From contig NZ_RJVB01000008.1 of the NCBI RefSeq assembly GCF_003751505.1, positions 186,001-250,000 on the forward strand: a DNA stretch of 64,000 bases. Reading direction: 5' to 3'. The position numbers and the translations under genes were made by a program. The notes under the pieces are model-generated. The model made no database searches. It had not been told where the DNA came from and saw only the letters and a list, made by a program, of their open reading frames with translations. The DNA is from Erwinia sp. JUb26. GTDB taxonomy: Bacteria; Pseudomonadota; Gammaproteobacteria; Enterobacterales; Enterobacteriaceae. Positions 1-64,000 of this stretch are shown here, piece by piece (position 1 is the first letter of the stretch; the number at the start of each line of letters is the position of its first letter).

Positions 1-419
1 CCAACATCGCCCGCGATATCGTTGAAGATGCACAGGCGGGGCGCTGCTATCTGCCCGCGCAGTGGCTGGCTGAGGAAGGTATTCCCGCAGAGCGGATAGC
101 CGATCCGGCCTGGCGCGAAAAGCTGGCGCGACTGGCGAAGCGGCTGGTGGCGGCCGCGGAACCGTATTACGCCTCCGCCCGCGCGGGGCTACCGGGTTTG
201 CCGCTGCGCAGCGCATGGGCGATTGCCTCGGCGCACGGCGTTTATCGTGAAATTGGCGTGAAGGTGAGCGCGGCCGGCCCCCGCGCCTGGGATAGCCGTC
301 AGGGGACAAGTCGCATGGAAAAGGTCGGTCTACTGGCAAAGGGCGCGACGCAGGCGCTTAGTTCTCGCCTCGTGAAGCCGACGCCTCGCGCGATCCATCT
401 GTGGCAGCGTCCCCGCTAG
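1..419 (+). CDS. crtB: Phytoene synthase CrtB, C-terminal part
   Basis: The reading frame is already open at the window's left edge (codons in phase from base 3) and ends with TAG at 417-419, so only the last ~138 residues are present. They match the C-terminal end of bacterial phytoene synthases, including the LPLRSAWAIASAHGVYREIG stretch. The enzyme condenses two geranylgeranyl diphosphates to phytoene, the first committed step of carotenoid synthesis. It converges on crtZ and overlaps it by 62 bp. The rest of the cluster (crtE, X, Y, I in relatives) should lie to the left, outside the window. Confidence 0.9.
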   Translation, partial: NIARDIVEDAQAGRCYLPAQWLAEEGIPAERIADPAWREKLARLAKRLVAAAEPYYASARAGLPGLPLRSAWAIASAHGVYREIGVKVSAAGPRAWDSRQGTSRMEKVGLLAKGATQALSSRLVKPTPRAIHLWQRPR

Positions 420-927
420 CCTGTTTTTCTTTATCGTTGTTGGCGCTATCGGCGTGTGTCTGCTGGTTGCGGCTGCGCAGTGTCGCCTGCAGCTTTGCTA
501 CAGGCGGCGCATAAAGGAAGCCGAACGACACGCAGTCTTCTTTACCCCGCACCGCATGATGCAGCCGATGGGCCAGATACAGGCGTTTTAAATACCCCTT
601 ACGTGGAATATAGCGAAACGGCCAGCGCTGGTGGACCAGGCCGTCGTGGACGATAAAGTAGAGCAGGCCGTACAGCGTCATGCCCGCGCCAATCCACTGT
701 AGTGGCCAGACGCCGGACGCGCCGAAGGCGATCAGCGCGATGGCCAGCGCGGCAAAGACCACGGCATACAGGTCATTCACTTCGAATCTGCCGCTGTGTG
801 GTTCATGGTGTGAAAGGTGCCAGCCCCATCCCCAGCCGTGCATGATGTATTTGTGCGTCAGCGCGGCAATCATTTCCATCGCGGCGACGGTCGCCAGGAC
901 AATCAGGGTGTTCCACAGCACGAGCAT
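358..927 (-). CDS. crtZ: Beta-carotene hydroxylase CrtZ
   Basis: A 189-residue integral-membrane di-iron hydroxylase that adds 3/3'-hydroxyls to beta-carotene, giving cryptoxanthin and zeaxanthin. The four histidine motifs of the fatty-acid-hydroxylase superfamily are visible: HKYIMH, HLSHH, HDGLVH and HRLHH. The last ~35 residues are a polar, low-complexity tail (rich in S, A, D, K), longer than in the usual ~175-residue enzyme. The bases encoding its end also encode the end of crtB on the other strand. Transcription would enter from the repeat-rich region to the right (element at 1197-1388). Confidence 0.93.
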   Translation of the reverse strand: MLVLWNTLIVLATVAAMEMIAALTHKYIMHGWGWGWHLSHHEPHSGRFEVNDLYAVVFAALAIALIAFGASGVWPLQWIGAGMTLYGLLYFIVHDGLVHQRWPFRYIPRKGYLKRLYLAHRLHHAVRGKEDCVSFGFLYAPPVAKLQATLRSRNQQTHADSANNDKEKQASGDAATDGSREASASRGEN

Positions 928-1092
928 TTGTATTCCTTGTTGTCCAGGGGAAGAGGGTGTGCGATTTGGGTGATTGATGAGTATAGCAATCGGGGGAAGA
1001 GCTGCCGGGCTGGGGGATGAATTCAGCGGATTGGCGGCGGGATTGGCTGCTGTGTAGACGTCGTGAGTTACTGCGGGATTGGCGATCGTGGC

Positions 1093-1196
1093 ACGTCCTC
1101 TGCGGCCACCGGGCGGTCCTCACGCCACTTTGCGGTACCTTCGGTTTCGACTGTGGGTCTTTCGGCCTGGCTGGCGGTGGGATTGGCGATCGGGGC
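1093..1196 (-). repeat. Truncated tandem copy of the left end of the 1197 element
   Basis: The 22 bp arm at 1093-1114 and the following ~80 bp recur in the same order from 1197, a direct repeat with a period of 104 bp. Only one end of the element is present in this copy, pointing to partial tandem duplication. Confidence 0.85.
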
Positions 1197-1388
1197 ACGT
1201 CCTCTGCGGCCACCGGGCGGTCCTCACGTCGCTGCGCGATGCCTTCGGTTTCGACTACGGGTCTTTCGGACCGGCGCAGAGCGGGCGTCCTGCCCGCGCT
1301 GCGCCTGAGCCCAGCATCCATGCTGGTCTCTCCGGCCCCGCAGCCTGCACCTCAGCGCTGCGGATTGCCCGGTGGCCGCAGAGGACGT
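1197..1388 (-). repeat. Dispersed GGA-loop hairpin element, copy 1
   Basis: This 192 bp element is bounded by perfect 22 bp inverted arms (1197-1218 and 1367-1388; core ACGTCCTCTGCGGCCACC). Read on the minus strand it holds two internal hairpins: 1274-1286 with 1292-1304, loop AGGAC; and 1307-1315 with 1322-1330, loop AUGGAU. It shares the conserved inner sequence of the family (around CAATCCGCAGCGCTGA) with the elements at 1681, 7553, 36176, 58151 and 58546. It lies upstream of crtZ in the sense direction. Confidence 0.85.
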
Positions 1389-1588
1389 ACCCCTTTTGGC
1401 TAACTGCTCGCTGTTTTAAGAACGTAGTTCAGCGTTGAGTGCTCAAAACCGGCTGTATTGCTCAAGACTGCTCTCAGGTTGTTATCCTGGACCTTCAGCT
1501 AGCGACGGCAGTTCACAAAATGGGTTTGTCATGAACTGCACTTAAGCAAAACGATCGCAGGAATGGTGATATTTCTGGCCTTCAGCAG

Positions 1589-1646
1589 GCTGGTTGTGTC
1601 CCGGACGGGAAATCCACGGCACAGAACGGAAAGAAGTAAGACCTGA
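1589..1646 (+). repeat. Decayed left end of the dispersed element
   Basis: The stretch aligns with the first ~50 bp of the element at 1681 (arm plus the AATCC and GAACGGA parts) with many substitutions. No right end follows. Confidence 0.6.
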
Positions 1647-1680
1647 TTGGTTTTCAGGCAACGCGGAAGTCAGAAAGCAG

Positions 1681-1871
1681 GCGGGTTGTGCCCCCGAGCG
1701 GGCAATCCGCAGCGCTGAACGGAGAGAGGAAGCCAGGATTCGCCCACAGGGAAGTGGGCGAAAGGCCCAGCCGCGCAGGACGCGCGTCTGGGACGGTCCG
1801 TCCGGCTGACGAGCAAAGTGAGGGAACCGCGCAGCGGCGCGAGGACCGCCCGACCGGGGGCACAACCCGCC
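1681..1871 (+). repeat. Dispersed GGA-loop hairpin element, copy 2
   Basis: About 190 bp with inverted arms GCGGGTTGTGCCCCCG at both ends. Hairpin 1 pairs 1739-1747 with 1754-1762 (nine perfect pairs, loop AGGGAA). Hairpin 2 pairs 1766-1776 with 1782-1792 (ten of eleven pairs, loop AGGAC). The right part carries the conserved GGCTGACGAGC and GCGCGAGGACCGCC blocks. The ~30 bp left flank (1651-1680) also recurs at 3734-3764 and, diverged, before 7553, so the mobile or copied unit may extend beyond the arms. Confidence 0.88.
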
Positions 1872-1903
1872 ATCGCTAGGTCCAGACTTTGCTAACATCC
1901 GCC

Positions 1904-1981
1904 TGAGACGGTCCGTCCGGCTGACGAGCGAAGTGAGGGAACCGCAACGCGGCGCGAGGACGCCCGATCGTGGGCACAACC
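1904..1981 (+). repeat. Solitary right end of the dispersed element
   Basis: Repeats the last ~75 bp of the 1681 element, from the GACGGTCCG block to the GGGCACAACC arm, only 33 bp after that element ends. There is no matching left half. Confidence 0.8.
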
Positions 1982-2251
1982 AGCTCGTGGCAGCGCTGCG
2001 TGCCAGAGAAAATTATTATCTTTAAACATGATAGGGAATATATGGCATTGCTCATTTTTTCCAGTACAAGTCAGATTAAATACCACTGGCGATAGCTAGT
2101 ATTAATGGTTTAACTATTACGCAAAGAATCGATTCTTCAGTTTAATATTGACTGTTCGCTTATTGTTACACATTTAATAAACCAATCCGTGAATTGCATT
2201 TGATTTATATGTACTCTTTAATCCATTACATGGAATGTGAAAGGTTGATTT

Positions 2252-2698
2252 ATGGATACGGTTGAAGAATTAAATGGAACCTACTTCTATGATGGCACGT
2301 CAAATCTAAGTGCCGGTGAGTTATTCTTCTGGATTATGATTGATGAAACCTTAGACCATTTTGGTATATCAGACATTAGTGCGGTTACTGCAATATATAT
2401 GGGTTCTAATAACGTAACGGTAGCAGGAAAACTCGCAGGTGCGACACCGGGAACTTCTGTTGCGTCTGTCTATTCAAGACGATTATTCAGGGGGCGTATG
2501 ATGCCAGTAAGACTTCCAACCTGGGTGGGTTTTCCTCCTAATACCAAAAGAATAATGACTCTAAAATTAGGAACGTTCGTTGGCAGAACCATTCCCGTGT
2601 TGGGTTGGATAATACTGGCAGTTGATGTTTCTACAATTTCATTCAAAGCAGTAAATAAATATAATACCCTCGCACATCCTTCCGATCGCATATGGTAA
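2252..2698 (+). CDS. Putative membrane protein of orphan type VI module
   Basis: A 148-residue protein of unknown function. It has a moderately hydrophobic N-terminal part (GELFFWIMIDETL) and a clear hydrophobic segment near residues 110-130 (GRTIPVLGWIILAVDVSTIS). A purine-rich GAAAGG precedes the ATG. The gene is AT-rich compared with its surroundings and sits 7 bp before the DUF1493-like gene and ~380 bp before hcp, all on the same strand. I recall similar small membrane proteins near enterobacterial hcp genes, but cannot confirm this. A role in handling or resisting a secreted effector is inference. Confidence 0.6.
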   Translation: MDTVEELNGTYFYDGTSNLSAGELFFWIMIDETLDHFGISDISAVTAIYMGSNNVTVAGKLAGATPGTSVASVYSRRLFRGRMMPVRLPTWVGFPPNTKRIMTLKLGTFVGRTIPVLGWIILAVDVSTISFKAVNKYNTLAHPSDRIW

Positions 2699-2705
2699 GA
2701 GCTTA

Positions 2706-3062
2706 ATGGGTGCTTCCTGCGTTACGCAACGGCAAGTAATGGCCTGGTATGATGAAAATTGGAACAGCCGCGTTTTCCCTTTTTTAAAACGCCCGACCCT
2801 GACTTTAGAAACCAGTCTGTCAACGGGGAAATATCCCTGGGCTGATGATGATGCAATAGACATACTTGATGATTACTTCATGCGTTTTTCCGTCAAAAGA
2901 CAGAACTTCACATTTCACAGGTACTGGCCTAATGAAGAAACATTCATTCCCATCAATTTTTTACGGTCAAAAGAAAATAAATGGCAGTGGGTTGAACCAA
3001 AACCACTTACGTTAAATATGCTGGTGGAATCAGCAAAAGCTGGTCGCTGGCTTTATGATTAA
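2706..3062 (+). CDS. DUF1493-like protein
   Basis: A 118-residue acidic and aromatic protein. The stretches DAIDILDDYFMRFSV, NFTFHRYWP and the C-terminal PLTLNMLVESAKAGRWLYD resemble the DUF1493 family of enterobacterial proteins with no assigned biochemical role. The start could instead be at 2739; I keep 2706 because residues before MAWYDENWN seem to belong to the family. Its stop overlaps the first in-frame ATG of the hcp reading frame (3055), though hcp probably starts at 3076. Base composition is AT-rich like both neighbours, suggesting that the three genes arrived together. Confidence 0.6.
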   Translation: MGASCVTQRQVMAWYDENWNSRVFPFLKRPTLTLETSLSTGKYPWADDDAIDILDDYFMRFSVKRQNFTFHRYWPNEETFIPINFLRSKENKWQWVEPKPLTLNMLVESAKAGRWLYD

Positions 3063-3075
3063 AAGGAATTTGATT

Positions 3076-3561
3076 ATGGCTATACCTGCTCATCTGTGGC
3101 TACGTGATGACGGCGATACGTTGATTAAGGGTTCATCCGATGTTAACAAACGGGAAGGTAGCATAGAAATTATTGGTTTCGGCCACGGATTACATATCCC
3201 TACGGATAATAATACAGGGAAAGTAACCGGAACCCGGATTCATGCTCCAATGGTCATTGAGAAAGAGTTCGACAGTTCAACACCCTATCTCTATAAAGCG
3301 GTTGCTACCGGACAGTCACTACGAAGTGCTGAAATAAAATGGTACAGAATTAATGATGCTGGCCAGGAAGTTGAATATTTTAATATGTTCCTTGAAGGTG
3401 TGAAAGTAGTGGCCGTGACGCCGATTATGTACAATACAAAAACCGTAGAAAAATGTAACCATATGGAACGTGTAGAACTTCGTTACGAAAGGATCACCTG
3501 GAAATATAACGACGGCAACATCCAGTATAGCGATGCATGGAATGAGCGATCAACGGCATAA
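3076..3561 (+). CDS. hcp: Hcp-family type VI secretion tube protein (orphan)
   Basis: A 161-residue protein of the Hcp1 family, which forms hexameric rings that stack into the inner tube of the type VI machine and also carry effectors. Recognisable features are the N-terminal MAIPAHLWL, the glycine-rich turn GFGHGLHIPTDNNTGKVTGTR, and the conserved IEKEFDSSTPYLYKA and YERITWKYNDGNIQYSD blocks. The start at 3076 is preceded by an AAAGGAA ribosome site at ~3061-3067. Length is normal for Hcp, with no C-terminal toxin extension. No other type VI structural gene is in the window, so it must act with a machine encoded elsewhere. Confidence 0.88.
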   Translation: MAIPAHLWLRDDGDTLIKGSSDVNKREGSIEIIGFGHGLHIPTDNNTGKVTGTRIHAPMVIEKEFDSSTPYLYKAVATGQSLRSAEIKWYRINDAGQEVEYFNMFLEGVKVVAVTPIMYNTKTVEKCNHMERVELRYERITWKYNDGNIQYSDAWNERSTA

Positions 3562-3565
3562 ATAT

Positions 3566-3595
3566 ACCGACCCAAGCATAGGCTTCGGTTTTTTT
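3566..3595 (+). terminator. Intrinsic terminator after hcp
   Basis: An ACCGA/TCGGT-closed hairpin is followed by seven T residues, starting 5 bp after the hcp stop codon. Confidence 0.6.
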
Positions 3596-3733
3596 AACAT
3601 CTCAGGATGTCGTGCAAAAGATCTCGTCACATTCAGCCATCCCATCGTCGGATGTACGTCTGCGAAACATCCGTATCCTAAGTATTGCATACGACTGACG
3701 AGCGAGGCTAAACGCAGATATGGAAATCCGGTC

Positions 3734-3815
3734 ATTTTCAGGCAACGCGGAAGTCAGAAAGCAGGCGGGGGCACAACCCGCCAGCATAAGCTCCTGACTT
3801 AGCTAACATCCGCCA
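3734..3815 (+). repeat. Collapsed remnant of the dispersed element
   Basis: The same left flank as at 1651-1680 leads directly into a fused arm (3765-3782, GCGGGGGCACAACCCGCC) and then into the same right flank as copy 2 (GCTAACATCCGCC). The ~170 bp interior is missing, as if deleted between the two arms. The outer AAGTCAG and CTGACTT sequences are inverted repeats of one another. Confidence 0.75.
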
Positions 3816-3835
3816 GCGCCGTTAATCCATGCACT

Positions 3836-4600
3836 TCACACCGCCGGAGCATCCACCTCATTCAATCCCCCGTTAATACGAAAAGCCACCCGCTGCGGAT
3901 GATTGACCGAAACCAGATACTCAATTGGCTGACGCTGCCTGTCGTAAATCACCCCGCGATATACCAGCGCCGGGCTTTCCGGCTTCGCCTGCAGCAGTTG
4001 ATGTTCCTCTTCGTTCATCGCCGCAGCGCGAAGCGTTCCTTCATCGTACACATCCTGGATCTGGTAGCGTTCGGCCAGCAGGCGATACAGCGACCCGGCC
4101 TCTTCCAGCATTTCGGCGCTGAGATCCGCGACCCGCGCCCGGGGTAAATAGCTGGTTTCAAGGCAGAATGGCTGACCGTCGGCCAGCCGCAGGCGCTTGA
4201 TCATCACCACTTCGTTACCTTCTGCAATATGCAGCAGGCGCGCAATACGGGCGCTGGCGGTGGAAATATGAAAATAGATCAACTGGCTGCTGGGAACCGC
4301 GCCGTTCAGCTCGAGGATCTTCCCGATCCCCAGCGCGGGCTGTAACGGTCGCTCTATGGGCGTATCCAGTAGCCAGGTACCTTGATTACCCCGTCGCTCC
4401 AGCACTCCTTCCTCCACCAGCTCTGCCAGTAGTTTGCGCACGGTCATCCGGCTGAGGGTCAGCAGTTCGCAGAGCTCTCGTTCAGCGGGGATCTGATCGC
4501 CGCTGTTGAAATCAGGGGAATGGAGGATCTCCAGTAGCCGCTTACGCGCGTCTAGATAGCTTTTTCTGGGCTTCCTGGTCTGCTTTTCAGATGATGTCAT
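3836..4600 (-). CDS. GntR/HutC-family regulator (FrlR-like)
   Basis: A 254-residue repressor-type protein. Residues ~15-75 form the GntR winged helix-turn-helix (QIPAERELCELLTLSRMTVRKLLAELVEEGVLERR). The rest is a UTRA effector domain of the HutC subfamily. It is divergent from the sugar-amine operon at 4828, with 227 bp between them that contain repeated TGGTAT motifs likely to be its operators. By position it should sense a phosphorylated Amadori compound, as FrlR does in E. coli. That assignment is by context only. Confidence 0.8.
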   Translation of the reverse strand: MTSSEKQTRKPRKSYLDARKRLLEILHSPDFNSGDQIPAERELCELLTLSRMTVRKLLAELVEEGVLERRGNQGTWLLDTPIERPLQPALGIGKILELNGAVPSSQLIYFHISTASARIARLLHIAEGNEVVMIKRLRLADGQPFCLETSYLPRARVADLSAEMLEEAGSLYRLLAERYQIQDVYDEGTLRAAAMNEEEHQLLQAKPESPALVYRGVIYDRQRQPIEYLVSVNHPQRVAFRINGGLNEVDAPAV

Positions 4601-4705
4601 GGTCTGTTTATCTCTGATGTTAAAAATGAAACAGGTTAAATATCAATATATTGTTTTAATGAGTTAAATGCAGTTTAACGAGGCGATGGATTGGGAAAAT
4701 AATAA

Positions 4706-4807
4706 CATACCACGCCGGTTTTTTTGGTATTTAACCAGCAATAATTGTTGCTATATAAAGCACTAAAAGCGTATATCAATACTCATGGTATGTTTTTTGG
4801 TATAAAT
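4706..4807 (+). promoter_or_regulatory. Candidate GntR operators before the Amadori operon
   Basis: An inverted pair (ATACCA near 4708 and TGGTAT at ~4725) is followed by two direct copies of TGGTAT at ~4786 and ~4798. The last overlaps a TATAAAT that could serve as a -10 element. HutC-type regulators bind short inverted repeats of this kind. The real boundaries are not visible. Confidence 0.45.
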
Positions 4808-4827
4808 GCAACACCAGGGGAACAGCT

Positions 4828-5613
4828 ATGAAAATAAAAAAAACCATCGCAGTACTGGCAGCCACTTTCGCTCTGTCTGCAGGTATTAACGCAGCAACGG
4901 CAGCGGATCAGCTCCGTTTCGGCATCGATCCCACCTTCCCACCGTTTGAATCGAAAAACGCCAGCGGTCAGCTGGTGGGCTTCGATATCGATCTCGGCAA
5001 TGCTATTTGTGCAGAGATGAACGTGCAGTGTTCCTGGGTGCAGAACGGCTTTGACGGGCTGATCCCGGCACTACAGGCCAGGAAGTTCGATGCCATTCTC
5101 TCATCGTTATCGATCACCGAAGAGCGTAAAAAATCCATCGCCTTCAGCCACAAGCTTTTCAATACGCCCGCATTCCTGATCGCTGCGAAGAACAGCTCGC
5201 TGCATCCCACGGCGGAATCGCTCAAGGGCAAGCGTATAGGCGTGCAGCAGGGATCGGTTTTTGAAACCTACGCCAATCAATACTGGCGAAGTGCAGGCGT
5301 GGAAGTCATTACCTATCCGGATGCGGAATCGGTGTACGCCGATCTGATTAACGGCCGCCTTGACGGCACGCTGGATGATGCGGTGGTGATTACCGAAGCG
5401 CTGCTCAGCAAGCCTCAGGGTAAAAGCTTCACGCTTATCCAGCCGCAGGTTAAAGACGATGCGATCTTCGGTCCTGGAACCGGTATCGGTCTGCGCCTGC
5501 AGGATAAGGATCTGCTGGCCCGGTTCAATCAGGCTATCGATACCCTTCGCGCCAACGGCACATACGACCGTTTAGCGAAAAAATACTTCAATTTCAACAT
5601 CTACGGTGAGTAA
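4828..5613 (+). CDS. Periplasmic amino-acid-type ABC substrate-binding protein
   Basis: A 261-residue family 3 solute-binding protein (HisJ/ArgT type) with a clear signal peptide ending near ALSAGINAATAA. The mature part opens with LRFGIDPTFPPFESKNASGQLVGFDIDLGNAIC, the family signature. It is the first gene of the operon with the deglycase and kinase, so the ligand is probably an Amadori product such as fructosyl-lysine or another fructosyl amino acid. No permease or ATPase gene accompanies it. It must use transport subunits encoded elsewhere, as HisJ and ArgT share HisQMP. Confidence 0.85.
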   Translation: MKIKKTIAVLAATFALSAGINAATAADQLRFGIDPTFPPFESKNASGQLVGFDIDLGNAICAEMNVQCSWVQNGFDGLIPALQARKFDAILSSLSITEERKKSIAFSHKLFNTPAFLIAAKNSSLHPTAESLKGKRIGVQQGSVFETYANQYWRSAGVEVITYPDAESVYADLINGRLDGTLDDAVVITEALLSKPQGKSFTLIQPQVKDDAIFGPGTGIGLRLQDKDLLARFNQAIDTLRANGTYDRLAKKYFNFNIYGE

Positions 5614-5617
5614 TGCC

Positions 5618-6592
5618 ATGCAGACCCAAACTATTATCGCATCCCTGATGCGCAGCCATTTCCAGACGACCCCGCTGCGTCAGATTTTCCTGGTGGCCTG
5701 CGGCGGTTCGCTGGTGGATATGTATCCCTCCCACTATTTCCTTAGCGAACAGAGCGACATCCTGCGCTCGTGGATGATGACTGCCAATGAGTTCGTTTAT
5801 GCCACGCCGAAAGCACTGGGGGCATCATCACTGGTTATCGTCTGCTCGCACGGCGGTAACACGCCGGAATCGGTGGCGGCGGCGAAGCTGGCGAAAGCGC
5901 GCGGTGCGGCAACGGTGACGCTGACCCACAATGCGGAAGCGCAGCTGTTGCAGTGGGCCGACCATAACCTGCTGTATCAGTGGGGGGATGATACGCCGGT
6001 GACCGATAATCCGATGGCGCTGATCCTCAGCCTCTGTGTCGATGTGCTGCGTCAGGTGGAAGACTACGCCGGGTGGCAGGATTTTCAGCAGGGCTTCACG
6101 CAGATTGATGCGGTGATCCGTCAGGGGCGGACGAAGGTGGCCGATCGCTGTACGGATTTCGCGGAACGCTATCAGCATGATTCCCTGTTTTACGTGCTGT
6201 CCAGCGGGGCGTCTTACGGGCATGCCTATGGTTTTGCCATCTGCTCGCTGATGGAGATGCAGCGTGTTGACGCCGCCTCCATCCACAGCGGTGAGTTTTT
6301 CCACGGTCCGTTTGAAGTCACCGACAATCACGTGCCGTTTATCCTGCTGATGAACGAAGGCCGCACGCGTGAACTCGACCAGCGCGCGCTGTCGTTCCTG
6401 AACCGCTACAACGACAAAACCGTGGTGGTGGATGCCCGCGAGCTGGGTCTGAACACGCTGCCCGCGTCGGTGGTGGACTACTTTAACCCGGTACTGTTTT
6501 ACAGCATTATGTGCGACTACCGCGCGGCGCTGGCCGATATCCGCCAGCATCCGCTTTCAACCCGTCGCTATATGGGCGTAGTGGACTATTAA
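5618..6592 (+). CDS. SIS-domain fructosamine-6-phosphate deglycase, FrlB-like
   Basis: About 324 residues with sugar isomerase (SIS) folds: LVACGGSLVDMYPS and CSHGGNTPESVAAAKLA in the first half and LSSGASYGHAYG and SGEFFHGPFEV in the second. It resembles E. coli FrlB, which splits fructoselysine 6-phosphate into glucose 6-phosphate and lysine. ATG 5618 is preferred over the in-frame GTG at 5606 because GGTGAG sits seven bases upstream of the ATG. The gene follows the binding protein by four bases and precedes the PfkB kinase. The exact amine substrate (lysine, glutamine, asparagine and so on) cannot be read from the sequence. Confidence 0.8.
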   Translation: MQTQTIIASLMRSHFQTTPLRQIFLVACGGSLVDMYPSHYFLSEQSDILRSWMMTANEFVYATPKALGASSLVIVCSHGGNTPESVAAAKLAKARGAATVTLTHNAEAQLLQWADHNLLYQWGDDTPVTDNPMALILSLCVDVLRQVEDYAGWQDFQQGFTQIDAVIRQGRTKVADRCTDFAERYQHDSLFYVLSSGASYGHAYGFAICSLMEMQRVDAASIHSGEFFHGPFEVTDNHVPFILLMNEGRTRELDQRALSFLNRYNDKTVVVDARELGLNTLPASVVDYFNPVLFYSIMCDYRAALADIRQHPLSTRRYMGVVDY

Positions 6593-6604
6593 GGGCAACG
6601 TAAG

Positions 6605-7417
6605 ATGAAAGTGATTGGCGTGGGCGACAACGTTGTCGATAAATATGAACACCGCCGCGTGCGTTACCCCGGCGGCAATGCGCTGAACTTCAGTGTGTAT
6701 GCCGCGATGCTGGGAGCGGATGCCGCGTATCTGGGGATCTTTGGCGACGATGATGCGGCGGATCACGTGAATCGCGCGCTGGCCGGGCGCGGCATCGATA
6801 CGCGCTATTGTCGCCAGGTAGCGGGTGAAAATGGCTATGCGCGCCTGACTATCGAACAGGGCGAGCGGGTGTTCGTTGATTCCAATCTTGGTGGCGTGCG
6901 GCAGACGGAATCGATGGCGTTTATTCTGCAGCATCGCGACTGGCTGCAGGAATTTGGGCTAATCCACACCAGCAGCTACAGCTATATCGATGAACAGCTA
7001 CCCGAACTCGCGCATCTACCCGGCTGGCTGACCTATGATTTTTCGGACGATTTCCTGACCGAACAGGCGCTGCCGCTCTGCCGCTGGCTGGACGCGGCAT
7101 TTTTCTCCTGCGCCGATCGTTCTCTGACGGAAACCCGCGAACTGCTGTTTCTGGCGGTTGAGGCAGGCAGCCGCTATGCGATCGCCACACGCGGTGCTGA
7201 GGGTGCGCTGCTGTTTGACGGGAAAAACTGGTATCAGCAGGCACCGGAAGCGGTCACGCCGGTCGATACGCTGGGCGCGGGAGATGCGTTTATCACCGCC
7301 TTTCTGCTGAGTTTCCGCCAGCATGGAGATATCGCGGCAGCGCTGCGTGCCGGGGCACAGTTTGCGGCGAAAATCTGCCTGCTGGAAGGTGCTTTTGGTG
7401 ACGGGGAAGCTTACTGA
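6605..7417 (+). CDS. PfkB-family kinase, FrlD-like fructosamine 6-kinase
   Basis: A 270-residue ribokinase-family protein with the N-terminal GGNALNFSVYAAMLGADAAYLG motif and the C-terminal anion-hole and catalytic-base motif DTLGAGDAFITAF. It resembles FrlD, which phosphorylates fructoselysine at C6 before cleavage by FrlB. It lies 12 bp after the deglycase gene and closes the operon. A full-length dispersed repeat element (7553-7742) lies 135 bp downstream in the sense direction. Confidence 0.82.
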   Translation: MKVIGVGDNVVDKYEHRRVRYPGGNALNFSVYAAMLGADAAYLGIFGDDDAADHVNRALAGRGIDTRYCRQVAGENGYARLTIEQGERVFVDSNLGGVRQTESMAFILQHRDWLQEFGLIHTSSYSYIDEQLPELAHLPGWLTYDFSDDFLTEQALPLCRWLDAAFFSCADRSLTETRELLFLAVEAGSRYAIATRGAEGALLFDGKNWYQQAPEAVTPVDTLGAGDAFITAFLLSFRQHGDIAAALRAGAQFAAKICLLEGAFGDGEAY

Positions 7418-7552
7418 GGTTCTATCTGGCTGGCGAAGGTATCCAGTTATGAGTAGAAAGTATCCTCATCACCTCTTGCTCAAAGTGTAAAACGGTTACT
7501 TTGATGACAGCGTTATCGACCTTTAGCAGGCAACACGAAAGTCAGATAGCAG

Positions 7553-7742
7553 GCGGGTTGTGCCCCCGAGCGGGCAATCCACAGCGCTGAACGGAGAGAG
7601 GAAGCCAGGATTCGCCTGCAAGGACGCAGGCGAAAGGCCCAGCCGCGCAGGACGCGCGTCTGGGACGGTCCGGCCGGCTGACGAGCGAAGTGAAGGCACC
7701 GCAAAGCGGCGCGAGGACCGCCCGACCGGGGGCACAACCCGC
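7553..7742 (+). repeat. Dispersed GGA-loop hairpin element, copy 3
   Basis: 190 bp with the same GCGGGTTGTGCCCCCG arms as copy 2. Hairpin 1 pairs 7611-7619 with 7626-7634 around loop AAGGAC; its stem differs from copy 2 at both strands of three pairs, so pairing is preserved. Hairpin 2 pairs 7638-7648 with 7654-7664 around loop AGGAC. It occupies the convergent space between the frlD-like gene and sorE and would be read as 3' sequence of the fructosamine operon. Confidence 0.88.
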
Positions 7743-7778
7743 CAGCGTCATCACTTGGCTGGCCCGAAGCCGCAAACA

Positions 7779-9008
7779 TCACTCCACATTAATATCCTCA
7801 GCGTGCGCCAGTAAATACTCCTCCGCCTCCCCGGACCAAATCCCGTGGTGGCGCTCCAGAATCGCCGCCAGCTGCGGATCGGCAATCTTACCCAGCGGCG
7901 TCAGCGGCAGTGATTTACCGGTGTAGACCAGCTTTTTCCCACCGCCCACCGCAGGCAGATCCAGCGTCGTTTCCCCGGCCGCATTCAGCCCCAGAATATG
8001 AGTCACGATTTTTGCCGCATTCACTTTCTTCGCCTGCATCAGCTCAACGGCGGCGCGCATATCGTCGGTATTGCCGCCGGAAGTCCCAACGTAATGGGTA
8101 AAGGCATAGTGCACGTCGTAGAAGTTTACCGGCGCGCTGAACGCTTTATCCTGCGGGCCGGCAAAGAAGTTAACGCAGCCGTCCGGGGCCAGCAGCGAAG
8201 AGGAAAGGGTCAGCAGATGCTCCTTGGGCACGAAGACAAAAATATCGTCGAAGCCCTTGCCGTCGGTCAGCGCCATCAGCGTATCGTAGTCGGCTTCATT
8301 ACCGTCGATATAATGCAGTTCGGTCTGTGGCTCTGAATGATAGTGCTGTCGCGCGTAGCTCATCTTCGGCTTGTTGGTGTCGGTGACGACCAACAGTGAC
8401 GGGTTGATCGGGCCGTGCAGCGCATAGTCGATAGCCAGCAGCCCCATCGGGCCGGTGCCGCCGAGGATCAGCGTGCGGCCCTGCGGGCGAATGCCCATGA
8501 CGTGATTGTAGGTGCCTTCCTGCAGATGATAGTTGGCGTTAAACGCGCCGATCACGCAGGAAAGCGGTTCAACCATCGATCCTTCAAACCAGGTATCGCC
8601 CTCCCAGGACAGCAGGCAGTCCTGCTCCATCACCTCGTTGGGGATCACCACGTGGGTAGCGCCACCGCCGATCCACGGGAACGAGTAGCCGGGGCAGTCG
8701 GGGCGATCCGGCAGCTGCAGGTTGGCCTGAATCACGTAGCGCTGCCCGGCGTGGAATTTGTGCTGCCACTTCTTGCCGACCGCAAGGATCTCGCCGCAGA
8801 ACTCGTGGCCGATAATGATCGGGTTGGTAGCCACATCGTCCGGCACCTTTTTGTGGTCCGCGCCCAGATTGGCCTCTTTCCAGGAAGAGAGGCACAGGCT
8901 GTCGGTCACCACGCGGGCCAGAATTTCATCGCCCTGCATCTCAGGAAGCTCGAAGGTTTCCAGGCGCAGATCGCGTTTGCCGTACAGGCGTAAAGCCGTT
9001 GTTTTCAT
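7779..9008 (-). CDS. sorE: L-sorbose-1-phosphate reductase SorE
   Basis: A zinc-type medium-chain dehydrogenase (~409 residues) that reduces L-sorbose 1-phosphate to D-glucitol 6-phosphate in the cytoplasm. GHEFCGEILAVG and VEPLSC mark the GroES-like domain, and the Rossmann motif LGGTGPMGLLA the nucleotide domain. Start 9008 is preferred over 9020 because AGGTGG lies just upstream of this ATG. It is the last gene of sorCDFBAME, 49 bp after sorM. Confidence 0.9.
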   Translation of the reverse strand: MKTTALRLYGKRDLRLETFELPEMQGDEILARVVTDSLCLSSWKEANLGADHKKVPDDVATNPIIIGHEFCGEILAVGKKWQHKFHAGQRYVIQANLQLPDRPDCPGYSFPWIGGGATHVVIPNEVMEQDCLLSWEGDTWFEGSMVEPLSCVIGAFNANYHLQEGTYNHVMGIRPQGRTLILGGTGPMGLLAIDYALHGPINPSLLVVTDTNKPKMSYARQHYHSEPQTELHYIDGNEADYDTLMALTDGKGFDDIFVFVPKEHLLTLSSSLLAPDGCVNFFAGPQDKAFSAPVNFYDVHYAFTHYVGTSGGNTDDMRAAVELMQAKKVNAAKIVTHILGLNAAGETTLDLPAVGGGKKLVYTGKSLPLTPLGKIADPQLAAILERHHGIWSGEAEEYLLAHAEDINVE

Positions 9009-9057
9009 AAACCACCTCATTGTTTAGTGTGCCCCGCCAGCAGTGCGGGGCGGAAGA

Positions 9058-9882
9058 TCAGGACAGGAAGCCCAGCGCGTTACCGATAATCCCTAAGCCA
9101 AACAGCGCGAAGATCAGCCACACCGGGTTAATTTTTTTGTTGAGCAGGCGCACCATCAGCAGCGTCAGGCCCAGCGCCAGCAGGCCGGGGCAGAGCTGAT
9201 CGAGGATGTTCTGCACGGTGGTCGTCACGGTGCCGCCGTCCGGGCCGGGCGTTTGCGACACGATGACCGGCACGCTGATGCTGGTCCATTTGGTCACCAG
9301 CACCCCCATCACAAACAGGCCGAGGATCGAGGCGCCTTCGGTCAGTTTTTGCAGCAGGTTACCGCCCATATCGCTGACGATGTTGACCCCTTTGCGGAAG
9401 CCCCAGGTCAGGCCGTACCACTTCAGCGCCAGGCGTACCGCATTGAAAATAAAGAAGAACAACAGCGGGCCGAGGATATTGCCGGACAGCGCCAGCGACG
9501 CACCCAGCGCGGCGGTAATTGGCCGCAGCGTGCCCCACACGAGCGGGTCGCCGACGCCCGCCAGCGGCCCCATCAGGCCCACTTTGATGCCGTTAATTGC
9601 GCCGTCATCAATATCGGCGCCGTTGGCGCGCGCTTCTTCCATCGCCACCGTCACGCCAATCACCGGGCCACACACCGCTGGCGTGGTGTTGAAGAACACC
9701 AGATGGCGCTTCAGCGCGGCCACCTGATCCTCCTTCAGCGGGTACAGGCGTTTGATGGCGGGGATCATGTCGTAACAGAAGCCCAGCCCGTGAATACGTT
9801 CGAAGTTGAATGACGCCTGCTGCAGGTTAGAGCGCAGAAACATCTTAATCAGGTCGCCCTGGGTGATTTTTCTCTGTTCCAT
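9058..9882 (-). CDS. sorM: Sorbose PTS enzyme IID, SorM
   Basis: A mannose-family EIID membrane subunit of 274 residues. It begins MEQRKITQGDLIKMFLRSNLQQASFNFERIHG and contains the conserved GPLAGVGDPLVWGTLRP loop. With SorA it forms the sugar channel through the inner membrane. ATG 9882 gives the usual family length; an in-frame ATG at 9894 overlaps the sorA stop (TGATG), so translation may be coupled either way. Confidence 0.9.
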   Translation of the reverse strand: MEQRKITQGDLIKMFLRSNLQQASFNFERIHGLGFCYDMIPAIKRLYPLKEDQVAALKRHLVFFNTTPAVCGPVIGVTVAMEEARANGADIDDGAINGIKVGLMGPLAGVGDPLVWGTLRPITAALGASLALSGNILGPLLFFFIFNAVRLALKWYGLTWGFRKGVNIVSDMGGNLLQKLTEGASILGLFVMGVLVTKWTSISVPVIVSQTPGPDGGTVTTTVQNILDQLCPGLLALGLTLLMVRLLNKKINPVWLIFALFGLGIIGNALGFLS

Positions 9883-9893
9883 GGGGGTCACCA

Positions 9894-10691
9894 TCAGTCA
9901 TCAAGCTGGTCGAGGGAGGAGGAAGAGGCGGTGGAAGCCTGCGGTTCGGCCTTGCGCCACTGCGGATTAAGCTGGATATAGATCAGCGCGATAATCACAC
10001 CGACGCCGCCGAAGGCCAGCAGGCTGAAATTGAGGTAGCCACCCGCAAGGAAGCCGAGGAAGAAGAAGGGCATCAGGTATTTAACGCCCATCATGCGCAG
10101 CACCATGGCGTAGCCGACCACCACGATAAAGCCGCCGGCGACCTGCAGGCCCCGGGTGACGAATTCCGGGATGGCGTTAAGCATGTTGCTGACCATATCG
10201 GCGCTGACAAACATCGAGACGACCAGGGCCGGAACCGCTACGCGCAGCGCCTGAACCCCCAGCGCAGAAACGTGCAGCAGATCGATGGTGCCGAACTTCG
10301 CTTCTTCTGCGGCTTTATCCGCCGCGTGCTGGAACACCACGGTGATAGTGCGGGCGAGCACCGTCAGCACCTGGCCCGCCGCCGCGACCGGCAGCGCAAT
10401 GGCAATACCGGTGGCGATGCTTTGGTGGCCGACAATCACCAGAATAGCGGAGATGATGCTGGCCAGCGCGGAGTCAGGCGACTGCGCTGCGCCAACGTTC
10501 ATCCAGCCGAGGGCGATAAGCTCCAGCGTGCCGCCGAGCATAATCCCGGTTTTTAAATCCCCGAGGATTAAGCCAATAACGGTACAGGCAATTAACGGCC
10601 GGTGGGTCTGGAATTCATCCAGTACGCTGCCCATTCCGGCAATACAGGAAAAAATAAAGATAGCGATTATTTGTAGGGTACTTATTTCCAT
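9894..10691 (-). CDS. sorA: Sorbose PTS enzyme IIC, SorA
   Basis: A mannose-family EIIC of 265 residues with many transmembrane helices. It begins MEISTLQIIAIFIFSCIAGMGS and contains the conserved GDLKTGIMLGGTLELIALGWMNVGA block. The open frame extends upstream to 10730, but 10691 has a GGTGA site in front and gives the expected length. The C-terminal tail is polar (STASSSSLDQLDD). It pairs with SorM as the translocation channel. Confidence 0.9.
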   Translation of the reverse strand: MEISTLQIIAIFIFSCIAGMGSVLDEFQTHRPLIACTVIGLILGDLKTGIMLGGTLELIALGWMNVGAAQSPDSALASIISAILVIVGHQSIATGIAIALPVAAAGQVLTVLARTITVVFQHAADKAAEEAKFGTIDLLHVSALGVQALRVAVPALVVSMFVSADMVSNMLNAIPEFVTRGLQVAGGFIVVVGYAMVLRMMGVKYLMPFFFLGFLAGGYLNFSLLAFGGVGVIIALIYIQLNPQWRKAEPQASTASSSSLDQLDD

Positions 10692-10756
10692 CGTTTTCAC
10701 CATTGAAATATGACGGTACCTGCCTGTCACGGCATCAATACAGGCGCTGTTGTTTT

Positions 10757-11251
10757 TTATTCTGTGGCAGCGTGTTCTTTAATCTTGTCGAGGATATTTA
10801 CCGATGGATCGGACGCCACCACGCGTAAATCCAGTTTTACACCCAGCTTATCCAGTTCGGTGAAGGCCTGAATATCCTGCTCATCCAGAGAAACGGCTTT
10901 GGTTAACTGTTTTTTTCCCGGTCGCCATGCCATTCCGCCAATATTCAGCGTGGCAATTTTTACGCCCTGTTTAACCATCGCCAGCGCATCCTGCGGATTG
11001 GTAAATAAATAGAATACGGTTTCATTCTGATATTGTGGGTTGTGATAAACCGCGACGGCTTTCTCAATATTCACCACGTTAACTTTCATACCCGGCGGTG
11101 CGGCCTGGCGCAGCAGCGTGCGGCGGACTTCATCGTTAAACACGTCATCATTGCAGATAATAATGCGCTGGGCGTTAGCCACTTTCGACCAGACGGTGGT
11201 GACCTGGCCGTGGATCAGGCGGTCATCAATACGGGCGAGCGTAATGTTCAT
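10757..11251 (-). CDS. sorB: Sorbose PTS enzyme IIB, SorB
   Basis: A 164-residue mannose-family EIIB. The phosphorylation site is the histidine in ARIDDRLIHGQVTTVW (residue 15). It passes phosphate from SorF to the incoming L-sorbose, giving sorbose 1-phosphate. Its start overlaps the end of sorF at base 11251, which suggests coupled translation. Confidence 0.92.
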   Translation of the reverse strand: MNITLARIDDRLIHGQVTTVWSKVANAQRIIICNDDVFNDEVRRTLLRQAAPPGMKVNVVNIEKAVAVYHNPQYQNETVFYLFTNPQDALAMVKQGVKIATLNIGGMAWRPGKKQLTKAVSLDEQDIQAFTELDKLGVKLDLRVVASDPSVNILDKIKEHAATE

Positions 11252-11658
11252 TACAAATCCTCCTCAACGGTTTCCGGCTGCTGCCAGACGACGCAGCACT
11301 GACTGGCTATGGCCGTCAGGTGTTCACACAGGGCATCAATGTTCATTGCGTCCTGGTTATCCACCACTTCCAACGCCAGCGGTAATGACAGGCCGCTGAT
11401 GACCCGCAGTCGGGGATTGTGCATGGCCAGCGCCGCCGCCGCATTCCACGGGCTTCCGCACTGTAAATCCACGGCGATCAGCCACTCCTGTTCATTGTGA
11501 GCACTAACTAACTTTTCCAGTTTGGCGGTGATATCTCCGGCGTTTTCACCCGGCACGAATTCCACCGCCGTGGCGTTGACCTCGCCATACACCATCCTGA
11601 CTGAATCCAGTACGGCGCAGGCAAACTGGCCGTGGGCACAGAAAATAACGTTGACCAT
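11251..11658 (-). CDS. sorF: Sorbose PTS enzyme IIA, SorF
   Basis: A 135-residue mannose-family EIIA; the phospho-acceptor histidine is in the N-terminal CAHGQFA (residue 9). It receives phosphate from HPr and hands it to SorB in the cytoplasm. It is tightly packed between sorD (9 bp) and sorB (1 bp overlap). Confidence 0.9.
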   Translation of the reverse strand: MVNVIFCAHGQFACAVLDSVRMVYGEVNATAVEFVPGENAGDITAKLEKLVSAHNEQEWLIAVDLQCGSPWNAAAALAMHNPRLRVISGLSLPLALEVVDNQDAMNIDALCEHLTAIASQCCVVWQQPETVEEDL

Positions 11659-11667
11659 TTTTTCTCC

Positions 11668-12471
11668 TTAACCGCGCGTTTTACCGCCGGCAATGTTAGT
11701 GGTCACTCCGGTGATATAGCTTGCGCGCTCTGAAAGCAGATAGCAGGTGAAGTCCGCGACTTCGCTCAGGCGGCCAGAGCGGCCGATCGGGATGGCATTC
11801 TTGCTGTAGCCGTCGCGCAGCTGCTCTACGCTGATATTGCGCGTCCAGGCCAGCGCCTCTTCATATTCCGGGGTGCGCAGTCCGGTTTTTTCCAGAATGC
11901 CCGGGGCAACGCCCACCACGCGAATACCGTGTTTACCCAGCTCTTTAGCCCACGAACGGGTAAAGCTGTTCAGCGCCGCCTTGGTTGCCGCATAGCAGCT
12001 CTGGCCTTCCGACCCTTCCAGTCCGCTTTCCGACGAGACGTTAACAATCACTCCTTCACGCTGTTTAACCATCTGTCGCGCGACCGCCTGCGACATTAAA
12101 AACACGCCTTTTTGATTGATATTGACCATCTTCTCGAAGGCGGCTTCATTCAGTTCATAACGGCCCGCCGGTGCTTTTTCATCGACCAGCAGGCGAGGGA
12201 AATTCACGCCGGCGTTATTGACCAGGCCGTCGATTCGGCCAAACTGTTGAATGATATTTTCCACGCTTTGATTAACGTCAGCCGCGCTGGAAATATCGGT
12301 GGGCCAGAAATGATAATTCTCGCCGTTATGATACTTATCACCGCCGTGGATATCGGTCATCTGCACGTTAGCACCCTGCGCCAGTAATTCATCAACAATT
12401 GACAGGCCAATTCCCGATGCGCCACCGGTAACAATAATTATTTTCCCTTCCAGGTTTAACCATGTATTCAT
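11668..12471 (-). CDS. sorD: D-glucitol-6-phosphate dehydrogenase SorD
   Basis: A short-chain dehydrogenase of 267 residues that oxidises glucitol 6-phosphate to fructose 6-phosphate. It has the NAD-binding TGGASGIG, the NNAG motif, and the catalytic Ser and Tyr-Lys in VSSESG and YAATK. The start at 12471 is six bases from a GAGGGG ribosome site; the preceding ATG at 12474 is too close to it. Together with SorE it brings sorbose into glycolysis. Confidence 0.9.
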   Translation of the reverse strand: MNTWLNLEGKIIIVTGGASGIGLSIVDELLAQGANVQMTDIHGGDKYHNGENYHFWPTDISSAADVNQSVENIIQQFGRIDGLVNNAGVNFPRLLVDEKAPAGRYELNEAAFEKMVNINQKGVFLMSQAVARQMVKQREGVIVNVSSESGLEGSEGQSCYAATKAALNSFTRSWAKELGKHGIRVVGVAPGILEKTGLRTPEYEEALAWTRNISVEQLRDGYSKNAIPIGRSGRLSEVADFTCYLLSERASYITGVTTNIAGGKTRG

Positions 12472-12524
12472 CATATGCCCCTCAGTTTTCAGATAAAGGG
12501 ATCCCCCGCAGCGATGGCCGCGTG

Positions 12525-12541
12525 AAATCACATTGTGATTT
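12525..12541 (-). promoter_or_regulatory. Palindrome between sorC and sorD
   Basis: AAATCACATTGTGATTT is a perfect eight-base inverted repeat around one base, immediately after the sorC stop and ~50 bp before the sorD start. It may be an operator, or a small hairpin tuning expression between regulator and enzymes. Confidence 0.35.
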
Positions 12542-13489
12542 TTACTTCAGTAACGACTCGGCGGTTTCTTTATTGGTTATCAGACCATTAATATATTTAC
12601 CGTGCAGCGCACCCAGGATGCCGGAGTATTTTGCTTCCCCCATGGCGATGCCAATGGAGTAGCGCGCCTGTTTTAGTTTTTCCATTTTTATCGACAGCGT
12701 TTTTTCATTCATATTGGTTTCCACCAGTTCCCCGTCGATATCGTAAAAGCGCGAACAGATATCGCCGACCACGCTGCGGGCGTTGAGATCGTCACTCTCC
12801 TCACTGCCGTAAAACGCGTGCCAGTTTGCGCCGTCGCGGATTGCCGGGGAGCCAATTCCCACTAAGGCCACGTCCAGATTGTCCCAGTAGGAGGAGATGG
12901 TTTTGAAATGTTCTGACTGCATGATGCCGTTGCGAATCAGCGTGTTGTCCAGCAGCGCGGGGAAATCTGCCAGGTGCGATTCTGCCTTTAACTTCGCGGC
13001 GGCATCGTAGGTCAGCATATTCACGTGATAGCGACTTTCCAGCTTGCCGGACGGGCCGCCGATAATCGGTACGCAAATCGTATGCCGCGACTGGTTGGCC
13101 TGCGGCAGGTTGTCGACCAGCGCACGTAAAGCCCGGCCCCAGGAAAATCCGACGATATCGCCCGGTTCCAGCAGTCGGTCAATCAGCTGCGCGCCGTGCT
13201 GGCCCATAATATTCAGCTGATCGTCTTCCAGCAGGGATTCACAGGAGGCGACTACTACTTCTTTCAGGCCGAATTTCTGTTTGAGCTGCTGCTCCAGCCA
13301 CAGGTTTTCGTTGCAGTCGTAGTTGATGGCAATCGTCACGATGCCCTGCTCGCGGCCGCGCTTCAGCAGGCGGCTGATTGTGGTGCGGTAGATCCCCAGT
13401 TCGCGGGCAATCTGTGCCTGCGTCATATCCTGCTCGTAATAGAGCTGGGCGATTTTCACAATCAGGCGGATATCGTCGCTGGTTTCCAT
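12542..13489 (-). CDS. sorC: Sorbose operon regulator SorC
   Basis: A SorC/DeoR-family regulator of 315 residues. The N-terminal helix-turn-helix reads MTQAQIARELGIYRTTISRLLKRGREQGIV. The remainder is the sugar-phosphate-binding domain (GDIVGFSWG, VGIGSPAIRDG). It is the first gene of the sor operon, so it probably controls its own synthesis. Start 13489 (METSDDIR) is preceded by GAGGATGACG. A 14 bp palindrome begins 18 bp upstream of the start, and similar motifs recur further upstream. Confidence 0.92.
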   Translation of the reverse strand: METSDDIRLIVKIAQLYYEQDMTQAQIARELGIYRTTISRLLKRGREQGIVTIAINYDCNENLWLEQQLKQKFGLKEVVVASCESLLEDDQLNIMGQHGAQLIDRLLEPGDIVGFSWGRALRALVDNLPQANQSRHTICVPIIGGPSGKLESRYHVNMLTYDAAAKLKAESHLADFPALLDNTLIRNGIMQSEHFKTISSYWDNLDVALVGIGSPAIRDGANWHAFYGSEESDDLNARSVVGDICSRFYDIDGELVETNMNEKTLSIKMEKLKQARYSIGIAMGEAKYSGILGALHGKYINGLITNKETAESLLK

Positions 13490-13506
13490 CGTCATCCTCG
13501 AGTTTC

Positions 13507-13740
13507 TGCACATTTGTGCAAATCACGTTTTCGCTGTCCTGATCTGATATAACCCGATCGATGAACGACTTAAAAGTAATATTCGCGTGTTTCAGGTCGG
13601 TTTTGTGGTGGATTGTATTGCACATTTGTCTAATGAAATGGCGTATGGCGGCACGTTTGTGCAGTGATCGCTAATTGGTTGATTCTGTTATTTTTTGGTG
13701 GGCATATTTGCAGTCGGCGGCGGCGGGCACTTTTGTGTAG
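13507..13740 (-). promoter_or_regulatory. Array of SorC-operator-like motifs
   Basis: A perfect palindrome-like TGCACATTTGTGCA at 13507-13520 recurs as diverged copies at 13619-13631 (TGCACATTTGTCT), 13651-13662 (GCACGTTTGTGC), 13700-13713 (GGGCATATTTGCAG) and 13726-13739 (GGGCACTTTTGTGT). All lie in the promoter region of sorC. SorC-family regulators bind several sites and may loop DNA. Assignment to SorC is by position. Confidence 0.55.
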
Positions 13741-13921
13741 AAAGGCGTAATGGATCACATTTAGTTCGGCAGGTAATCGTTTAATTCGCCTGCCAGACAG
13801 GAGAAATGGTGAAAATTTGCGGCGTACTCAGCAACGTTTAGCTATCTGGATGAACGGCATTCATGTCGGCATGCGACAGCAGTGCGAAAGACTAGCCCAG
13901 AGCATATAAAATCTGACGCGC

Positions 13922-14359
13922 TCACAGCAAATCCATCTGTCCCCCGTCTTCCTGCTGTTTTTTAACGGCTTTCTCCGCTTTCTTTGTTTTCGCCGGCGGA
14001 GCAGGCCGCTGCATCTCATGGTTAATCCAGTGCAGGATCACCTCACACACCCACAGCTGCTGCCGTTCACTCATCGGTTGATGCGGTGGGATGTCATGCC
14101 ATTTACTCAGGCAGCCGCGGCAGCAGGTGGCGGTAGCGTGCTGGGCGATAAACACCGGATGGCCGCGCATCGGCGTCTGTTTTCCGTCGTTGGCCGGTTC
14201 CGCCGGGGCCAGCCGGGTGCGCACAAACTCTGCGGTATGCTGCTCGACCAGCGCCCGGCCTTTTTCATGGCAATAGCGATATTCTGCGCTGCCTAAATGA
14301 AAGCGCTGGCGGAACGGCGAGCGGGAAAGCCGCTGGAAAAGTTGATCGATTGCAGGCAT
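13922..14359 (-). CDS. DUF4186 family protein
   Basis: A 145-residue protein with the family's highly conserved core around NDGKQTPMRGHPVFIAQHATATCCRGCL and the WH..P motif. The paired cysteines and histidines (TCCRGC, PVFIAQHATA) suggest a metal site, but no activity is known to me. The C-terminal ~30 residues are lysine- and alanine-rich (KTKKAEKAVKKQQEDG). It stands alone between the sor promoter and the LOG gene. Confidence 0.8.
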   Translation of the reverse strand: MPAIDQLFQRLSRSPFRQRFHLGSAEYRYCHEKGRALVEQHTAEFVRTRLAPAEPANDGKQTPMRGHPVFIAQHATATCCRGCLSKWHDIPPHQPMSERQQLWVCEVILHWINHEMQRPAPPAKTKKAEKAVKKQQEDGGQMDLL

Positions 14360-14643
14360 AAAACGGGCTTACTCAACGTTGAAGCAGTCTCTGTATCACG
14401 TCACAGCATGCGCCATAGTGCGGAAGGCTGGCAATAGAAAACCGGTGATAAAACGCGATTGGCAGCCTCTGCCCACCCTTCACGAATGGCGGTAACACAC
14501 GTCGTGTAGCCTGGATAATGTCCGCAGGATGCTGGGAAAAGCCACGTGCCGTGACCATCTCTGGCAGCGATCGCCGCTCCGGCGTATCCTGTGAGCGAAT
14601 GACAGCCGTCTTAATTGATCAGAACGATTCCGAAGGTAAAAAA

Positions 14644-15231
14644 ATGAATTCAATCGGCATTTTTTGCGGTTCAGCTGAAGGATGTTCCCCTGAATATATG
14701 AATGCAGCGCGCGCCACGGGCCAGCTGCTGGCGCAGAAAGATATCGCCGTGGTTTACGGCGGTGGACGGGTGGGGCTGATGGGCGCGGTGGCGGATTCCG
14801 CTCTGCTGCACGGCGGGCGCGTGACCGGCGTGATCCCCCATGCGCTGTTTGAACGGGAGATCGGCCATACCGGCCTAACCGAACTGGTGGTGGTGGAGAA
14901 TATGCACCAGCGCAAGCACCGCATGGCGGAGCTGTCCTCCGGGTTTATCGCGTTACCGGGCGGGGCGGGCACGATGGAAGAGATCTTCGAACAGTGGACG
15001 TGGGCGCAGCTCGGTATGCACCAGAAACCCTGCGCATTTCTGGATGTAAACGGCTTCTACCAGCCGCTGAAGGCGATGATCGAGCGCATGGCCGCCGAAG
15101 GATTTATCAGGCAGAGCTACATCGATATGCTGCTGTTTTCCGACAGCCTGGCGGAGATCATCGACTATTTTAACGACTACACGCCGCCGGCAACCAAGTG
15201 GGCTTCGCCAGACGGGAGCCAGCATGGTTGA
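14644..15231 (+). CDS. LOG-family protein (cytokinin-activating-type phosphoribohydrolase)
   Basis: A 195-residue Rossmann-fold protein of the TIGR00730/LOG family. The signature PGGAGTMEEIFE and the upstream VYGGGRVGLMG motif are present. Characterised LOG proteins cleave nucleoside monophosphates, in plants releasing active cytokinins; bacterial members act on AMP and related substrates. The in-frame extension to 14518 is rejected because ATG 14644 has GAAGGT upstream and fits the family start. It overlaps the following NUDIX gene by 8 bp. Confidence 0.85.
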   Translation: MNSIGIFCGSAEGCSPEYMNAARATGQLLAQKDIAVVYGGGRVGLMGAVADSALLHGGRVTGVIPHALFEREIGHTGLTELVVVENMHQRKHRMAELSSGFIALPGGAGTMEEIFEQWTWAQLGMHQKPCAFLDVNGFYQPLKAMIERMAAEGFIRQSYIDMLLFSDSLAEIIDYFNDYTPPATKWASPDGSQHG

Positions 15232-15643
15232 TAAGAAGCAGATCCATATCGCCGCTGCGGTGATCGTCGATGATGCCGGGCGCCTGCTGCTGGTGCGCAA
15301 ACGTAATACCTCCTACTTTATGCAGCCGGGTGGGAAGCTGGATGCCGGAGAGTCGCCGCAATCTGCGCTGATCCGCGAACTCCGGGAAGAGCTTGATCTG
15401 GTGATTACGCCGGGCGATCTGACCCCGCTGGGGCAGTTTACCGACGTGGCCGCCAATGAGCCGGATCATCTGCTGGTGGCCGATATTTTTCGCATCCGGA
15501 ATGTAAGCGGTGAGCTACAGCCTGCGGCGGAGATCGAAGAGGTCCGATGGGTGTCTGCGGCAGAGTTCGACAGCGTTGTTCTGGCACCGCTGACCGTGAA
15601 GCAGATTATCCCGTTGGTGTATCAGGTATCTGATAATGCCTGA
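15224..15643 (+). CDS. NUDIX hydrolase
   Basis: A 139-residue protein with the Nudix box GX5EX7REUXEEXGU at residues ~37-59 (GKLDAGESPQSALIRELREE). Such proteins hydrolyse nucleoside diphosphates linked to another group; the substrate here is unknown. Its start overlaps the end of the LOG gene by 8 bp, so the two are co-translated and may act in the same nucleotide-salvage or clean-up task. The stop codon lies in the first unit of a heptanucleotide repeat. Confidence 0.85.
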   Translation: MVDKKQIHIAAAVIVDDAGRLLLVRKRNTSYFMQPGGKLDAGESPQSALIRELREELDLVITPGDLTPLGQFTDVAANEPDHLLVADIFRIRNVSGELQPAAEIEEVRWVSAAEFDSVVLAPLTVKQIIPLVYQVSDNA

Positions 15644-15672
15644 AGCCTGAAGCCTGAAGCCTGAAGCCTGAA
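15638..15672 (+). repeat. Heptanucleotide tandem repeat, five units
   Basis: GCCTGAA occurs five times in a row, starting three bases before the NUDIX stop codon, which uses the TGA of the first unit. Unit number changes would not alter the protein because the stop is in the first unit. Confidence 0.9.
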
Positions 15673-15826
15673 GGATCAGGGCTGATAGCGGATGACAGGG
15701 GATCGGTGTGAAGGCTGGCAGGTCGCGTGAAAAGGCGTGCAGATCGCGCTGAATTTCCGGCAGGTTAAGCGTAACGGCATTGCTAAAGTGATGCCGTTAC
15801 GCAAATAATTATGCTTCGAAGCCGAT

Positions 15827-16768
15827 TTAGCGGCTCAGCGTCGCGTTCAGCGCATCAATCGACGTTTGTAATCCCGCTTCCACGCTCATGGTCAGATCTT
15901 CCATCTCCAGCGACACGTAGCCGTCGTAACCGGTCATGCGCAGCACCGAGAAGAACTCTTTCCACCACAGCAGATCCTTGCCGCAGCCCACCGCCACATA
16001 GTTCCAGGTGCGGGTTTTGGTGTTAGTCACCGGCTGATACTCCATCAGGCCGTCAACGTCCGCCAGGCCGCGCTCGATGCGGGCGTCCTTACCGTGAACG
16101 TGGAAGATCGCGCCTTCCAGCTTACGCGCCGCGGCGATCGGATCCGCGCCCATGGCAATCAGATGCGAAGGATCGAGGTTCATCCCGATCATCTCATCCA
16201 CTTCGTTACGCAGGCGCAGCAGCGTGGACGGGTTGTACACCAGCTGGCACGGGAACTCTTCAATGGCGATCTTCTCGATCCCGTGCTGCTTCGCGTGCTG
16301 GACGAATTTTTTCCACCATGGAATGGCTACTTCGTTCCACTGATAGTCGATCACGCCAGGCATATAGTCAGGCCAGGAGATGGTGGAGGTGATCCAGTTC
16401 GGCACGCGATCTTCCGGCCCGCCGCCAGGCAGGCCGCTCATCATCACGATCTTTTTCACGCCCAGCTTGCCCGCCAGCTCAATGGCGCGGTAGCTGCTTT
16501 GAGTGTGCTTCTCGCCCAGCTCACCGGGTGCCAGCGGGTTGCCGGAGCAGTTCAGCGCCACGATTTCGATATCGCGCATGGCCAGCTCGGCCTGGAACTG
16601 GCGCAGTTTTTCCGGCGAGCCGAGCAGCTCTTCGGTTTTCACATGCGGGCACGGGGACCAGCCGCCGGCGGTCATTTCCACGCCGGAAATGCCGTAGCCT
16701 TTCACTTTATCCAGCATATCCGGGAAGGAAAGATCGGCCAGAACGTCGGTACATAATGCGAGTTTCAT
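15827..16768 (-). CDS. Sugar isomerase/epimerase, xylose-isomerase-like TIM barrel
   Basis: A 313-residue member of the AP endonuclease 2/IolE-IolH superfamily. Glu/His-type metal ligands are plausible in IAIEEFPCQL, NLDPSHL, HVHGKD and SLEMED. It is the last gene of the operon that starts with the MFS carrier at 19690, after the Gfo/Idh dehydrogenase and the EIIA-like gene. In such operons these proteins isomerise or dehydrate an oxidised inositol or sugar. The substrate cannot be told from sequence alone. Confidence 0.75.
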   Translation of the reverse strand: MKLALCTDVLADLSFPDMLDKVKGYGISGVEMTAGGWSPCPHVKTEELLGSPEKLRQFQAELAMRDIEIVALNCSGNPLAPGELGEKHTQSSYRAIELAGKLGVKKIVMMSGLPGGGPEDRVPNWITSTISWPDYMPGVIDYQWNEVAIPWWKKFVQHAKQHGIEKIAIEEFPCQLVYNPSTLLRLRNEVDEMIGMNLDPSHLIAMGADPIAAARKLEGAIFHVHGKDARIERGLADVDGLMEYQPVTNTKTRTWNYVAVGCGKDLLWWKEFFSVLRMTGYDGYVSLEMEDLTMSVEAGLQTSIDALNATLSR

Positions 16769-16790
16769 GCTACATCCTTAATCAATAGAA

Positions 16791-17219
16791 TTAATGCTGT
16801 TCAAACTGCTGAATAAATTCACGTTTGGTCTTAGCGCAGGCGAGAATTAACGTATTGGCATCATCTCCCAGCATATCGGCAATATCCGCCAGAACCTGAA
16901 CGTGTTCATTTTTCGTGGCCGCCACGGCGACCATAATAAAGACCACCTGTCCCGCTCCCCAGCTCACGCCGTCTGGAAACTGGAAAATAAGGAAGCCGGT
17001 TTTTTTAACCAGATCGATATGTTCTTTGGCACAGTGTGGAAAGGAGATGCCCGCGCCGATCCAGGTCGAGACGTCTTTTTCCCGCTTCAGCATCGCCTCA
17101 AAAAAACCGGGCTTCACGTAACCTGCCTTTTCCAGCTCATCCGCTGCGATTTTAATTGCCTCGGTTTTATTCGCGGCCTGGCAATCCAGATAAATAACCT
17201 CTTCAGACAATTTCAACAT
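16791..17219 (-). CDS. PTS EIIA domain protein, mannitol/fructose type
   Basis: A stand-alone EIIA of 142 residues of the PTS_EIIA type 2 family. The phospho-acceptor histidine is in GAGISFPHCAKEH (about residue 62). No EIIB or EIIC gene is nearby; the transporter of this operon is an MFS carrier. A regulatory function (phosphorylation-dependent control of the carrier or an enzyme) or service to a distant PTS permease are the two options. It is placed between the Gfo/Idh and TIM-barrel genes with 22-24 bp gaps. Confidence 0.82.
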   Translation of the reverse strand: MLKLSEEVIYLDCQAANKTEAIKIAADELEKAGYVKPGFFEAMLKREKDVSTWIGAGISFPHCAKEHIDLVKKTGFLIFQFPDGVSWGAGQVVFIMVAVAATKNEHVQVLADIADMLGDDANTLILACAKTKREFIQQFEQH

Positions 17220-17243
17220 GGCGTTCTCCTGACACTGACGGTG

Positions 17244-18257
17244 TTATGCCAAATAAAGGGCAGGGCACTCTGGAATAGTGACGTCGTGTTTCTGGCCATC
17301 TTTCAGCGATGCCAGACCGGCATCGCAAACCAGCGCAACAACGTAGCCATCCCAGGACGACGGGCCGGTCATGGCGCTGCCGCGGGAAATGTTATCGACA
17401 AAGTTTTGCACTTCACGATCGTAAGCGGTGGCGAAGCGCTCCATGCAGGACTGTGAAATATGGTGGCTGACGCCGTTGGGTGAGCGAGTGTAGGTCAGCG
17501 CCTGCTCGGTCAGGCCGCTGATGGCGTTCTCACCGATCACTTCACAGCGGATGTCGTAGCCGTAGTTGCAGTTAACGAACAGCTCGTCATCAATGCGCAC
17601 GCCGGATTCCGTTTCGAAAATCACAATCAGCGGGTCCTGCAGATGCGGATACGCCCGGCTGGTTTTCTTACGCGGTTTATCCACGCGCACCGAGACGATA
17701 TTTTCGTTCAGCAGGTAGCGAATGATGTCGATTTCGTGAGTGGCCGAATCGTTGACCGCCATTTCCAGCGTATAACTTTCCGGGACCGACGGGTTGCGGT
17801 GCGCGCAGTGGATCAGCATGATTTCACCCAGCTCACCGCTGGCAATGGTTTGCTTCAGGGCCTGATAGCCCGGATCGAAGCGGCGCATAAAGCCCAGCTG
17901 CAGCAGGCGCTTACCGGCCGCGACTTCGGCGGCGATAATTTCCTGCGATTCATCGGCGGTTGGCGTTAGCGGCTTCTCGCAAAATACCGGCTTGCCGGCT
18001 TTAAACGCAGAGAGGATCTGCGCTTTATGCACCGGGCCAATAGAGCAGATAAATACTGCATCAACCTGGTCTGAGTTAATTAGCTCGTCGGCATCATAAA
18101 ACGCCGTGGCGTGATATTCGGCGGCAACGGCATCGGCCGCTGCGCGGTTAATATCACAGACCGCAGTCACCTGCGCGCCGGTAATGACATTGTTAAAACG
18201 TTGAAGGTGGTCGCGGCCAATCATACCGAGGCCAATTAAACCGATTTTTACCGTCAT
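17244..18257 (-). CDS. Gfo/Idh/MocA-family oxidoreductase (inositol 2-dehydrogenase-like)
   Basis: A 337-residue NAD(P)-dependent dehydrogenase. The Rossmann motif is GLIGLGMIGRDH, and the family's catalytic EKPL motif is at ~residue 97. The middle part (DSATHEIDIIRYLL) resembles IolG-type enzymes, which oxidise myo-inositol to 2-keto-inositol. Its neighbours, an IolT-like sugar porter and a TIM-barrel isomerase, support an inositol- or polyol-type substrate. Confidence 0.82.
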   Translation of the reverse strand: MTVKIGLIGLGMIGRDHLQRFNNVITGAQVTAVCDINRAAADAVAAEYHATAFYDADELINSDQVDAVFICSIGPVHKAQILSAFKAGKPVFCEKPLTPTADESQEIIAAEVAAGKRLLQLGFMRRFDPGYQALKQTIASGELGEIMLIHCAHRNPSVPESYTLEMAVNDSATHEIDIIRYLLNENIVSVRVDKPRKKTSRAYPHLQDPLIVIFETESGVRIDDELFVNCNYGYDIRCEVIGENAISGLTEQALTYTRSPNGVSHHISQSCMERFATAYDREVQNFVDNISRGSAMTGPSSWDGYVVALVCDAGLASLKDGQKHDVTIPECPALYLA

Positions 18258-18280
18258 TTTATTTCCCTTACATCTTTAAG

Positions 18281-19690
18281 TTAAAAACGAAACTTTTTCT
18301 CGATTTGTTCCAGCGTCAGCCCGCGCGTTTCCGGCAGATATTTCACCAGCAGCACCAGCATGACGATATTGGTCGCAGCGAAGAAGCCGAAGGTCATGCC
18401 GCCGCCGTACTGGCTGAGCAGTACCGGGAAAATAAGCTGGATAATAAAGTCGAAGATCCACAGGCCGAATACCGCAAAGCCCATTCCCACGCCGCGCATC
18501 CGCAGCGGATAGATTTCCGCCAGCATCAGCCAGAACACCGGGGCAATCCACCCCTGCATAAAGACTAAAAACACCAGCATTAAGCCGAGAATGATGTAGC
18601 TGGCGCCGTCGAAATTCGCGTGCAGCGTGTCAACGCCGTTGAGGGTTTCGGTGTGGAAGAAAACGTTAAACGACAGGCCGATTAATATCAGGCTGATGGT
18701 GACGCCCGCCTGCCCGGTAAAGAACATTTTGCGCCGCGAGTGTTTGCCAATGAGCACCATGCCGAGCAGCGTGGCCAGCACCGATACAACCCCGTTGGCG
18801 ACCGCGCCGGTGACCGCCGCCGCATCGCCAAGCCCGGTCGACTTCAGCACCGTTGGGGCATAATACATAATGGTGTTAATGCCGGTGACGCGGGTGGCGA
18901 GGACGATCATCAGGCCGATGAGCAGCAGCTGAACGACCCAGCGCTTTTTCAGCTCCTCGAAAAGATTAAACTTCACCGCGTCGGCCTTAATAACCTGCTG
19001 GATCTCCCTGATTTCACGCTCAACTTCTTCCGGCTCGCGAATGGTTTTTAATACGGCAATCGCTTTCTCGGTTTCGCCACGGCGCATAAAGAAGCGCGGC
19101 GACTCCGGCATCATCAGCATACCGATCCACAGCAGCGCGCCCGGGAGTGCCGGGATGGCCAGCATGATGCGCCAGTTGTGGCCCATGTCCGGATAAAGGT
19201 TAACGATGGTGGCGTTAACGCTGTAGGCAAGGAACTGCCCGGTCACAATCATCAGTTCGTTGACCGTTACCAGACGCTCGCGCTGGTCGGCCCGCGCCAG
19301 CTCGGAAATGTAAATCGGCACCGTCACCGAGGCACAGCCGACTGCCAGCCCCAGAATAAAGCGTGCCACGATCATTGAGGGCACATCCCAGGCAAACGCC
19401 GTACCTAATGCACCAAACATGAAGATCGCGGCGACCCACAGCAGATTTTTACGGCGTCCCTGCTTATCGGAGAAATACCCACCAAATAAGGAACCTAATG
19501 CCGCGCCAAAGAGCAGGAATGAGGTAATAAATCCTTCCTGAGCGGGCGTCAGATTTAAATCATATTTCATAAAGATTAAGGCGCCGGAAATAACGCCGGT
19601 GTCATAGCCGAAACACAGACCGCCTATCGTCGAGACGATAGTAATCATCCGCATCCGTTTATTACTTTGCAGGTTTGTAATATTAGACAT
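18281..19690 (-). CDS. MFS sugar porter, IolT-like
   Basis: A 469-residue transporter of the sugar porter family with twelve predicted helices. Typical signatures are GYDTGVISGALIFM, DKQGRRKNL, the PESPRFFMRRG motif after helix 6 and PETRGLTLEQIE at the C-terminus. The closest family I recognise is the myo-inositol/H+ symporters. It is first in the four-gene operon and faces the AraC-type regulator across 825 bp that include a CRP-like site. Confidence 0.85.
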   Translation of the reverse strand: MSNITNLQSNKRMRMITIVSTIGGLCFGYDTGVISGALIFMKYDLNLTPAQEGFITSFLLFGAALGSLFGGYFSDKQGRRKNLLWVAAIFMFGALGTAFAWDVPSMIVARFILGLAVGCASVTVPIYISELARADQRERLVTVNELMIVTGQFLAYSVNATIVNLYPDMGHNWRIMLAIPALPGALLWIGMLMMPESPRFFMRRGETEKAIAVLKTIREPEEVEREIREIQQVIKADAVKFNLFEELKKRWVVQLLLIGLMIVLATRVTGINTIMYYAPTVLKSTGLGDAAAVTGAVANGVVSVLATLLGMVLIGKHSRRKMFFTGQAGVTISLILIGLSFNVFFHTETLNGVDTLHANFDGASYIILGLMLVFLVFMQGWIAPVFWLMLAEIYPLRMRGVGMGFAVFGLWIFDFIIQLIFPVLLSQYGGGMTFGFFAATNIVMLVLLVKYLPETRGLTLEQIEKKFRF

Positions 19691-20515
19691 AACTGTTCCA
19701 TCTGGTTATAAGGTAAAACAGGGGTAAGCCGATATTATCGATCAGGTTATGATTAGTTATAGATATCCCAGGCCGGTGCTATATATTGAGCCACCGAGTC
19801 TGAATGTGCAGGAAAACTATCCTTCATTTTTCACCAGGATGTTACGTAGTGAAAGTGCTGTCGTTGAGGCTACGTTACATCAAAGTGAAAATAAAAAACC
19901 ATGACGGCGAAGAGATATGATTTCGGAATGTGCCGAAGATCATAAATTACGCATGACAATGCGTTTATTAAGTGATGTTAATCACATTAACCAGTGCATT
20001 GATTGACAAAGCAAGAATCAAGATGTGTTGAAAGTAATGTTTTACCGTGGATGATGCGCGTGTAAGAAGGTTGCGGATCGGCCATTGTCTGACGTATCAG
20101 CCTGCGGTAGCGGAGGCCGGTGCAAAAAAAATGCTCAGGTTCAGCACAATAAAATATCAAGGTTAGAAATAAGCTTCGAGGCATATACCATTTTGATGAT
20201 TTTTAATTTTCCCACCCTCCCGCGGGATAAAGTGAGGGGATTTTGAACGGCAGTCTGTCAGCTATTTTTTTCTCAACTTGTGTGTCTGTATTAAACTGAC
20301 TCAGTCCGGGGTGATTTATGAACAGATTTAAAATGTGACGCCGATCATGTTTCCATTTTCGCAAAAGCAGTGATAGCAAATTTAACCATTTCTGTCGCTG
20401 GCAGATATTTTCAAATCTTTTAAAATCAATAAGTTAAATAATCACAAAAAGCAAAAATGATGACTACTGCCGCCATCGTTGATGTAAGAATAGCGGCACA
20501 CTCACCGGAGACATC
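19691..20515. promoter_or_regulatory. Long divergent regulatory region
   Basis: 825 bp, AT-rich, without a credible gene. A strong CRP-like site is at 19971-19986; a weaker one (TGTGA then TCATG) begins at 20334. The only open frame of note (19987-20184, minus) has no ribosome site and overlaps the CRP-like site; I do not call it. Both the MFS operon and the AraC gene must be controlled from here. Confidence 0.6.
19971..19986. promoter_or_regulatory. CRP-binding-site candidate
   Basis: AGTGA-TGTTAA-TCACA differs from the TGTGA-N6-TCACA core by one base. It lies ~280 bp upstream of the MFS operon start and ~530 bp upstream of the AraC-type gene, consistent with catabolite control of a sugar operon. 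Confidence 0.55.
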
Positions 20516-21385
20516 ATGCAGATTTACTGCCTTAACCCACAGCCCTCTTCCCGATCCTTTGAGCACGGCGCACGGCCAAAACTGGTCTTTGTCTGCAAGG
20601 CTGAAGGTATGGAGGCCGCTATTCCACGCGTGATGCACCAGCACGATGACCGTTTTGAGCTGATGTTTATCGCCGAGGGCAGCGGCATCTACAACATTGA
20701 TGGCCGGGGCTATCACGTGAAGCGCGGCGACGTGCTGCTGTTTAACCACGGCATCCTGCATGATGAAAACCCCCATGCGTCTGACGATCTGCTGATTTTC
20801 AGCTGCGGGGTTGAACAGTTGAAATTTGACGGGCTGCCGCTCAATTTCCTTACCGCCCGTTCGCAGGTTGCCGTGATGCCCAGCGGAGAGGCTTACGCCG
20901 AGATTTGCGGCATGTTCGGCCAGATGTGGCAGCACGTCAGCAGCAGAAGCGTTTACGGTGAGGAAATCAGCCAGGCGTTGCTCAGCGCACTGTTACTGCT
21001 GTGTCGCAGTATCTGGGTGGCAAATAAACAGGAAAAAGACACCTCGGAATCCCTGCTGGGGCAGAGAATAAAAGACTACATTGATAGCCGCTATAAAAGT
21101 GATATTGCGCTTAAATCGATTACCGCCGCGCTGAATATGAACCAGTTTTATTTAGCGCACGTTTTCAAAGCCTATTCAGGCTATTCCCCCAAGCAGTATC
21201 AAACCCGGCGCAGAATAGGCGAGGCGCAGACGCTGTTGCTCAGTACCAGCTTAGGCGTGACGGAGGTGGCGAATGCCGTTGGCTACGACAATGTAAATAA
21301 CTTCCATCGAATTTTTCATAACCTGGTGGGCATTCCGCCCGCCCGCTATAAAAAGTTCTGGTTGACGGGGCAGGTAAAATCGTAA
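20516..21385 (+). CDS. AraC-family regulator
   Basis: A 289-residue regulator. The N-terminal ~150 residues form a cupin-like ligand domain (IAEGSGIYNIDGRGYHVKRGD). The last ~100 carry two helix-turn-helix motifs (IALKSITAALNMNQFYLAHVFKAY and TEVANAVGYDNVNNFHRIF). A GGAG site precedes the ATG. Its divergent position makes it the likely activator of the MFS/Gfo-Idh operon, with that sugar or polyol as the inducer. Confidence 0.85.
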   Translation: MQIYCLNPQPSSRSFEHGARPKLVFVCKAEGMEAAIPRVMHQHDDRFELMFIAEGSGIYNIDGRGYHVKRGDVLLFNHGILHDENPHASDDLLIFSCGVEQLKFDGLPLNFLTARSQVAVMPSGEAYAEICGMFGQMWQHVSSRSVYGEEISQALLSALLLLCRSIWVANKQEKDTSESLLGQRIKDYIDSRYKSDIALKSITAALNMNQFYLAHVFKAYSGYSPKQYQTRRRIGEAQTLLLSTSLGVTEVANAVGYDNVNNFHRIFHNLVGIPPARYKKFWLTGQVKS

Positions 21386-21518
21386 TCAGCTGTGAATCGG
21401 TGGATCCTTGATTAAATCCCACGATATCTTCTCATAGGGGCATGTTTGCCGGATTCTGTGCCACACTGACAATGTTTAGCGACTCAGTGAGTCGCCTAAC
21501 ATTCTGTTCCGGCAACAA

Positions 21519-22109
21519 TCAGAACGTCACCGGCGTATTCACCCATAGCACTTTCGCCACCGATTTTCCGCTGTTGCGGTAGCCATGCGGCACGTTGCTG
21601 GGGAAATAAAACGAATCTCCGGCGGTGAGGGTGTACGTCTGCTCGCCTAAAGCCAGCTCAATCTCGCCTTCCAGCACGTAGCCCATCTCTTCACCGTGGT
21701 GCTCAATCTGCCCGTCGCTGGCCACGCCCGGTTCGATAATATGGATATTGCCCTGCAGCAGGCTACCTTTGTGGTGATGAGTCAGGTTCTCCAGCTCAAT
21801 CCCGCCCTTTTTGTTGCGGGCCACAAAGCGTTTACGCTGGCGCTGAGCGGGCTTTAACACCGGGGAGTCCGCCACCCAGCTTTCGGCCATCAGGTCAGAA
21901 ATATTGGTTTCCAGCGCGCTGGCCAGCCGGTGCAGCATCGCCAGCGAAGGCGAGGCCACGTCATTTTCCAGCTTGGAGAGCAAACTCTCCGAACAGCCGA
22001 CCTTCAGCGCCAGCTGCTTAAGCGTGATCTCCTGCGCTAAACGCGCATGGCGCAGGCGCATGCCCAAATCAGGTAAAACAAAGCCACCGCTATCGCCGTT
22101 TTTTTTCAT
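21519..22109 (-). CDS. XRE-family regulator with C-terminal cupin
   Basis: About 196 residues. The N-terminal XRE helix-turn-helix reads QEITLKQLALKVGCSESLLSKLENDVASPSL. A cupin_2 domain follows (GEEMGYVLEGEIELALGEQTYTLTAGDSFYFPSNVPHGYRN). This PuuR/SutR-like layout usually senses small nitrogen compounds. I choose ATG 22109 because the upstream extension to 22181 looks like untranslated sequence. It is last in the ABC-transporter/hydrolase operon, which it probably controls. Confidence 0.82.
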   Translation of the reverse strand: MKKNGDSGGFVLPDLGMRLRHARLAQEITLKQLALKVGCSESLLSKLENDVASPSLAMLHRLASALETNISDLMAESWVADSPVLKPAQRQRKRFVARNKKGGIELENLTHHHKGSLLQGNIHIIEPGVASDGQIEHHGEEMGYVLEGEIELALGEQTYTLTAGDSFYFPSNVPHGYRNSGKSVAKVLWVNTPVTF

Positions 22110-22190
22110 AAGTGTCTGTCTGCAACCCTTCAATCCGTAAACGCCCGGCAGCCTGCGGCCGGGCACTGTTGCACTGGCCAAACAGGCCGG

Positions 22191-22889
22191 TTATTCGGTC
22201 ACGCTGAAATGGACTTCCTGCGGGTTCAGGCCGTTGATCGGCACGATATCCTGCGGGCAGGCCGACATCACCACGATGCAGTCCATTTCGGCGCGGATCT
22301 CTACGTAATCGCCGGATTTGCTGACCGTTGGCAGCCACGAGATGGTGTAGTCCGGGTTAACCGGCGTGTTCATCCACAGGTTCAACGGCTGCGGCACTTC
22401 GCGCGCGCGCAGTCCGATGGCGTTCAGCGCCAGGCGCATGTTATCCGCGCAGCTGTCATGATACTCGGTGATGCCCATATTGCTGTAACGATACAGATCG
22501 CAGGCGGCGATCATCGTGTCGTGCACGCCCGGCGAGGTATCGGTCAGCAGGGTGCCGATGGCGCGGCGCTGGTTAGTCACCAGCACGTCGCCCGGCTGCG
22601 GGATGATTTTATTGATAAAGGCGCGGGTGTGCTCCATCGAGGAGAACTCGCTTAAATCCGCGCTGTTAAACAGCCAGGTATCGCACACCTGGCTGCCCGG
22701 GGTGTTGATGATGCGGATAACCTGCCCCTTGCTCAGACGTACCGCGCGGCCACAGCGGGCAGGAACGGTGTACAGCTCGCCGATCGCCGGCGTGCCGTCG
22801 GCGGAAATCGGTTCGCCAATGGTGGCGTTGGTGCCCAGCGCGCTGCCGTTATCTTTGTCGCAGCAGGAAGGATAGGTATGGGTGCTCAT
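22191..22889 (-). CDS. DUF1989 / urea-carboxylase-associated family protein
   Basis: A 232-residue protein of the DUF1989 family, known from neighbours of urea carboxylase genes. The core motifs ARCGRAVRLSKGQVIRIIN and SPGVHDTMIAACD are recognisable, and conserved Cys/His residues suggest metal binding. Its exact role in ureido or guanidine nitrogen use differs between organisms. Its ATG overlaps the hydrolase stop (22886-22889). Confidence 0.8.
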   Translation of the reverse strand: MSTHTYPSCCDKDNGSALGTNATIGEPISADGTPAIGELYTVPARCGRAVRLSKGQVIRIINTPGSQVCDTWLFNSADLSEFSSMEHTRAFINKIIPQPGDVLVTNQRRAIGTLLTDTSPGVHDTMIAACDLYRYSNMGITEYHDSCADNMRLALNAIGLRAREVPQPLNLWMNTPVNPDYTISWLPTVSKSGDYVEIRAEMDCIVVMSACPQDIVPINGLNPQEVHFSVTE

Positions 22890-24142
22890 GGAGTAACTCC
22901 TGTCGGTTGATTGGCCAGTTCTGTCAGGCAGCAGGCGAGTGCTTTTGCGCCAAGGTACAGATACTGAGGATCGGTGTATTCAGCCGGGTTATGGCTGATG
23001 CCTTTATGGCTGGGAACGAAAAACATGCTGGTCGGGCAGTGGCTGGCCAGGTGCATCGCATCGTGAAATGCCCCGGAGGTCAGCGTGGCCGTTTTAATAT
23101 TTAGCGCGTCGCTACAGGCGAACTGCTGCGCCAGCAGCTGTGAATGAAACGCCACTGGCGGATTGTTGAAGACGCATTCAACCCGCACGTTATCGGCGGC
23201 GATCTGCTGCATCCAGCGGTCAAACTCGGCCAGTACCCGTGGATCGGCATGGCGGAAATCGAGGGTAAAGGTCACCCGCCCGGCGATGGTATTGATCGCG
23301 TTAGGCTCTACTTCCCAGCGGGCGAACGTCAGGCGCAGCTCGTCTTTCGGCAGCGTTTCTGCGCGCTGCTCCAGCTGGCTGACGATGCGGCGGGCGAGGG
23401 TCATCGCGTCCTGGCGGTCGGCCATCGGCGTGGTGCCGGCGTGGGCCGCCTGCCCGAGGCAGGTCACCTGATACCAGCGCACGCCCTGAATGCCCTGCAC
23501 CACGGCCAGCGGCAGCCCGGCCTGCTCCAGCACCGGTCCCTGCTCGATATGCAGCTCGATAAACGCCGCCATCGGCACGGCGCTGCGGCGCGGCAGGGCG
23601 GGGAAGCGCTGATGGCAGCGGGTCAGTGCGTCGGCCAGCGTGATGCCCTGCGCATCCTGATGGCTGAGGTAATCCGTCAGCCGTTCCGGCTGGACGAAGG
23701 CGCTGGATCCCATCGCGCCCGGCGCAAAGCGGCTGCCTTCTTCATTCATCCACACCGCGACCTCAATCGGGCGCAGTGTCTCAATCCCGGCTGCCGCCAG
23801 CGCGCTCAGGCACTCCATCCCGGCCATCACGCCGTAACAGCCGTCGAGGTTGCCGCCGCCGGGTTGAGTATCAATATGACTGCCGGTGACCACCGGCGGC
23901 AGGTCTTCACGGCCCGCGCGGCGGATAAACAGGTTGGCGCAGGCATCGGTAAATACCTCGCAGCCGAGGGTGCAGGCCCAGTCAATCAGCCAGGCTCTGG
24001 CATCCAGCTCAGCGTCCGACAGCGCCTGGCGATCGACGCCGCCGTTCTCCAGCGCGCCGAAGCGGGCCAGCTGCGCCAGGCGGTCCATCAGCCGCTGCTG
24101 GCTGATGGCATCAGCGGCGCGCAGTGCGATGGCATCAGGCAT
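22886..24142 (-). CDS. M20-family amidohydrolase (allantoate / N-carbamoyl-amino-acid type)
   Basis: About 418 residues of the hydantoinase/carbamoylase peptidase M20 family. The metal-binding layout is visible: GSHIDTQPGGGNLDGCYGVMAG, then MNEEGSRFAPGAMGSSAF and ELHIEQGPVLE, with the late SHKGISHNPAEYT motif. Members cleave allantoate, ureidoglycine or N-carbamoyl amino acids and release ammonia. Start 24142 (MPDAIALR) overlaps the ATPase gene by 8 bp. Context, an amino-acid-type ABC importer plus DUF1989, supports a ureido-type substrate; which one is unknown. Confidence 0.85.
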   Translation of the reverse strand: MPDAIALRAADAISQQRLMDRLAQLARFGALENGGVDRQALSDAELDARAWLIDWACTLGCEVFTDACANLFIRRAGREDLPPVVTGSHIDTQPGGGNLDGCYGVMAGMECLSALAAAGIETLRPIEVAVWMNEEGSRFAPGAMGSSAFVQPERLTDYLSHQDAQGITLADALTRCHQRFPALPRRSAVPMAAFIELHIEQGPVLEQAGLPLAVVQGIQGVRWYQVTCLGQAAHAGTTPMADRQDAMTLARRIVSQLEQRAETLPKDELRLTFARWEVEPNAINTIAGRVTFTLDFRHADPRVLAEFDRWMQQIAADNVRVECVFNNPPVAFHSQLLAQQFACSDALNIKTATLTSGAFHDAMHLASHCPTSMFFVPSHKGISHNPAEYTDPQYLYLGAKALACCLTELANQPTGVTP

Positions 24143-24950
24143 GGGTGGCCTCCGCATCATCCAGCTGCAGCGGGCGCTTAAACCACGGCGCCAGGAACGA
24201 TTTCAGGCGTTCGGTCTGCGGCTGGCGGAACAGCGTGGCAGGCGCGCCGCTTTCAATCACCGAGCCGTCGGCCATAAACACCACGCGGGAGGAAATTTTG
24301 GCGGCGAACGACATCTCGTGCGTCACCATCACCATCGTCATGCCGTTGTTCGCCAGCACCTTAATCACATCCAGCACCTCCTCCACGCGCTCCGGATCCA
24401 GCGCCGAGGTCGGTTCATCGAGCAGCAGCAGCTCCGGCTCCAGCGCCAGCGCGCGGGCAATGCCCACCCGCTGCTGCTGGCCGCCGGAAAGGCGTGCCGG
24501 GCGCGCCTGCGCTTTCTCCAGCATGCCGACCTGCGCCAGCGCCACCGTTGCCTTTTTGCGGGCCTCATCGCGCGACATCTTCTTGCCCAGCACCAGCGGC
24601 GCACAGACGTTCTCCAGCACCGTCAGGTGCGGCCACAGATTGAACTGCTGAAACACCATCGCCAGCGGGCGGCGCACTTCGGCAATCAGCCCGGCGCCGT
24701 CGCGATGTTTCAGCTCCCGGCCGGTGCCGCTGTAGCCCAGCAGCTGGCCTTTAATCAGGATCTCGCCTTCATCGTAGGCTTCCAGGAAGTTCATGCAGCG
24801 CAGCGCGGTGGTCTTGCCCGAGCCGGAAGGGCCAATCAGCGTGACGATCTCCCCGGCGTTGACCGTCAGGTTGATGCCCGCCAGTACCCGGTTGCTGCCG
24901 AACGACTTGCCGACGTGGCGTAATTCTAAAATCGGTCCGTTACTCATCAT
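24135..24950 (-). CDS. Polar amino-acid ABC transporter ATPase
   Basis: A 271-residue GlnQ/HisP-type ATPase. Walker A is GPSGSGKTT, the signature motif is LSGGQQQRVGIARAL, and Walker B is LLLLDEPTSALDPE. It lies two bases after the second permease gene. It energises uptake by the two permeases and the binding protein of the same operon. Confidence 0.92.
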   Translation of the reverse strand: MMSNGPILELRHVGKSFGSNRVLAGINLTVNAGEIVTLIGPSGSGKTTALRCMNFLEAYDEGEILIKGQLLGYSGTGRELKHRDGAGLIAEVRRPLAMVFQQFNLWPHLTVLENVCAPLVLGKKMSRDEARKKATVALAQVGMLEKAQARPARLSGGQQQRVGIARALALEPELLLLDEPTSALDPERVEEVLDVIKVLANNGMTMVMVTHEMSFAAKISSRVVFMADGSVIESGAPATLFRQPQTERLKSFLAPWFKRPLQLDDAEATHA

Positions 24951-24951
24951 C

Positions 24952-25590
24952 TTATCCCTCTGTTGCCTGGCGGCCGATCAGCCGCACGCCCACGCTGACA
25001 CCCTGCGCCAGCAGCCAGTAGCTGAGGATCAGCAGGGTGTAAGGCACGATGTAGGTATAGGTGTTGGCGACGATCTGCCCGGTGGTCATGGTCAGCTCCG
25101 GTACGGTAATAATCGAGGCCACCGCGCTCTCTTTAATGGTCAGAATGAACTGATTGCCCAGCAGCGGCAGGCTGAACCGCAGCGCCTGCGGGGCCTGGAT
25201 ATGCCAGAAGCTCTGCCAGGCGGAAATGTCGTGAACCTGCGCGGCCTCAAGCTGGCCATGGCCAATGCTCTGCCAGGCGGTGCGGAAGATCTCACCGAAG
25301 TAGGCCGAGCTGTAGATCGCCAGTGAAATCACCGTGGCCTCCACGGCGCTCAGCGTGATGCCCACGGCGGGCAGGCCAAAGTAGAACACCGCCAGCTGCG
25401 CCAGATACGGCGTACCGCGGATCAGCCAGACGTACGCGCGCCACGGCCAGAACAGCCAGCGGCTGAGGCTGCCCACGGCCTGCAGGATAAACCCGGCGCA
25501 GGCCCCGAGCAGTGCGGCACTCAGGCTTATCGCCAGCGTCACGCCCAGCGCACGGGCGAAGTCCGGCAGATAAAGGATGAAATCGTTCAT
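24952..25590 (-). CDS. Amino-acid ABC transporter permease (second)
   Basis: A 212-residue HisQ/HisM-type inner-membrane permease. The EAA-loop region reads GQLEAAQVHDISAWQSFWHIQAPQA. Its start overlaps the preceding permease gene by four bases (ATGA). Together with that gene it forms the channel. Confidence 0.9.
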   Translation of the reverse strand: MNDFILYLPDFARALGVTLAISLSAALLGACAGFILQAVGSLSRWLFWPWRAYVWLIRGTPYLAQLAVFYFGLPAVGITLSAVEATVISLAIYSSAYFGEIFRTAWQSIGHGQLEAAQVHDISAWQSFWHIQAPQALRFSLPLLGNQFILTIKESAVASIITVPELTMTTGQIVANTYTYIVPYTLLILSYWLLAQGVSVGVRLIGRQATEG

Positions 25591-26246
25591 CGGTTCTCCC
25601 TGTTCCAGCGCCGTTCAACATAGCTCCCCAGCAGCGCCAGCAGGCTGGTCAGCACCAGGTAGGAGAGGGCGATAGCGATATACACTTCTAACGGACGATA
25701 GGTAGCGGAGGCCAGCTGCTGCCCCACCCGCATCAGGTCGGTAATCGCAATCACCGACACCACCGCCGACGCCTTAATCACGTCGATCAGCTCGGATATC
25801 AGCGACGGCAGAGTCAGCCGCAGCACCTGCGGGATCTGGATATGCCACAGCGTCTGGCGCGGGCTAAGTCCGCAGATCGCCGCGGCTTCCAGCTGCCCCG
25901 GCGGGATGGCATCAAAGCCGCTGCGCAAAATCTGCGACTGGTAAGCGGCGGTATTGAACGTCAGCGCCAGCACCGCCGCCATATAGCCCGGCAGCGACAG
26001 CCCCAGCTCGCCGGGCAGGTAGAAGCAGAGTAAAACCTGCGCCAGCACCGGCGTGCCGCGAAACAGACTGATATAGAGACGGGCGAAAGTTCTGCCGACA
26101 GGTGAACGGCCGTTTTCCATCAGATAAATCATTACGCCGACGGCAAAACCGGCCACGATCGCCACGATACACAGCGAGGCCGTGGTCACCGCGCCGTTAA
26201 ACAGCATCGGCAGCCATGAGGTCAGCAACGGAAGAAATTCGCCCAT
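25587..26246 (-). CDS. Amino-acid ABC transporter permease (first)
   Basis: About 219 residues, HisM/GlnP type, with the EAA motif PPGQLEAAAICGLSPRQTLWHIQIPQ. An AGGAG site five bases before ATG 26246 supports this start over the longer frame. It lies 11 bp after the binding-protein gene. Confidence 0.9.
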   Translation of the reverse strand: MGEFLPLLTSWLPMLFNGAVTTASLCIVAIVAGFAVGVMIYLMENGRSPVGRTFARLYISLFRGTPVLAQVLLCFYLPGELGLSLPGYMAAVLALTFNTAAYQSQILRSGFDAIPPGQLEAAAICGLSPRQTLWHIQIPQVLRLTLPSLISELIDVIKASAVVSVIAITDLMRVGQQLASATYRPLEVYIAIALSYLVLTSLLALLGSYVERRWNRENR

Positions 26247-26257
26247 CATCACTCCTC

Positions 26258-27109
26258 TTACAGCGCCGGTGCCGGCATTTTGTCCGCCGGAATATCCATC
26301 ACGAAACCAAACCACTTCTGCTGCAGTGCCTTCATAGTGCCGTCGCGGTTGGCTTCACTGATGCCGTCGCTGAACAGTTTCACCATGCTGGCGCTGTCGG
26401 AATCTTTGCGGCCCACCCAGCCGAAGTAGGTGGTCGGGCCCAGCATCGGTTTCAGCGTGGTAAAGATCCCCGGACGGGCTTTGATCAGCGGGCCGAGGTT
26501 CGCCAGCGACTGGGCAACACCGTCCAGACGCTTGTTCGCCAGATCGGCATAGGCTTCATCAAACGACACGTACTGTTTGATCTCTTTGATCCCCGGTTTG
26601 CCGCTGGCCTTCAGCTTTTCATTGAACTCCTGCAGCACCTGTAGCTGGCCCGATCCGGCCTGCGATCCGACGACTTTGCCGCTGAGATCGTCCAGCGAGG
26701 CAATCGATCCGTCGTTGTCACGCTTAAGCAGCGCAACGGTGGATTCGGCAATCGGCACGGTGAAAGCGAAGTGATCCATCCGCTGCTTGTTGACGGTAAC
26801 GGCGGTGATCACGAAGTCGAATTTCTTGGCATCAAGGCCGGGGAGAATGCCCTGGAAAGGCAGATCCAGCTGTTTAACCGCCACGCCCGGCAGGCTTTTC
26901 TGCAGGATGTGGTTCATCAGATCCACGTCGTAGCCGACGATCTTGCCATTCTCGACCGACTCAAACGGGGCGTAGCGCGCCTCGGTGGCGATGGTAATCG
27001 CCTTGTCGGCTTTAATACGATCCAGCAGATCGGCGCTGTGCGCCGCCGCAGAAAAGAGCCCCGAACACAGCATGGCCCAGCAGAGAGAACGTGTTGTTTT
27101 AAGTTTCAT
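26258..27109 (-). CDS. Periplasmic amino-acid-type ABC binding protein
   Basis: About 283 residues. The signal peptide is MKLKTTRSLCWAMLCSGLFSAAAHSA. The mature start (TIATEARYAPFESVENGKIVGYDVDLMNHIL) is the family 3 solute-binding signature. GGGGCGG precedes ATG 27109; the long upstream extension is rejected. It is the first gene of an operon of seven (binding protein, two permeases, ATPase, M20 hydrolase, DUF1989, XRE-cupin). Confidence 0.88.
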   Translation of the reverse strand: MKLKTTRSLCWAMLCSGLFSAAAHSADLLDRIKADKAITIATEARYAPFESVENGKIVGYDVDLMNHILQKSLPGVAVKQLDLPFQGILPGLDAKKFDFVITAVTVNKQRMDHFAFTVPIAESTVALLKRDNDGSIASLDDLSGKVVGSQAGSGQLQVLQEFNEKLKASGKPGIKEIKQYVSFDEAYADLANKRLDGVAQSLANLGPLIKARPGIFTTLKPMLGPTTYFGWVGRKDSDSASMVKLFSDGISEANRDGTMKALQQKWFGFVMDIPADKMPAPAL

Positions 27110-27605
27110 GATGACCGCCCCGGTGAAAGTGGTGTGAAGTGTATTCAAGTAACTTGAATGTAATGACATAAGCATGAAGCGTGCCATTCGGGGGAGATGA
27201 GGGGCGAGATGGTGATGAATAAAGTAATAAGACACTATTTTTAAACGGGAATTTTTCATCATGGCGTAGAGGCGAAAAATTAAATTCCGCAAGCGTAGGT
27301 AGTACAGCCGGAGGCACCGCTGCACATTAAAAGTGCAGGGCGGGCATTTTTATGTGCTGTTGATGTGCAGTGGCGGGTAATCGGAACATGCCCATCTGGG
27401 TTAGCGCAGGTAGCCGGAAGGGGGCAATTTACGTCGGCTGCTGTGCGCGGGCAGCCCGTGTTTTCCTGTTTCACCTCTGCGGCCCGAATGCCGTTCAGCA
27501 CGACTCATGCCGGGTCAGGATCGCCCGCCGCCGGACGTACTTTTTTGGCGCTGAACGGCGGCTCAGGCATAATGCGACTCATTCGTAAACTAATGCCTGA
27601 ATGTG
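27110..27605. promoter_or_regulatory. Divergent intergenic region before fhuD
   Basis: 496 bp with no gene I can support. It must hold the promoter of the ABC/hydrolase operon on one strand and that of fhuDB on the other. A Fur-like box is at 27568-27586. Confidence 0.5.
27568..27586. promoter_or_regulatory. Fur-box-like sequence before fhuD
   Basis: CATAATGCGACTCATTCGT matches the 19 bp Fur consensus at 12 positions, including both AAT/ATT-type cores. It ends 19 bp before the fhuD start. Confidence 0.4.
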
Positions 27606-28499
27606 ATGACCTTAACCTCTGAACAGCACACCCGCCGTCGCCTGCTGATGCTGTTGGCGTGTTCGCCGCTTTTTGCCACGCCGGGACTCCTGGCCGCGCC
27701 TGCCGATCCCCACCGCGTTATCGCGCTGGAATGGCGGCCGGTGGAGCTGCTGCTGGCGCTGGGGATTATGCCGCTGGCGGTCGCCGATCTGCCGAACTAC
27801 CGCCGCTGGGTGGTGGAGCCTGAACTCGGGCCGGATGTCATTGACGTTGGCCTGCGCAACGAGCCCAATCTGGAACTGCTTCAGCGCCTTAAGCCGTCGC
27901 TGATGCTGTTATCGCGCGGCTTTGGCCCGAACGCCAAACGCATCAGCACGCTTTCCCCACAGTGGACCAGCCAGTTCAGCACCGCAGATCGCGGGCCGCT
28001 GGCCAGCACCGTCGCCGATATTCGCACGCTGGGCAACCTGCTGGGCAGAGACGCCGAGGCCGATCGCTATCTGGCCGCGATGGATCGGCAGATGAATGCC
28101 AGCGCAGAACGGCTTCAGAGCTATCGGCAGGAAAAGCTGCTGATGTTCAGCTTCCTCGACAGCCGCCGGGTGATGGTATTCGGCAAAGGCAGCCTGTTCG
28201 GCGATATTCTCAACCGGCTGGGGCTGCACAGCGCCTGGCAGGGGGAAACCAACCAGTGGGGCAGCACCATCGTCGGAATTGAACGCCTGGCGAAGATGGA
28301 GGGCGTGAGGGCGCTCTGCTTCCTGCACGGCGATGACGACCCGATGCGGGAGATCGCCCACGCCCGGCTGTGGCGCAGCATTCCGTTTGTGCGCGAAGAG
28401 AAGCTGCATCTGCTGCCTGCGGTGTGGTTCTTTGGCGCCAACTATTCCGCGCTGCGTTTCTGTCAGCTGCTGGAGCAGGCGCTGGAGGCAAGGGTATGA
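27606..28499 (+). CDS. fhuD: Hydroxamate siderophore binding protein FhuD
   Basis: About 297 residues of the periplasmic iron-siderophore binding family. The N-terminus carries a twin-arginine-like signal (TRRRLLMLLACSPLFATPGLLAA), as known for FhuD. The mature part shows RVIALEWRPVELLLALGIMP and GETNQWGSTIVGIERLA, both characteristic of FhuD. ATG 27606 directly follows a GTG. The last four bases overlap fhuB (ATGA). No fhuC ATPase gene precedes it, unlike the fhuACDB order of E. coli. Confidence 0.88.
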   Translation: MTLTSEQHTRRRLLMLLACSPLFATPGLLAAPADPHRVIALEWRPVELLLALGIMPLAVADLPNYRRWVVEPELGPDVIDVGLRNEPNLELLQRLKPSLMLLSRGFGPNAKRISTLSPQWTSQFSTADRGPLASTVADIRTLGNLLGRDAEADRYLAAMDRQMNASAERLQSYRQEKLLMFSFLDSRRVMVFGKGSLFGDILNRLGLHSAWQGETNQWGSTIVGIERLAKMEGVRALCFLHGDDDPMREIAHARLWRSIPFVREEKLHLLPAVWFFGANYSALRFCQLLEQALEARV

Positions 28500-30436
28500 G
28501 CCGCACGCTATGGCTGGTTTTACCGGTGCTGATGCTGGCGCTGCTGGCGGGCAACTTCCTGCATCAGCTGGACTTCCGGCTGTGGCTGCACGCCATCGTT
28601 GCACCCGATGAAAGCGACGTCAGCCAGATGCTGTTTCACTTCAGCCTGCTGCCCCGCACGGTGCTGGCGCTGCTGGTGGGTGCCGGGCTGGGCGTGGCGG
28701 GGATCCTGTTTCAGCAGATCCTGCGTAACCCGCTGGCCGAACCGTCCACGCTCGGTGTGGCCGCCGGTGCCCAGCTTGGCCTGACGCTGGCGATCCTGTT
28801 TGCCCCCGGCTGGGGAGAGACGGGCCAGCAGCTCGCAGCGCTGGCCGGAGGGCTAACCGCCGGAGCGGTGGTGCTGGCCATCGCCTGGGGGCGGCAGCTC
28901 TCCCCGGTTACGCTGATCCTTGCCGGACTGGTGTTTGGCCTCTACAGCGGGGCGGTCAAAAGCCTGCTGGCGCTGTTCAACCACGAACGGCTGCAAAACC
29001 TGTTTATCTGGAGCAGCGGCATGCTGAACCAGTACGACTGGAGCGCGGTACAGTTTCTCTGGCCGCGGATGCTGGCGGCCGTGGTGTTAATTGTGCTGAT
29101 GATCCGCCCGCTGACGCTGCTGGGGCTGGACGACAGCGTGGTGCGCAATCTGGGGATGCGGCTGGCGCTGGTGCGCATCAGTGGGCTGCTGCTGGCCGTG
29201 GCGCTGAGTGCGCTGACCGTCGCCAGCGTGGGGGTGATTGGCTTTATCGGCCTGTTCGCACCGGTGCTGACGCGTCTGCTGGGCGTGCGGCGGCTCGGCC
29301 CCCGGCTGTTCTGCTCCGCGGCGCTGGGAGCGGGTCTGCTGTTAATCAGCGACCAGGCCGTGATGCTGCTGGCCCACTACTGGCGTGAACTGCCAACGGG
29401 CGCGGTGACCGCGCTGATCGGTGCGCCGCTGATGCTGTGGATGCTGCCGCGCCTGCGCCATACCAAGGTGGCGCAGTCCGTTGCCCCGGCCACCGCACGT
29501 GAGCGAGGATCCTCACGCTATCTCCCGCTGCTGGTGGCGGGCGGACTGCTGCTGCTGATCGCCGCTGCGTTGTTTAGCGGTGACGGCGGGCAGTGGCTGA
29601 TCTCCGATCTCTCATTACTCCAGTGGCGCTGGCCGCGCGTGCTGGCCGCTGCGGCGGCAGGGGCGATGCTGGCGGCGTCCGGCATGCTGATACAGCGGAT
29701 GACCGGCAACCCGATGGCCAGCCCGGAAGTGCTGGGGGTCAGTTCCGGTGCGGCCTGTGCCATCGTGCTGCTGATGTTCCTTGTACCCGGTGATGTGGAT
29801 AGCTGGCTGCTGCCGGCCGGCACGGCGGGGGCGATGCTGACGCTGGGGGTGATGGTGCTGCTTTCCCGCCGGGAAGGATTCTCCGCCACCCGACTGCTGC
29901 TGGTGGGCATCGCGCTGAGCACCGTTTACGGCACGCTGCTGACCCTGTTCCTCGCCAGCGGCGATCCGCGCAGCGGCGTGGTGCTGAGCTGGCTGGCGGG
30001 CTCGACCTATCGGGTCACCGGCGAGCAGGCGCTGGGCGTATCGCTGCTGGCCGTGCTGCTGCTGGCGCTGATCCCGCTGCTGCGCCGCTGGCTGACGGTT
30101 CTGCCGCTGGGCGGCGTCACGGCAACCAGCGTGGGCGTGCCGATGCTGAAGTCCCGGTTGCTGATCCTGCTGCTGTCGGCCGGACTGATCGCCGCCGCCA
30201 CGCTGATGATTGGCCCGCTGAGCTTTGTTGGCTTAATGGCTCCGCATCTGGCGCGCTTGCTGGGCTGGCACCGGCCGCTACCGCAGCTGGCCGCGGCGGT
30301 TACCATCGGCAGCGGGATGATGCTGCTGGCGGATCTTCTTGGCAGGGTGGTGATTTTTCCCTATCAAATTCCGGCGGGTTTGCTAGCAACCTTTATCGGT
30401 GCGCCCTGCTTTATCTGGTTGTTACGCCAGCGATAA
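28496..30436 (+). CDS. fhuB: Ferric hydroxamate permease FhuB (fused two-domain)
   Basis: A 646-residue inner-membrane permease made of two FecCD-type halves joined head to tail. The first contains RNPLAEPSTLGVAAGAQLG, the second GNPMASPEVLGVSSGAACA, the same motif once per half. It imports ferric hydroxamates delivered by FhuD and needs an FhuC-type ATPase, not encoded here. I choose ATG 28496, overlapping the fhuD stop, over the longer frame from 28370. Confidence 0.92.
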   Translation: MSRTLWLVLPVLMLALLAGNFLHQLDFRLWLHAIVAPDESDVSQMLFHFSLLPRTVLALLVGAGLGVAGILFQQILRNPLAEPSTLGVAAGAQLGLTLAILFAPGWGETGQQLAALAGGLTAGAVVLAIAWGRQLSPVTLILAGLVFGLYSGAVKSLLALFNHERLQNLFIWSSGMLNQYDWSAVQFLWPRMLAAVVLIVLMIRPLTLLGLDDSVVRNLGMRLALVRISGLLLAVALSALTVASVGVIGFIGLFAPVLTRLLGVRRLGPRLFCSAALGAGLLLISDQAVMLLAHYWRELPTGAVTALIGAPLMLWMLPRLRHTKVAQSVAPATARERGSSRYLPLLVAGGLLLLIAAALFSGDGGQWLISDLSLLQWRWPRVLAAAAAGAMLAASGMLIQRMTGNPMASPEVLGVSSGAACAIVLLMFLVPGDVDSWLLPAGTAGAMLTLGVMVLLSRREGFSATRLLLVGIALSTVYGTLLTLFLASGDPRSGVVLSWLAGSTYRVTGEQALGVSLLAVLLLALIPLLRRWLTVLPLGGVTATSVGVPMLKSRLLILLLSAGLIAAATLMIGPLSFVGLMAPHLARLLGWHRPLPQLAAAVTIGSGMMLLADLLGRVVIFPYQIPAGLLATFIGAPCFIWLLRQR

Positions 30437-30542
30437 ATCCTGCCTGTTGCATCCCCTCTCCTTAACCGGAGAGGGCAATCCTGCTTCGCGCCGCGAATTT
30501 TTAGCTTGATCTGACAAGAATGAGTCGGATAATCGCAAGCTC

Positions 30543-30561
30543 AATAATAAGTATTATCATT
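30543..30561. promoter_or_regulatory. Fur box before the TonB-dependent receptor
   Basis: AATAATAAGTATTATCATT is a near-palindromic AT-rich 19-mer resembling the Fur consensus, about 22 bp before the receptor start. This placement fits iron-repressed expression. Confidence 0.6.
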
Positions 30562-30583
30562 TCATATACCGACAGGATGAGAG

Positions 30584-32800
30584 ATGTTCGCTTCCCAATC
30601 CCCCTCTGGCCAATTTCGCCTGAAACTGCTGGCGTTGGCCGTCGGCGCTGCAACGCTGCCGGCCATAGCGGCCACCGAAACCAGTAGTAACGCAACTTCC
30701 GCGAACAGCAACGAGCAGACCCTGACGGTCACCGCTACCGCTGATCCTCAGTTCACCCCCGGCGGCGATAAGCTGGTTCCGGCCTACCTTGACGGCCAGG
30801 TGGCGAACGGTGGGCGGATGGGCATGCTGGGCGAACAGGACGCGCGTAATGTGCCGTTTAACGTCGTCAGCTACACCTCAAAACTGATTCAGGATCAGCA
30901 GGCCAAAACCATCAAAGATGTGGTCGCCAACGATGCGTCGATCCAGAACGTGCAGGGCTACGGTAACTTCGCGGAGACCTACCGCATTCGCGGCTTCGAT
31001 CTCAACGGCGATGACATGACCTTCGGCGGCCTGTCCGGCGTGATGCCGCGCCAGGTGGTCTCCACCCAGATGGTGGAGCGCGTGGAGGTGTTTAAGGGCG
31101 CCAATGCGCTGATGAACGGCAGCGCATCGAGCGGCGTGGGCGGGATGATCAACCTCGAACCGAAACACGCGGACGATGTACCTCTGACCCGCGTGGGCGT
31201 GGACTACACCGGCAAAAACCAGCTGGGTGCCAGCCTCGATGCCGGTCGCCGCTTCGGTGACAATAATCAGTGGGGCGCGCGCGTGAACCTGCTGGATCGC
31301 GAAGGCGATACCGCAGTGGATAATGAAAAACGCCGCACCACGCTGGCCTCCATCGGGCTGGACTATCGCGGCGATCGTCTGCGCACCTCCCTCGATATGG
31401 GCTATCAGAAGCAGGCCTTCCACGGCGGTCGACTGGGCGTGAACGTCAGCGGCGTTGATTTTATTCCTGAAGTGCCAAAAGCGACCAGCAACTACAGCCA
31501 GGACTGGGTGTACAGCAATCTGGAAAGCGAGTTCGGCATGGCGCGCGCGGAGTATGACGTCGCCCAGAACTGGACGCTGTACGGCGCGCTCGGCGGGCAG
31601 CATTCCCACGAGTACGGTGCCTACGGCACGCCGAAAATCAGCGATGCGAACGGCAATGCGGTGATTAGCCGTATGGATACCAATAAATTTGTCGATGCCT
31701 TCAGCGGCCAGGCCGGTATTCGCGGCCAGTTCGCCACCGGCGTGGTGAACCACAGCGTTAACCTCGGCTATTCGGCGATGACCCGCCGCGAGAAGACCGC
31801 CTACGGCATGGCGAAAGCGGCCGACGCCGTCCCGACCAATATCTACGAGCCTTCCGCCGTTAACCCGCCGGAGATGACCTCATTCGGTGGCGATCTCGAT
31901 TCTCCACGGCCAACCAGCCGCGTACGCAGCCAGGGCTTCCTGCTGTCTGATACGCTGGGAATGTTTGACGACAAACTGCTGCTGACCCTGGGAGCCCGTC
32001 ATCAGAAGGTGGTGGTACGCAACTACAGCTACGGCACGGCGGCGGAAAAAGACAAAGAGCGTTTCACCAAAAATCGCTGGACGCCAGCCTACGGCATCGT
32101 GTTCAAACCGTGGGAGTCGGTTTCCCTCTATGCTAACCACATCGAGTCGCTGTCTCCGGGTGAGACGGCACCTTCAACGGCGACGGCGAACCCGGGTACC
32201 GTTTCCGGGATCTCGCTGGCGAAGCAGAATGAAGTGGGCGTGAAGTTTGATTCCGGCCGGGTCGGCGGCTCGCTGGCGCTGTTCGAAATCAAAAAGCCAA
32301 AAGGGCTGACCAACCCTGAAACTAAATACTTCTCGCTGGACGGTGAGCAGCGCAACCGCGGCGTGGAGCTGAACGTCTTCGGCGAGCCGGTGTTTGGCCT
32401 GCGCCTGAACGGCAGCGCGACCTGGCTGGATCCGAAGATGACCAAAACCCAGAACGGCACCAACGACGGTAAGAACGCGGTGGGCGTGGCCGAGTTTTAC
32501 AGCGTGCTGGGCGCGGAGTATGACATCAAGCCGATCGATGGCCTGACCGCCACGGCACGCCTGACCCACTCCGGCTCGCAGTACGCCAATGCGGCCAACA
32601 CCAAAAAGCTGGATGCGTACACCACGCTGGATCTCGGCGCGCGTTACCGCATGAAGGTGCAGGACAACGATCTGGTCTGGCGCGTGGGCGTGGATAACGT
32701 CACCAATAAACGCTACTGGTCCGGCGTGGAAAGCGGCGGCACCTATATTTACCAGGGCACGCCGCGCCAGCTGAAAGTGTCGATGTCTTACGACTTCTGA
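30584..32800 (+). CDS. TonB-dependent siderophore receptor (ferrichrome-type, FcuA/FhuE-like)
   Basis: A 738-residue outer-membrane receptor. It has a signal peptide (LKLLALAVGAATLPAIAA), a TonB-box-like segment (EQTLTVTATA), a plug domain (FAETYRIRGFDLNGDDMTFGG, MVERVEVFKGANALMNG) and a 22-strand-type barrel ending with the terminal aromatic residue (SMSYDF). The DNVTNKRYW motif near the end is typical of siderophore receptors. Adjacency to fhuDB and a Fur-like box suggest a ferric hydroxamate ligand. Which one is not visible. Confidence 0.85.
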   Translation: MFASQSPSGQFRLKLLALAVGAATLPAIAATETSSNATSANSNEQTLTVTATADPQFTPGGDKLVPAYLDGQVANGGRMGMLGEQDARNVPFNVVSYTSKLIQDQQAKTIKDVVANDASIQNVQGYGNFAETYRIRGFDLNGDDMTFGGLSGVMPRQVVSTQMVERVEVFKGANALMNGSASSGVGGMINLEPKHADDVPLTRVGVDYTGKNQLGASLDAGRRFGDNNQWGARVNLLDREGDTAVDNEKRRTTLASIGLDYRGDRLRTSLDMGYQKQAFHGGRLGVNVSGVDFIPEVPKATSNYSQDWVYSNLESEFGMARAEYDVAQNWTLYGALGGQHSHEYGAYGTPKISDANGNAVISRMDTNKFVDAFSGQAGIRGQFATGVVNHSVNLGYSAMTRREKTAYGMAKAADAVPTNIYEPSAVNPPEMTSFGGDLDSPRPTSRVRSQGFLLSDTLGMFDDKLLLTLGARHQKVVVRNYSYGTAAEKDKERFTKNRWTPAYGIVFKPWESVSLYANHIESLSPGETAPSTATANPGTVSGISLAKQNEVGVKFDSGRVGGSLALFEIKKPKGLTNPETKYFSLDGEQRNRGVELNVFGEPVFGLRLNGSATWLDPKMTKTQNGTNDGKNAVGVAEFYSVLGAEYDIKPIDGLTATARLTHSGSQYANAANTKKLDAYTTLDLGARYRMKVQDNDLVWRVGVDNVTNKRYWSGVESGGTYIYQGTPRQLKVSMSYDF

Positions 32801-32833
32801 TGCCTCTGGCAGCAAAATGCTGCACGACTGCGG

Positions 32834-32868
32834 AAATGCCCGGCCTGAACAGGTTGGGCATTTTTTTT
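32834..32868 (+). terminator. Intrinsic terminator after the receptor gene
   Basis: An AAATGCCC / GGGCATTT hairpin with eight T residues, 34 bp after the receptor stop codon. Confidence 0.75.
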
Positions 32869-33072
32869 AACTTAATGGGGGAGCATGGATGGAAAGCCAG
32901 CATGATAAGCGCCACGTTCCCGGCCGCTTATCTCGTTCCATCATGTAAATCGTTTGAAACGTGATGATTATCTGGCGAGGACTACTCAATAGTGATTGAG
33001 TGTTGAGAAAGTGGGATTAATTATCATCAGTAACTGCTGATCACATTATTGTGAGCCAGCGCGTCAGGAGAC

Positions 33073-33693
33073 ATGGATGTGTCAAAATACGATCTCAATT
33101 CAGCGGAAGAAAGATATCAACCTGGTTCGAACGATACGGTACTTGCCAATAACTTGGGTATCGTCGATGCACATGAGATGGATGTGCTTGAGTCCGGTCT
33201 GTTGTTGATGTTGTACGAGAAACTGTTTATCGGTCTAAAACCACTAGGCAAGCTGACTTTCGAGCATATTTGTTACTGGCACTATCAGTGGTTGGGGAAT
33301 GTGTATCAGTGGGCAGGTAAATTCCGCCAGGCAAATTTGACTAAAGATGGCTTCCATTTTGCTGCTGCCGACAGGATACCGCTGCTGATTACTGAGTTTG
33401 AAAGACAATTTCTCCATCGTTACGGTGAGTTAAAAACGTTATCCCGAGTGGAGCTTATTAAGTATCTGGCTGAATGCCATGTAGAATTTATACTTATCCA
33501 TCCATTTAGGGAAGGGAACGGACGTCTGGCTCGTTTGCTTTTTGATATGCAGGCCGTACAGGCAGGGGCTTGTATGCTGGATTATAGTTTGTGGGATCGT
33601 AATAAAATGTTTTACTTCAGGGCGATTCAGGCGGGGATATCGGGCAACTATGCGCCTATGAAAAGGCTGGTGAGTGATATATTCCCGGATTAG
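33073..33693 (+). CDS. Fic-domain protein (putative AMP-transferase toxin)
   Basis: A 206-residue protein with the complete Fic motif HPFREGNGRLAR at ~residues 143-154, containing the catalytic His and the nucleotide-binding Glu-Gly-Asn-Gly-Arg. Upstream stretches (GKLTFEHICYWHYQWLGNVYQWAGKFR) match the Fic fold. No inhibitory (S/T)xxxE(G/N) helix is evident within it. CAGGAG precedes the ATG. The gene is AT-rich relative to its neighbours. It converges with, and overlaps by 4 bp, a small gene on the other strand that may encode its antitoxin. Fic proteins of this kind AMPylate targets such as gyrase and topoisomerase IV; the target here is unknown. Confidence 0.85.
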   Translation: MDVSKYDLNSAEERYQPGSNDTVLANNLGIVDAHEMDVLESGLLLMLYEKLFIGLKPLGKLTFEHICYWHYQWLGNVYQWAGKFRQANLTKDGFHFAAADRIPLLITEFERQFLHRYGELKTLSRVELIKYLAECHVEFILIHPFREGNGRLARLLFDMQAVQAGACMLDYSLWDRNKMFYFRAIQAGISGNYAPMKRLVSDIFPD

Positions 33694-33848
33694 CGAGCAA
33701 GGCCGACAGCTTTTGCTCGTTTTTGAGAACGTTTTAGCTGCTGCTCAATTTTTTCTACGGAAGCACCGGTTTCAATCGCCGTAGAACTGGCAACGGCACG
33801 GTAGATCTGTGCTTTCGTTATCTGTGTATTTGATGTTTTTTTTGTCAT
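33690..33848 (-). CDS. Small protein convergent with Fic, possible antitoxin
   Basis: 52 residues from ATG 33848, which has AAAAGG seven to eight bases upstream. The sequence includes QIYRAVASSTAIETGASVEKIE. The SSTAIETG part resembles, but does not exactly match, the (S/T)xxxE(G/N) inhibitory motif of Fic antitoxins. The C-terminus is basic (RSQKRAKAVGLAR). Known Fic antitoxins are usually encoded upstream on the same strand, so the convergent arrangement is unusual. The function is an inference from size, motif and adjacency. Confidence 0.55.
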   Translation of the reverse strand: MTKKTSNTQITKAQIYRAVASSTAIETGASVEKIEQQLKRSQKRAKAVGLAR

Positions 33849-34105
33849 GAGAGCGCCTTTTGAGTTACGCATGATTCTAGTTCGATTGAGGTGTGCTCGC
33901 AAGAGCATGTGTTTTCTATTCCTCCACAACCGAAGTTAATGGGGTACATCTTTTTAAACGTGAAGGGTGTAGTCTTTTGGCGAGATGGAAGGTGCGGCAC
34001 TTAAAATAACGCAGCTACAGAGCATCAGGCGCTGTAGCCGCTGTTTAAATCAGGTAAAAGAAAGCCAGCCCGCTGACTGAACGGTGCTGATTTGAGCACC
34101 GTTAA

Positions 34106-34954
34106 CTAGAAACGCCACGTCACCCCAATAGCCGGGCCGCGCAGCAGGGTGTCATAGACGTGGCCGTTATGGTCGTAATCCACCTTCATCGCCTTATAGC
34201 CCACCGATGCCGAGATATTATCCGTAAAGGTGTAGTTGATGCTGGCGAGCACCGACCAGGTGACGTCGGCCCCCACACCAAATCCGCCCACATCGGCCTC
34301 AGTCTGGAATGAAAATTCATCCGTCAGCGGCAGGAACAGGCGTGCACCGACCAGCGGATCGATCCAGCTGAAACTTTCACCGTACGAGCCGGTTCGGCTG
34401 CCAATCAACGCATGGCTGGCCGACACGGTAATATCATTCGACACGTGCCATACGCGCATGCCGCCGAGCAGATCGAGAGTAAAGTCCGGTGTATCCATCA
34501 CGCGATAGCCGCCCAGCAGGGTGGCCATAAACTGGCGAGAATCCACTTTTGCGTCAACGTTAGATCCGGGTGGGATAGTCACGCCGAATCCCGGGATCTG
34601 GAACGCGGAGAGCGGGCCGCTGGCATGGCTGTCGGTGGTATCGACATACATCAGATTACCGGAGAATACGAAACGATTGTAGCGCGCCCAGATATCCAGA
34701 AATCCCCCGAAATTCAGATCGTCCATCACGTCGGAAAAAGGCTTATCAACGTCCACCGTCGAGCCGCGCTGAAACGGCGAGATGCTGCCGCTCATGCTTG
34801 CCGCCCACAGAAACGGCGTGACCTGAAAGGCCCAGTCCGGTTTTTCGGTGGCTTTGATGAGTGCCTTATCGGTAGTGGCGAGGGCATCAGGTGCTGCAGA
34901 GGCAGCCTGTAATCCGCAGAGAGGCAGAATAGCTAAGACGGCAAATCGTTTCAA
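34106..34954 (-). CDS. Outer-membrane beta-barrel protein, unknown function
   Basis: 282 residues with a signal peptide (MKRFAVLAILPLCGLQAASA). Alternating hydrophobic patterns typical of beta-strands follow, and the protein ends in phenylalanine (GVTWRF), the usual outer-membrane sorting signal. The repeated pattern GYKAMKVDYDHNGHVYD and GGYRVMDTPDFTLDLLGGMRVW suggests an eight- to twelve-strand barrel. It is divergent from the acylase-type hydrolase at 35073 with a 118 bp shared promoter region. No specific family is recognised. Confidence 0.7.
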   Translation of the reverse strand: MKRFAVLAILPLCGLQAASAAPDALATTDKALIKATEKPDWAFQVTPFLWAASMSGSISPFQRGSTVDVDKPFSDVMDDLNFGGFLDIWARYNRFVFSGNLMYVDTTDSHASGPLSAFQIPGFGVTIPPGSNVDAKVDSRQFMATLLGGYRVMDTPDFTLDLLGGMRVWHVSNDITVSASHALIGSRTGSYGESFSWIDPLVGARLFLPLTDEFSFQTEADVGGFGVGADVTWSVLASINYTFTDNISASVGYKAMKVDYDHNGHVYDTLLRGPAIGVTWRF

Positions 34955-35072
34955 AGCATCGTCCCTTTTATAAAATTTATTAACGGTATTGGGTAAAATA
35001 ATGCCAGTTACTGTTACATTAACATACCGTTTTTGGGAACTTCACACAGAAAATACACAGGGAAACAGAGCG

Positions 35073-36143
35073 ATGATTTTGAAAAAGAACTCATTTTTTG
35101 CGAAGTGTAGCGCCGCGCTTCTGACGATGGGCATGCTGATGCCGACGGTGGAAGCATGCACGCGGCTTGTCTATCTTGGCGCTAACGATCAGGTGATTAC
35201 CGCGCGTTCGATGGACTGGAAGGTGGATGTCGGCACCAATCTGTGGATTTTCCCGCGCGGTATGCAGCGCACCGGCGAAGCCGGTCCAAACTCCGTTAAG
35301 TGGAGCTCAAAGTACGGCAGCGTGATCGCCTCCGGCTACGATATCTCCACCACCGACGGTATGAACGAAGCGGGACTGGTAGCGAATGTGCTGTGGCTGG
35401 TGGAGTCTTCCTACCCGAAATACGACAGTAAAAAACCTGGCCTGACGATCGCCGCCTGGGCGCAGTACGCTCTGGATAATTTCGCCACCGTTCAGGAAGC
35501 GGTTGATGTGCTGAGCAAAGAACCGTTCAGCATCGTCACCGATAAAGTGCCGGGAGAAAATCGGCTGGCCACGCTGCATCTCTCGCTGTCTGACGCGACC
35601 GGCGACAGCGCGATTATCGAATATATCGATGGTAAGCAGGTGATTCACCACAGCCGCAGCTATCAGGTGATGACCAACTCACCGATTTTTGAGAAGCAGC
35701 TGGCAATGGAAGAGTACTGGAAGCAGATTGGGGGCACGGTGATGCTGCCGGGCACCAACAGCGCGCCGGACCGCTTTGCCCGCGCCAGTTTCTACGTCAA
35801 TGCGATTCCTAAATCTGAAAACGCGGTTGAAGCTATCGCCAGTACCTTTAGCGTGATCCGCAATGTGTCCGTGCCTTACGGTATCTCAACCCCCGGCCAG
35901 CCGAATATCTCCTCCACGCGCTGGCGGACCGTTTCCGATCAGAAGCGCGGGCTTTACTTCTTCGAATCGGCGCTGACGCCGAACGTGTTCTGGACCGATC
36001 TGAAAAAGATCGATTTCTCGGAAAAAACCGGCAGGGTGATGAAGCTCGATCTGGGGCCAAATCAGACCAATATCTATTCAGGCATGGCTAACGACAGCTA
36101 TAAAGAGGCGAAGCCGTTTACCTTTCTTGGTTTGAAAATGTAG
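35073..36143 (+). CDS. Linear amide C-N hydrolase (penicillin V acylase / choloylglycine hydrolase family)
   Basis: 356 residues, an Ntn-hydrolase secreted to the periplasm. Signal cleavage after MPTVEA would expose Cys29 as the N-terminal nucleophile, followed by TRLVYLG, the family pattern. Further signatures are TARSMDWKVDVGTNLW and GMNEAGLVANVLWL. Gram-negative relatives (for instance from Pectobacterium and Agrobacterium) hydrolyse penicillin V and long-chain acyl-homoserine lactones. Quorum-signal degradation is therefore a reasonable but unproven role. ATG 35073 has GGGAAAC upstream and yields the signal peptide; the longer frame does not. Confidence 0.85.
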   Translation: MILKKNSFFAKCSAALLTMGMLMPTVEACTRLVYLGANDQVITARSMDWKVDVGTNLWIFPRGMQRTGEAGPNSVKWSSKYGSVIASGYDISTTDGMNEAGLVANVLWLVESSYPKYDSKKPGLTIAAWAQYALDNFATVQEAVDVLSKEPFSIVTDKVPGENRLATLHLSLSDATGDSAIIEYIDGKQVIHHSRSYQVMTNSPIFEKQLAMEEYWKQIGGTVMLPGTNSAPDRFARASFYVNAIPKSENAVEAIASTFSVIRNVSVPYGISTPGQPNISSTRWRTVSDQKRGLYFFESALTPNVFWTDLKKIDFSEKTGRVMKLDLGPNQTNIYSGMANDSYKEAKPFTFLGLKM

Positions 36144-36175
36144 TTTTGCCCTCTGGAATAACGGTGTCTGCGCTG

Positions 36176-36369
36176 GCTGGCTGATGCCCCGGTTGGGCCG
36201 GTCCTCGCGCCGCTTCGCGGTACCCTCACTCCGTTCGTCAGCCTGTCGGACCAGTTCAGACGGGCCCTCCGTGGCCCGACTGAACTTTTCATCCGCGTCC
36301 ATGCGGATGAATCCTGGCTTTCTCTCTGCGTTCAGCGCTGCGGATGGCCCGCTCGGGGCATCAGCCAGC
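36176..36369 (-). repeat. Dispersed GGA-loop hairpin element, copy 4
   Basis: 194 bp bounded by GCTGGCTGATGCCCCG arms, a different arm from the 1681 and 7553 copies but again matching at both ends. On the minus strand, hairpin 1 is 36288-36296 with 36303-36311 (loop AUGGAC, nine perfect pairs). Hairpin 2 is 36253-36266 with 36273-36286 (loop ACGGAG, thirteen of fourteen pairs). It lies directly after the minus-strand gene ending at 36393, in its sense direction. Confidence 0.88.
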
Positions 36370-36392
36370 CTGCTTTGTGACTTTTGCTACCG

Positions 36393-36983
36393 TTACCGAT
36401 TTGGCAGCGGCTCGTCGGCAAGCCAGCTGAGCCACTGATCTTTCGATAGTACCAGCGCATAGGGGGTGACTTCCTTTTGTACGATAGTCAGTAGCTCTGC
36501 CTCTATCAGCGTAGAAACCGTTGAGGGATAACCGCCACCGTAATCGTCAAAAAGGTAGTAATACAGCCAGTTCAGATGGCGGCAGATTTTGGTGAAAAAT
36601 GGCGGGCCGTAATCCATCGAGTTTATTGAGAAAAAGGCCAGGTGTGCTTCCGTGTGCTCAACGGTTTTGTGTTTTAGCAGCTGCGTGAGTTCCGTCCGTA
36701 ACCATACCAGCGCGCTAACGTTAGGCCCCGGATAGACCAGGCCTGCTTCCGCCATAAACCGGCCGAGGTAGTCGCGGATTTCATCCTCATTCGGCGTGGC
36801 ATCCAGCCCTAATGAAGCGAGGATCAGCAGCGGTTCAGAATTATTGCCGGCAATAACGGCTTCCTCGGCCCACTCCACGATAGCTCTCGCATAATTTCCA
36901 TTGGCGAGATGACGCGCGGTTTTCCTCAATTCAATCAGGCACAGCAGCTCGTTTAATCTGTCGATGGCGTGAATCGGTGGCAT
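36393..36983 (-). CDS. Hypothetical soluble protein
   Basis: 196 residues, mainly helical by composition, acidic, with no signal peptide or membrane segment. I do not recognise a family. The N-terminal half (LNELLCLIELRKTARHLANGNYARAIVEWAEEAVIAG) has a repeat-like, TPR-like pattern. It is followed on the same strand, in 5' order preceded by, a membrane protein gene 27 bp away (37011-37520). Size and context would suit an immunity-type pair, but this is speculation. Confidence 0.6.
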   Translation of the reverse strand: MPPIHAIDRLNELLCLIELRKTARHLANGNYARAIVEWAEEAVIAGNNSEPLLILASLGLDATPNEDEIRDYLGRFMAEAGLVYPGPNVSALVWLRTELTQLLKHKTVEHTEAHLAFFSINSMDYGPPFFTKICRHLNWLYYYLFDDYGGGYPSTVSTLIEAELLTIVQKEVTPYALVLSKDQWLSWLADEPLPNR

Positions 36984-37010
36984 ATCAGGCTCGCAGTTTA
37001 ATAACGTTGA

Positions 37011-37520
37011 TCATGGCGTTGTTAGCGCAAAGAGAATAACGGCACCCAGCGCATTGGTTTTTTTGGAAACGAAAATGTCTTTATCAAACTGATAGTTACC
37101 TTCCGGGTGGCATATTTTAATATTCCGCCCCAGATCGGGGTCGTCAACATTGGCCCCTGCACAGGATTTATGGCCGCGTGGAGAATAGGTGTAGCTGGCG
37201 GCGTAGGCTGAGGTTTTACCGGGAAGATAATAAGCGACCGTCATTAATGGAATAATGGCAATCACCGTGAGAATAATAAACGATCCCAGGAAAAACTTAA
37301 GGTAATCAATGCGTTTTTCGCTCTTAATCAGGCCGCGATGCACAGCATAAAGAGAGAGGCAGAACGATAACCCCAGCGTTATCAGGATAAAGTTTTTCCT
37401 GGTGGCATCATTAAGAAAGGTTTCGGCATAAATCCCGCTGTTCCAGACGATAAAGCCGAATATCACCAGCAGAACCGCAATGCTAATAGTGAACAGGTAA
37501 AGATAGGAATAGTTTTTCAT
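37011..37520 (-). CDS. Hypothetical membrane protein
   Basis: 169 residues. Three transmembrane segments are visible at ~8-28, ~43-62 and ~77-98, and a C-terminal segment near 156-168. Between the last two lies a polar domain with two cysteines (HKSCAGANVDDPDLGRNIKICHPEG) that could form a disulfide in the periplasm. No family is recognised. It is in the same direction as, and 27 bp upstream of, the gene at 36983. Confidence 0.6.
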   Translation of the reverse strand: MKNYSYLYLFTISIAVLLVIFGFIVWNSGIYAETFLNDATRKNFILITLGLSFCLSLYAVHRGLIKSEKRIDYLKFFLGSFIILTVIAIIPLMTVAYYLPGKTSAYAASYTYSPRGHKSCAGANVDDPDLGRNIKICHPEGNYQFDKDIFVSKKTNALGAVILFALTTP

Positions 37521-37594
37521 TGTCCCCGTTACGGATTTTTCAGTTCCCTCATTAACCGAATCATAGCATTAAGCCGTAGAGCTGAACTCGCCTT

Positions 37595-38258
37595 TTATCC
37601 CTGGCGGGCGATACGCAAGCTGGCCTCGTCAAGATGACGGCGTAATGCCTCCAGGCACGGGGCGAAATGGGCGGAGAAACGATTGCAGCTGCTGACTGCA
37701 GCAAAGAAGCTTTCAGCCAGCTCCAGCGCTTCCTGCCAGATATCCCGACTAATCACATCCGGCAAGGACGCCGCTCGCAGCTCGTTCACGATTGCGCCGC
37801 CGGTTCGGGGTGCCAGCCCCATCGGCAGAATGTCGTAGGCCGGAGCGAGATGATAGGGACGGCCACGATCGCTGATGAACGACAGATTACCGTGGTGCAT
37901 GTCGGTATTGCCAATCAGCATGCCGAATGCCCAAAGCCGTGCGGTGCTGACTGCCGATTCTGGATCGACATGCCCCTGCGTAACAAGGCTATTCACCAGA
38001 ACAGGCCAGGAGGCATGACCCGCCCTTCATCCGTGATGCGGTAAATGGGCGCAGATCTGAATCCGCGCCAGCCATCGCGGAGTGCATATTGAATAGATGG
38101 GCCTGCCCCAATCCGCACAATGTCATCCCCATATCCCTCATATCCCTTAATGCACGGGACATTGTTGGCTGGATGATTTCCATTATTTCAATAAGTTGCC
38201 GAGATGTCATTGGCCCCTGGTTGAGCAACTGGCGTAATGTGTCAGTGCGAGCAGGCAT
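37595..38258 (-). pseudogene. Decayed HipA/YjjJ-type gene
   Basis: Reading from 38258, a helix-turn-helix N-terminus is seen (LRQLLNQGPMTSRQLIEIMEIIQPTMSRALRDMRDMG). It is followed within ~45 codons by a jump to the middle of the protein and a frameshift; the +1 frame there reads PIYRITDEGRVMPPGLFW and then stops. The last third continues from 37996 with HipA-type kinase motifs (FGMLIGNTDMHHGNLSF, APAYDILPMG). Compared with ~440 residues in YjjJ, roughly half is lost. No intact product is possible. Confidence 0.8.
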
Positions 38259-38418
38259 AATATTGAATCGCTTTATGAATAGATAAATAAATGACTAGCA
38301 TATCAGTCAAATTTTAACCGATCCCTCATCTGGAAGGGGAGTGTGGGCGTTTTTTGGTCGGAAAAAAATTGGGTGTGGGGATGGTATCAGGTTGCGGGTG
38401 AAGGCATGGGGTAAATTC

Positions 38419-38498
38419 GATAAGGCGGTAAGGCGATAAGGCGATAAGGCGATAAGGCGGTAAGGCAGTAAGGCAGTAAGGCAGTAAGGCAGTAAGCT
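38419..38498. repeat. Octanucleotide tandem array
   Basis: About ten copies of an 8 bp unit (GATAAGGC, GGTAAGGC, AGTAAGGC). The first half is mostly GATAAGGC and the last half AGTAAGGC, showing stepwise expansion. It encodes nothing. Confidence 0.9.
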
Positions 38499-38591
38499 AG
38501 GCGGGAGGGTTCATGGATTACAACGTTGAAGCCGCTGAGAAAAAGTGCAAATTCTCTGTCGCCATTTTGTCGCCACTTAACTTCAGACAAC

Positions 38592-38619
38592 AAAAAAGCC
38601 ACCTGTCAAAAGGTGGCTT
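38592..38619 (-). terminator. Terminator of tRNA-Ile2
   Basis: On the minus strand, AAGCCACC TTTTGACA GGTGGCTT is followed by a run of T, 27 bp beyond the tRNA 3' end. Confidence 0.8.
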
Positions 38620-38645
38620 AATCATATGATTCTAAAGCTAAAATT

Positions 38646-38722
38646 TGGTGGCCCCAGCTGGACTTGAACCAGCGACCAAGCGATTATGAGTCGCGTGCTC
38701 TAACCAACTGAGCTATGGGGCC
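38646..38722 (-). tRNA. ileX: tRNA-Ile2 (anticodon CAU, lysidine type)
   Basis: A 77-nucleotide cloverleaf including an encoded CCA (complement of 38646-38648). The acceptor stem is GGCCCCA with TGGGGCC and the anticodon loop contains CAT. The D-arm and anticodon arm (GCGACTCATAATCGC) and the TTGGTCGCTGGTTCAAGTCC part match ileX-type tRNA rather than elongator tRNA-Met. The CAU is therefore expected to be modified by TilS to read AUA. A TATAAT at 38734-38739 (minus) may be its -10 element. Confidence 0.88.
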
Positions 38723-39382
38723 TGAGGCGCGAGATTATAATGTAACTGCGCGCGGCGATCCAGCGTTTACCATTTGTATGTCTATTTTCCAGGCAAACTA
38801 CGAAGTCCCGTAACGGGTTAAATTACAGACAGTTGAGAAGAGTGTCAGGATAATCTGCTCAGCATCACTTCCGCAATGCGCTTCCACTAATCTTCCCAAC
38901 GTTCATTTTTCTGCAATATTTTCCCGTTAAAAATCGGGCTGCGTGATTCGGCCAGGCGAAGGAAGCTGAGCATCGGTCGGGTTTAATCGCGACAGAAAAA
39001 AGTTTAATTTTTAACCCGTTTTATCCCCTTGATTTTGTTTGTTATTCCATTGGTTTTTAGTGATAAATATCAAGATTAACTAATGAGTTAGCTCCTGCTG
39101 CCTTGATTTATCTACACGCGTAGATAGAATGCGTGTTGAGAGAAAATTCACGGCGTGGGAAATCCGGCGGCCACGTGAAGATCAATTTTGTATCGCGTTA
39201 CTTATATGACTGGTCACTTTTGAATCAGCGATCGCGAGGCGAAAAACATGTTCCAACACCAGGGAACCCGTTACCGATCTTGACTACAGGGCTTTTTGTT
39301 CCTCTCCCCCGACCGTGTTTTTTCCCCATGCAGGAAGCACACGGCAGGGGCCTTAAATGGATTTTCAAAACAGGATTTGTCT
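38723..39382. promoter_or_regulatory. Intergenic region before the MFS/LacI operon
   Basis: 660 bp, AT-rich in its centre, without a gene. It includes a palindromic operator candidate at 39110-39125. An open frame at 39133-39399 has no credible ribosome site and I do not call it. Confidence 0.5.
39110..39125. promoter_or_regulatory. LacI-family operator candidate
   Basis: ATCTACACGCGTAGAT is a near-perfect palindrome centred on CG, as LacI/GalR-family operators are. It lies upstream of the operon that contains the LacI-type gene at 40799. Confidence 0.55.
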
Positions 39383-40774
39383 ATGTCTCAACCTCATAGC
39401 GTTGCCGAACCCCATTCCGAGCCGTCCACTGCGGCGGCCGATGAACGGTTAACTACTCAAGAAGGGCGCAGGGATTTCTGGCGTGCGACCCTGTCATGCT
39501 GGCTGGGTACCGCGATGGAGTACGCTGACTTCGCGTTATACGGGCTGGCCGCCGGGATTATTTTCGGCGATGTCTTTTTCCCCGAAGCCAGCCCCTCAAT
39601 GGCGCTGCTCTCCAGCTTCGCAACCTGGTCGGTCGGTTTTATTGCCCGCCCGATTGGCGCGCTGTTCTTCGGCTGGCTGGGCGATCGCCGCGGCCGAAAA
39701 ATCGTCATGGTCTCCACCATTATTCTGATGGGCGTTTCCACCACCCTGATCGGCCTGATCCCCTCTTATGCTTCCATCGGACTGTGGGCGCCCGCCTGCC
39801 TGGTGATTCTGCGCTTTACCCAGGGTTTTGGCGCCGGGGCGGAACTCTCCGGCGGCACGGTGATGCTCGGTGAATATGCCCCGGCGCAGCGACGCGGGCT
39901 GGTTTCCTCGGTCATTGCGCTGGGTTCCAACAGCGGCACGCTGGTGGCGTCGCTGGTGTGGCTGGCCGTGGTGCAGATGGATCAGCAGTCGCTGCAGGAG
40001 TGGGGCTGGCGCATTCCGTTCCTGTGCAGTTCGCTGATCGCGCTGGTGGCGCTGTGGATCCGTCGCCATCTGCGCGAAACCCCGGTGTTTGAACGGCAGA
40101 AAGCGGCGCTACAGCAGCAGCGCACTCAGGCACAACGCGCGCCGGCAGCGACCGATCGCCGTGGGTTCTGGCAGCGCAGCCGTGCCTTCAGGGTGATGGT
40201 TGGCCTGCGGATTGGCGAAAACGGTCCCTCGTATCTGGCTCAGGGGTTTATCATCGGCTACGTGGTGAAAGTGCTGGCGGTGGATAAATCCGTGGCGACC
40301 ACGGCGGTGTTTATTGCCTCGCTGCTGGGCTTCCTGATTATTCCACTGGCGGGCTGGCTGTCCGACCGCTTTGGCCGCCGGATAACCTATCGCTGTTTCT
40401 GCCTGCTGCTGATTATCTATGCCTTCCCGGCCTTTATGCTGCTGGACTCCCGCGAGCCGGCCGTGGTCATTGCGACCATCGTCACCGGTATGGGGCTGGC
40501 GTCGCTGGGAATTTTTGGCGTGCAGGCGGCGTGGGGCGTGGAGCTGTTCGGCGTGACGCATCGCTACACGAAAATGGCCACGGCGAAAGAGCTGGGATCG
40601 ATACTCTCCGGCGGTACTGCGCCGCTGGTGGCCGCGGCGCTGCTTTCCTGGACCGGACACTGGTGGCCGATTGCCACCTACTTCGTGGCGATGGCGGCGA
40701 TTGGGCTGGCAACTACGTTTATTGCACCGGAAACGCGCGGGCGCGATCTTAACGATCCCGACGACGCAATTTAA
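39383..40774 (+). CDS. MFS transporter, metabolite:H+ symporter (ProP/ShiA) type
   Basis: 463 residues, twelve helices. It shows the MHS-family motifs GTAMEYADFALYG near helix 1, GWLGDRRGRKIVMVST after helix 2, RFTQGFGAGAELSGG in helix 4 and WGWRIPFL after helix 6. Start 39383 is chosen for its AGGA site and normal N-terminus. It heads an operon with the LacI regulator (24 bp gap) and the nucleoside hydrolase. Its cargo could be a nucleoside, an organic acid or a purine-related compound. Confidence 0.85.
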   Translation: MSQPHSVAEPHSEPSTAAADERLTTQEGRRDFWRATLSCWLGTAMEYADFALYGLAAGIIFGDVFFPEASPSMALLSSFATWSVGFIARPIGALFFGWLGDRRGRKIVMVSTIILMGVSTTLIGLIPSYASIGLWAPACLVILRFTQGFGAGAELSGGTVMLGEYAPAQRRGLVSSVIALGSNSGTLVASLVWLAVVQMDQQSLQEWGWRIPFLCSSLIALVALWIRRHLRETPVFERQKAALQQQRTQAQRAPAATDRRGFWQRSRAFRVMVGLRIGENGPSYLAQGFIIGYVVKVLAVDKSVATTAVFIASLLGFLIIPLAGWLSDRFGRRITYRCFCLLLIIYAFPAFMLLDSREPAVVIATIVTGMGLASLGIFGVQAAWGVELFGVTHRYTKMATAKELGSILSGGTAPLVAAALLSWTGHWWPIATYFVAMAAIGLATTFIAPETRGRDLNDPDDAI

Positions 40775-40798
40775 TGAATACATAAGGATAGTGGCTGA

Positions 40799-41863
40799 AT
40801 GGCAGTGAATAATCTGACGAAGTCGGCGGCCGCAAAGCCAAACCCGCATCGCGCCACGCGTGCCGATGTCGCCCGCGAAGCCGGAACCTCGGTGGCGGTG
40901 GTCAGCTACGTGGTGAATAACGGCCCGCGTCCGGTGGCGGCTACTACGCGCGAACGCGTGCTGAAGGCGATAAAGAAAACCGGCTATCGGCCTAATAATG
41001 TGGCGCGGGCGCTGGCCTCCGGCACCACCAAAACTTACGGGCTGATCGTGCCGAATATCGATAACGCCTTTATCGCTTCGCTGGCCCATGCGCTCCAGCA
41101 GGAGGCGTTGGCAAACGATATGGTGATGCTGTTGGGCGATTCGGGCGATAGCCGCAGGCGTGAGCTGCAGCTGATTAACAATATGCTCAGCCAGCAGGTC
41201 AGCGGGCTGTTTTATATCAGCGTGGATCGTCATCCCTATACCGATTTACTGCAGGCCAGCGGCACGCCGTTTGTGATGCTGGACCGCGTCGATCCGGCGT
41301 TGCAGGTCAGCGTGCTGCGAGTGGATGAACGCGAGGCCTCACGGCAGGTGACCGCGCATTTGTTAAGCCACGGCTACGGCGAGGCGGGCATTATCTGTGG
41401 TCCGCTGGAGAGGCTGAACACTCAGGAACGTCTGCTCGGCTGGCGGGAAGCGCTGGCGGAGTACGGCGTGCAGGAAAACCCGCAGTGGATTTTCAGCACG
41501 CCCTACACCCGTGAAGGCGGCTATCTGGCGGCAAAACAGATGTTACAGGGGGCAACGGTGCCGCGTGCGCTGTTTGCCACCAATGAAGCGCAGGCGATTG
41601 GCTGTATCCGCGCGCTGAGCGAGCAGGAGCTGAAGGTACCGGAGGACGTGGCGCTGGTCTGTTTCAACGGCACGGAACAGTCGGCCTATCACGTGCCTGC
41701 ACTGACCACCGTGCGTCAGCCGGTGGCCGAGATCGCGAAAGCGGCGATCGTCATGCTGGCCGAATGGAACGGTGAAGCGATGCTGCGCGAGTTTTCCCAC
41801 CGGCTGGAGATTGGTGAATCCTGTGGCTGCAAGGCAGCCCGTCATTCCGATAGCGAGTTATGA
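40799..41863 (+). CDS. LacI-family regulator
   Basis: 354 residues. The DNA-binding domain (RADVAREAGTSVAVVSYVVNNGPRPVAATTRERVLKAIKKTGYRPN) includes the hinge helix region NNVARALASG. A periplasmic-binding-protein-like sensor domain follows, ending in the dimer part. AAGGATAG lies before the ATG. The last four bases overlap the nucleoside hydrolase start. It probably represses the operon through the palindrome at 39110 and senses a nucleoside or ribose derivative. Confidence 0.88.
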   Translation: MAVNNLTKSAAAKPNPHRATRADVAREAGTSVAVVSYVVNNGPRPVAATTRERVLKAIKKTGYRPNNVARALASGTTKTYGLIVPNIDNAFIASLAHALQQEALANDMVMLLGDSGDSRRRELQLINNMLSQQVSGLFYISVDRHPYTDLLQASGTPFVMLDRVDPALQVSVLRVDEREASRQVTAHLLSHGYGEAGIICGPLERLNTQERLLGWREALAEYGVQENPQWIFSTPYTREGGYLAAKQMLQGATVPRALFATNEAQAIGCIRALSEQELKVPEDVALVCFNGTEQSAYHVPALTTVRQPVAEIAKAAIVMLAEWNGEAMLREFSHRLEIGESCGCKAARHSDSEL

Positions 41864-42855
41864 AAAGATTAATTATTGACTGCGATCCCGGCAACGGGAT
41901 TGCCGGAGCTAACGTAGACGACGGGCTGGCAATCGCGCTGGCGCTGGCGGCCCCCTCGCTCTCGCTGGAGCTGATCACCACCGTCGCGGGAAATACCCCC
42001 AGCGAGGTGGGATACAGCGTGGCGAAGGATTTGATGCAGCGCACCGGCAGGTCGGTGCCGGTGGTAAAGGGCGCCGACAGGGCGCTGAATGAACCGGCCG
42101 CGCCGTGGCGTGAGCTGCTGGACCGGCGGGTAAACGCTAATCAGCTCGGGCATCTGTGGCAGGGGGTTCGCCAGCCCGCCAGCTTCGAACCGACGCAGCA
42201 GGCGGCGGGGGATGCAATCGGCCAGCTGATCTGCGACAACCCGGGTGAGATTACCCTGGTGGCGATCGGCCCACTGACCAACGTTGCGCTCGCGCTACAG
42301 CGCTACCCGCAGATGGCACAGGCGGTGCAGGAGATTGCCATTATGGGCGGGGTGTTCGCGCTGGATGATTTTATTAAGGACACCAATTTCGGAATCGATC
42401 CGGAGGCGGCGCATCAGGTACTGACCAGCGGGGCGAATATCACGCTGGTGCCGATGGACGTCACCAGCAAAACGATGATGACCCACGCCGATCTGGACCG
42501 CATTGCGCAGCTGCCGGGGCCGCTGGCGGAATTCGTCAGCGAAACGCTACGGCCCTGGATTGATTACTCCATGCAGACCCGCCGCCTGCCGGGCTGCTGG
42601 ATCCACGATGCGCTGGTCGTGGCGTGGCTGATCAATCAGGACGTTGCCCGCGCGGCGGATTACTACGTTGACGTTGAACTGCGCCCGGGCATGACGCGCG
42701 GCAAATCCTGGCGTTATCGCCCGCCGCTGCGGCTGGATGTCGGAATTGGCCAGCCGGAAGGTGGACTGATCCACGTGCTGCAGTCCGTGGATAACGATCT
42801 GCTGCTGGCGATGCTGGAGCAGTATCTGGCGGCTGCCCCCACAAATCTTACTTAA
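41860..42855 (+). CDS. Nucleoside hydrolase
   Basis: 331 residues of the IUNH family, which split ribonucleosides into base and ribose with a bound calcium ion. The N-terminal aspartate cluster is unusual: DCDPGNGIAGANVDDG carries seven extra residues between the canonical DxDPG and DD parts. Further family motifs are GPLTNVALAL, IMGGVF, NFGIDPEAA and HDALVVAWL (late His-Asp). Its start overlaps the LacI gene (ATGA). Confidence 0.87.
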   Translation: MKRLIIDCDPGNGIAGANVDDGLAIALALAAPSLSLELITTVAGNTPSEVGYSVAKDLMQRTGRSVPVVKGADRALNEPAAPWRELLDRRVNANQLGHLWQGVRQPASFEPTQQAAGDAIGQLICDNPGEITLVAIGPLTNVALALQRYPQMAQAVQEIAIMGGVFALDDFIKDTNFGIDPEAAHQVLTSGANITLVPMDVTSKTMMTHADLDRIAQLPGPLAEFVSETLRPWIDYSMQTRRLPGCWIHDALVVAWLINQDVARAADYYVDVELRPGMTRGKSWRYRPPLRLDVGIGQPEGGLIHVLQSVDNDLLLAMLEQYLAAAPTNLT

Positions 42856-42861
42856 TAACGA

Positions 42862-42900
42862 GGCTGGCAGGCCGATCACCACCCGATCTCGCCTGCTTTT
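42862..42900 (+). terminator. Possible terminator after the nucleoside hydrolase
   Basis: GCAGGC (42867-42872) pairs with GCCTGC (42891-42896) and is followed by TTTT. The loop is long, so the call is weak. Confidence 0.35.
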
Positions 42901-43068
42901 GGATCTCACCCGAAAATTACCTGCCTAATAATTACGCACGCAACAAACTGAAACCTCTGCTTACACCCTGATGATAAGCCTGACAAAAGCGTCCGGTCGG
43001 GGTGTGATTTCACATGCTATAAACAAATAAATAACAATTAGCCTCCCCCTACAGGACAGGACATCCCC

Positions 43069-44304
43069 ATGCTTAACTGGACTTCAACCCAGCGCAATGT
43101 GGCGTTCGCCAGCTTTGCCAGCTGGACGCTGGATGCGTTCGACTTCTTTATTCTGGTCTTTGTGCTGAGCGATATCGCCGCCAATTTCCACACCGAAATT
43201 TCCGATGTCTCGCTGGCGATTATGCTGACGCTGGCGGTCCGGCCGATCGGTGCACTGCTGTTTGGCCGCCTGGCGGAAAAGTACGGACGACGCCCGATCC
43301 TGATGACCAATATCATTATCTTTTCGCTGTTTGAGCTGCTTTCCGCCTGGTCACCGACGCTGGAGTGGTTCCTGATCTTCCGCGTGATTTACGGCATTGC
43401 GATGGGTGGCGTGTGGGGCGTGGCCTCCTCGCTGGCGATGGAAACTATCCCCGATCGTTCACGCGGGCTGATGTCCGGGGTGTTTCAGGCGGGCTATCCC
43501 TGTGGCTACCTGCTGGCGTCTATTATCTTCGGTCTGTGTTACAGCCTGGTGGGCTGGCGCGGGATGTTCCTGATTGGCGTAGTGCCGATCCTGCTGCTGC
43601 CGTTTATCTATTTTAAAGTGCCGGAGTCGCCGGTGTGGCTGGCGGCCCGCGAACGTAAGGAGAGCGCGGCGCTGATGCCGGTGCTGCGCAGCCACTGGAA
43701 GCTGTGTATCTATCTGGTGCTGCTGATGGCCTGCTTTAACTTCTTCAGCCACGGGACTCAGGATCTCTATCCCACTTTCCTGAAGGTGCAGCACGGCTTC
43801 AATCCGCAAACCGTCAGCATCATTGCCATCTCTTACAATATTGCGGCGATGCTGGGCGGCATCTTCTTCGGTTCACTGTCGGAGAAAATTGGCCGTAAGA
43901 AGGCGATGATGATTGCCGCTTTCCTTGCGCTGCCGGTACTGCCGCTGTGGGCATTTTCCAGCGGCTCGTGGATGATTGGCTGCGGCGCGTTTCTGATGCA
44001 GTTTATGGTGCAGGGCGCGTGGGGCGTGGTGCCGACTTATCTGACCGAACTGGTGCCGGCCAATGCCCGTGCGGTGCTGCCGGGATTTGTCTATCAGTTG
44101 GGGAATCTGATTGCGTCGGTGAACGCGACGCTGCAGTCGAAAATTGCGGAAGCGCACGGTAATAATTACGGGTTGGCGATGGCAATCGTAGCCGGGACGG
44201 TGGCGATACTGATCTGCCTGATTGTCGCCTTCGGTCGGGAAACACAGGGCGTCAAAATTTCTGGCAGTGAAGATACGGCAGGGCCCGCTGCGGAAAGCCG
44301 CTAA
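43069..44304 (+). CDS. MFS transporter (NanT/lactate-permease-like)
   Basis: 411 residues, twelve helices, with ASWTLDAFDFFILVFVLSDIA at the start and GRLAEKYGRRPIL after helix 2, as in the sialate/lactate:H+ symporter group. IYGIAMGGVWGVASSLAMETIP is the helix 4 motif. An AGGACAGGACA ribosome site precedes the ATG. It is 213 bp after the nucleoside hydrolase and may have its own promoter. Its substrate is unknown. Confidence 0.82.
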   Translation: MLNWTSTQRNVAFASFASWTLDAFDFFILVFVLSDIAANFHTEISDVSLAIMLTLAVRPIGALLFGRLAEKYGRRPILMTNIIIFSLFELLSAWSPTLEWFLIFRVIYGIAMGGVWGVASSLAMETIPDRSRGLMSGVFQAGYPCGYLLASIIFGLCYSLVGWRGMFLIGVVPILLLPFIYFKVPESPVWLAARERKESAALMPVLRSHWKLCIYLVLLMACFNFFSHGTQDLYPTFLKVQHGFNPQTVSIIAISYNIAAMLGGIFFGSLSEKIGRKKAMMIAAFLALPVLPLWAFSSGSWMIGCGAFLMQFMVQGAWGVVPTYLTELVPANARAVLPGFVYQLGNLIASVNATLQSKIAEAHGNNYGLAMAIVAGTVAILICLIVAFGRETQGVKISGSEDTAGPAAESR

Positions 44305-44307
44305 CAG

Positions 44308-44336
44308 GGACGACGGCTCGGGGCCGTCGTCGGTTT
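44308..44336. terminator. Bidirectional hairpin between convergent genes
   Basis: ACGACGGC TCGGG GCCGTCGT fills the 33 bp between the MFS stop and the stop of the convergent deacylase gene. There is a short T run on the plus strand. Confidence 0.6.
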
Positions 44337-44337
44337 A

Positions 44338-44805
44338 TCACTCAGGCTGCTGGCAGACGTCAACCCATTCGGCGTCGGTCAGGCTGGCCATATATTCAGG
44401 CGCGATGCGCACCGCGCTGTGGATTGCGCCTGCCGCGGGCAGCACTTCCTGGTAGTCGCGGAGTGAAACGTCGCAGTAAACGCTGAGTGGATGTTCCAGG
44501 CCAAACGGGCAGACGCCGCCGACAGGGTGGCCGGTCCAGCTCACCACTTCTTCACCGTTTAACATGCGGGCTTTCGCTCCCAGCGCCTGCTTCAGCTTGC
44601 GGTTATCCAGCCGCGCATCGCCACGCGTCACAATCAGCACCACGCGATCTTTCACTTTCAGCGACAGGGTTTTGGCAATCTGCCCCGGCTCAACCTGATG
44701 GGCCCGCGCGGCCAGATCGACGGTGGCGGTGCTCTCTTCCAGTTCAATAATGGCAATTTCAGGTGCTCGCTCGGCAAAGAACTGACGTACGGATTCCAGA
44801 CTCAT
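44338..44805 (-). CDS. YbaK/EbsC-family aminoacyl-tRNA deacylase
   Basis: 155 residues of the YbaK/ProX editing family. The conserved KTLSLKV lysine region, the RLDNRKLKQALGAK helix and the GGVCPFGLEHPL loop are clear. Members hydrolyse mischarged aminoacyl-tRNAs in trans. The precise amino acid and tRNA cannot be decided here. It follows the diguanylate cyclase gene by 12 bp on the same strand. Confidence 0.8.
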   Translation of the reverse strand: MSLESVRQFFAERAPEIAIIELEESTATVDLAARAHQVEPGQIAKTLSLKVKDRVVLIVTRGDARLDNRKLKQALGAKARMLNGEEVVSWTGHPVGGVCPFGLEHPLSVYCDVSLRDYQEVLPAAGAIHSAVRIAPEYMASLTDAEWVDVCQQPE

Positions 44806-44817
44806 GTAACTCCTCCT

Positions 44818-45936
44818 TTATTTTCCGCCGGTGAAGACATTCTGGGGATCGGCGGCCTGTGGCTGGGTGCTGTGCATCAGGTCCTGCCAGGACAGCAGCA
44901 TATTGCGCCCCTGATTCTTCGCCAGATACAGCGCGCGGTCAGCATTGGTCAGTGCGGTGTTAAAATCGTCACCTTCCAGCGGGGCAATACCGGCGCTGAG
45001 AGTAACGTGGGTCGATACCTTATCGTTAAAACGGTGAGATATTTCCAGATTAACCACGTACTGACGAATGCGCTCCGCCAGCTGCATCGCGATGGTTTCA
45101 TTCACGTTGGTCAGCAGCACCAGAAACTCTTCGCCGCCAAAGCGTGTAACCACATCCCGTGAGCGCACCGCATCACGAATGGCGGTAGAAACGCGTATTA
45201 ACGCCTGATCGCCCATCGTGTGGCCGTAGTTGTCGTTGTAGGCCTTGAAATTGTCAATATCCAGCAGCAGGACAAAGTGATTGCCCGAGTGTTTCTCAAG
45301 AATGCTTTGCAGGCGGTTGGTCAGGCCACGGCGGTTATACAACCCGGTGAGCGGGTCCAGCATGCTGAGATCGCTGTAGGACTCTTTTTCCGCGTACAGC
45401 TGGCTGAGCAGGCGACGGGTAAAATTATCCAGCCGCCGCAGCATCAGGTGATGAAGAGTAAAGCCGACCAGCGGCAGCGTGACGGTAAACAGCATTAACA
45501 GTGTATTGCGCCCGCCATCCAGGATCAGCACGGTTGCCGCAGTGGGTAAGGCATGCAGGCAAAACGCCAGCAGGTGATCCCCCAGTGCAATGGCGCTAAT
45601 AAAGAACACGCTGACCAGGGCGACCAGCAGGTAATTATCGGCGATATAGAACTGATAATGAAAGCGGGAGAATATATGCCATGCCCATAGAATGCCGGTA
45701 AATAGAGCCACACTATTCAGGCGCTGTATTTGTGCCGCAGGATTAATTAGCAATCTTGCTAGCAATGCCACACTGAATATCGCGATAAGTAGCGTGGGGG
45801 CGCAGGCCGTGAGTGGCGTGTGGCTGGTGGCGCGAAGCGACAAAAATAAAGCGGTAACAATATTTAAAAAAAGAAATAGCATCAACGACAGGCGACGCTT
45901 GCTGTTAAGCAATTCATCATAGATTTTAGTTTGCAT
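44818..45936 (-). CDS. Membrane-bound diguanylate cyclase (GGDEF)
   Basis: 372 residues. About six transmembrane helices occupy residues ~15-165, followed by a short coiled linker and the GGDEF domain. The active site reads GGEEF (in RFGGEEFLVLL), a catalytically competent variant. An RxxD inhibitory site (RSRD) precedes it by five residues, so product inhibition by c-di-GMP is expected. No EAL domain is present. It should raise c-di-GMP, which favours surface attachment. Confidence 0.9.
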   Translation of the reverse strand: MQTKIYDELLNSKRRLSLMLFLFLNIVTALFLSLRATSHTPLTACAPTLLIAIFSVALLARLLINPAAQIQRLNSVALFTGILWAWHIFSRFHYQFYIADNYLLVALVSVFFISAIALGDHLLAFCLHALPTAATVLILDGGRNTLLMLFTVTLPLVGFTLHHLMLRRLDNFTRRLLSQLYAEKESYSDLSMLDPLTGLYNRRGLTNRLQSILEKHSGNHFVLLLDIDNFKAYNDNYGHTMGDQALIRVSTAIRDAVRSRDVVTRFGGEEFLVLLTNVNETIAMQLAERIRQYVVNLEISHRFNDKVSTHVTLSAGIAPLEGDDFNTALTNADRALYLAKNQGRNMLLSWQDLMHSTQPQAADPQNVFTGGK

Positions 45937-46140
45937 TTTATTTACTCGTGACTGCCCTGGAATATCAAAGCATGGCTCGCTGCAGACGACAGATGCTTAT
46001 CAACTGGAATAGTTTAGAGCTGTTATTATTTGATTTTTCTGAATTGTGATCCGAGTCAATCTAACATTTATCAATCAGGCTGTCATCCGCCGGAATAAAG
46101 TTTCAACAATGTTGCTGCAAAGTGATAAAAAGTGTCATAT

Positions 46141-46159
46141 GATATTGGTAATCATTATC
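46141..46159 (+). promoter_or_regulatory. Fur box
   Basis: GATATTGGTAATCATTATC matches the 19 bp Fur consensus (GATAATGATAATCATTATC) at 17 positions. It lies 25 bp before the small membrane protein gene at 46184. Confidence 0.75.
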
Positions 46160-46183
46160 ATTTGAAATTGTGTGGACACAGCT

Positions 46184-46468
46184 ATGGTAGCCGCAATGAT
46201 CACTGCGTGTGGACTATGGGGGATAAGCTGGATGATGGGTAAAAGACTCGATAGCGGTTGGGGCGTTCTGCTGCCCTGCACGGTTATGCCGCTGATGGCA
46301 ATGATGGAGCTGTCATTCACCGAATGGCGGATGCTGATGGTCGTGGCGTTTCTGGCCACCGTGGTGATGCTCTATCACAAGCGTTTGCGTCACTATATGC
46401 TGCTGCCGTCGTGTATTGCGCTGGTGGGCGGGCTTGCTGCCATTACCGTGAATTTCAGCACGCAATAA
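46184..46468 (+). CDS. Small membrane protein (DUF1435-like), Fur-boxed
   Basis: About 94 residues from ATG 46184. GTG 46172 and ATG 46229 (at MMGKRLDSGWG) are alternatives; no strong ribosome site settles the choice. Three hydrophobic segments are seen: GWGVLLPCTVMPLMAMMEL, MLMVVAFLATVVMLY and LLPSCIALVGGLAAITV. The HKRLRHYMLLPSCIAL stretch resembles DUF1435 proteins of Enterobacterales. The near-consensus Fur box suggests induction in low iron. The role is unknown. Confidence 0.65.
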   Translation: MVAAMITACGLWGISWMMGKRLDSGWGVLLPCTVMPLMAMMELSFTEWRMLMVVAFLATVVMLYHKRLRHYMLLPSCIALVGGLAAITVNFSTQ

Positions 46469-46610
46469 GCAGATAATCAGCACCATCAGGGACGATGGAT
46501 ATATCACCGCAAAGATTAAGGACTAACAGAATAAAACGAATAATACCGGGAGTGAATTTTATACTTCTGGGGATACGTGCCGGGAGTCTTTCAGAGAGAA
46601 GAAATCAACA

Positions 46611-46697
46611 TGGTGCGAAGAGAGGGACTTGAACCCTCACGTCCGTAAGAACACTAACACCTGAAGCTAGCGCGTCTACCAATTCCGCCACCTTCGC
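46611..46697 (-). tRNA. leuV: tRNA-Leu (CAG)
   Basis: An 87-nucleotide class II tRNA with a long variable arm, an encoded CCA and anticodon CAG. It is one of three tandem copies, the last to be transcribed. Confidence 0.95.
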
Positions 46698-46732
46698 GTC
46701 CTGTTGATCTTTTTTACTCATATCACCGCATT

Positions 46733-46819
46733 TGGTGCGAAGAGAGGGACTTGAACCCTCACGTCCGTAAGAACACTAACACCTGAAGCTAGCGCGTCTA
46801 CCAATTCCGCCACCTTCGC
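46733..46819 (-). tRNA. leuP: tRNA-Leu (CAG)
   Basis: Identical to the copy at 46611-46697 as far as read; a 35 bp spacer separates the two. The middle gene of the transcript. Confidence 0.95.
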
Positions 46820-46852
46820 GCAGATGCTGCGTAATATGAATAACATGGTTTT

Positions 46853-46939
46853 TGGTGCGAAGAGAGGGACTTGAACCCTCACGTCCGTTAAGACACTAAC
46901 ACCTGAAGCTAGCGCGTCTACCAATTCCGCCACCTTCGC
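46853..46939 (-). tRNA. leuQ: tRNA-Leu (CAG), variable-arm variant
   Basis: The promoter-proximal copy. It differs from the other two only in the variable arm (TGTCTTAACGGAC instead of TGTTCTTACGGAC), with the same anticodon and acceptor stem. Confidence 0.95.
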
Positions 46940-46982
46940 ATACCCGCAACATAACAACGTTATATCGCAACCACGGAGGCGC

Positions 46983-47010
46983 ATTCTAGAGATTTTACCC
47001 GGGACGTCAA
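46983..47010 (-). promoter_or_regulatory. Promoter of the tRNA-Leu operon
   Basis: On the minus strand TTGACG (47010-47005) and TAGAAT (46988-46983) are separated by 16 bp. A GC-rich discriminator (GCGCCTCC) follows, as in stable-RNA promoters under stringent control. Confidence 0.75.
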
Positions 47011-47115
47011 CAGTTATTTTTTATTGTTGGATCAATCGCCTGAAAAAACAGCGAATGGGGGATTTTGGGAGGTTTCAGCACGCTTTCAGGGGACCTTGCG
47101 GCCCCCTGACGTTCA

Positions 47116-48150
47116 TTAACGTGATGCTTTCGGCGCGCGGCCTTTAACGGCGCGATACACTTTGAAGCGGCCGTTCTGCAACAGCACTTCGTGGCTGCCG
47201 AAGGTTTCATCCAGTACCTGTGGATACGGCAGGAAGGCGTTAGCTACGATGCGCAGTTCGCCGCCGGTATTCAGATGCGTGACGGCGCCGCGGATCAGCG
47301 TCTGTGCCGCATCCAGGCTGGTCTGCATGCCGTCGTGGAACGGCGGGTTGGAGATAATCATATCGAAGCGCCCGGTAATGCCGGAATAGACGTTACCGGC
47401 GACCACGGTGCCTTCCAGGCCGTTAGCGGCCAGCGTGGCTTCACTGGCGGCGACGGCGCTGGCGCTGGCATCGGTCAGCGTCAGTCGAACCTTCGGAGAG
47501 TGGCTGGCCAGCATCACGGACAGCACGCCTGCGCCACAGCCCACGTCCAGCACCTTGCCTTTAGTGTGCGGCGTCAGCGTGGAAAGCAGCAGCTGGCTGC
47601 CGATGTCCAGGCCATCGCGGCTGAATACGCCCGGCAGGGTTTTGATGGTCAGATCGCCCAGTGGGTAATCTTCCCAGTAGCCTTCGGCATCAAACGTTGG
47701 TTGCTTATCCAGACGGCCGTGGTACAGGCCACAGCGGCGGGCGCTGTCGATTTTTTCCAGCTTGCTCCAGTTTTCCAGCATCTGTTCGGCACTGCGCACG
47801 CCGCTGCGGTTTTCACCAATCACAAAGATGTCGGTGCCAACCGGTAGCAGGGACAGCAGGTTTTGCAGCTGGAAGTGGGCTTCCGGCTTGTTTTTCGGCC
47901 AGTAGTACACCAGCGTATCGCAGCCTTCGGCGATTTCTGGCGTAGCGACCAGACCGAAGAGAACGTTTTCACCCATAGCGCGGTTGAGGATCTGCCAGTG
48001 ATGATATTGCTGGGTATGTGCCCGGCTCTGTGCGGTTTCCAGCTGGGCGGGCAGGTCATCCTGCAGATCGCCAGCAAACAGCACGCGGCGTTGGGAAAAT
48101 TCATCACTGTGGCGCAGTATCACTTCACTGGCCGGGGTAAATGCGGACAT
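47116..48150 (-). CDS. rsmC: 16S rRNA m2G1207 methyltransferase RsmC
   Basis: 344 residues. The C-terminal half is a SAM-dependent methyltransferase ([16 protein letters not shown]) with the catalytic NPPFH motif ([10 protein letters not shown]). The N-terminal half is the degenerate duplicate domain typical of RsmC. It methylates N2 of G1207 in the 30S subunit. The position beside leuPQV-type tRNAs and divergent from holD matches E. coli. Confidence 0.95.
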
Positions 48151-48254
48151 CGGTCACTCCTTAAAAATCAGAGCGGCGATTATAGTTGTTTGTTGGCGCA
48201 GTTTCGAAGGCTTTGTTACCCTATGCCGGTCACACGGGCAGCCAGACAGGAAAA

Positions 48255-48677
48255 ATGATGTCTTCCAGACGCGACTGGTTATTACAGCAAATGGGTATTA
48301 CGCAGTATACGCTGCGGCGTCCGCGTGCCCTGCAGGGCGAAATTGCGGTGACGCTACCCGCAGAAACCCGGCTGGTGATTATTGCCGAGGTGCTACCCGC
48401 ACTGCAGGATCCGCTGGTTGCGGACGTGCTGCGCGCGCTGGAACTGCGCGAACCGCAGGTACAGATGCTTACGCCTGAACAGCTGGCGATGCTGCCGGAT
48501 GACACCCGCTGTCACAGCTGGTGCTTAGGATTAGATGCCCCGGCCACGCTTGCCGGAACCCACCTTGTTTCGCCAGTGCTGGCGGACCTCTACCACAATG
48601 CCGGTGCCAAACGGGCGCTATGGCAGCAGATTTGCCAACATGAATCAGATTTCATTACTCACCACGCACGATCTTGA
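48255..48677 (+). CDS. holD: DNA polymerase III psi subunit HolD
   Basis: About 140 residues, starting MMSSRRDWLLQQMGITQYTLRRPRALQGE, the conserved psi N-terminus that contacts chi. It bridges the clamp loader and SSB via chi. ACAGG precedes ATG 48255. It overlaps rimI by 38 bp, an arrangement also found in E. coli. Confidence 0.93.
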   Translation: MMSSRRDWLLQQMGITQYTLRRPRALQGEIAVTLPAETRLVIIAEVLPALQDPLVADVLRALELREPQVQMLTPEQLAMLPDDTRCHSWCLGLDAPATLAGTHLVSPVLADLYHNAGAKRALWQQICQHESDFITHHARS

Positions 48678-49080
48678 TGCCGCGTTTGCCATTGAGCAGC
48701 GCAGCCACGCTTTTCCCTGGTCGGAAAAAACCTTTGCCAGCAATCAGGGTGAACGCTATCTGAACCTGCGTCTGGAGGTCGACGGCGTGCTGGCGGCGTT
48801 CGCTATCACGCAGGTGGTGCTGGACGAGGCCACGCTGTTTAACCTGGCCGTCGATCCCGCTTTTCAACGCCGCGGACTTGGCCGCGAGCTGTTACAGCAC
48901 CTGATCGCCGAGCTGGAGCAGCGCGGAATTCTCACCCTCTGGCTGGAGGTTCGCGCCTCTAACCGTCCTGCTATCGCGCTTTACGAGCAGCTGGATTTCA
49001 ATGAGGTGTCGATCCGCCGCAACTACTATCCGACCGCAGACGGCAAAGAAGACGCCGTGATTATGGCCTTAACGATTTAA
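48640..49080 (+). CDS. rimI: Ribosomal protein S18 alanine N-acetyltransferase RimI
   Basis: 146 residues of the GNAT family. The acetyl-CoA loop is FQRRGLGRELLQHL, and the family hallmark FPWSEKTFASNQGERYL is intact. It acetylates the N-terminal alanine of S18. It starts inside holD and lies 13 bp before yjjG. Confidence 0.95.
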   Translation: MNQISLLTTHDLDAAFAIEQRSHAFPWSEKTFASNQGERYLNLRLEVDGVLAAFAITQVVLDEATLFNLAVDPAFQRRGLGRELLQHLIAELEQRGILTLWLEVRASNRPAIALYEQLDFNEVSIRRNYYPTADGKEDAVIMALTI

Positions 49081-49093
49081 CCGGGAATGACCG

Positions 49094-49774
49094 ATGCTTA
49101 CCCAATGGGACTGGATTTTATTTGACGCTGACGACACGCTGTTTCACTTCGACGCTTTCGCCGGTTTGCAGCGGCTTTTTGAGCGCTATGACGTGCAGTT
49201 CAGCCACGCCGATTACGATGATTATCAGGCAATTAACAAGCCGCTGTGGGTGGATTATCAGAATGGCGCAATCAGCGCCCTGCAGTTACAGCATCAGCGT
49301 TTTCAGGGCTGGGCCGATCGTTTGCAGGTCACCCCGCACGATCTGAACAGCGGTTTTCTGACCGCCATGGCCGAAATTTGCCTGCCGCTGGAGGGCGCAA
49401 CGGATCTGCTTAATGCGCTGAAGGGCCGGGTAAAAATGGGCATCATCACCAACGGTTTTACCGCGCTTCAGCAGGCGCGGCTGGAGCGCATCGGTTTCCT
49501 TGGCTATTTCGATCTGCTGGTGATTTCCGAGCAGGTGGGCCATGCCAAACCGCATCCGGCGATTTTTGATTATGCGCTGGCGCAGATGGGTAATCCGCCG
49601 CGCAACCGGGTGATGATGGTGGGGGATAATCCGGATTCCGATATCCTCGGCGGGATCAATGCCGGGATGGCGACCTGCTGGCTGAATGCTGACGGGCGTG
49701 CTCAGCCGGAAGGGATTAATCCGATGTGGCAGGTGGCGTCGCTGGGTGAGTTGCAGGATAAGTTATTGAGTTAA
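49094..49774 (+). CDS. yjjG: Pyrimidine 5'-nucleotidase YjjG
   Basis: 226 residues of the HAD superfamily. Motif I is FDADDTLF, motif II ITNG, motif III the lysine in GHAKPHP, and motif [14 protein letters not shown]. The E. coli enzyme removes phosphate from dUMP, dTMP and non-canonical pyrimidine nucleotides. In E. coli prfC follows directly; here ~2.4 kb with repeats, yghU and tag separates them. Confidence 0.93.
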
Positions 49775-49843
49775 GGTTGCGGCCAGAACGGGCCTTTATC
49801 GAGCATTTTAGAGTGAAATTGCTGCTCATTCTGCGCATGGCGT

Positions 49844-49943
49844 ATCGGGGCTGGCCGGAACGCGGACCCGCTGCCACATCCCTGTACGCTCGGCCTCGCA
49901 CGTCCATGTGCTCGGACGGTCCGCTTATCCGGCCAGCCCCGAT
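49844..49943 (-). repeat. 100 bp palindromic element, copy 1
   Basis: Bounded by ATCGGGGCTGGCCGG and its complement. Read on the minus strand it contains GTACAGGGATGT (49876-49887), identical to the CsrA consensus RUACARGGAUGU. It also contains a GCAC-AUGGAC-GUGC hairpin (49898-49911). Its sequence is otherwise unlike the 190 bp family. Confidence 0.85.
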
Positions 49944-50004
49944 TGCCTGAAGGCTTCGGTGTTGCTGGTGGATTCAGGCTGCTGCACGTTTAGATGTCTG
50001 GCTT

Positions 50005-50104
50005 ATCGGGGTTGGTCGGAACGCGGACCCGCTGTCACGTCCATGTCCGCTCGGCCTCGCACATCCCTGTGCTCGGACGGTCCGCTAACCCGCCCAGCCC
50101 CGAT
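50005..50104 (-). repeat. 100 bp palindromic element, copy 2
   Basis: Same length and plan as the copy at 49844, with diverged arms (ATCGGGGTTGGTCGG and its partner). On the minus strand GCACAGGGATGTGC (50059-50072) forms a five-pair stem around GGGA. A second, weaker ACATGGACGT motif is at 50036-50047. Confidence 0.85.
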
Positions 50105-50221
50105 TGCCCGCATGCTCCTGAGTAGCTGCCTGAAAGTCACTTCCCTCAGGTAGCCCGCCGCGAAAAATTGCTGAACGTCCAGATTCACGATCGTTAACTG
50201 GCAGCAACGCAATGATTTGAA

Positions 50222-50394
50222 AGGGGAACCGTTACGGGACAGGTTAGCCGGGTGTCTGCCGCAGGGATGCGGCAGTCAAGCCCCCCAGGGAGGGGTTTTG
50301 GGGTTCAGTTCATTCACGGCGACCCGGCGATCTGCCCGTAACGGTAGCCCCATTCTCAGATCCCACCGCGACCTGCCCCGTAACGGTCACCCCG
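50222..50394 (+). repeat. Third type of inverted-repeat element
   Basis: ACCGTTACGGGACAGGT near 50228-50244 is repeated inverted at 50371-50387, with a tandem duplicate of the right end at ~50334-50353. Inside is a perfect seven-pair hairpin (50256-50262 with 50269-50275) with loop AGGGAU. A CCCC-GGGG hairpin with AGGGA in the loop follows at ~50282-50296. Confidence 0.7.
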
Positions 50395-50414
50395 TTCACG
50401 GATCTCACCGCAAC

Positions 50415-51266
50415 TTACAGCCCCAACTTTGCAAAATCCGACGCGTCATGACGCTCGGCCAGTTGCTGATCTTCCGGACCCCAGGTGCGATTCACAATCC
50501 GGCCGCGCTTCACCGCCGGACGCTGCGCAATCTCGTCCGCCCAGCGCACCACGTTCTTGTACGACGCCGCATCCAGGAACTCTGCCGCTTCATACATCAG
50601 ACCCTGCACCAGCGTGCCGTACCACGGCCAGATAGCGATATCCGCAATGCTGTACTCATTACCCGCGATATAACGATGCTCGCCCAACTGCTTATCCAGC
50701 AGATCGAGCTGGCGCTTGGCTTCCATGGTAAAGCGATCGATGGCGTATTCGATCTTCACCGGCGCATAGTGATAAAAGTGGCCGAAACCGCCGCCGACGT
50801 ACGGAGCCGCGCCCTGCAACCAGAACAGCCAGTTCAGCGCTTCGGTGCGACCAGCAGGATCTTTTGGCAGGAAGTGGCCAAACTTTTCCGCCAGATACAG
50901 CAGAATGGCGCCGGACTCAAACACCCGCGTTGCCGGTGTGGTAGAGGTATCCAGCAGTGCCGGAATCTTGGAGTTTGGATTCACCGCCACAAAACCGGAT
51001 GAGAACTGATCGCCCTCGCCGATACGGATCAGGTGCGCATCGTACTCCGCGCCGTGCTCGTTCAGCGCCAGCAGCTCTTCCAGCAGGATCGTGACCTTCT
51101 GGCCGTTAGGCGTACCCAGCGAGTACAATTGCAGAGGATGTTTGCCGGTTGGCAGAGTGGCTTCGTGGCGTGCGCCTGCCGTCGGGCGGTTGATGCTGCC
51201 CCAGGTGCCGCCGAGTGCCTTATTCTCGCTCCAGACCTTTGCTGGCTGATAGTCGTTGGTGCTCAT
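50415..51266 (-). CDS. yghU: Glutathione S-transferase-type disulfide-bond oxidoreductase YghU
   Basis: 283 residues, strongly resembling YghU: AKVWSENKALGGTWGSINRP at the start, then SLGTPNGQKVTILLEELLAL (thioredoxin-like N-domain) and FWLQGAAPYVGGGFGHFYHYAP in the helical domain. The E. coli protein has glutathione-dependent disulfide reductase activity in the cytoplasm. ATG 51266 is chosen; the open frame extends further upstream through promoter sequence. It is divergent from the tag-like gene. Confidence 0.9.
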   Translation of the reverse strand: MSTNDYQPAKVWSENKALGGTWGSINRPTAGARHEATLPTGKHPLQLYSLGTPNGQKVTILLEELLALNEHGAEYDAHLIRIGEGDQFSSGFVAVNPNSKIPALLDTSTTPATRVFESGAILLYLAEKFGHFLPKDPAGRTEALNWLFWLQGAAPYVGGGFGHFYHYAPVKIEYAIDRFTMEAKRQLDLLDKQLGEHRYIAGNEYSIADIAIWPWYGTLVQGLMYEAAEFLDAASYKNVVRWADEIAQRPAVKRGRIVNRTWGPEDQQLAERHDASDFAKLGL

Positions 51267-51437
51267 AACGCGATATACCCTTGTTAAGAAGTGAATCGGC
51301 TGTGATGCCGCCGGTGAAGTAAAAATAGCGGACCGTTGCCACAAAAGCCAAATGCCGCATTTTTCGCTGCTTAGATATAGCATTGCTAACCGGCGTGCGT
51401 TTATCCATAAAGAGCACCGTAATGGATTGAGGTGAAG

Positions 51438-52112
51438 ATGAAACACGAAAAAAACGATGCACAACACGAAACGGGGCTGATCGTCGATGCCGAGGGCCGT
51501 ACCTGCTGCTACTGGCAGCCGCAGATGCCCGATTATCACGACGGCGAGTGGGGCAGGCCGGTCACCGACGATCGGCTAATTTTTGAAAAGGTCTGCCTGG
51601 AGGGTTTTCATTCCGGCATGTCGTGGCAGATGATTTACAACAAGCGGGAAAATTTTCGTCGGGCCTTTGGCGGATTTGATTTCGAAAAAGTAGCGCGCTT
51701 TGACGAGGCTGATATCAACAGACTGATGGCGGATAAAAGCATTGTCCGCAACCGGGCAAAAATCCTCGCGACGATCAATAACGCGCAGCGTGCCGTGGAA
51801 ATGGTGGCGGAGGCGGGGTCGCTGGCCGCCTGGTTCTGGCAGTTTGAACCGCAGCCGGAAGCGCGCCCGGAGGTGGTGGATATTCATTACTGGCAGGGCA
51901 ATAACACTTCTCCCGAAGCGGAAGCGATGTCGAAAGCGTTAAAAAAACGTGGCTGGCGCTGGGTTGGACCGGTGACCACCTATGCGCTGATGCAGGCGCT
52001 GGGACTGGTTAACGATCACCTGCAGGGCTGCTGCATACGCGATATCTGCGAGGCGGAAAGAGGGCGGCTGAAACGGCCTGGCCGAGCAACGCCGGGTCTT
52101 TCGGGCGATTAA
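51438..52112 (+). CDS. DNA-3-methyladenine glycosylase I (Tag-like)
   Basis: 224 residues. It matches TagI in MPDYHDGEWGRPVTDDRLIFEKVCLEG, the Trp-containing WQMIYNKRENFR, the KALKKRGWRWVGPVTTYALMQALGLVNDH block and the zinc-binding cysteine and histidine positions (N-terminal Cys, His of YHD, His and Cys of DHLQGCC). It excises 3-methyladenine from alkylated DNA. It is longer at both ends than TagI, so it may be a paralogue. GAGGTGA precedes ATG 51438. Confidence 0.85.
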   Translation: MKHEKNDAQHETGLIVDAEGRTCCYWQPQMPDYHDGEWGRPVTDDRLIFEKVCLEGFHSGMSWQMIYNKRENFRRAFGGFDFEKVARFDEADINRLMADKSIVRNRAKILATINNAQRAVEMVAEAGSLAAWFWQFEPQPEARPEVVDIHYWQGNNTSPEAEAMSKALKKRGWRWVGPVTTYALMQALGLVNDHLQGCCIRDICEAERGRLKRPGRATPGLSGD

Positions 52113-52191
52113 GCGGCGTTCTGCATTGTTTCTGACGACAGAATCGGCGAAAATGCCGGCCATTAACGATTAATTGGCTCAGAAGAACTTC

Positions 52192-53781
52192 ATGTCTAAT
52201 GCACCCTTTATGCAAGAGGTGGCCCGTCGCCGCACTTTTGCCATCATTTCTCACCCGGATGCCGGTAAAACCACCATCACTGAAAAAGTGCTGCTGTTCG
52301 GACAGGCGATCCAGACTGCCGGTACGGTAAAAGGCCGCGGATCCAACCAGCACGCGAAATCGGACTGGATGGAGATGGAAAAACAGCGTGGTATCTCGAT
52401 TACCACCTCCGTGATGCAGTTCCCGTATCGCGAATGCCTGGTTAACCTGCTGGATACACCGGGGCATGAAGACTTCTCCGAAGATACCTACCGTACCCTG
52501 ACGGCGGTCGACTGCTGTCTGATGGTTATCGACGCCGCGAAAGGCGTTGAGGATCGTACCCGTAAGCTGATGGAAGTGACCCGTCTGCGCGATACGCCGA
52601 TCCTGACCTTTATGAACAAGCTGGACCGCGACATCCGCGACCCGATGGAAGTCATGGATGAGGTGGAGAACGAGCTGAAGATCGCCTGCGCCCCTATCAC
52701 CTGGCCGATTGGCTGCGGCAAGCTGTTTAAGGGCGTTTACCACCTGTACAAAGACGAAACCTATCTGTATCAGACCGGTAAAGGCCATACCATCCAGGAA
52801 GTTCGCATCGTCAAAGGGCTGGACAACCCGGATCTGGATGCGGCCATCGGTGAAGACCTCGCCGCGCAGCTGCGCGATGAGCTGGAACTGGTGCAGGGCG
52901 CGTCCCACGAGTTCGACCGCGAAGCTTTCCTGGAAGGGCAGCTGACGCCGGTCTTCTTCGGTACTGCGTTAGGTAACTTCGGCGTGGACCATATGCTGGA
53001 CGGTCTGGTTGAGTGGGCGCCATCGCCGATGCCGCGTGCGACCGACGTGCGCACCGTCACCGCCGCCGATGAGAAATTCAGCGGCTTCGTGTTCAAGATC
53101 CAGGCCAACATGGACCCGAAACACCGTGACCGCGTGGCGTTTATGCGCGTGGTGTCCGGAAAATATGAAAAAGGCATGAAGCTGCGTCAGGTCCGTCTGG
53201 GCAAGGATGTGGTGATTGCCGATGCGCTGACCTTTATGGCCGGTGACCGTTCTCATGTGGAAGAAGCGTATCCCGGCGATATTATCGGCCTACATAACCA
53301 CGGCACGATTCAGATTGGCGACACCTTTACCCAGGGTGAGAACATGAAGTTCACCGGTATTCCGAACTTCGCGCCGGAACTGTTCCGCCGTATCCGCCTG
53401 CGCGATCCGCTGAAGCAGAAGCAGCTGCTCAAGGGGCTGGTTCAGCTGTCTGAAGAGGGTGCCGTTCAGGTCTTCCGTCCGGTCCACAACAACGATCTGA
53501 TCGTGGGTGCGGTGGGTGTGCTGCAGTTCGACGTGGTGGTTGCGCGCCTGAAGAGCGAATACAACGTTGAAGCGATTTACGAATCGGTGAACGTCTCTAC
53601 CGCCCGCTGGGTGGAGTGCAGTGACGTGAAGAAATTCGATGAGTTCCAGCGTAAGAACGAGGTTAACCTCGCGCTCGACGGCGGCGATAACCTGACCTAC
53701 ATCGCGCCGACGATGGTCAACCTGAACATCACCCAGGAACGCTATCCTGATGTGGTATTCCGTAAAACCCGCGAGCATTAA
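52192..53781 (+). CDS. prfC: Peptide chain release factor 3, RF3
   Basis: 529 residues, the E. coli length. The GTPase motifs are complete: [11 protein letters not shown] (G1), RGISITT (G2), DTPGHEDF (G3) and NKLD (G4). RF3 is a translational GTPase that recycles RF1 and RF2 from the ribosome. ATG 52192 gives the expected start [18 protein letters not shown]; the frame is open to a TTG at 52174. Confidence 0.97.
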
Positions 53782-53823
53782 TCGCGGAATTTACGCACCT
53801 GCTGATTCGCAGGACATCACATG

Positions 53824-53862
53824 AAAGGGGGGCGATCTGCACAGCAGGTCGGCCCCCTTTTT
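53824..53862 (+). terminator. Intrinsic terminator after prfC
   Basis: A GGGGGGCGATCTGC / GCAGGTCGGCCCCC-type hairpin followed by TTTTT, 43 bp after the prfC stop codon. Confidence 0.85.
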
Positions 53863-53948
53863 CGTTACAGACTACTCCTAAAACCCCTTTATTTTGCTGC
53901 TTTAACCAGCAAATCCTCCGACTTATCCGGTGAAATCCTGATTCCTGA

Positions 53949-53957
53949 CTATATTAA
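53949..53957 (+). promoter_or_regulatory. Possible RpoS-type -10 of osmY
   Basis: CTATATTAA resembles the extended sigma-S -10 element (CTATACTTA). The osmY start is ~143 bp downstream, consistent with the long leader of this gene in E. coli. Confidence 0.35.
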
Positions 53958-54099
53958 TTTCTACAGGACGCAAAACGGACGGCAGCAAATGCTGCGATGT
54001 TGACGGTTATGGATAACCGAAACCGGAATCTACAGCTACGCCGTTTGTAGCTGAAAAGCTCACCGTTGTGAGTGATGAAGACTAAAAAGGAACGAATCG

Positions 54100-54711
54100 A
54101 TGATGAAGACTAAGATTGCTAAAACTCTGATGGCTGTACTGGTAGGTTCTGCGCTGGTGGGCGGTTCTGCGATGGCAGAAGAGTCCATGATGAATAAAAC
54201 GCAAAGCTCTGCCGACAGTGCGGGTTCAAAAATCGATAGCTCTATGAAAAAAGTCGGTAACTACATGGATGACAGCGGCGTAACGGCGAAAGTTAAAGCG
54301 GCGCTGGTTGATGACGAAGCGATTAAAAGTACGGATATCTCCGTTAAAACCCACGAAGGCGTGGTGACGCTAAGCGGTTTTGTATCCTCACAGGATCAGG
54401 CCGAAAAGGCAGTCGCGCTGGCTAAGGGAATTGAGGGCGTCAAATCCGTCAGTGATAAACTGCACGTAAAAGACAGCACCAAACAGAGCGTGAGCGGTTA
54501 CGCCGGTGATGCGGCAACGACCAGCGAAATTAAAGCTAAACTTTTAGCTGATGACATCGTGCCGTCGCGCAATGTGAAAGTTGAAACCACCAACGGCGTG
54601 GTCCAGCTTTCCGGTACGGTGAAAACTCAGGCGCAGTCCGAACGCGCTGAAGGAATTGCCAAAGCCATTGATGGCGTCAAAAGTGTGAAGAACGATCTGA
54701 GCGTTAAATAG
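54100..54711 (+). CDS. osmY: Periplasmic osmotically inducible protein OsmY
   Basis: 203 residues with a signal peptide ([25 protein letters not shown]) and two BON domains (about residues 60-125 and 137-203). These share the pattern [17 protein letters not shown] and KSVSDKLHV. OsmY acts as a stress-induced periplasmic chaperone. AAAGGAACG precedes the double ATG. A sigma-S-like -10 element is upstream. Confidence 0.95.
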
Positions 54712-54847
54712 CAAAAAGGATATTCAGTCAGCCCGTAGTTGCTGAGCTGAATGACATCCCGGACTGATTCCGGCAGTGGGTGACCGATGCCGGATCGGGA
54801 AGAGATGCAAGCCGTTCGATTTCAACTTTGGTGGTAAGGAGAAGCTT

Positions 54848-55009
54848 ATGTTTCGTTGGGGCATTATCTTTCTGGTTATCGCGCTGATTGCAGCCGCGTT
54901 AGGTTTTGGTGGTCTGGCTGGTACTGCGGCATGGGCGGCAAAACTCGTCTTCGTTGTGGGTATTATTATCTTCCTGGTGAGTCTGTTTACCGGACGTAAG
55001 AAACTCTAG
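54848..55009 (+). CDS. ytjA: Small DUF1328/UPF0391 membrane protein YtjA
   Basis: 53 residues with two transmembrane helices ([21 protein letters not shown] and [15 protein letters not shown]) and a basic C-terminus (GRKKL). AAGGAG lies nine bases before the ATG. Order osmY-ytjA-yjjU is as in E. coli. The function is not known to me. Confidence 0.9.
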
Positions 55010-55074
55010 CAGCCGAAACAATTTAATCGAATTGCAACAAAAAGCAAAAAGCGCCTTACGGGCGTGACTGAGAC

Positions 55075-55113
55075 CAGGTATCCTCTAAGGTTCTTGTATT
55101 AAGAGGATACCTG
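55075..55113 (+). promoter_or_regulatory. RBS-sequestering hairpin in the yjjU leader
   Basis: CAGGTATCCTCT (55075-55086) pairs perfectly with AGAGGATACCTG (55102-55113) around a 15-base loop. The right arm contains the AGAGGA ribosome site of yjjU, three bases before its TTG start codon. There is no T run, so it is not an intrinsic terminator of ytjA. Confidence 0.7.
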
Positions 55114-55115
55114 AC

Positions 55116-56162
55116 TTGGGCAAACGCATCCCGATAACCCTCGGCAACATCGCGCCGCTGGGTCTCAAACCTTTCCGACCGGGCACCCTCGCCCTGGTGT
55201 GTGAAGGCGGTGGGCAGCGCGGTATCTTCACCGCTGGCGTGCTGGATGAATTCCAGCGTGCTCACTTCAATCCTTTCGATCTCCTGCTTGGCACCTCCGC
55301 CGGTGCGCAGAATCTGTCTGCCTACGTTTGCGGCCAGCCCGGCTATGCCCGACGAGTGATCACCCGCTATACCACCAGCAGCCAGTTCTTCAATCCGCTG
55401 CGCTTTGTGCGCGGTGGCAATCTGATTGACCTCGACTGGCTGGTCGATGTTACCCGCAAGGAGTTTCCACTGGCGCTGGATGCCGGGGAAAAACTGTTCC
55501 GCTCCGGGCGTGAATTCTATATGTGCGCCTGCCGCAGCGATGACTACGCGGCCAACTACTTCTCCCCGGATGCCGACAGCTGGCACGACATTATTAAAGC
55601 CTCAAGCGCGATCCCGGGCCTGTATCGCAACGGGGTGGATCTGTCCGGCGTCAGTTATCTGGACGGCGGCATCAGCGATGCGATCCCGGTGCGGGAAGCC
55701 GCGCGTCTGGGTGCCGACACCATTGTGGTGATCCGCACCGTGCCGTCGCAGATGACCTATACGCCGCAGTGGGTGAAGCGCATTGAGCGCTGGCTGAGCG
55801 ACAGTGCGCTTCAGCCGCTGGTGAACATTCTGCAGCTGCACGAGGACAGCTATCACCAGATCCAGAGCTTTATCGACGCGCCGCCGGGTCAGCTGCGTAT
55901 TATCGAAATTTATCCGCCGCGCGCGCTGGCCAGTAACGCGCTGGGCAGCCGGGTTGCGTCGCTGAATCAGGATTATCATCTGGGGCGGCGCTGCGGGCGT
56001 TATTTCCTCGCCACGCTTGGCCAGTGGCTGGGCGGCGGGCAGCTGCATCCTAAAGCCGTGGTTCCGCCTGCCCCGGTGGCGAACGAACCCGATCGCGAGG
56101 GGATTATTGTCGATCCGGCGGTGGGATTTGATAGCGAGCTGGATAAAGGATCCCTGGCATGA
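55116..56162 (+). CDS. yjjU: Patatin-like phospholipase family protein YjjU
   Basis: 348 residues from a TTG start, which is supported by the E. coli N-terminus (GxRIPVTLGNIAP) and an AGAGGA site eight bases upstream. The patatin elements are visible: the oxyanion turn CEGGGQRG, the nucleophile elbow GTSAG, and the DGG of the Ser-Asp dyad in YLDGGISDAIP. The likely activity is hydrolysis of phospholipid acyl chains. Its ribosome site is inside a 12 bp stem. The end overlaps yjjV by four bases. Confidence 0.92.
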   Translation: MGKRIPITLGNIAPLGLKPFRPGTLALVCEGGGQRGIFTAGVLDEFQRAHFNPFDLLLGTSAGAQNLSAYVCGQPGYARRVITRYTTSSQFFNPLRFVRGGNLIDLDWLVDVTRKEFPLALDAGEKLFRSGREFYMCACRSDDYAANYFSPDADSWHDIIKASSAIPGLYRNGVDLSGVSYLDGGISDAIPVREAARLGADTIVVIRTVPSQMTYTPQWVKRIERWLSDSALQPLVNILQLHEDSYHQIQSFIDAPPGQLRIIEIYPPRALASNALGSRVASLNQDYHLGRRCGRYFLATLGQWLGGGQLHPKAVVPPAPVANEPDREGIIVDPAVGFDSELDKGSLA

Positions 56163-56935
56163 ACCTGCAATTCGTTGATACCCATTGTCATTTTGACTTT
56201 CCTCCGTTTGTTGGCAATGAACGGGAGAGCCTGCGCCTGGCCGCGGAAGCCGGCGTAGAGAAAATTATTGCCGTCAGTGTCTCGGCCGAGCGTTTCGATC
56301 GCGTAATGGTGCTGGCCGCCGATCATCCTCCGATCTATGCCGCGCTCGGGCTGCATCCGATGGCGATCGATGAACACGACGATCGGGCGCTGGCCGCGCT
56401 GGAGCAGATCCTGCGGCAGCGGCCCGCTAAGCTGGTGGCGCTGGGTGAAATGGGGCTGGATCTTTATATTGATCATCCGCAGTTCGAACGTCAGGAGGCG
56501 GTGCTGGATGCTCAGCTTCGTCTGGCGCGTGATTACGATCTGCCGGTGATCCTGCATTCACGCCGCACGCACGACCGGCTGGCGCAGCATCTGCGCCGCA
56601 TTGAAGTACCGCGCCGTGGCGTGGTCCACGGTTTTGCGGGCAGCGAGCAGCAGGCGCTGGCGTTTATCCGTGCGGGCTACGCCATCGGCGTGGGTGGCAC
56701 CATTACCTATCCCCGCGCCAGTAAAACTCGCAACGCCATCGCCCGTCTGCCGCTGAGTTCACTGCTGCTGGAAACGGATTCACCGGATATGCCGCTGCAG
56801 GGCTTTCAGGGCCAGCCAAACCGGCCTGAACGGGTGAAAAACGTCTGGCAGAGCCTCTGCGAACTGCGCCCTGAACCGCCCGAGCTTGTCGCTGAAACCA
56901 TTCGAGAAAACACCCGCACGCTGTTTGCCCTGTAA
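56159..56935 (+). CDS. yjjV: TatD-family metal-dependent hydrolase YjjV
   Basis: 258 residues of the TatD family. The metal ligands are DTHCHFD at the N-terminus, GEMGLD in the centre, and HSRR, HGFAG and ETDSPD later. Members have 3'-5' DNase or related phosphodiesterase activity. Start ATG overlaps the yjjU stop. It is the last gene before the deo control region. Confidence 0.92.
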   Translation: MNLQFVDTHCHFDFPPFVGNERESLRLAAEAGVEKIIAVSVSAERFDRVMVLAADHPPIYAALGLHPMAIDEHDDRALAALEQILRQRPAKLVALGEMGLDLYIDHPQFERQEAVLDAQLRLARDYDLPVILHSRRTHDRLAQHLRRIEVPRRGVVHGFAGSEQQALAFIRAGYAIGVGGTITYPRASKTRNAIARLPLSSLLLETDSPDMPLQGFQGQPNRPERVKNVWQSLCELRPEPPELVAETIRENTRTLFAL

Positions 56936-56989
56936 ACGAACTATCCTGTTAGCAGGCGCAGCACAGCTCACATCCCACGCCACATAAAA

Positions 56990-57005
56990 TGTTATTATTG
57001 TAACA
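56990..57005. promoter_or_regulatory. DeoR operator, distal
   Basis: TGTTATTATTGTAACA resembles the DeoR box TGTTAGAATTCTAACA. It lies 158 bp from the proximal copy at 57148, which suits repression by looping. Confidence 0.6.
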
Positions 57006-57061
57006 TTGCAATGTTATGCTGCCCGTAACATCTCGACGACAGCGAACGCACACGGATAATG

Positions 57062-57077
57062 TGTGATTTATCTAACA
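57062..57077. promoter_or_regulatory. CRP site of the deo promoter
   Basis: TGTGA-TTTATC-TAACA has one mismatch to the CRP core. A weaker half-site (TGTGA at 57114) follows 52 bp downstream. The spacing resembles the paired CRP sites that flank CytR at E. coli deoP2. Confidence 0.55.
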
Positions 57078-57147
57078 TTAAATGCAATAATCCTGAAAGA
57101 TGAAACACCTTATTGTGAGCTGTGCTGCAAAAATTACTCTATCGTAG

Positions 57148-57163
57148 TGTTACTATTCTAACA
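57148..57163. promoter_or_regulatory. DeoR operator, proximal
   Basis: TGTTACTATTCTAACA differs from TGTTAGAATTCTAACA at two positions. It is 58 bp before the deoC start, overlapping the expected main promoter. Confidence 0.75.
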
Positions 57164-57220
57164 TTGTAGGGTGGCTGCTGCGTCAGGCCTGACCTTTAAT
57201 TCCCTTTTCTGGAGATAACC

Positions 57221-58000
57221 ATGTCCGATGTGAAAACGCAGGCGCTGCGCGCGCTGAAGCTGATGGATTTAACCACCCTGAACGACGATGACACCGATGC
57301 GAAGGTGATTGCCCTTTGCCATCAGGCGAAATCTCCGGCGGGCAACACGGCGGCGATCTGTATTTATCCACGCTTTATTCCGGTCGCCCGTAAGACCCTG
57401 CGCGAACAGGGCACGCCGGAAATTCGTATCGCGACGGTGACCAATTTCCCGCACGGCAACGACGATATAGAAATTGCTCTGGCAGAAACTCGTGCGGCTA
57501 TTGCCTACGGCGCTGATGAAGTCGACGTGGTTTTCCCGTATCGCGCGCTGATCGCCGGTAATGAAACCGTTGGCTTTGAGCTGGTAAAAGCCTGTAAAGA
57601 GGCCTGCGCGGCAGCGGGCGTATTGTTAAAAGTGATTATCGAAACCGGCGAACTGAAAGACGCGGCGCTGATCCGCAAAGCATCGTCGCTCGCGATCGAT
57701 GCGGGTGCTGATTTCATTAAAACCTCAACCGGTAAAGTGCCGGTGAACGCCACGCCGGAAGTGGCAGAAATTATGATGCGGGTGATTGCAGAGAAGGGTG
57801 TGCAGCAGCAGGTTGGCTTTAAGCCCGCGGGCGGCGTGCGTACTGCCGATGATGCGGCGCTGTATCTGAAGCTGGCCGATGACATTCTGGGCAGCGGCTG
57901 GGCCGACGCGCGTCATTTCCGCTTTGGCGCATCAAGCCTGCTGGCGAGCCTGCTGAACGCGGCGGGTTTTGCCGGGGCTAGCAGCGATAGTAAGTATTAA
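57221..58000 (+). CDS. deoC: Deoxyribose-phosphate aldolase DeoC
   Basis: 259 residues, a class I aldolase TIM barrel. The Schiff-base lysine lies in [17 protein letters not shown], and VFPYRALI and IETGELKD are other conserved strands. It splits deoxyribose 5-phosphate into glyceraldehyde 3-phosphate and acetaldehyde. It is the first deo gene; an 835 bp repeat-filled spacer separates it from deoA. Confidence 0.97.
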
Positions 58001-58090
58001 TCGCGTATTTGTTTTGGTGGTGCGGGTTTTGCTGGCGTAGCGGATTCGGCTGGTCGTGGCTGGAGCGTTAAGGCTTTTGGGTCGAAAGGT

Positions 58091-58128
58091 CGATTTAGTC
58101 GATTTAGTCGATTTAGTCGATTTAGTCG
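58091..58128. repeat. Nonanucleotide tandem repeat
   Basis: CGATTTAGT is repeated about four times in succession, 90 bp after the deoC stop codon. Confidence 0.9.
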
Positions 58129-58150
58129 CTTTGGTTGTCGTGGGTGTTTC

Positions 58151-58350
58151 GGGCCTCTGCGGTGGCTGGATGGCGGTCCTCGCGCCGCGCTTTGCGCGGT
58201 GCCCTCGGCTCCGGCATCCGGCCTTACGGATCGGCAATGAGCGGGCGTCCTGCCCGCGCATCGCCTGACGTCAGCGTCCCTGCTGCCGTCTCCGGGCCCG
58301 CTGCTTTCGCCTCAGCGCTGCGGATTGCCATCAAGCCACCGCAGAGGCCC
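58151..58350 (-). repeat. Dispersed GGA-loop hairpin element, copy 5
   Basis: 200 bp with arms containing GCCTCTGCGGTGGCT at both ends, again private to this copy. On the minus strand the hairpins are 58241-58246 with 58252-58257 (loop AGGAC) and 58267-58275 with 58282-58290 (loop AGGGAC). It lies antisense to the deo transcript. Confidence 0.85.
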
Positions 58351-58388
58351 TTTACTATCAGGCATCCCGATTGCTGTTTTTCAACGAC

Positions 58389-58445
58389 GACACTAACGGA
58401 ACAAAGCGGGCTGGCGGTGTCGGTGGTCGGGTTAATCCGGTGGCC
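58389..58445 (+). repeat. Partial left end duplicated from the 58546 element
   Basis: The stretch CGACACTAACGGAACAAAGC followed by GGGCTGGCGGTGTC occurs here and at 58524-58557. The copy then diverges after the arm. Confidence 0.8.
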
Positions 58446-58545
58446 ACAGCATTGAACGCAATAGACGCTGGAAGCAGCAGACACAGCATGCAAACAAGCA
58501 TCAGACCTGGTGTTTCACAAAGACGACACTAACGGAACAAAGCGG

Positions 58546-58740
58546 GCTGGCGGTGTCTGTGGCAAGGGCAATCCGCAGCGCTGAACGGAGAGAGGAAGCC
58601 AGGATGAGCCCGCAGGACGCGGGCGCAAGGCTCGGTCGGCACAAGGATGTGCCGTCTGAGCCGGTCCGGCCGGCTGACGAGCGGAGTGAAGGCACCGCAA
58701 AGCGGCGCGAGGACCCGCCCTGGACACAGACACCGCCAGC
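58546..58740 (+). repeat. Dispersed GGA-loop hairpin element, copy 6
   Basis: 195 bp bounded by GCTGGCGGTGTCTGTG arms. Hairpin 1 is 58608-58613 with 58619-58624 (loop AGGAC). Hairpin 2 is 58629-58642 with 58649-58662 (loop AAGGAU); its apex GCACAAGGATGT fits the CsrA consensus at 11 of 12 positions. It lies in sense orientation within the deo transcript, ending 95 bp before deoA. Confidence 0.88.
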
Positions 58741-58835
58741 CAGCGCAGATCGCCATTCCGTCAGGCGATGCAATGAAATGTACACAACAAGCACCGAGCC
58801 GCCCGGCGGCCACACTAAACTTATTGGGGGTTACC

Positions 58836-60158
58836 GTGTTTCTGCCACAGGAAATTATTCGAAAAAAACGTGACGGACAGGCGCTGAGCGAAGAAGAAAT
58901 CCGCTTTTTCATCAACGGCGTGCGCGACAATACGGTCTCTGAAGGACAGATTGCCGCGCTGGCAATGACCATCTACTTCCACGATATGTCGCTGCCGGAG
59001 CGCGTGGCGCTGACCATGGCCATGCGCGACTCCGGATCGGTGCTGAACTGGCAGTCGCTGAACCTCAACGGCCCAATCGTCGATAAACATTCCACCGGCG
59101 GCGTCGGCGACGTGACCTCACTGATGCTCGGACCGATGGTCGCCGCATGCGGCGGCTACGTGCCAATGATCTCCGGTCGCGGCCTTGGCCACACCGGCGG
59201 CACGCTCGACAAGCTGGAAGCGATCCCCGGCTTTGATATCTTCCCGGACGATGAGCGTTTCCGACAGATCATTAAAGAGGTGGGCGTGGCGATCATCGGC
59301 CAGACCAACTCGCTGGCCCCGGCGGACAAGCGCTTCTACGCCACCCGCGATATCACCGCGACGGTGGATTCGATCCCGCTGATCACCGCCTCGATCCTGG
59401 CGAAAAAGCTGGCCGAGGGGCTGGATGCGCTGGTGATGGATGTGAAAGTGGGATCCGGCGCCTTTATGCCAACCTTCGAACAGTCCGAGCTGCTGGCGCA
59501 GTCGATCGTCGGCGTGGCGAACGGCGCGGGCTGTAAAACCACCGCGCTGTTGACCGACATGAACCAGGTACTGGCCTCTACCGCCGGTAACGCGCTGGAA
59601 GTCCGTGAAGCGGTGCAGTTCCTCACCGGCGAATACCGCAACCCGCGCCTGCTGGAAGTCACCATGGCGCTGTGCGCCGAGATGCTGATTTCCGGTGGTC
59701 TGGCGGGCTCGGCGGAAGAAGCGCGTACAAAACTGCAGACCGTGTTGGATAACGGCCGCGCGGCGGAGATCTTCGCCCGTATGGTGGCGGCCCAGAAAGG
59801 CCCGACCGATTTTATCGAGCGCATGGACAGCTATCTGCCCGCGCCAATGCTGAGCAAAGCGGTTTACGCCGATCGTGCCGGGATCGTCAGCGCAATGGAT
59901 ACCCGCGCGCTGGGCATGGCGGTGGTGTCGATGGGCGGTGGTCGCCGCCGCGCCAGCGACAGCATTGACTACAGCGTTGGGTTGAGCGACGTTGCCGCGC
60001 TGGGTACGACGGTGGACGGTCAGCAGCCGCTGGCGGTGATCCACGCCGCCAGCGAAGAGAGCTGGCAGGAGGCCGCCGCCGCCGTCAGGACGGCAGTGAC
60101 GCTGTCTGAGACGCAGCCCGAGAAAACACCGGTTATCTATCGCAGAATCTCGCAATAA
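58836..60158 (+). CDS. deoA: Thymidine phosphorylase DeoA
   Basis: 440 residues from GTG 58836, which has TTGGGGG just upstream and begins with the expected [13 protein letters not shown]. The long in-frame extension to 58647 runs through the repeat element and is rejected. The phosphate and substrate motifs KHSTGGVGD and [18 protein letters not shown] are intact. It converts thymidine and phosphate to thymine and deoxyribose 1-phosphate. Confidence 0.96.
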
Positions 60159-60221
60159 GCGGTATTCTGTTCTGATCGCATTTTTTTAACGCTCATCGCG
60201 ACAATCGCGCAGGAGATCAGG

Positions 60222-61448
60222 ATGAAACGTGCATTTATTATGGTGCTTGATTCCTTTGGAATTGGCTCCAGTAAAGACGCCGATAAATTCGGTGATAAAG
60301 GCTCGGATACCCTCGGACACATTGCTGAGGCGTGCTTCAAGGGTGAAGCAGATAAAGGGCGTAAAGGCCCACTTAACCTGCCTAATCTGACCAAACTGGG
60401 TCTGGGCAAAGCCGCAGAAGCCTCCACGGGTAAATTCCCGCTGGGCCTGGATAAAGACGCGGAAATCATCGGCGCTTACGGCTACGCCAGCGAGCTGTCT
60501 TCCGGTAAAGATACGCCGTCTGGCCACTGGGAAATCGCCGGCGTGCCGGTGCTGTTTGACTGGGGCTACTTCAGCGATCTGGAAAACAGCTTCCCGCAGG
60601 ATCTGCTGGATATGCTGGTGGAAAAAGCCAACCTGCCGGGCTATCTCGGTAACTGCCACTCGTCCGGTACGGTGATCCTCGACAAGCTGGGCGAAGAGCA
60701 TATGAAGACCGGCAAGCCGATTTTCTACACCTCTGCGGACTCGGTGTTCCAGATTGCCTGCCATGAAGAGACATTTGGCCTCGATCGCCTTTACGAACTC
60801 TGTGAAATCGCCCGTGAAGTGCTGACCGAAGGCGGCTACAACATTGGCCGCGTGATCGCGCGTCCGTTTGTCGGCGACAAGGCCGGGCACTTTGAGCGTA
60901 CCGGCAACCGTCATGACCTGGCGGTAGAGCCACCGGCCCCCACCATTCTGAAAAAACTGGTGGATGAGCAGGGCGGTGAAGTGATTTCGGTCGGTAAAAT
61001 TGCCGATATCTATGCGCACGTCGGCATCACTAAAAAGGTGAAAGCCACCGGTCTGGACGCGCTGTTTGACGCTACCGTGGCGGAAATGACCACCGCGCCG
61101 GACAACAGCATCGTGTTTACCAACTTCGTCGACTTCGACTCCACCTGGGGGCATCGTCGTGATGTTCCGGGTTACGCGGGTGGGCTGGAGCTGTTTGACC
61201 GCCGTCTGCCGGAGCTGATGGAATTAGTGAAAGAGGGCGATATTCTGATCCTCACCGCCGACCACGGCTGCGATCCGACCTGGGTCGGAACGGAACACAC
61301 CCGCGAACATATCCCGGTACTGATTTATGGCCCTGGCGTGAAACCGGGCTACCTGGGCTATAGCGATACGTTTGCTGACATTGGTCAGACGGTTGCCAGC
61401 TACTTTGGCCTGTCACCGATGGACTACGGCAAAAACCTGCTGAAGTGA
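60222..61448 (+). CDS. deoB: Phosphopentomutase DeoB
   Basis: 408 residues of the alkaline-phosphatase superfamily. The N-terminal metal and nucleophile region is MVLDSFGIG, followed by [11 protein letters not shown] with the phosphorylated threonine. Late metal ligands are in [10 protein letters not shown] and HTREHIPVL. It interconverts 1- and 5-phosphates of ribose and deoxyribose. GCAGGAG precedes the ATG. Confidence 0.97.
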
Positions 61449-61533
61449 TGCTGATGCCTGAACGGGCGACAACACGCAAGATTACTCGTAACCGGCCAGG
61501 CATCGACCTGGCCCGATAAATAAGGATTAAAAC

Positions 61534-62253
61534 ATGGCTACGCCTCATATTAACGCTGAGATGGGTGATTTCGCTGACGTGGTTCTGATGCCGGGCGACC
61601 CGCTGCGCGCGAAACATATCGCGGAAACCTTCCTGCAGGATGCGGTAGAAGTGAACAACGTGCGCGGCATGCTGGGCTATACCGGGACCTATAAGGGCCG
61701 CAAAATCTCCGTGATGGGCCACGGTATGGGTATCCCGTCCTGCTCAATCTACGCGAAAGAGCTGATCACCGAATTCGGCGTGAAGAAAATCATTCGCGTG
61801 GGTTCATGCGGTGCGGTACGTGCAGACGTTAAGCTGCGTGATGTCGTGATTGGTATGGGTGCTTCCACCGATTCCAAAGTGAACCGTATGCGCTTCAAGG
61901 ACCACGATTTCTCAGCGATTGCTGACTTCGATATGGTGCGTAACGCGGTGGATGCGGCGAAGGCGCTGGGCGTAGATGCTCGCGTCGGTAACATCTTCTC
62001 CGCCGACCTGTTCTACACCCCGGACCCGCAGATGTTCGACGTGATGGAAAAATACGGCATTCTGGGCGTGGAAATGGAAGCGGCCGGTATCTACGGCGTG
62101 GCCGCAGAGTTTGGCGCGAAGGCGCTGGCGATTTGCACCGTGTCTGACCACATCCGCACTCACGAGCAGACTACTGCCGCTGAGCGCCAGACCACCTTCA
62201 GCGATATGGTTGTTATCGCGCTGGAGTCGGTTCTGCTGGGTGATAAAGAGTAA
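61534..62253 (+). CDS. deoD: Purine nucleoside phosphorylase DeoD
   Basis: 239 residues, the hexameric high-molecular-mass type. It starts [26 protein letters not shown] and has the conserved RVGSCGA, EMEAAG and CTVSDHI motifs. It cleaves purine nucleosides with phosphate. AAGGATTAAAA precedes the ATG. It is the last deo gene and converges on smp. Confidence 0.97.
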
Positions 62254-62309
62254 GTCCCCTTCGGGGCTGGCGTCTGCCAGCCTCGTTCTACTGCTGTCCC
62301 TTTCGTATT

Positions 62310-63035
62310 TTACTTACTCGTCTTGCTTACCGGGCCATCTGGCACGTCTTTTACTGCGTCGGCAGTCGTAGAATCGCGCTCAGTTTCAGTTTCAGTTTCA
62401 GTTTCACTGTCATTGTCTTCGCTCAGGGGATTATTGGCGGTAAGCAGGAACGGCGACTGCTGCCAGCGGGTCCGGCGATCGCGTAGCAGAGTACGGCTGA
62501 GAATGATGCCAATAGCCAGCGCCAGCAGCATCATCAGCCGCAGAATATTGGTGGTGTTATCCACCTGCTTGGCTTCGGTGACCAGCACGTGGGTATCCAG
62601 GGTAACGCGAAGAAAACCGCGCGGACCCTCTTTGCTGGTCAGCGGCTGAACAATCTGATGATTGAAGTAGCTGCCGGCGCGCTGGCCGTCCAGCGCCAGC
62701 CGGTCGCGCACGTTGATGCTTTCGCCGCTGCGGGCGATCAGGCTACCGTCATCATCGTAGACTGCGGCATCCAGAATGCGGCTTTCATGGGTGAGCTGGT
62801 CGAGGGTATCAACGATTTTCTGGTGATTATCGTCGGCGTTTTCCATCAGCGGCGTCAGGGTCCACGCGACCTGACGGGTCAGCGTCTGGGCCAGTTCTTC
62901 TACCTGTCCTGAGCGGGCCATCTGGCGGCCAAGACTGAACCAGGATGCACCCTGCATCAGCACCACCAGTAGCGCCAGGCAGATCAGTACAATCACCGTT
63001 CGGTGCAGGCGAAATTTAAGTTTGGCTTTTGCCAT
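62310..63035 (-). CDS. smp: Membrane protein Smp/YtjB
   Basis: 241 residues. One N-terminal transmembrane helix (RTVIVLICLALLVVLMQGASWF), a periplasmic domain of ~130 residues and a second helix (ILRLMMLLALAIGIILS) match the SMP family. A cytoplasmic tail follows. The tail is ~25 residues longer than the E. coli protein and includes an ETETETETE run encoded by a hexanucleotide repeat (62381-62406). It is divergent from serB, as in E. coli. The function is not defined. Confidence 0.9.
   Translation of the reverse strand: MAKAKLKFRLHRTVIVLICLALLVVLMQGASWFSLGRQMARSGQVEELAQTLTRQVAWTLTPLMENADDNHQKIVDTLDQLTHESRILDAAVYDDDGSLIARSGESINVRDRLALDGQRAGSYFNHQIVQPLTSKEGPRGFLRVTLDTHVLVTEAKQVDNTTNILRLMMLLALAIGIILSRTLLRDRRTRWQQSPFLLTANNPLSEDNDSETETETETERDSTTADAVKDVPDGPVSKTSK
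62381..62406 (-). repeat. Hexanucleotide repeat inside smp
   Basis: CAGTTT (plus strand) is repeated about four times and encodes alternating Glu-Thr. Changes in unit number would keep the reading frame. Confidence 0.85.
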
Positions 63036-63160
63036 CGTGACCCTTCAAAAAATAGACAGACAGACCTGCTTTATGTTGCCAGAAGGCGGGCTAACAGGGT
63101 AGCCTCTTGCCAGCTTTATCGTCGTTCTGTCGTAGTTATTAAGTCCCTACAGGAGCTGTA

Positions 63161-64000
63161 ATGCCAAATAGTCTGACCTGGTGCGACCTGCCTTCCGATG
63201 TCTCTCTCTGGCCGGGGTTACCTCTTTCTCTCAGCGGTGATGAAGTCATGCCGCTGGACTACCGCGCGGGCCAAACCGGCTGGCTGCTGTATGGGCGTCA
63301 GCTCGACAAAGCCCGCCTGACCGATTTTCAGCACCGGCTGGGCGCGGCGATGGTGATCGTCAGTGCCTGGGGCGTGGAAGATTATCAGGTGCTGCGCCTG
63401 GCCGGCTCCCTGACGCCGCGCGCCACCAAACTGGCCCATGAACTGGGTCTGGACGTCGCGCCGCTGGGTCGCATTCCCCATCTGAAAACGCCGGGTCTGC
63501 TGGTGATGGATATGGATTCGACGGCGATTGAAATCGAGTGCATTGATGAGATAGCCAAGCTGGCCGGCAGCGGCGAGCTGGTGGCCGAAGTCACCGAACG
63601 CGCGATGCGTGGCGAGCTGGACTTTGCCGCCAGTCTGCGCCAGCGCGTGGCGACGCTGAAAGATGCCGATGCCAATATTCTCAAGCAGGTGCGTGACGTG
63701 CTGCCGCTGATGCCGGGCCTGACCTCGCTGGTGCAGAAGCTGCAGGCCCTGGGCTGGGAGGTAGCAATTGCCTCCGGCGGCTTTACCTATTATGCCGAGC
63801 ACCTGCGGGACACCCTGCACCTGTCGGCTGTGGCCGCCAACGTGCTGGAGATCCGCGACGGCAAGCTGACCGGTGAAGTACTGGGCGATATCGTTGATGC
63901 GCAGTATAAAGCCGACACGCTGAAGCGCCTGGCCGAGCGGTTTAACATTGCACCGGAGCAAACGGTCGCGGTGGGCGACGGCGCGAACGATCTGCCGATG
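63161..64000 (+). CDS. serB: Phosphoserine phosphatase SerB, N-terminal ~280 residues
   Basis: The window ends inside the gene. HAD motif I is MDMDSTAI, with the nucleophile Asp; SGG is motif II; GDGANDLPM at the very end is motif IV. The preceding ~100 residues are the SerB regulatory N-domain. It makes L-serine from phosphoserine in the last step of serine synthesis. AGGAG precedes ATG 63161. Confidence 0.95.
   Translation, partial: MPNSLTWCDLPSDVSLWPGLPLSLSGDEVMPLDYRAGQTGWLLYGRQLDKARLTDFQHRLGAAMVIVSAWGVEDYQVLRLAGSLTPRATKLAHELGLDVAPLGRIPHLKTPGLLVMDMDSTAIEIECIDEIAKLAGSGELVAEVTERAMRGELDFAASLRQRVATLKDADANILKQVRDVLPLMPGLTSLVQKLQALGWEVAIASGGFTYYAEHLRDTLHLSAVAANVLEIRDGKLTGEVLGDIVDAQYKADTLKRLAERFNIAPEQTVAVGDGANDLPM

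Follow-up and report, generated by a model that had tools for sequence, protein, structure and literature searches.

The gap between deoC and deoA of Erwinia sp. JUb26, whose genome is Pantoea-like, carries a structured element of the RNA family TwoAYGGAY (RF01731) with GGA in the loops of two adjacent hairpins, and the window analyzed here, a 64-kb stretch of this genome, holds six elements of the kind. An earlier note on this DNA had described the shared loop GGA; that observation is confirmed and stands well above chance. According to our analysis, such elements are the arms of a composite repeat, which in Pantoea relatives is a mobile unit that targets terminators, an origin of the dispersal that the earlier note did not foresee. 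The explanation that best covers the results as a whole, and that we hold with slightly better than even confidence, is that TwoAYGGAY arms are predicted two-site CsrA clamps carried by IS4-type composites that insert into terminators.

The TwoAYGGAY Arm Between deoC and deoA

The interval 58546–58740 is a real structured element, with an outer stem of 28 nt whose arms are 89% complementary. In window coordinates, the gap and its neighbors are organized as follows:

57221–58000, plus strand: deoC (TIGR00126), upstream neighbor of the composite
58139–58358, minus strand: B-type arm, divergent partner of the focal arm; loops AGGGAC and AGGAC; RF01731 at 42.5 bits, just below the cut-off of 43
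58359–58537, no strand: center between the two arms, with a partial A-leader repeat (58359–58439 against 58495–58575)
58538–58751, plus strand: focal A-type arm (TwoAYGGAY element) with outer stem; the GGA (sense) strand is plus
58542–58569, plus strand: 5′ half of the outer stem, pairing with 58717–58744
58608–58624, plus strand: hairpin 1, GCCCGC-AGGAC-GCGGGC, loop GGA at 58615–58617
58629–58662, plus strand: hairpin 2, apex GCACAAGGATGT, loop GGA at 58645–58647
58695–58705, plus strand: hairpin 3, CCGC-AAA-GCGG, loop without GGA; a conserved GAGGACC lies 3′ of the hairpin
58717–58744, plus strand: 3′ half of the outer stem, pairing with 58542–58569
58836–60158, plus strand: deoA-type thymidine phosphorylase (TIGR02643), downstream neighbor, followed by deoB and deoD

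The match to RF01731 covers 58600–58677 (52.9 bits against a gathering score of 43) and is partial, spanning model positions 43–123 of 168. The full focal arm (58538–58751, plus strand) folds with −123 kcal/mol (z = −6.8); because the minus strand also folds well (z = −7.0), the strand cannot be chosen from folding energy alone. RUACARGGAUGU is given as the CsrA SELEX consensus in the consulted part of PMC7652899, and the agreement of the hairpin 2 apex at 58629–58662 with this consensus at 11 of 12 positions, as claimed earlier, was borne out for GCACAAGGATGT, although agreement is much poorer on average. Per hairpin set, the best match has a mean of 7.0–8.5 of 12 positions (5.5–6.3 on the antisense strand), so that the focal apex is untypical among the hairpins; a match at all 12 positions occurs at hairpin 2 in 4 of the 49 B arms.

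The deoC-deoA composite is common to the window genome, G013, and G007, the last of which lacks the core of the focal arm. It is absent from G001, G005, and G036, where the flanks are too diverged for a clean empty-site junction to be demonstrated.

Several arms have tandem arrays, with units of 7–10 bp, that start at their outer (3′) edge; the last bases of the arm are often part of the unit. They were seen in G000 at C8:244221, C1:36323, C5:147828, C1:29561, C1:956166, C3:427703, and C12:66809, and in the region of window positions 58070–58095. At deoC, the array unit is GTCGATTTA in the window genome and GTCGGTTTA in G007, and there is no array in G013.

Further Copies and Family Assignment

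The other window elements are two arms that form a pair and two single arms:

1184–1399, minus strand: B-like arm; loops AUGGAU and AGGAC
1673–1884, plus strand: A-type arm, partner of 1184–1399; loops AGGGAA and AGGAC
7544–7755, plus strand: single A-type arm between convergent genes; loops AAGGAC and AGGAC
36164–36378, minus strand: single A-type arm between convergent genes; loops AUGGAC and ACGGAG

In the arm alignments, all twelve loops that the earlier note had listed for the six elements are present exactly as listed. Further RF01731 matches above the gathering score lie at 36233–36316, 1268–1333, 7606–7681, and 1734–1809, and no match of the window elements to RF02770 (Ysr224) was obtained at gathering thresholds. 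Across the genome, at least 111 matches to RF01731 were found, at least 96 of them over the cut-off, with 150 of the 206 candidates scored. The likeness to TwoAYGGAY consists of two adjacent hairpins with AYGGAY-type loops and a direct match above the curated cut-off; the loops in the window genome have the form A(N)GGA(N) and are AYGGAY only in part. TwoAYGGAY and CsrB belong to the same Rfam clan (CL00106), and the host genome has one CsrA gene match and one CsrB gene over the cut-off.

Partial arm or leader copies adjoin full ones at window positions 3735–3821, 1075–1275, and 1900–1962. The window also holds an 8-bp tandem array at 38402–38497 (of the CGATAAGG / CAGTAAGG type), a direct repeat of 130 nt with 85% identity and a spacing of 161 nt at 49838–50128, and an Rfam osmY RNA (RF03036) above the cut-off at 54032–54102.

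Conservation of Loops and Stems

End-to-end alignment was possible for 110 of the 111 arms, one having been dropped for want of a 3′ anchor. The aligned arms comprise 61 of A type and 49 of B type, and the B set includes nine arms of unclear or no assigned type. Loop GGA is conserved genome-wide, in 219 of the 220 loops: at hairpin 1 in 109 of 110 arms (A type, 61/61; B type, 48/49) and at hairpin 2 in all 110 (61/61 and 49/49). The claim that all internal hairpins present GGA in the loop therefore holds for hairpins 1 and 2, but not for the third hairpin at 58695–58705. The two loop GGAs are spaced by 28–30 nt in 108 of 109 arms. The total number of GGAs per arm (6.9) is not above that in a composition shuffle (6.3; antisense strand, 3.0); what is special about the GGAs of the arms is their position and conservation, not their number.

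The stems differ among the copies with paired changes, as had been read from the six window elements: among the pairs predicted by RNAalifold, 38 of 50 in A arms and 39 of 55 in B arms show at least one double-sided change. In long inverted repeats, covariation can also arise through template switching without selection. On the GGA strand, G-U wobbles exceed A-C mismatches (130 against 45 cells; 39 against 16 pair columns, sign p = 0.003), and the same applies to the inner hairpins taken separately (82 against 17 cells; 22 against 9 columns, p = 0.03), p-values that are only indicative, because the copies share ancestry. Most of this bias comes from hairpin 2 (63 to 4), with 15 to 11 in hairpin 1 and 36 to 25 in the outer stem. 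Such a strand bias argues against a duplex DNA signal read on both strands, and it favors the GGA strand, from which the earlier note had derived a sense direction.

Composite Architecture and Genomic Setting

The arms are arranged in a characteristic divergent order. Among 52 pairs of neighboring arms less than 2 kb apart, 35 are “−+,” 9 “++,” and 8 “−−,” and none is “+−”; of the 28 divergent pairs with a type assigned to each arm, 27 combined one A and one B arm. Between the arms of one pair spaced by 1.5 kb (L063), no transposase-like ORF was found when the ORFs were judged by eye.

Genes around the clusters were called with a home-made program of simple design. Neighbors on both sides were available for 56 clusters, of which 25 lie between convergent, 24 between co-directional, and 7 between divergent genes (two more clusters had a one-sided neighbor). 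The remaining gaps of 80 bp or more in these stretches, 141 in number with some double counting due to a few overlaps, divide into 25, 76, and 40, respectively. Convergent gaps are thus enriched (25/56 against 25/141, Fisher p = 2e-4), and the first four plasmid sites examined are all between annotated convergent genes. In 47 of the 50 cases in which an arm of a multi-arm cluster faces the 3′ end of a gene, it has the antisense orientation relative to the gene; for single arms, the figures are 10 antisense and 14 sense. The 3′UTR-derived sponge suggested earlier for the dispersed copies therefore fits only the far arm after read-through, and not the arm next to the gene.

No sigma-70 promoter signal above shuffles was detected in the arms (score 5.7; base shuffles score 6.0, and 13 gene starts picked by hand score 7.4), and a sense-side T-run (6 of 8) is rare, occurring in 2% of A arms and 6% of B arms against 0 and 1% after shuffling. 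On the antisense side, T-runs are found in 30% of A arms (28% shuffled) and 41% of B arms (23% shuffled). With neither a promoter nor a sense-side terminator in the arms, their RNA would need read-through from outside, which argues against a stand-alone sponge similar to CsrB.

Mobility of the Unit in Pantoea Relatives

Matches to RF01731 occur in 29 of 118 genomes, including that of the window, and in 13 of 37 members of the genus (21 candidates scored per genome, which makes the copy numbers minimum values). This patchy presence within the genus shows that the domain is dispensable. A pattern scan of named genomes placed arms, among the matches listed, in several Pantoea species, Erwinia sp. 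S63, and two Enterobacter assemblies. E. coli genomes and phages yielded no similar DNA (blastn, E up to 1e-5), and the 35 plasmid records with similar DNA are all from Pantoea. Pattern matches in Synechococcus, Terrimesophilobacter, a Clostridiaceae MAG, and Paraburkholderia, isolated and outside Enterobacterales, were taken as chance; those that passed the filter were kept in the count of ends on 114 arms given below and in the SELEX-match counts.

In 80 loci from the pattern scan and 12 plasmid loci, the end CTTAACTGACnAGCATTA (up to 4 mismatches) was present on 53 of 114 arms, a set that includes alleles of the same site. IS4 of E. coli has the ends TAATGCCGATCAGTTAAG and TAATGCCAGTCAGTTAAG and makes a 12-bp duplication; the 18-bp consensus of the unit end, TAATGCTnGTCAGTTAAG, differs from these two ends, apart from n, by 1 and 2 letters. 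In 17 of 29 flank pairs, which include alternative pairings at one place, the target is duplicated over at least 9 bp (up to 2 mismatches); the same applies to 20 of 812 swapped pairs. Two of the 17 are alleles of one site, so that 16 sites are represented. The duplications are 9–14 bp long in these Pantoea relatives, and the duplicated bases are often palindromic and make up the apex of an intrinsic terminator; a T-run lies outside, on one side or on both, in 13 of the 17 cases (7% at random positions). Fourteen of the 17 are two-arm units of 507–565 bp and three are one-arm units of 332–369 bp. Of 12 units from relatives that were inspected for it, 8 contain GTGCCCTTTTT in the center and the other four a variant of it. 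At one site, filled and empty alleles could be compared directly: plasmids SO10 and SS70 carry the unit, and in their sister plasmid X85 the palindrome is uninterrupted, the flanks being about 98% identical; no T-run is present at this site.

In these relatives, the unit is a non-autonomous IS4-type transposon (MITE), often inserted into terminator hairpins between convergent genes. It differs from IS elements and MITEs of the IS4 group in that it has no internal transposase, carries a pair of RNA domains as cargo, and often has a terminator hairpin as target.

The gap between clcA and ampR also varies among plasmids: that of X85 (L252) has an arm, and the sister plasmids L254 and L255 keep only an arm-end fragment, a difference that suggests piecemeal gain or loss of arms. 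One member of the genus, G026, has 39 Nterm_IS4 matches (PF13006; one protein also PF01609) with similar ends; the same genome has 64 Y1 transposase matches and no TwoAYGGAY match.

In the window genome itself, IS4-type ends of the arms are not clearly above a shuffle (best matches against one shuffle). Its 43 composites show no credible target duplication, the five 9-bp repeats found being chance-like and one of them the same place counted twice, and the genome has no Nterm_IS4 match and hence no IS4 partner gene. With neither such ends nor such a transposase in the genome, and judging from homology and layout, the window copies are probably older relics of such mobile units.

Proposed Mechanism and Alternative Explanations

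In the reading that we favor, each element presents, within its outer stem, two adjacent hairpins whose A(N)GGA(Y) loops are separated by about 29 nt, a distance that could be bridged by one CsrA dimer. The A and B arms point outward from the shared center of the composite, and in the relatives, rather than in the window genome, the unit is seen to have inserted often into a terminator hairpin with duplication of the hairpin apex. The terminator would be split by such an insertion, the apex being kept on both sides and the stem-base strands and T-runs lying on opposite sides, so that neighboring transcripts could run into the unit. The arm met second would be in sense and would equip the mRNA with a two-site CsrA clamp in its 3′ part. 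Read-through from the B side may stop at GTGCCCTTTTT in the center, and it may be mainly the B arm that is made in sense. The focal arm, on the plus strand, would be in sense in the deo transcript just before deoA, and would thus constitute a CsrA site in an intercistronic leader. The predicted CsrA binding would alter the stability or translation of the mRNA and would add a distributed CsrA load.

Against the clamp reading, it must be considered that the SELEX hairpins mostly had four or fewer contiguous pairs, according to the consulted part of PMC7652899; the stems of the arms are longer and GC-rich, which may weaken binding. A single CsrB over the cut-off was found in 36 of the 37 genus genomes and three in G004 (30 candidates scored per genome). 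A shrinkage of CsrB where the repeat is abundant was considered and rejected: judged by eye from match lengths, CsrB is not visibly shorter in copy-rich genomes. The three CsrB matches of G004, a genome of 3.4 Mb with at least 20 scored TwoAYGGAY matches, are at C15:34423–34709, C15:34991–35274, and C53:10418–10749.

Two other explanations give the GGA loops no role in CsrA binding. The GGA loops might serve the mobile element itself, as single-stranded DNA hairpins or as RNA for a transposition or replication factor, the resemblance to CsrA targets being coincidental. The patchy, high-copy distribution and the mobility in relatives agree with this, a transposition signal would also show conservation across copies, and the strand asymmetry suits a single-stranded DNA signal as well. 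We nevertheless regard it as unlikely, since the hairpins are internal in the unit and IS4-type transposases act on duplex ends. In addition, the window genome has no Y1 transposase match, TwoAYGGAY is in the clan of CsrB, and a similar GGA pair is found in the sequence-distinct YPAL/Ysr224, whose target duplications are of 3–26 bp in the part of the literature consulted. Alternatively, the arms could act through plain RNA structure, as stable 3′ hairpins at which transcription ends or by which mRNA is protected (a role proposed for YPAL, REP, and ERIC), with incidental GGA. The long, strongly paired stems, the location at gene 3′ ends and in terminators, and the excess of antisense T-runs in B arms (41 against 23% shuffled) all suit this explanation, and YPAL may affect RNA stability according to the consulted part of PMC2229807; however, it leaves unexplained why GGA is kept in 219 of 220 loops and why G-U exceeds A-C on one strand, and we consider it improbable.

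The earlier note had also likened the elements to the CsrB and RsmB RNAs that titrate CsrA. Membership in the clan of CsrB and a total of about 220 loop sites per genome would be in line with stand-alone sponge RNAs in many copies, but each arm offers only two loop sites, the arms lack promoter and terminator signals, and in multi-arm clusters they are mostly antisense to the adjoining gene, all of which makes this explanation very doubtful. Thus, the proposal of CsrA-type binding elements retains the conserved strand-specific pair of GGA loops, the shared clan, and the presence of CsrA and CsrB genes in the genome, and loses the CsrB-like titrating RNA.

Relation to Known Systems

The predicted clamps resemble CsrB/RsmB RNA (RF00018) in the GGA of the hairpin loops and in clan membership. 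CsrB/RsmB is a stand-alone gene with a terminator and many loop sites, present in one copy over the cut-off in the window genome, whereas the arms have two sites each. In Rfam, TwoAYGGAY is of the Cis-reg type; here it is found in amplified form, with a long outer stem, as an arm of a divergent composite. Binding of CsrA by TwoAYGGAY was predicted before, with discussion for Clostridia, in the consulted part of PMC4333381, and in that of PMC2864571 the motif is named once in the main text, in a table. Transposons are not mentioned in the consulted parts of three papers on TwoAYGGAY, these two included, and our literature search otherwise found no paper linking TwoAYGGAY-type CsrA hairpins with mobile repeats. 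The CsrA reading of the family is plausible and not new; what the present analysis contributes is the composite as a mobile unit with terminators as its targets, together with the likeness to YPAL.

REP, BIME, and REPIN sequences resemble the composite in forming inverted pairs in intergenic DNA at the 3′ ends of genes; the arms described here are far longer. An origin as REP/REPIN with Y1 transposase was rejected, as there are no Y1 matches in the window genome; 12 of the 37 genus genomes have one.

The closest mobile parallel to the composite is YPAL/RU-2 of Yersinia, which matches the Rfam family RF02770 (Ysr224). Many YPAL targets reportedly overlap terminators. The consulted part of the literature describes YPAL/RU-2 as a mobile repeat of about 168 bp, with targets that span or lie next to dyad symmetry and with both empty and filled sites. 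It differs there from the Pantoea unit in its family (RF02770, without a clan), its single arm, its duplications of 3–26 bp, and in that no IS4-type ends were found. The YPAL sequence printed in the consulted part of PMC2759123 folds into two adjacent hairpins with GGA loops, one of which agrees with the CsrA consensus at 10 of 12 positions. Of 295 genomes of the order, each searched with two candidates scored, 38 contain YPAL-like DNA, and many of the matches are confined to those two hairpins. All six YPAL-like loci checked match RF02770 Ysr224, three of them over the cut-off, and by eye GGA is kept in both loops in five of the six. Ysr224 is described as temperature-responsive in the consulted part of PMC9029176, and as multi-copy expressed transcripts in Y. 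ruckeri in that of PMC12112432. No paper naming both YPAL and CsrA was found in our literature search.

It is possible, and we suggest it tentatively, that pairs of CsrA-type GGA hairpins are a recurrent cargo of terminator-targeting mobile repeats in Enterobacterales, present in the Pantoea TwoAYGGAY composites and separately in YPAL/Ysr224. In that case, each insertion would rewire the 3′ ends of neighboring transcripts into the Csr network, amplification would build up a distributed CsrA load of about 220 sites across the genome, and transposition would thus tune a global regulator.

Members of the genus differ widely in the copy number of the domain, some having more than a hundred copies and others yielding no match. 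The prediction is a concrete one: it names two loops in each arm and points to one particular arm, that between deoC and deoA. It would join an Rfam family of unproven function with small mobile repeats whose action has been ascribed to RNA structure as such. Should CsrA bind the arms, ready-made regulatory sites would have been spread into terminators by transposons, which would be a direct way to rewire a global post-transcriptional network.
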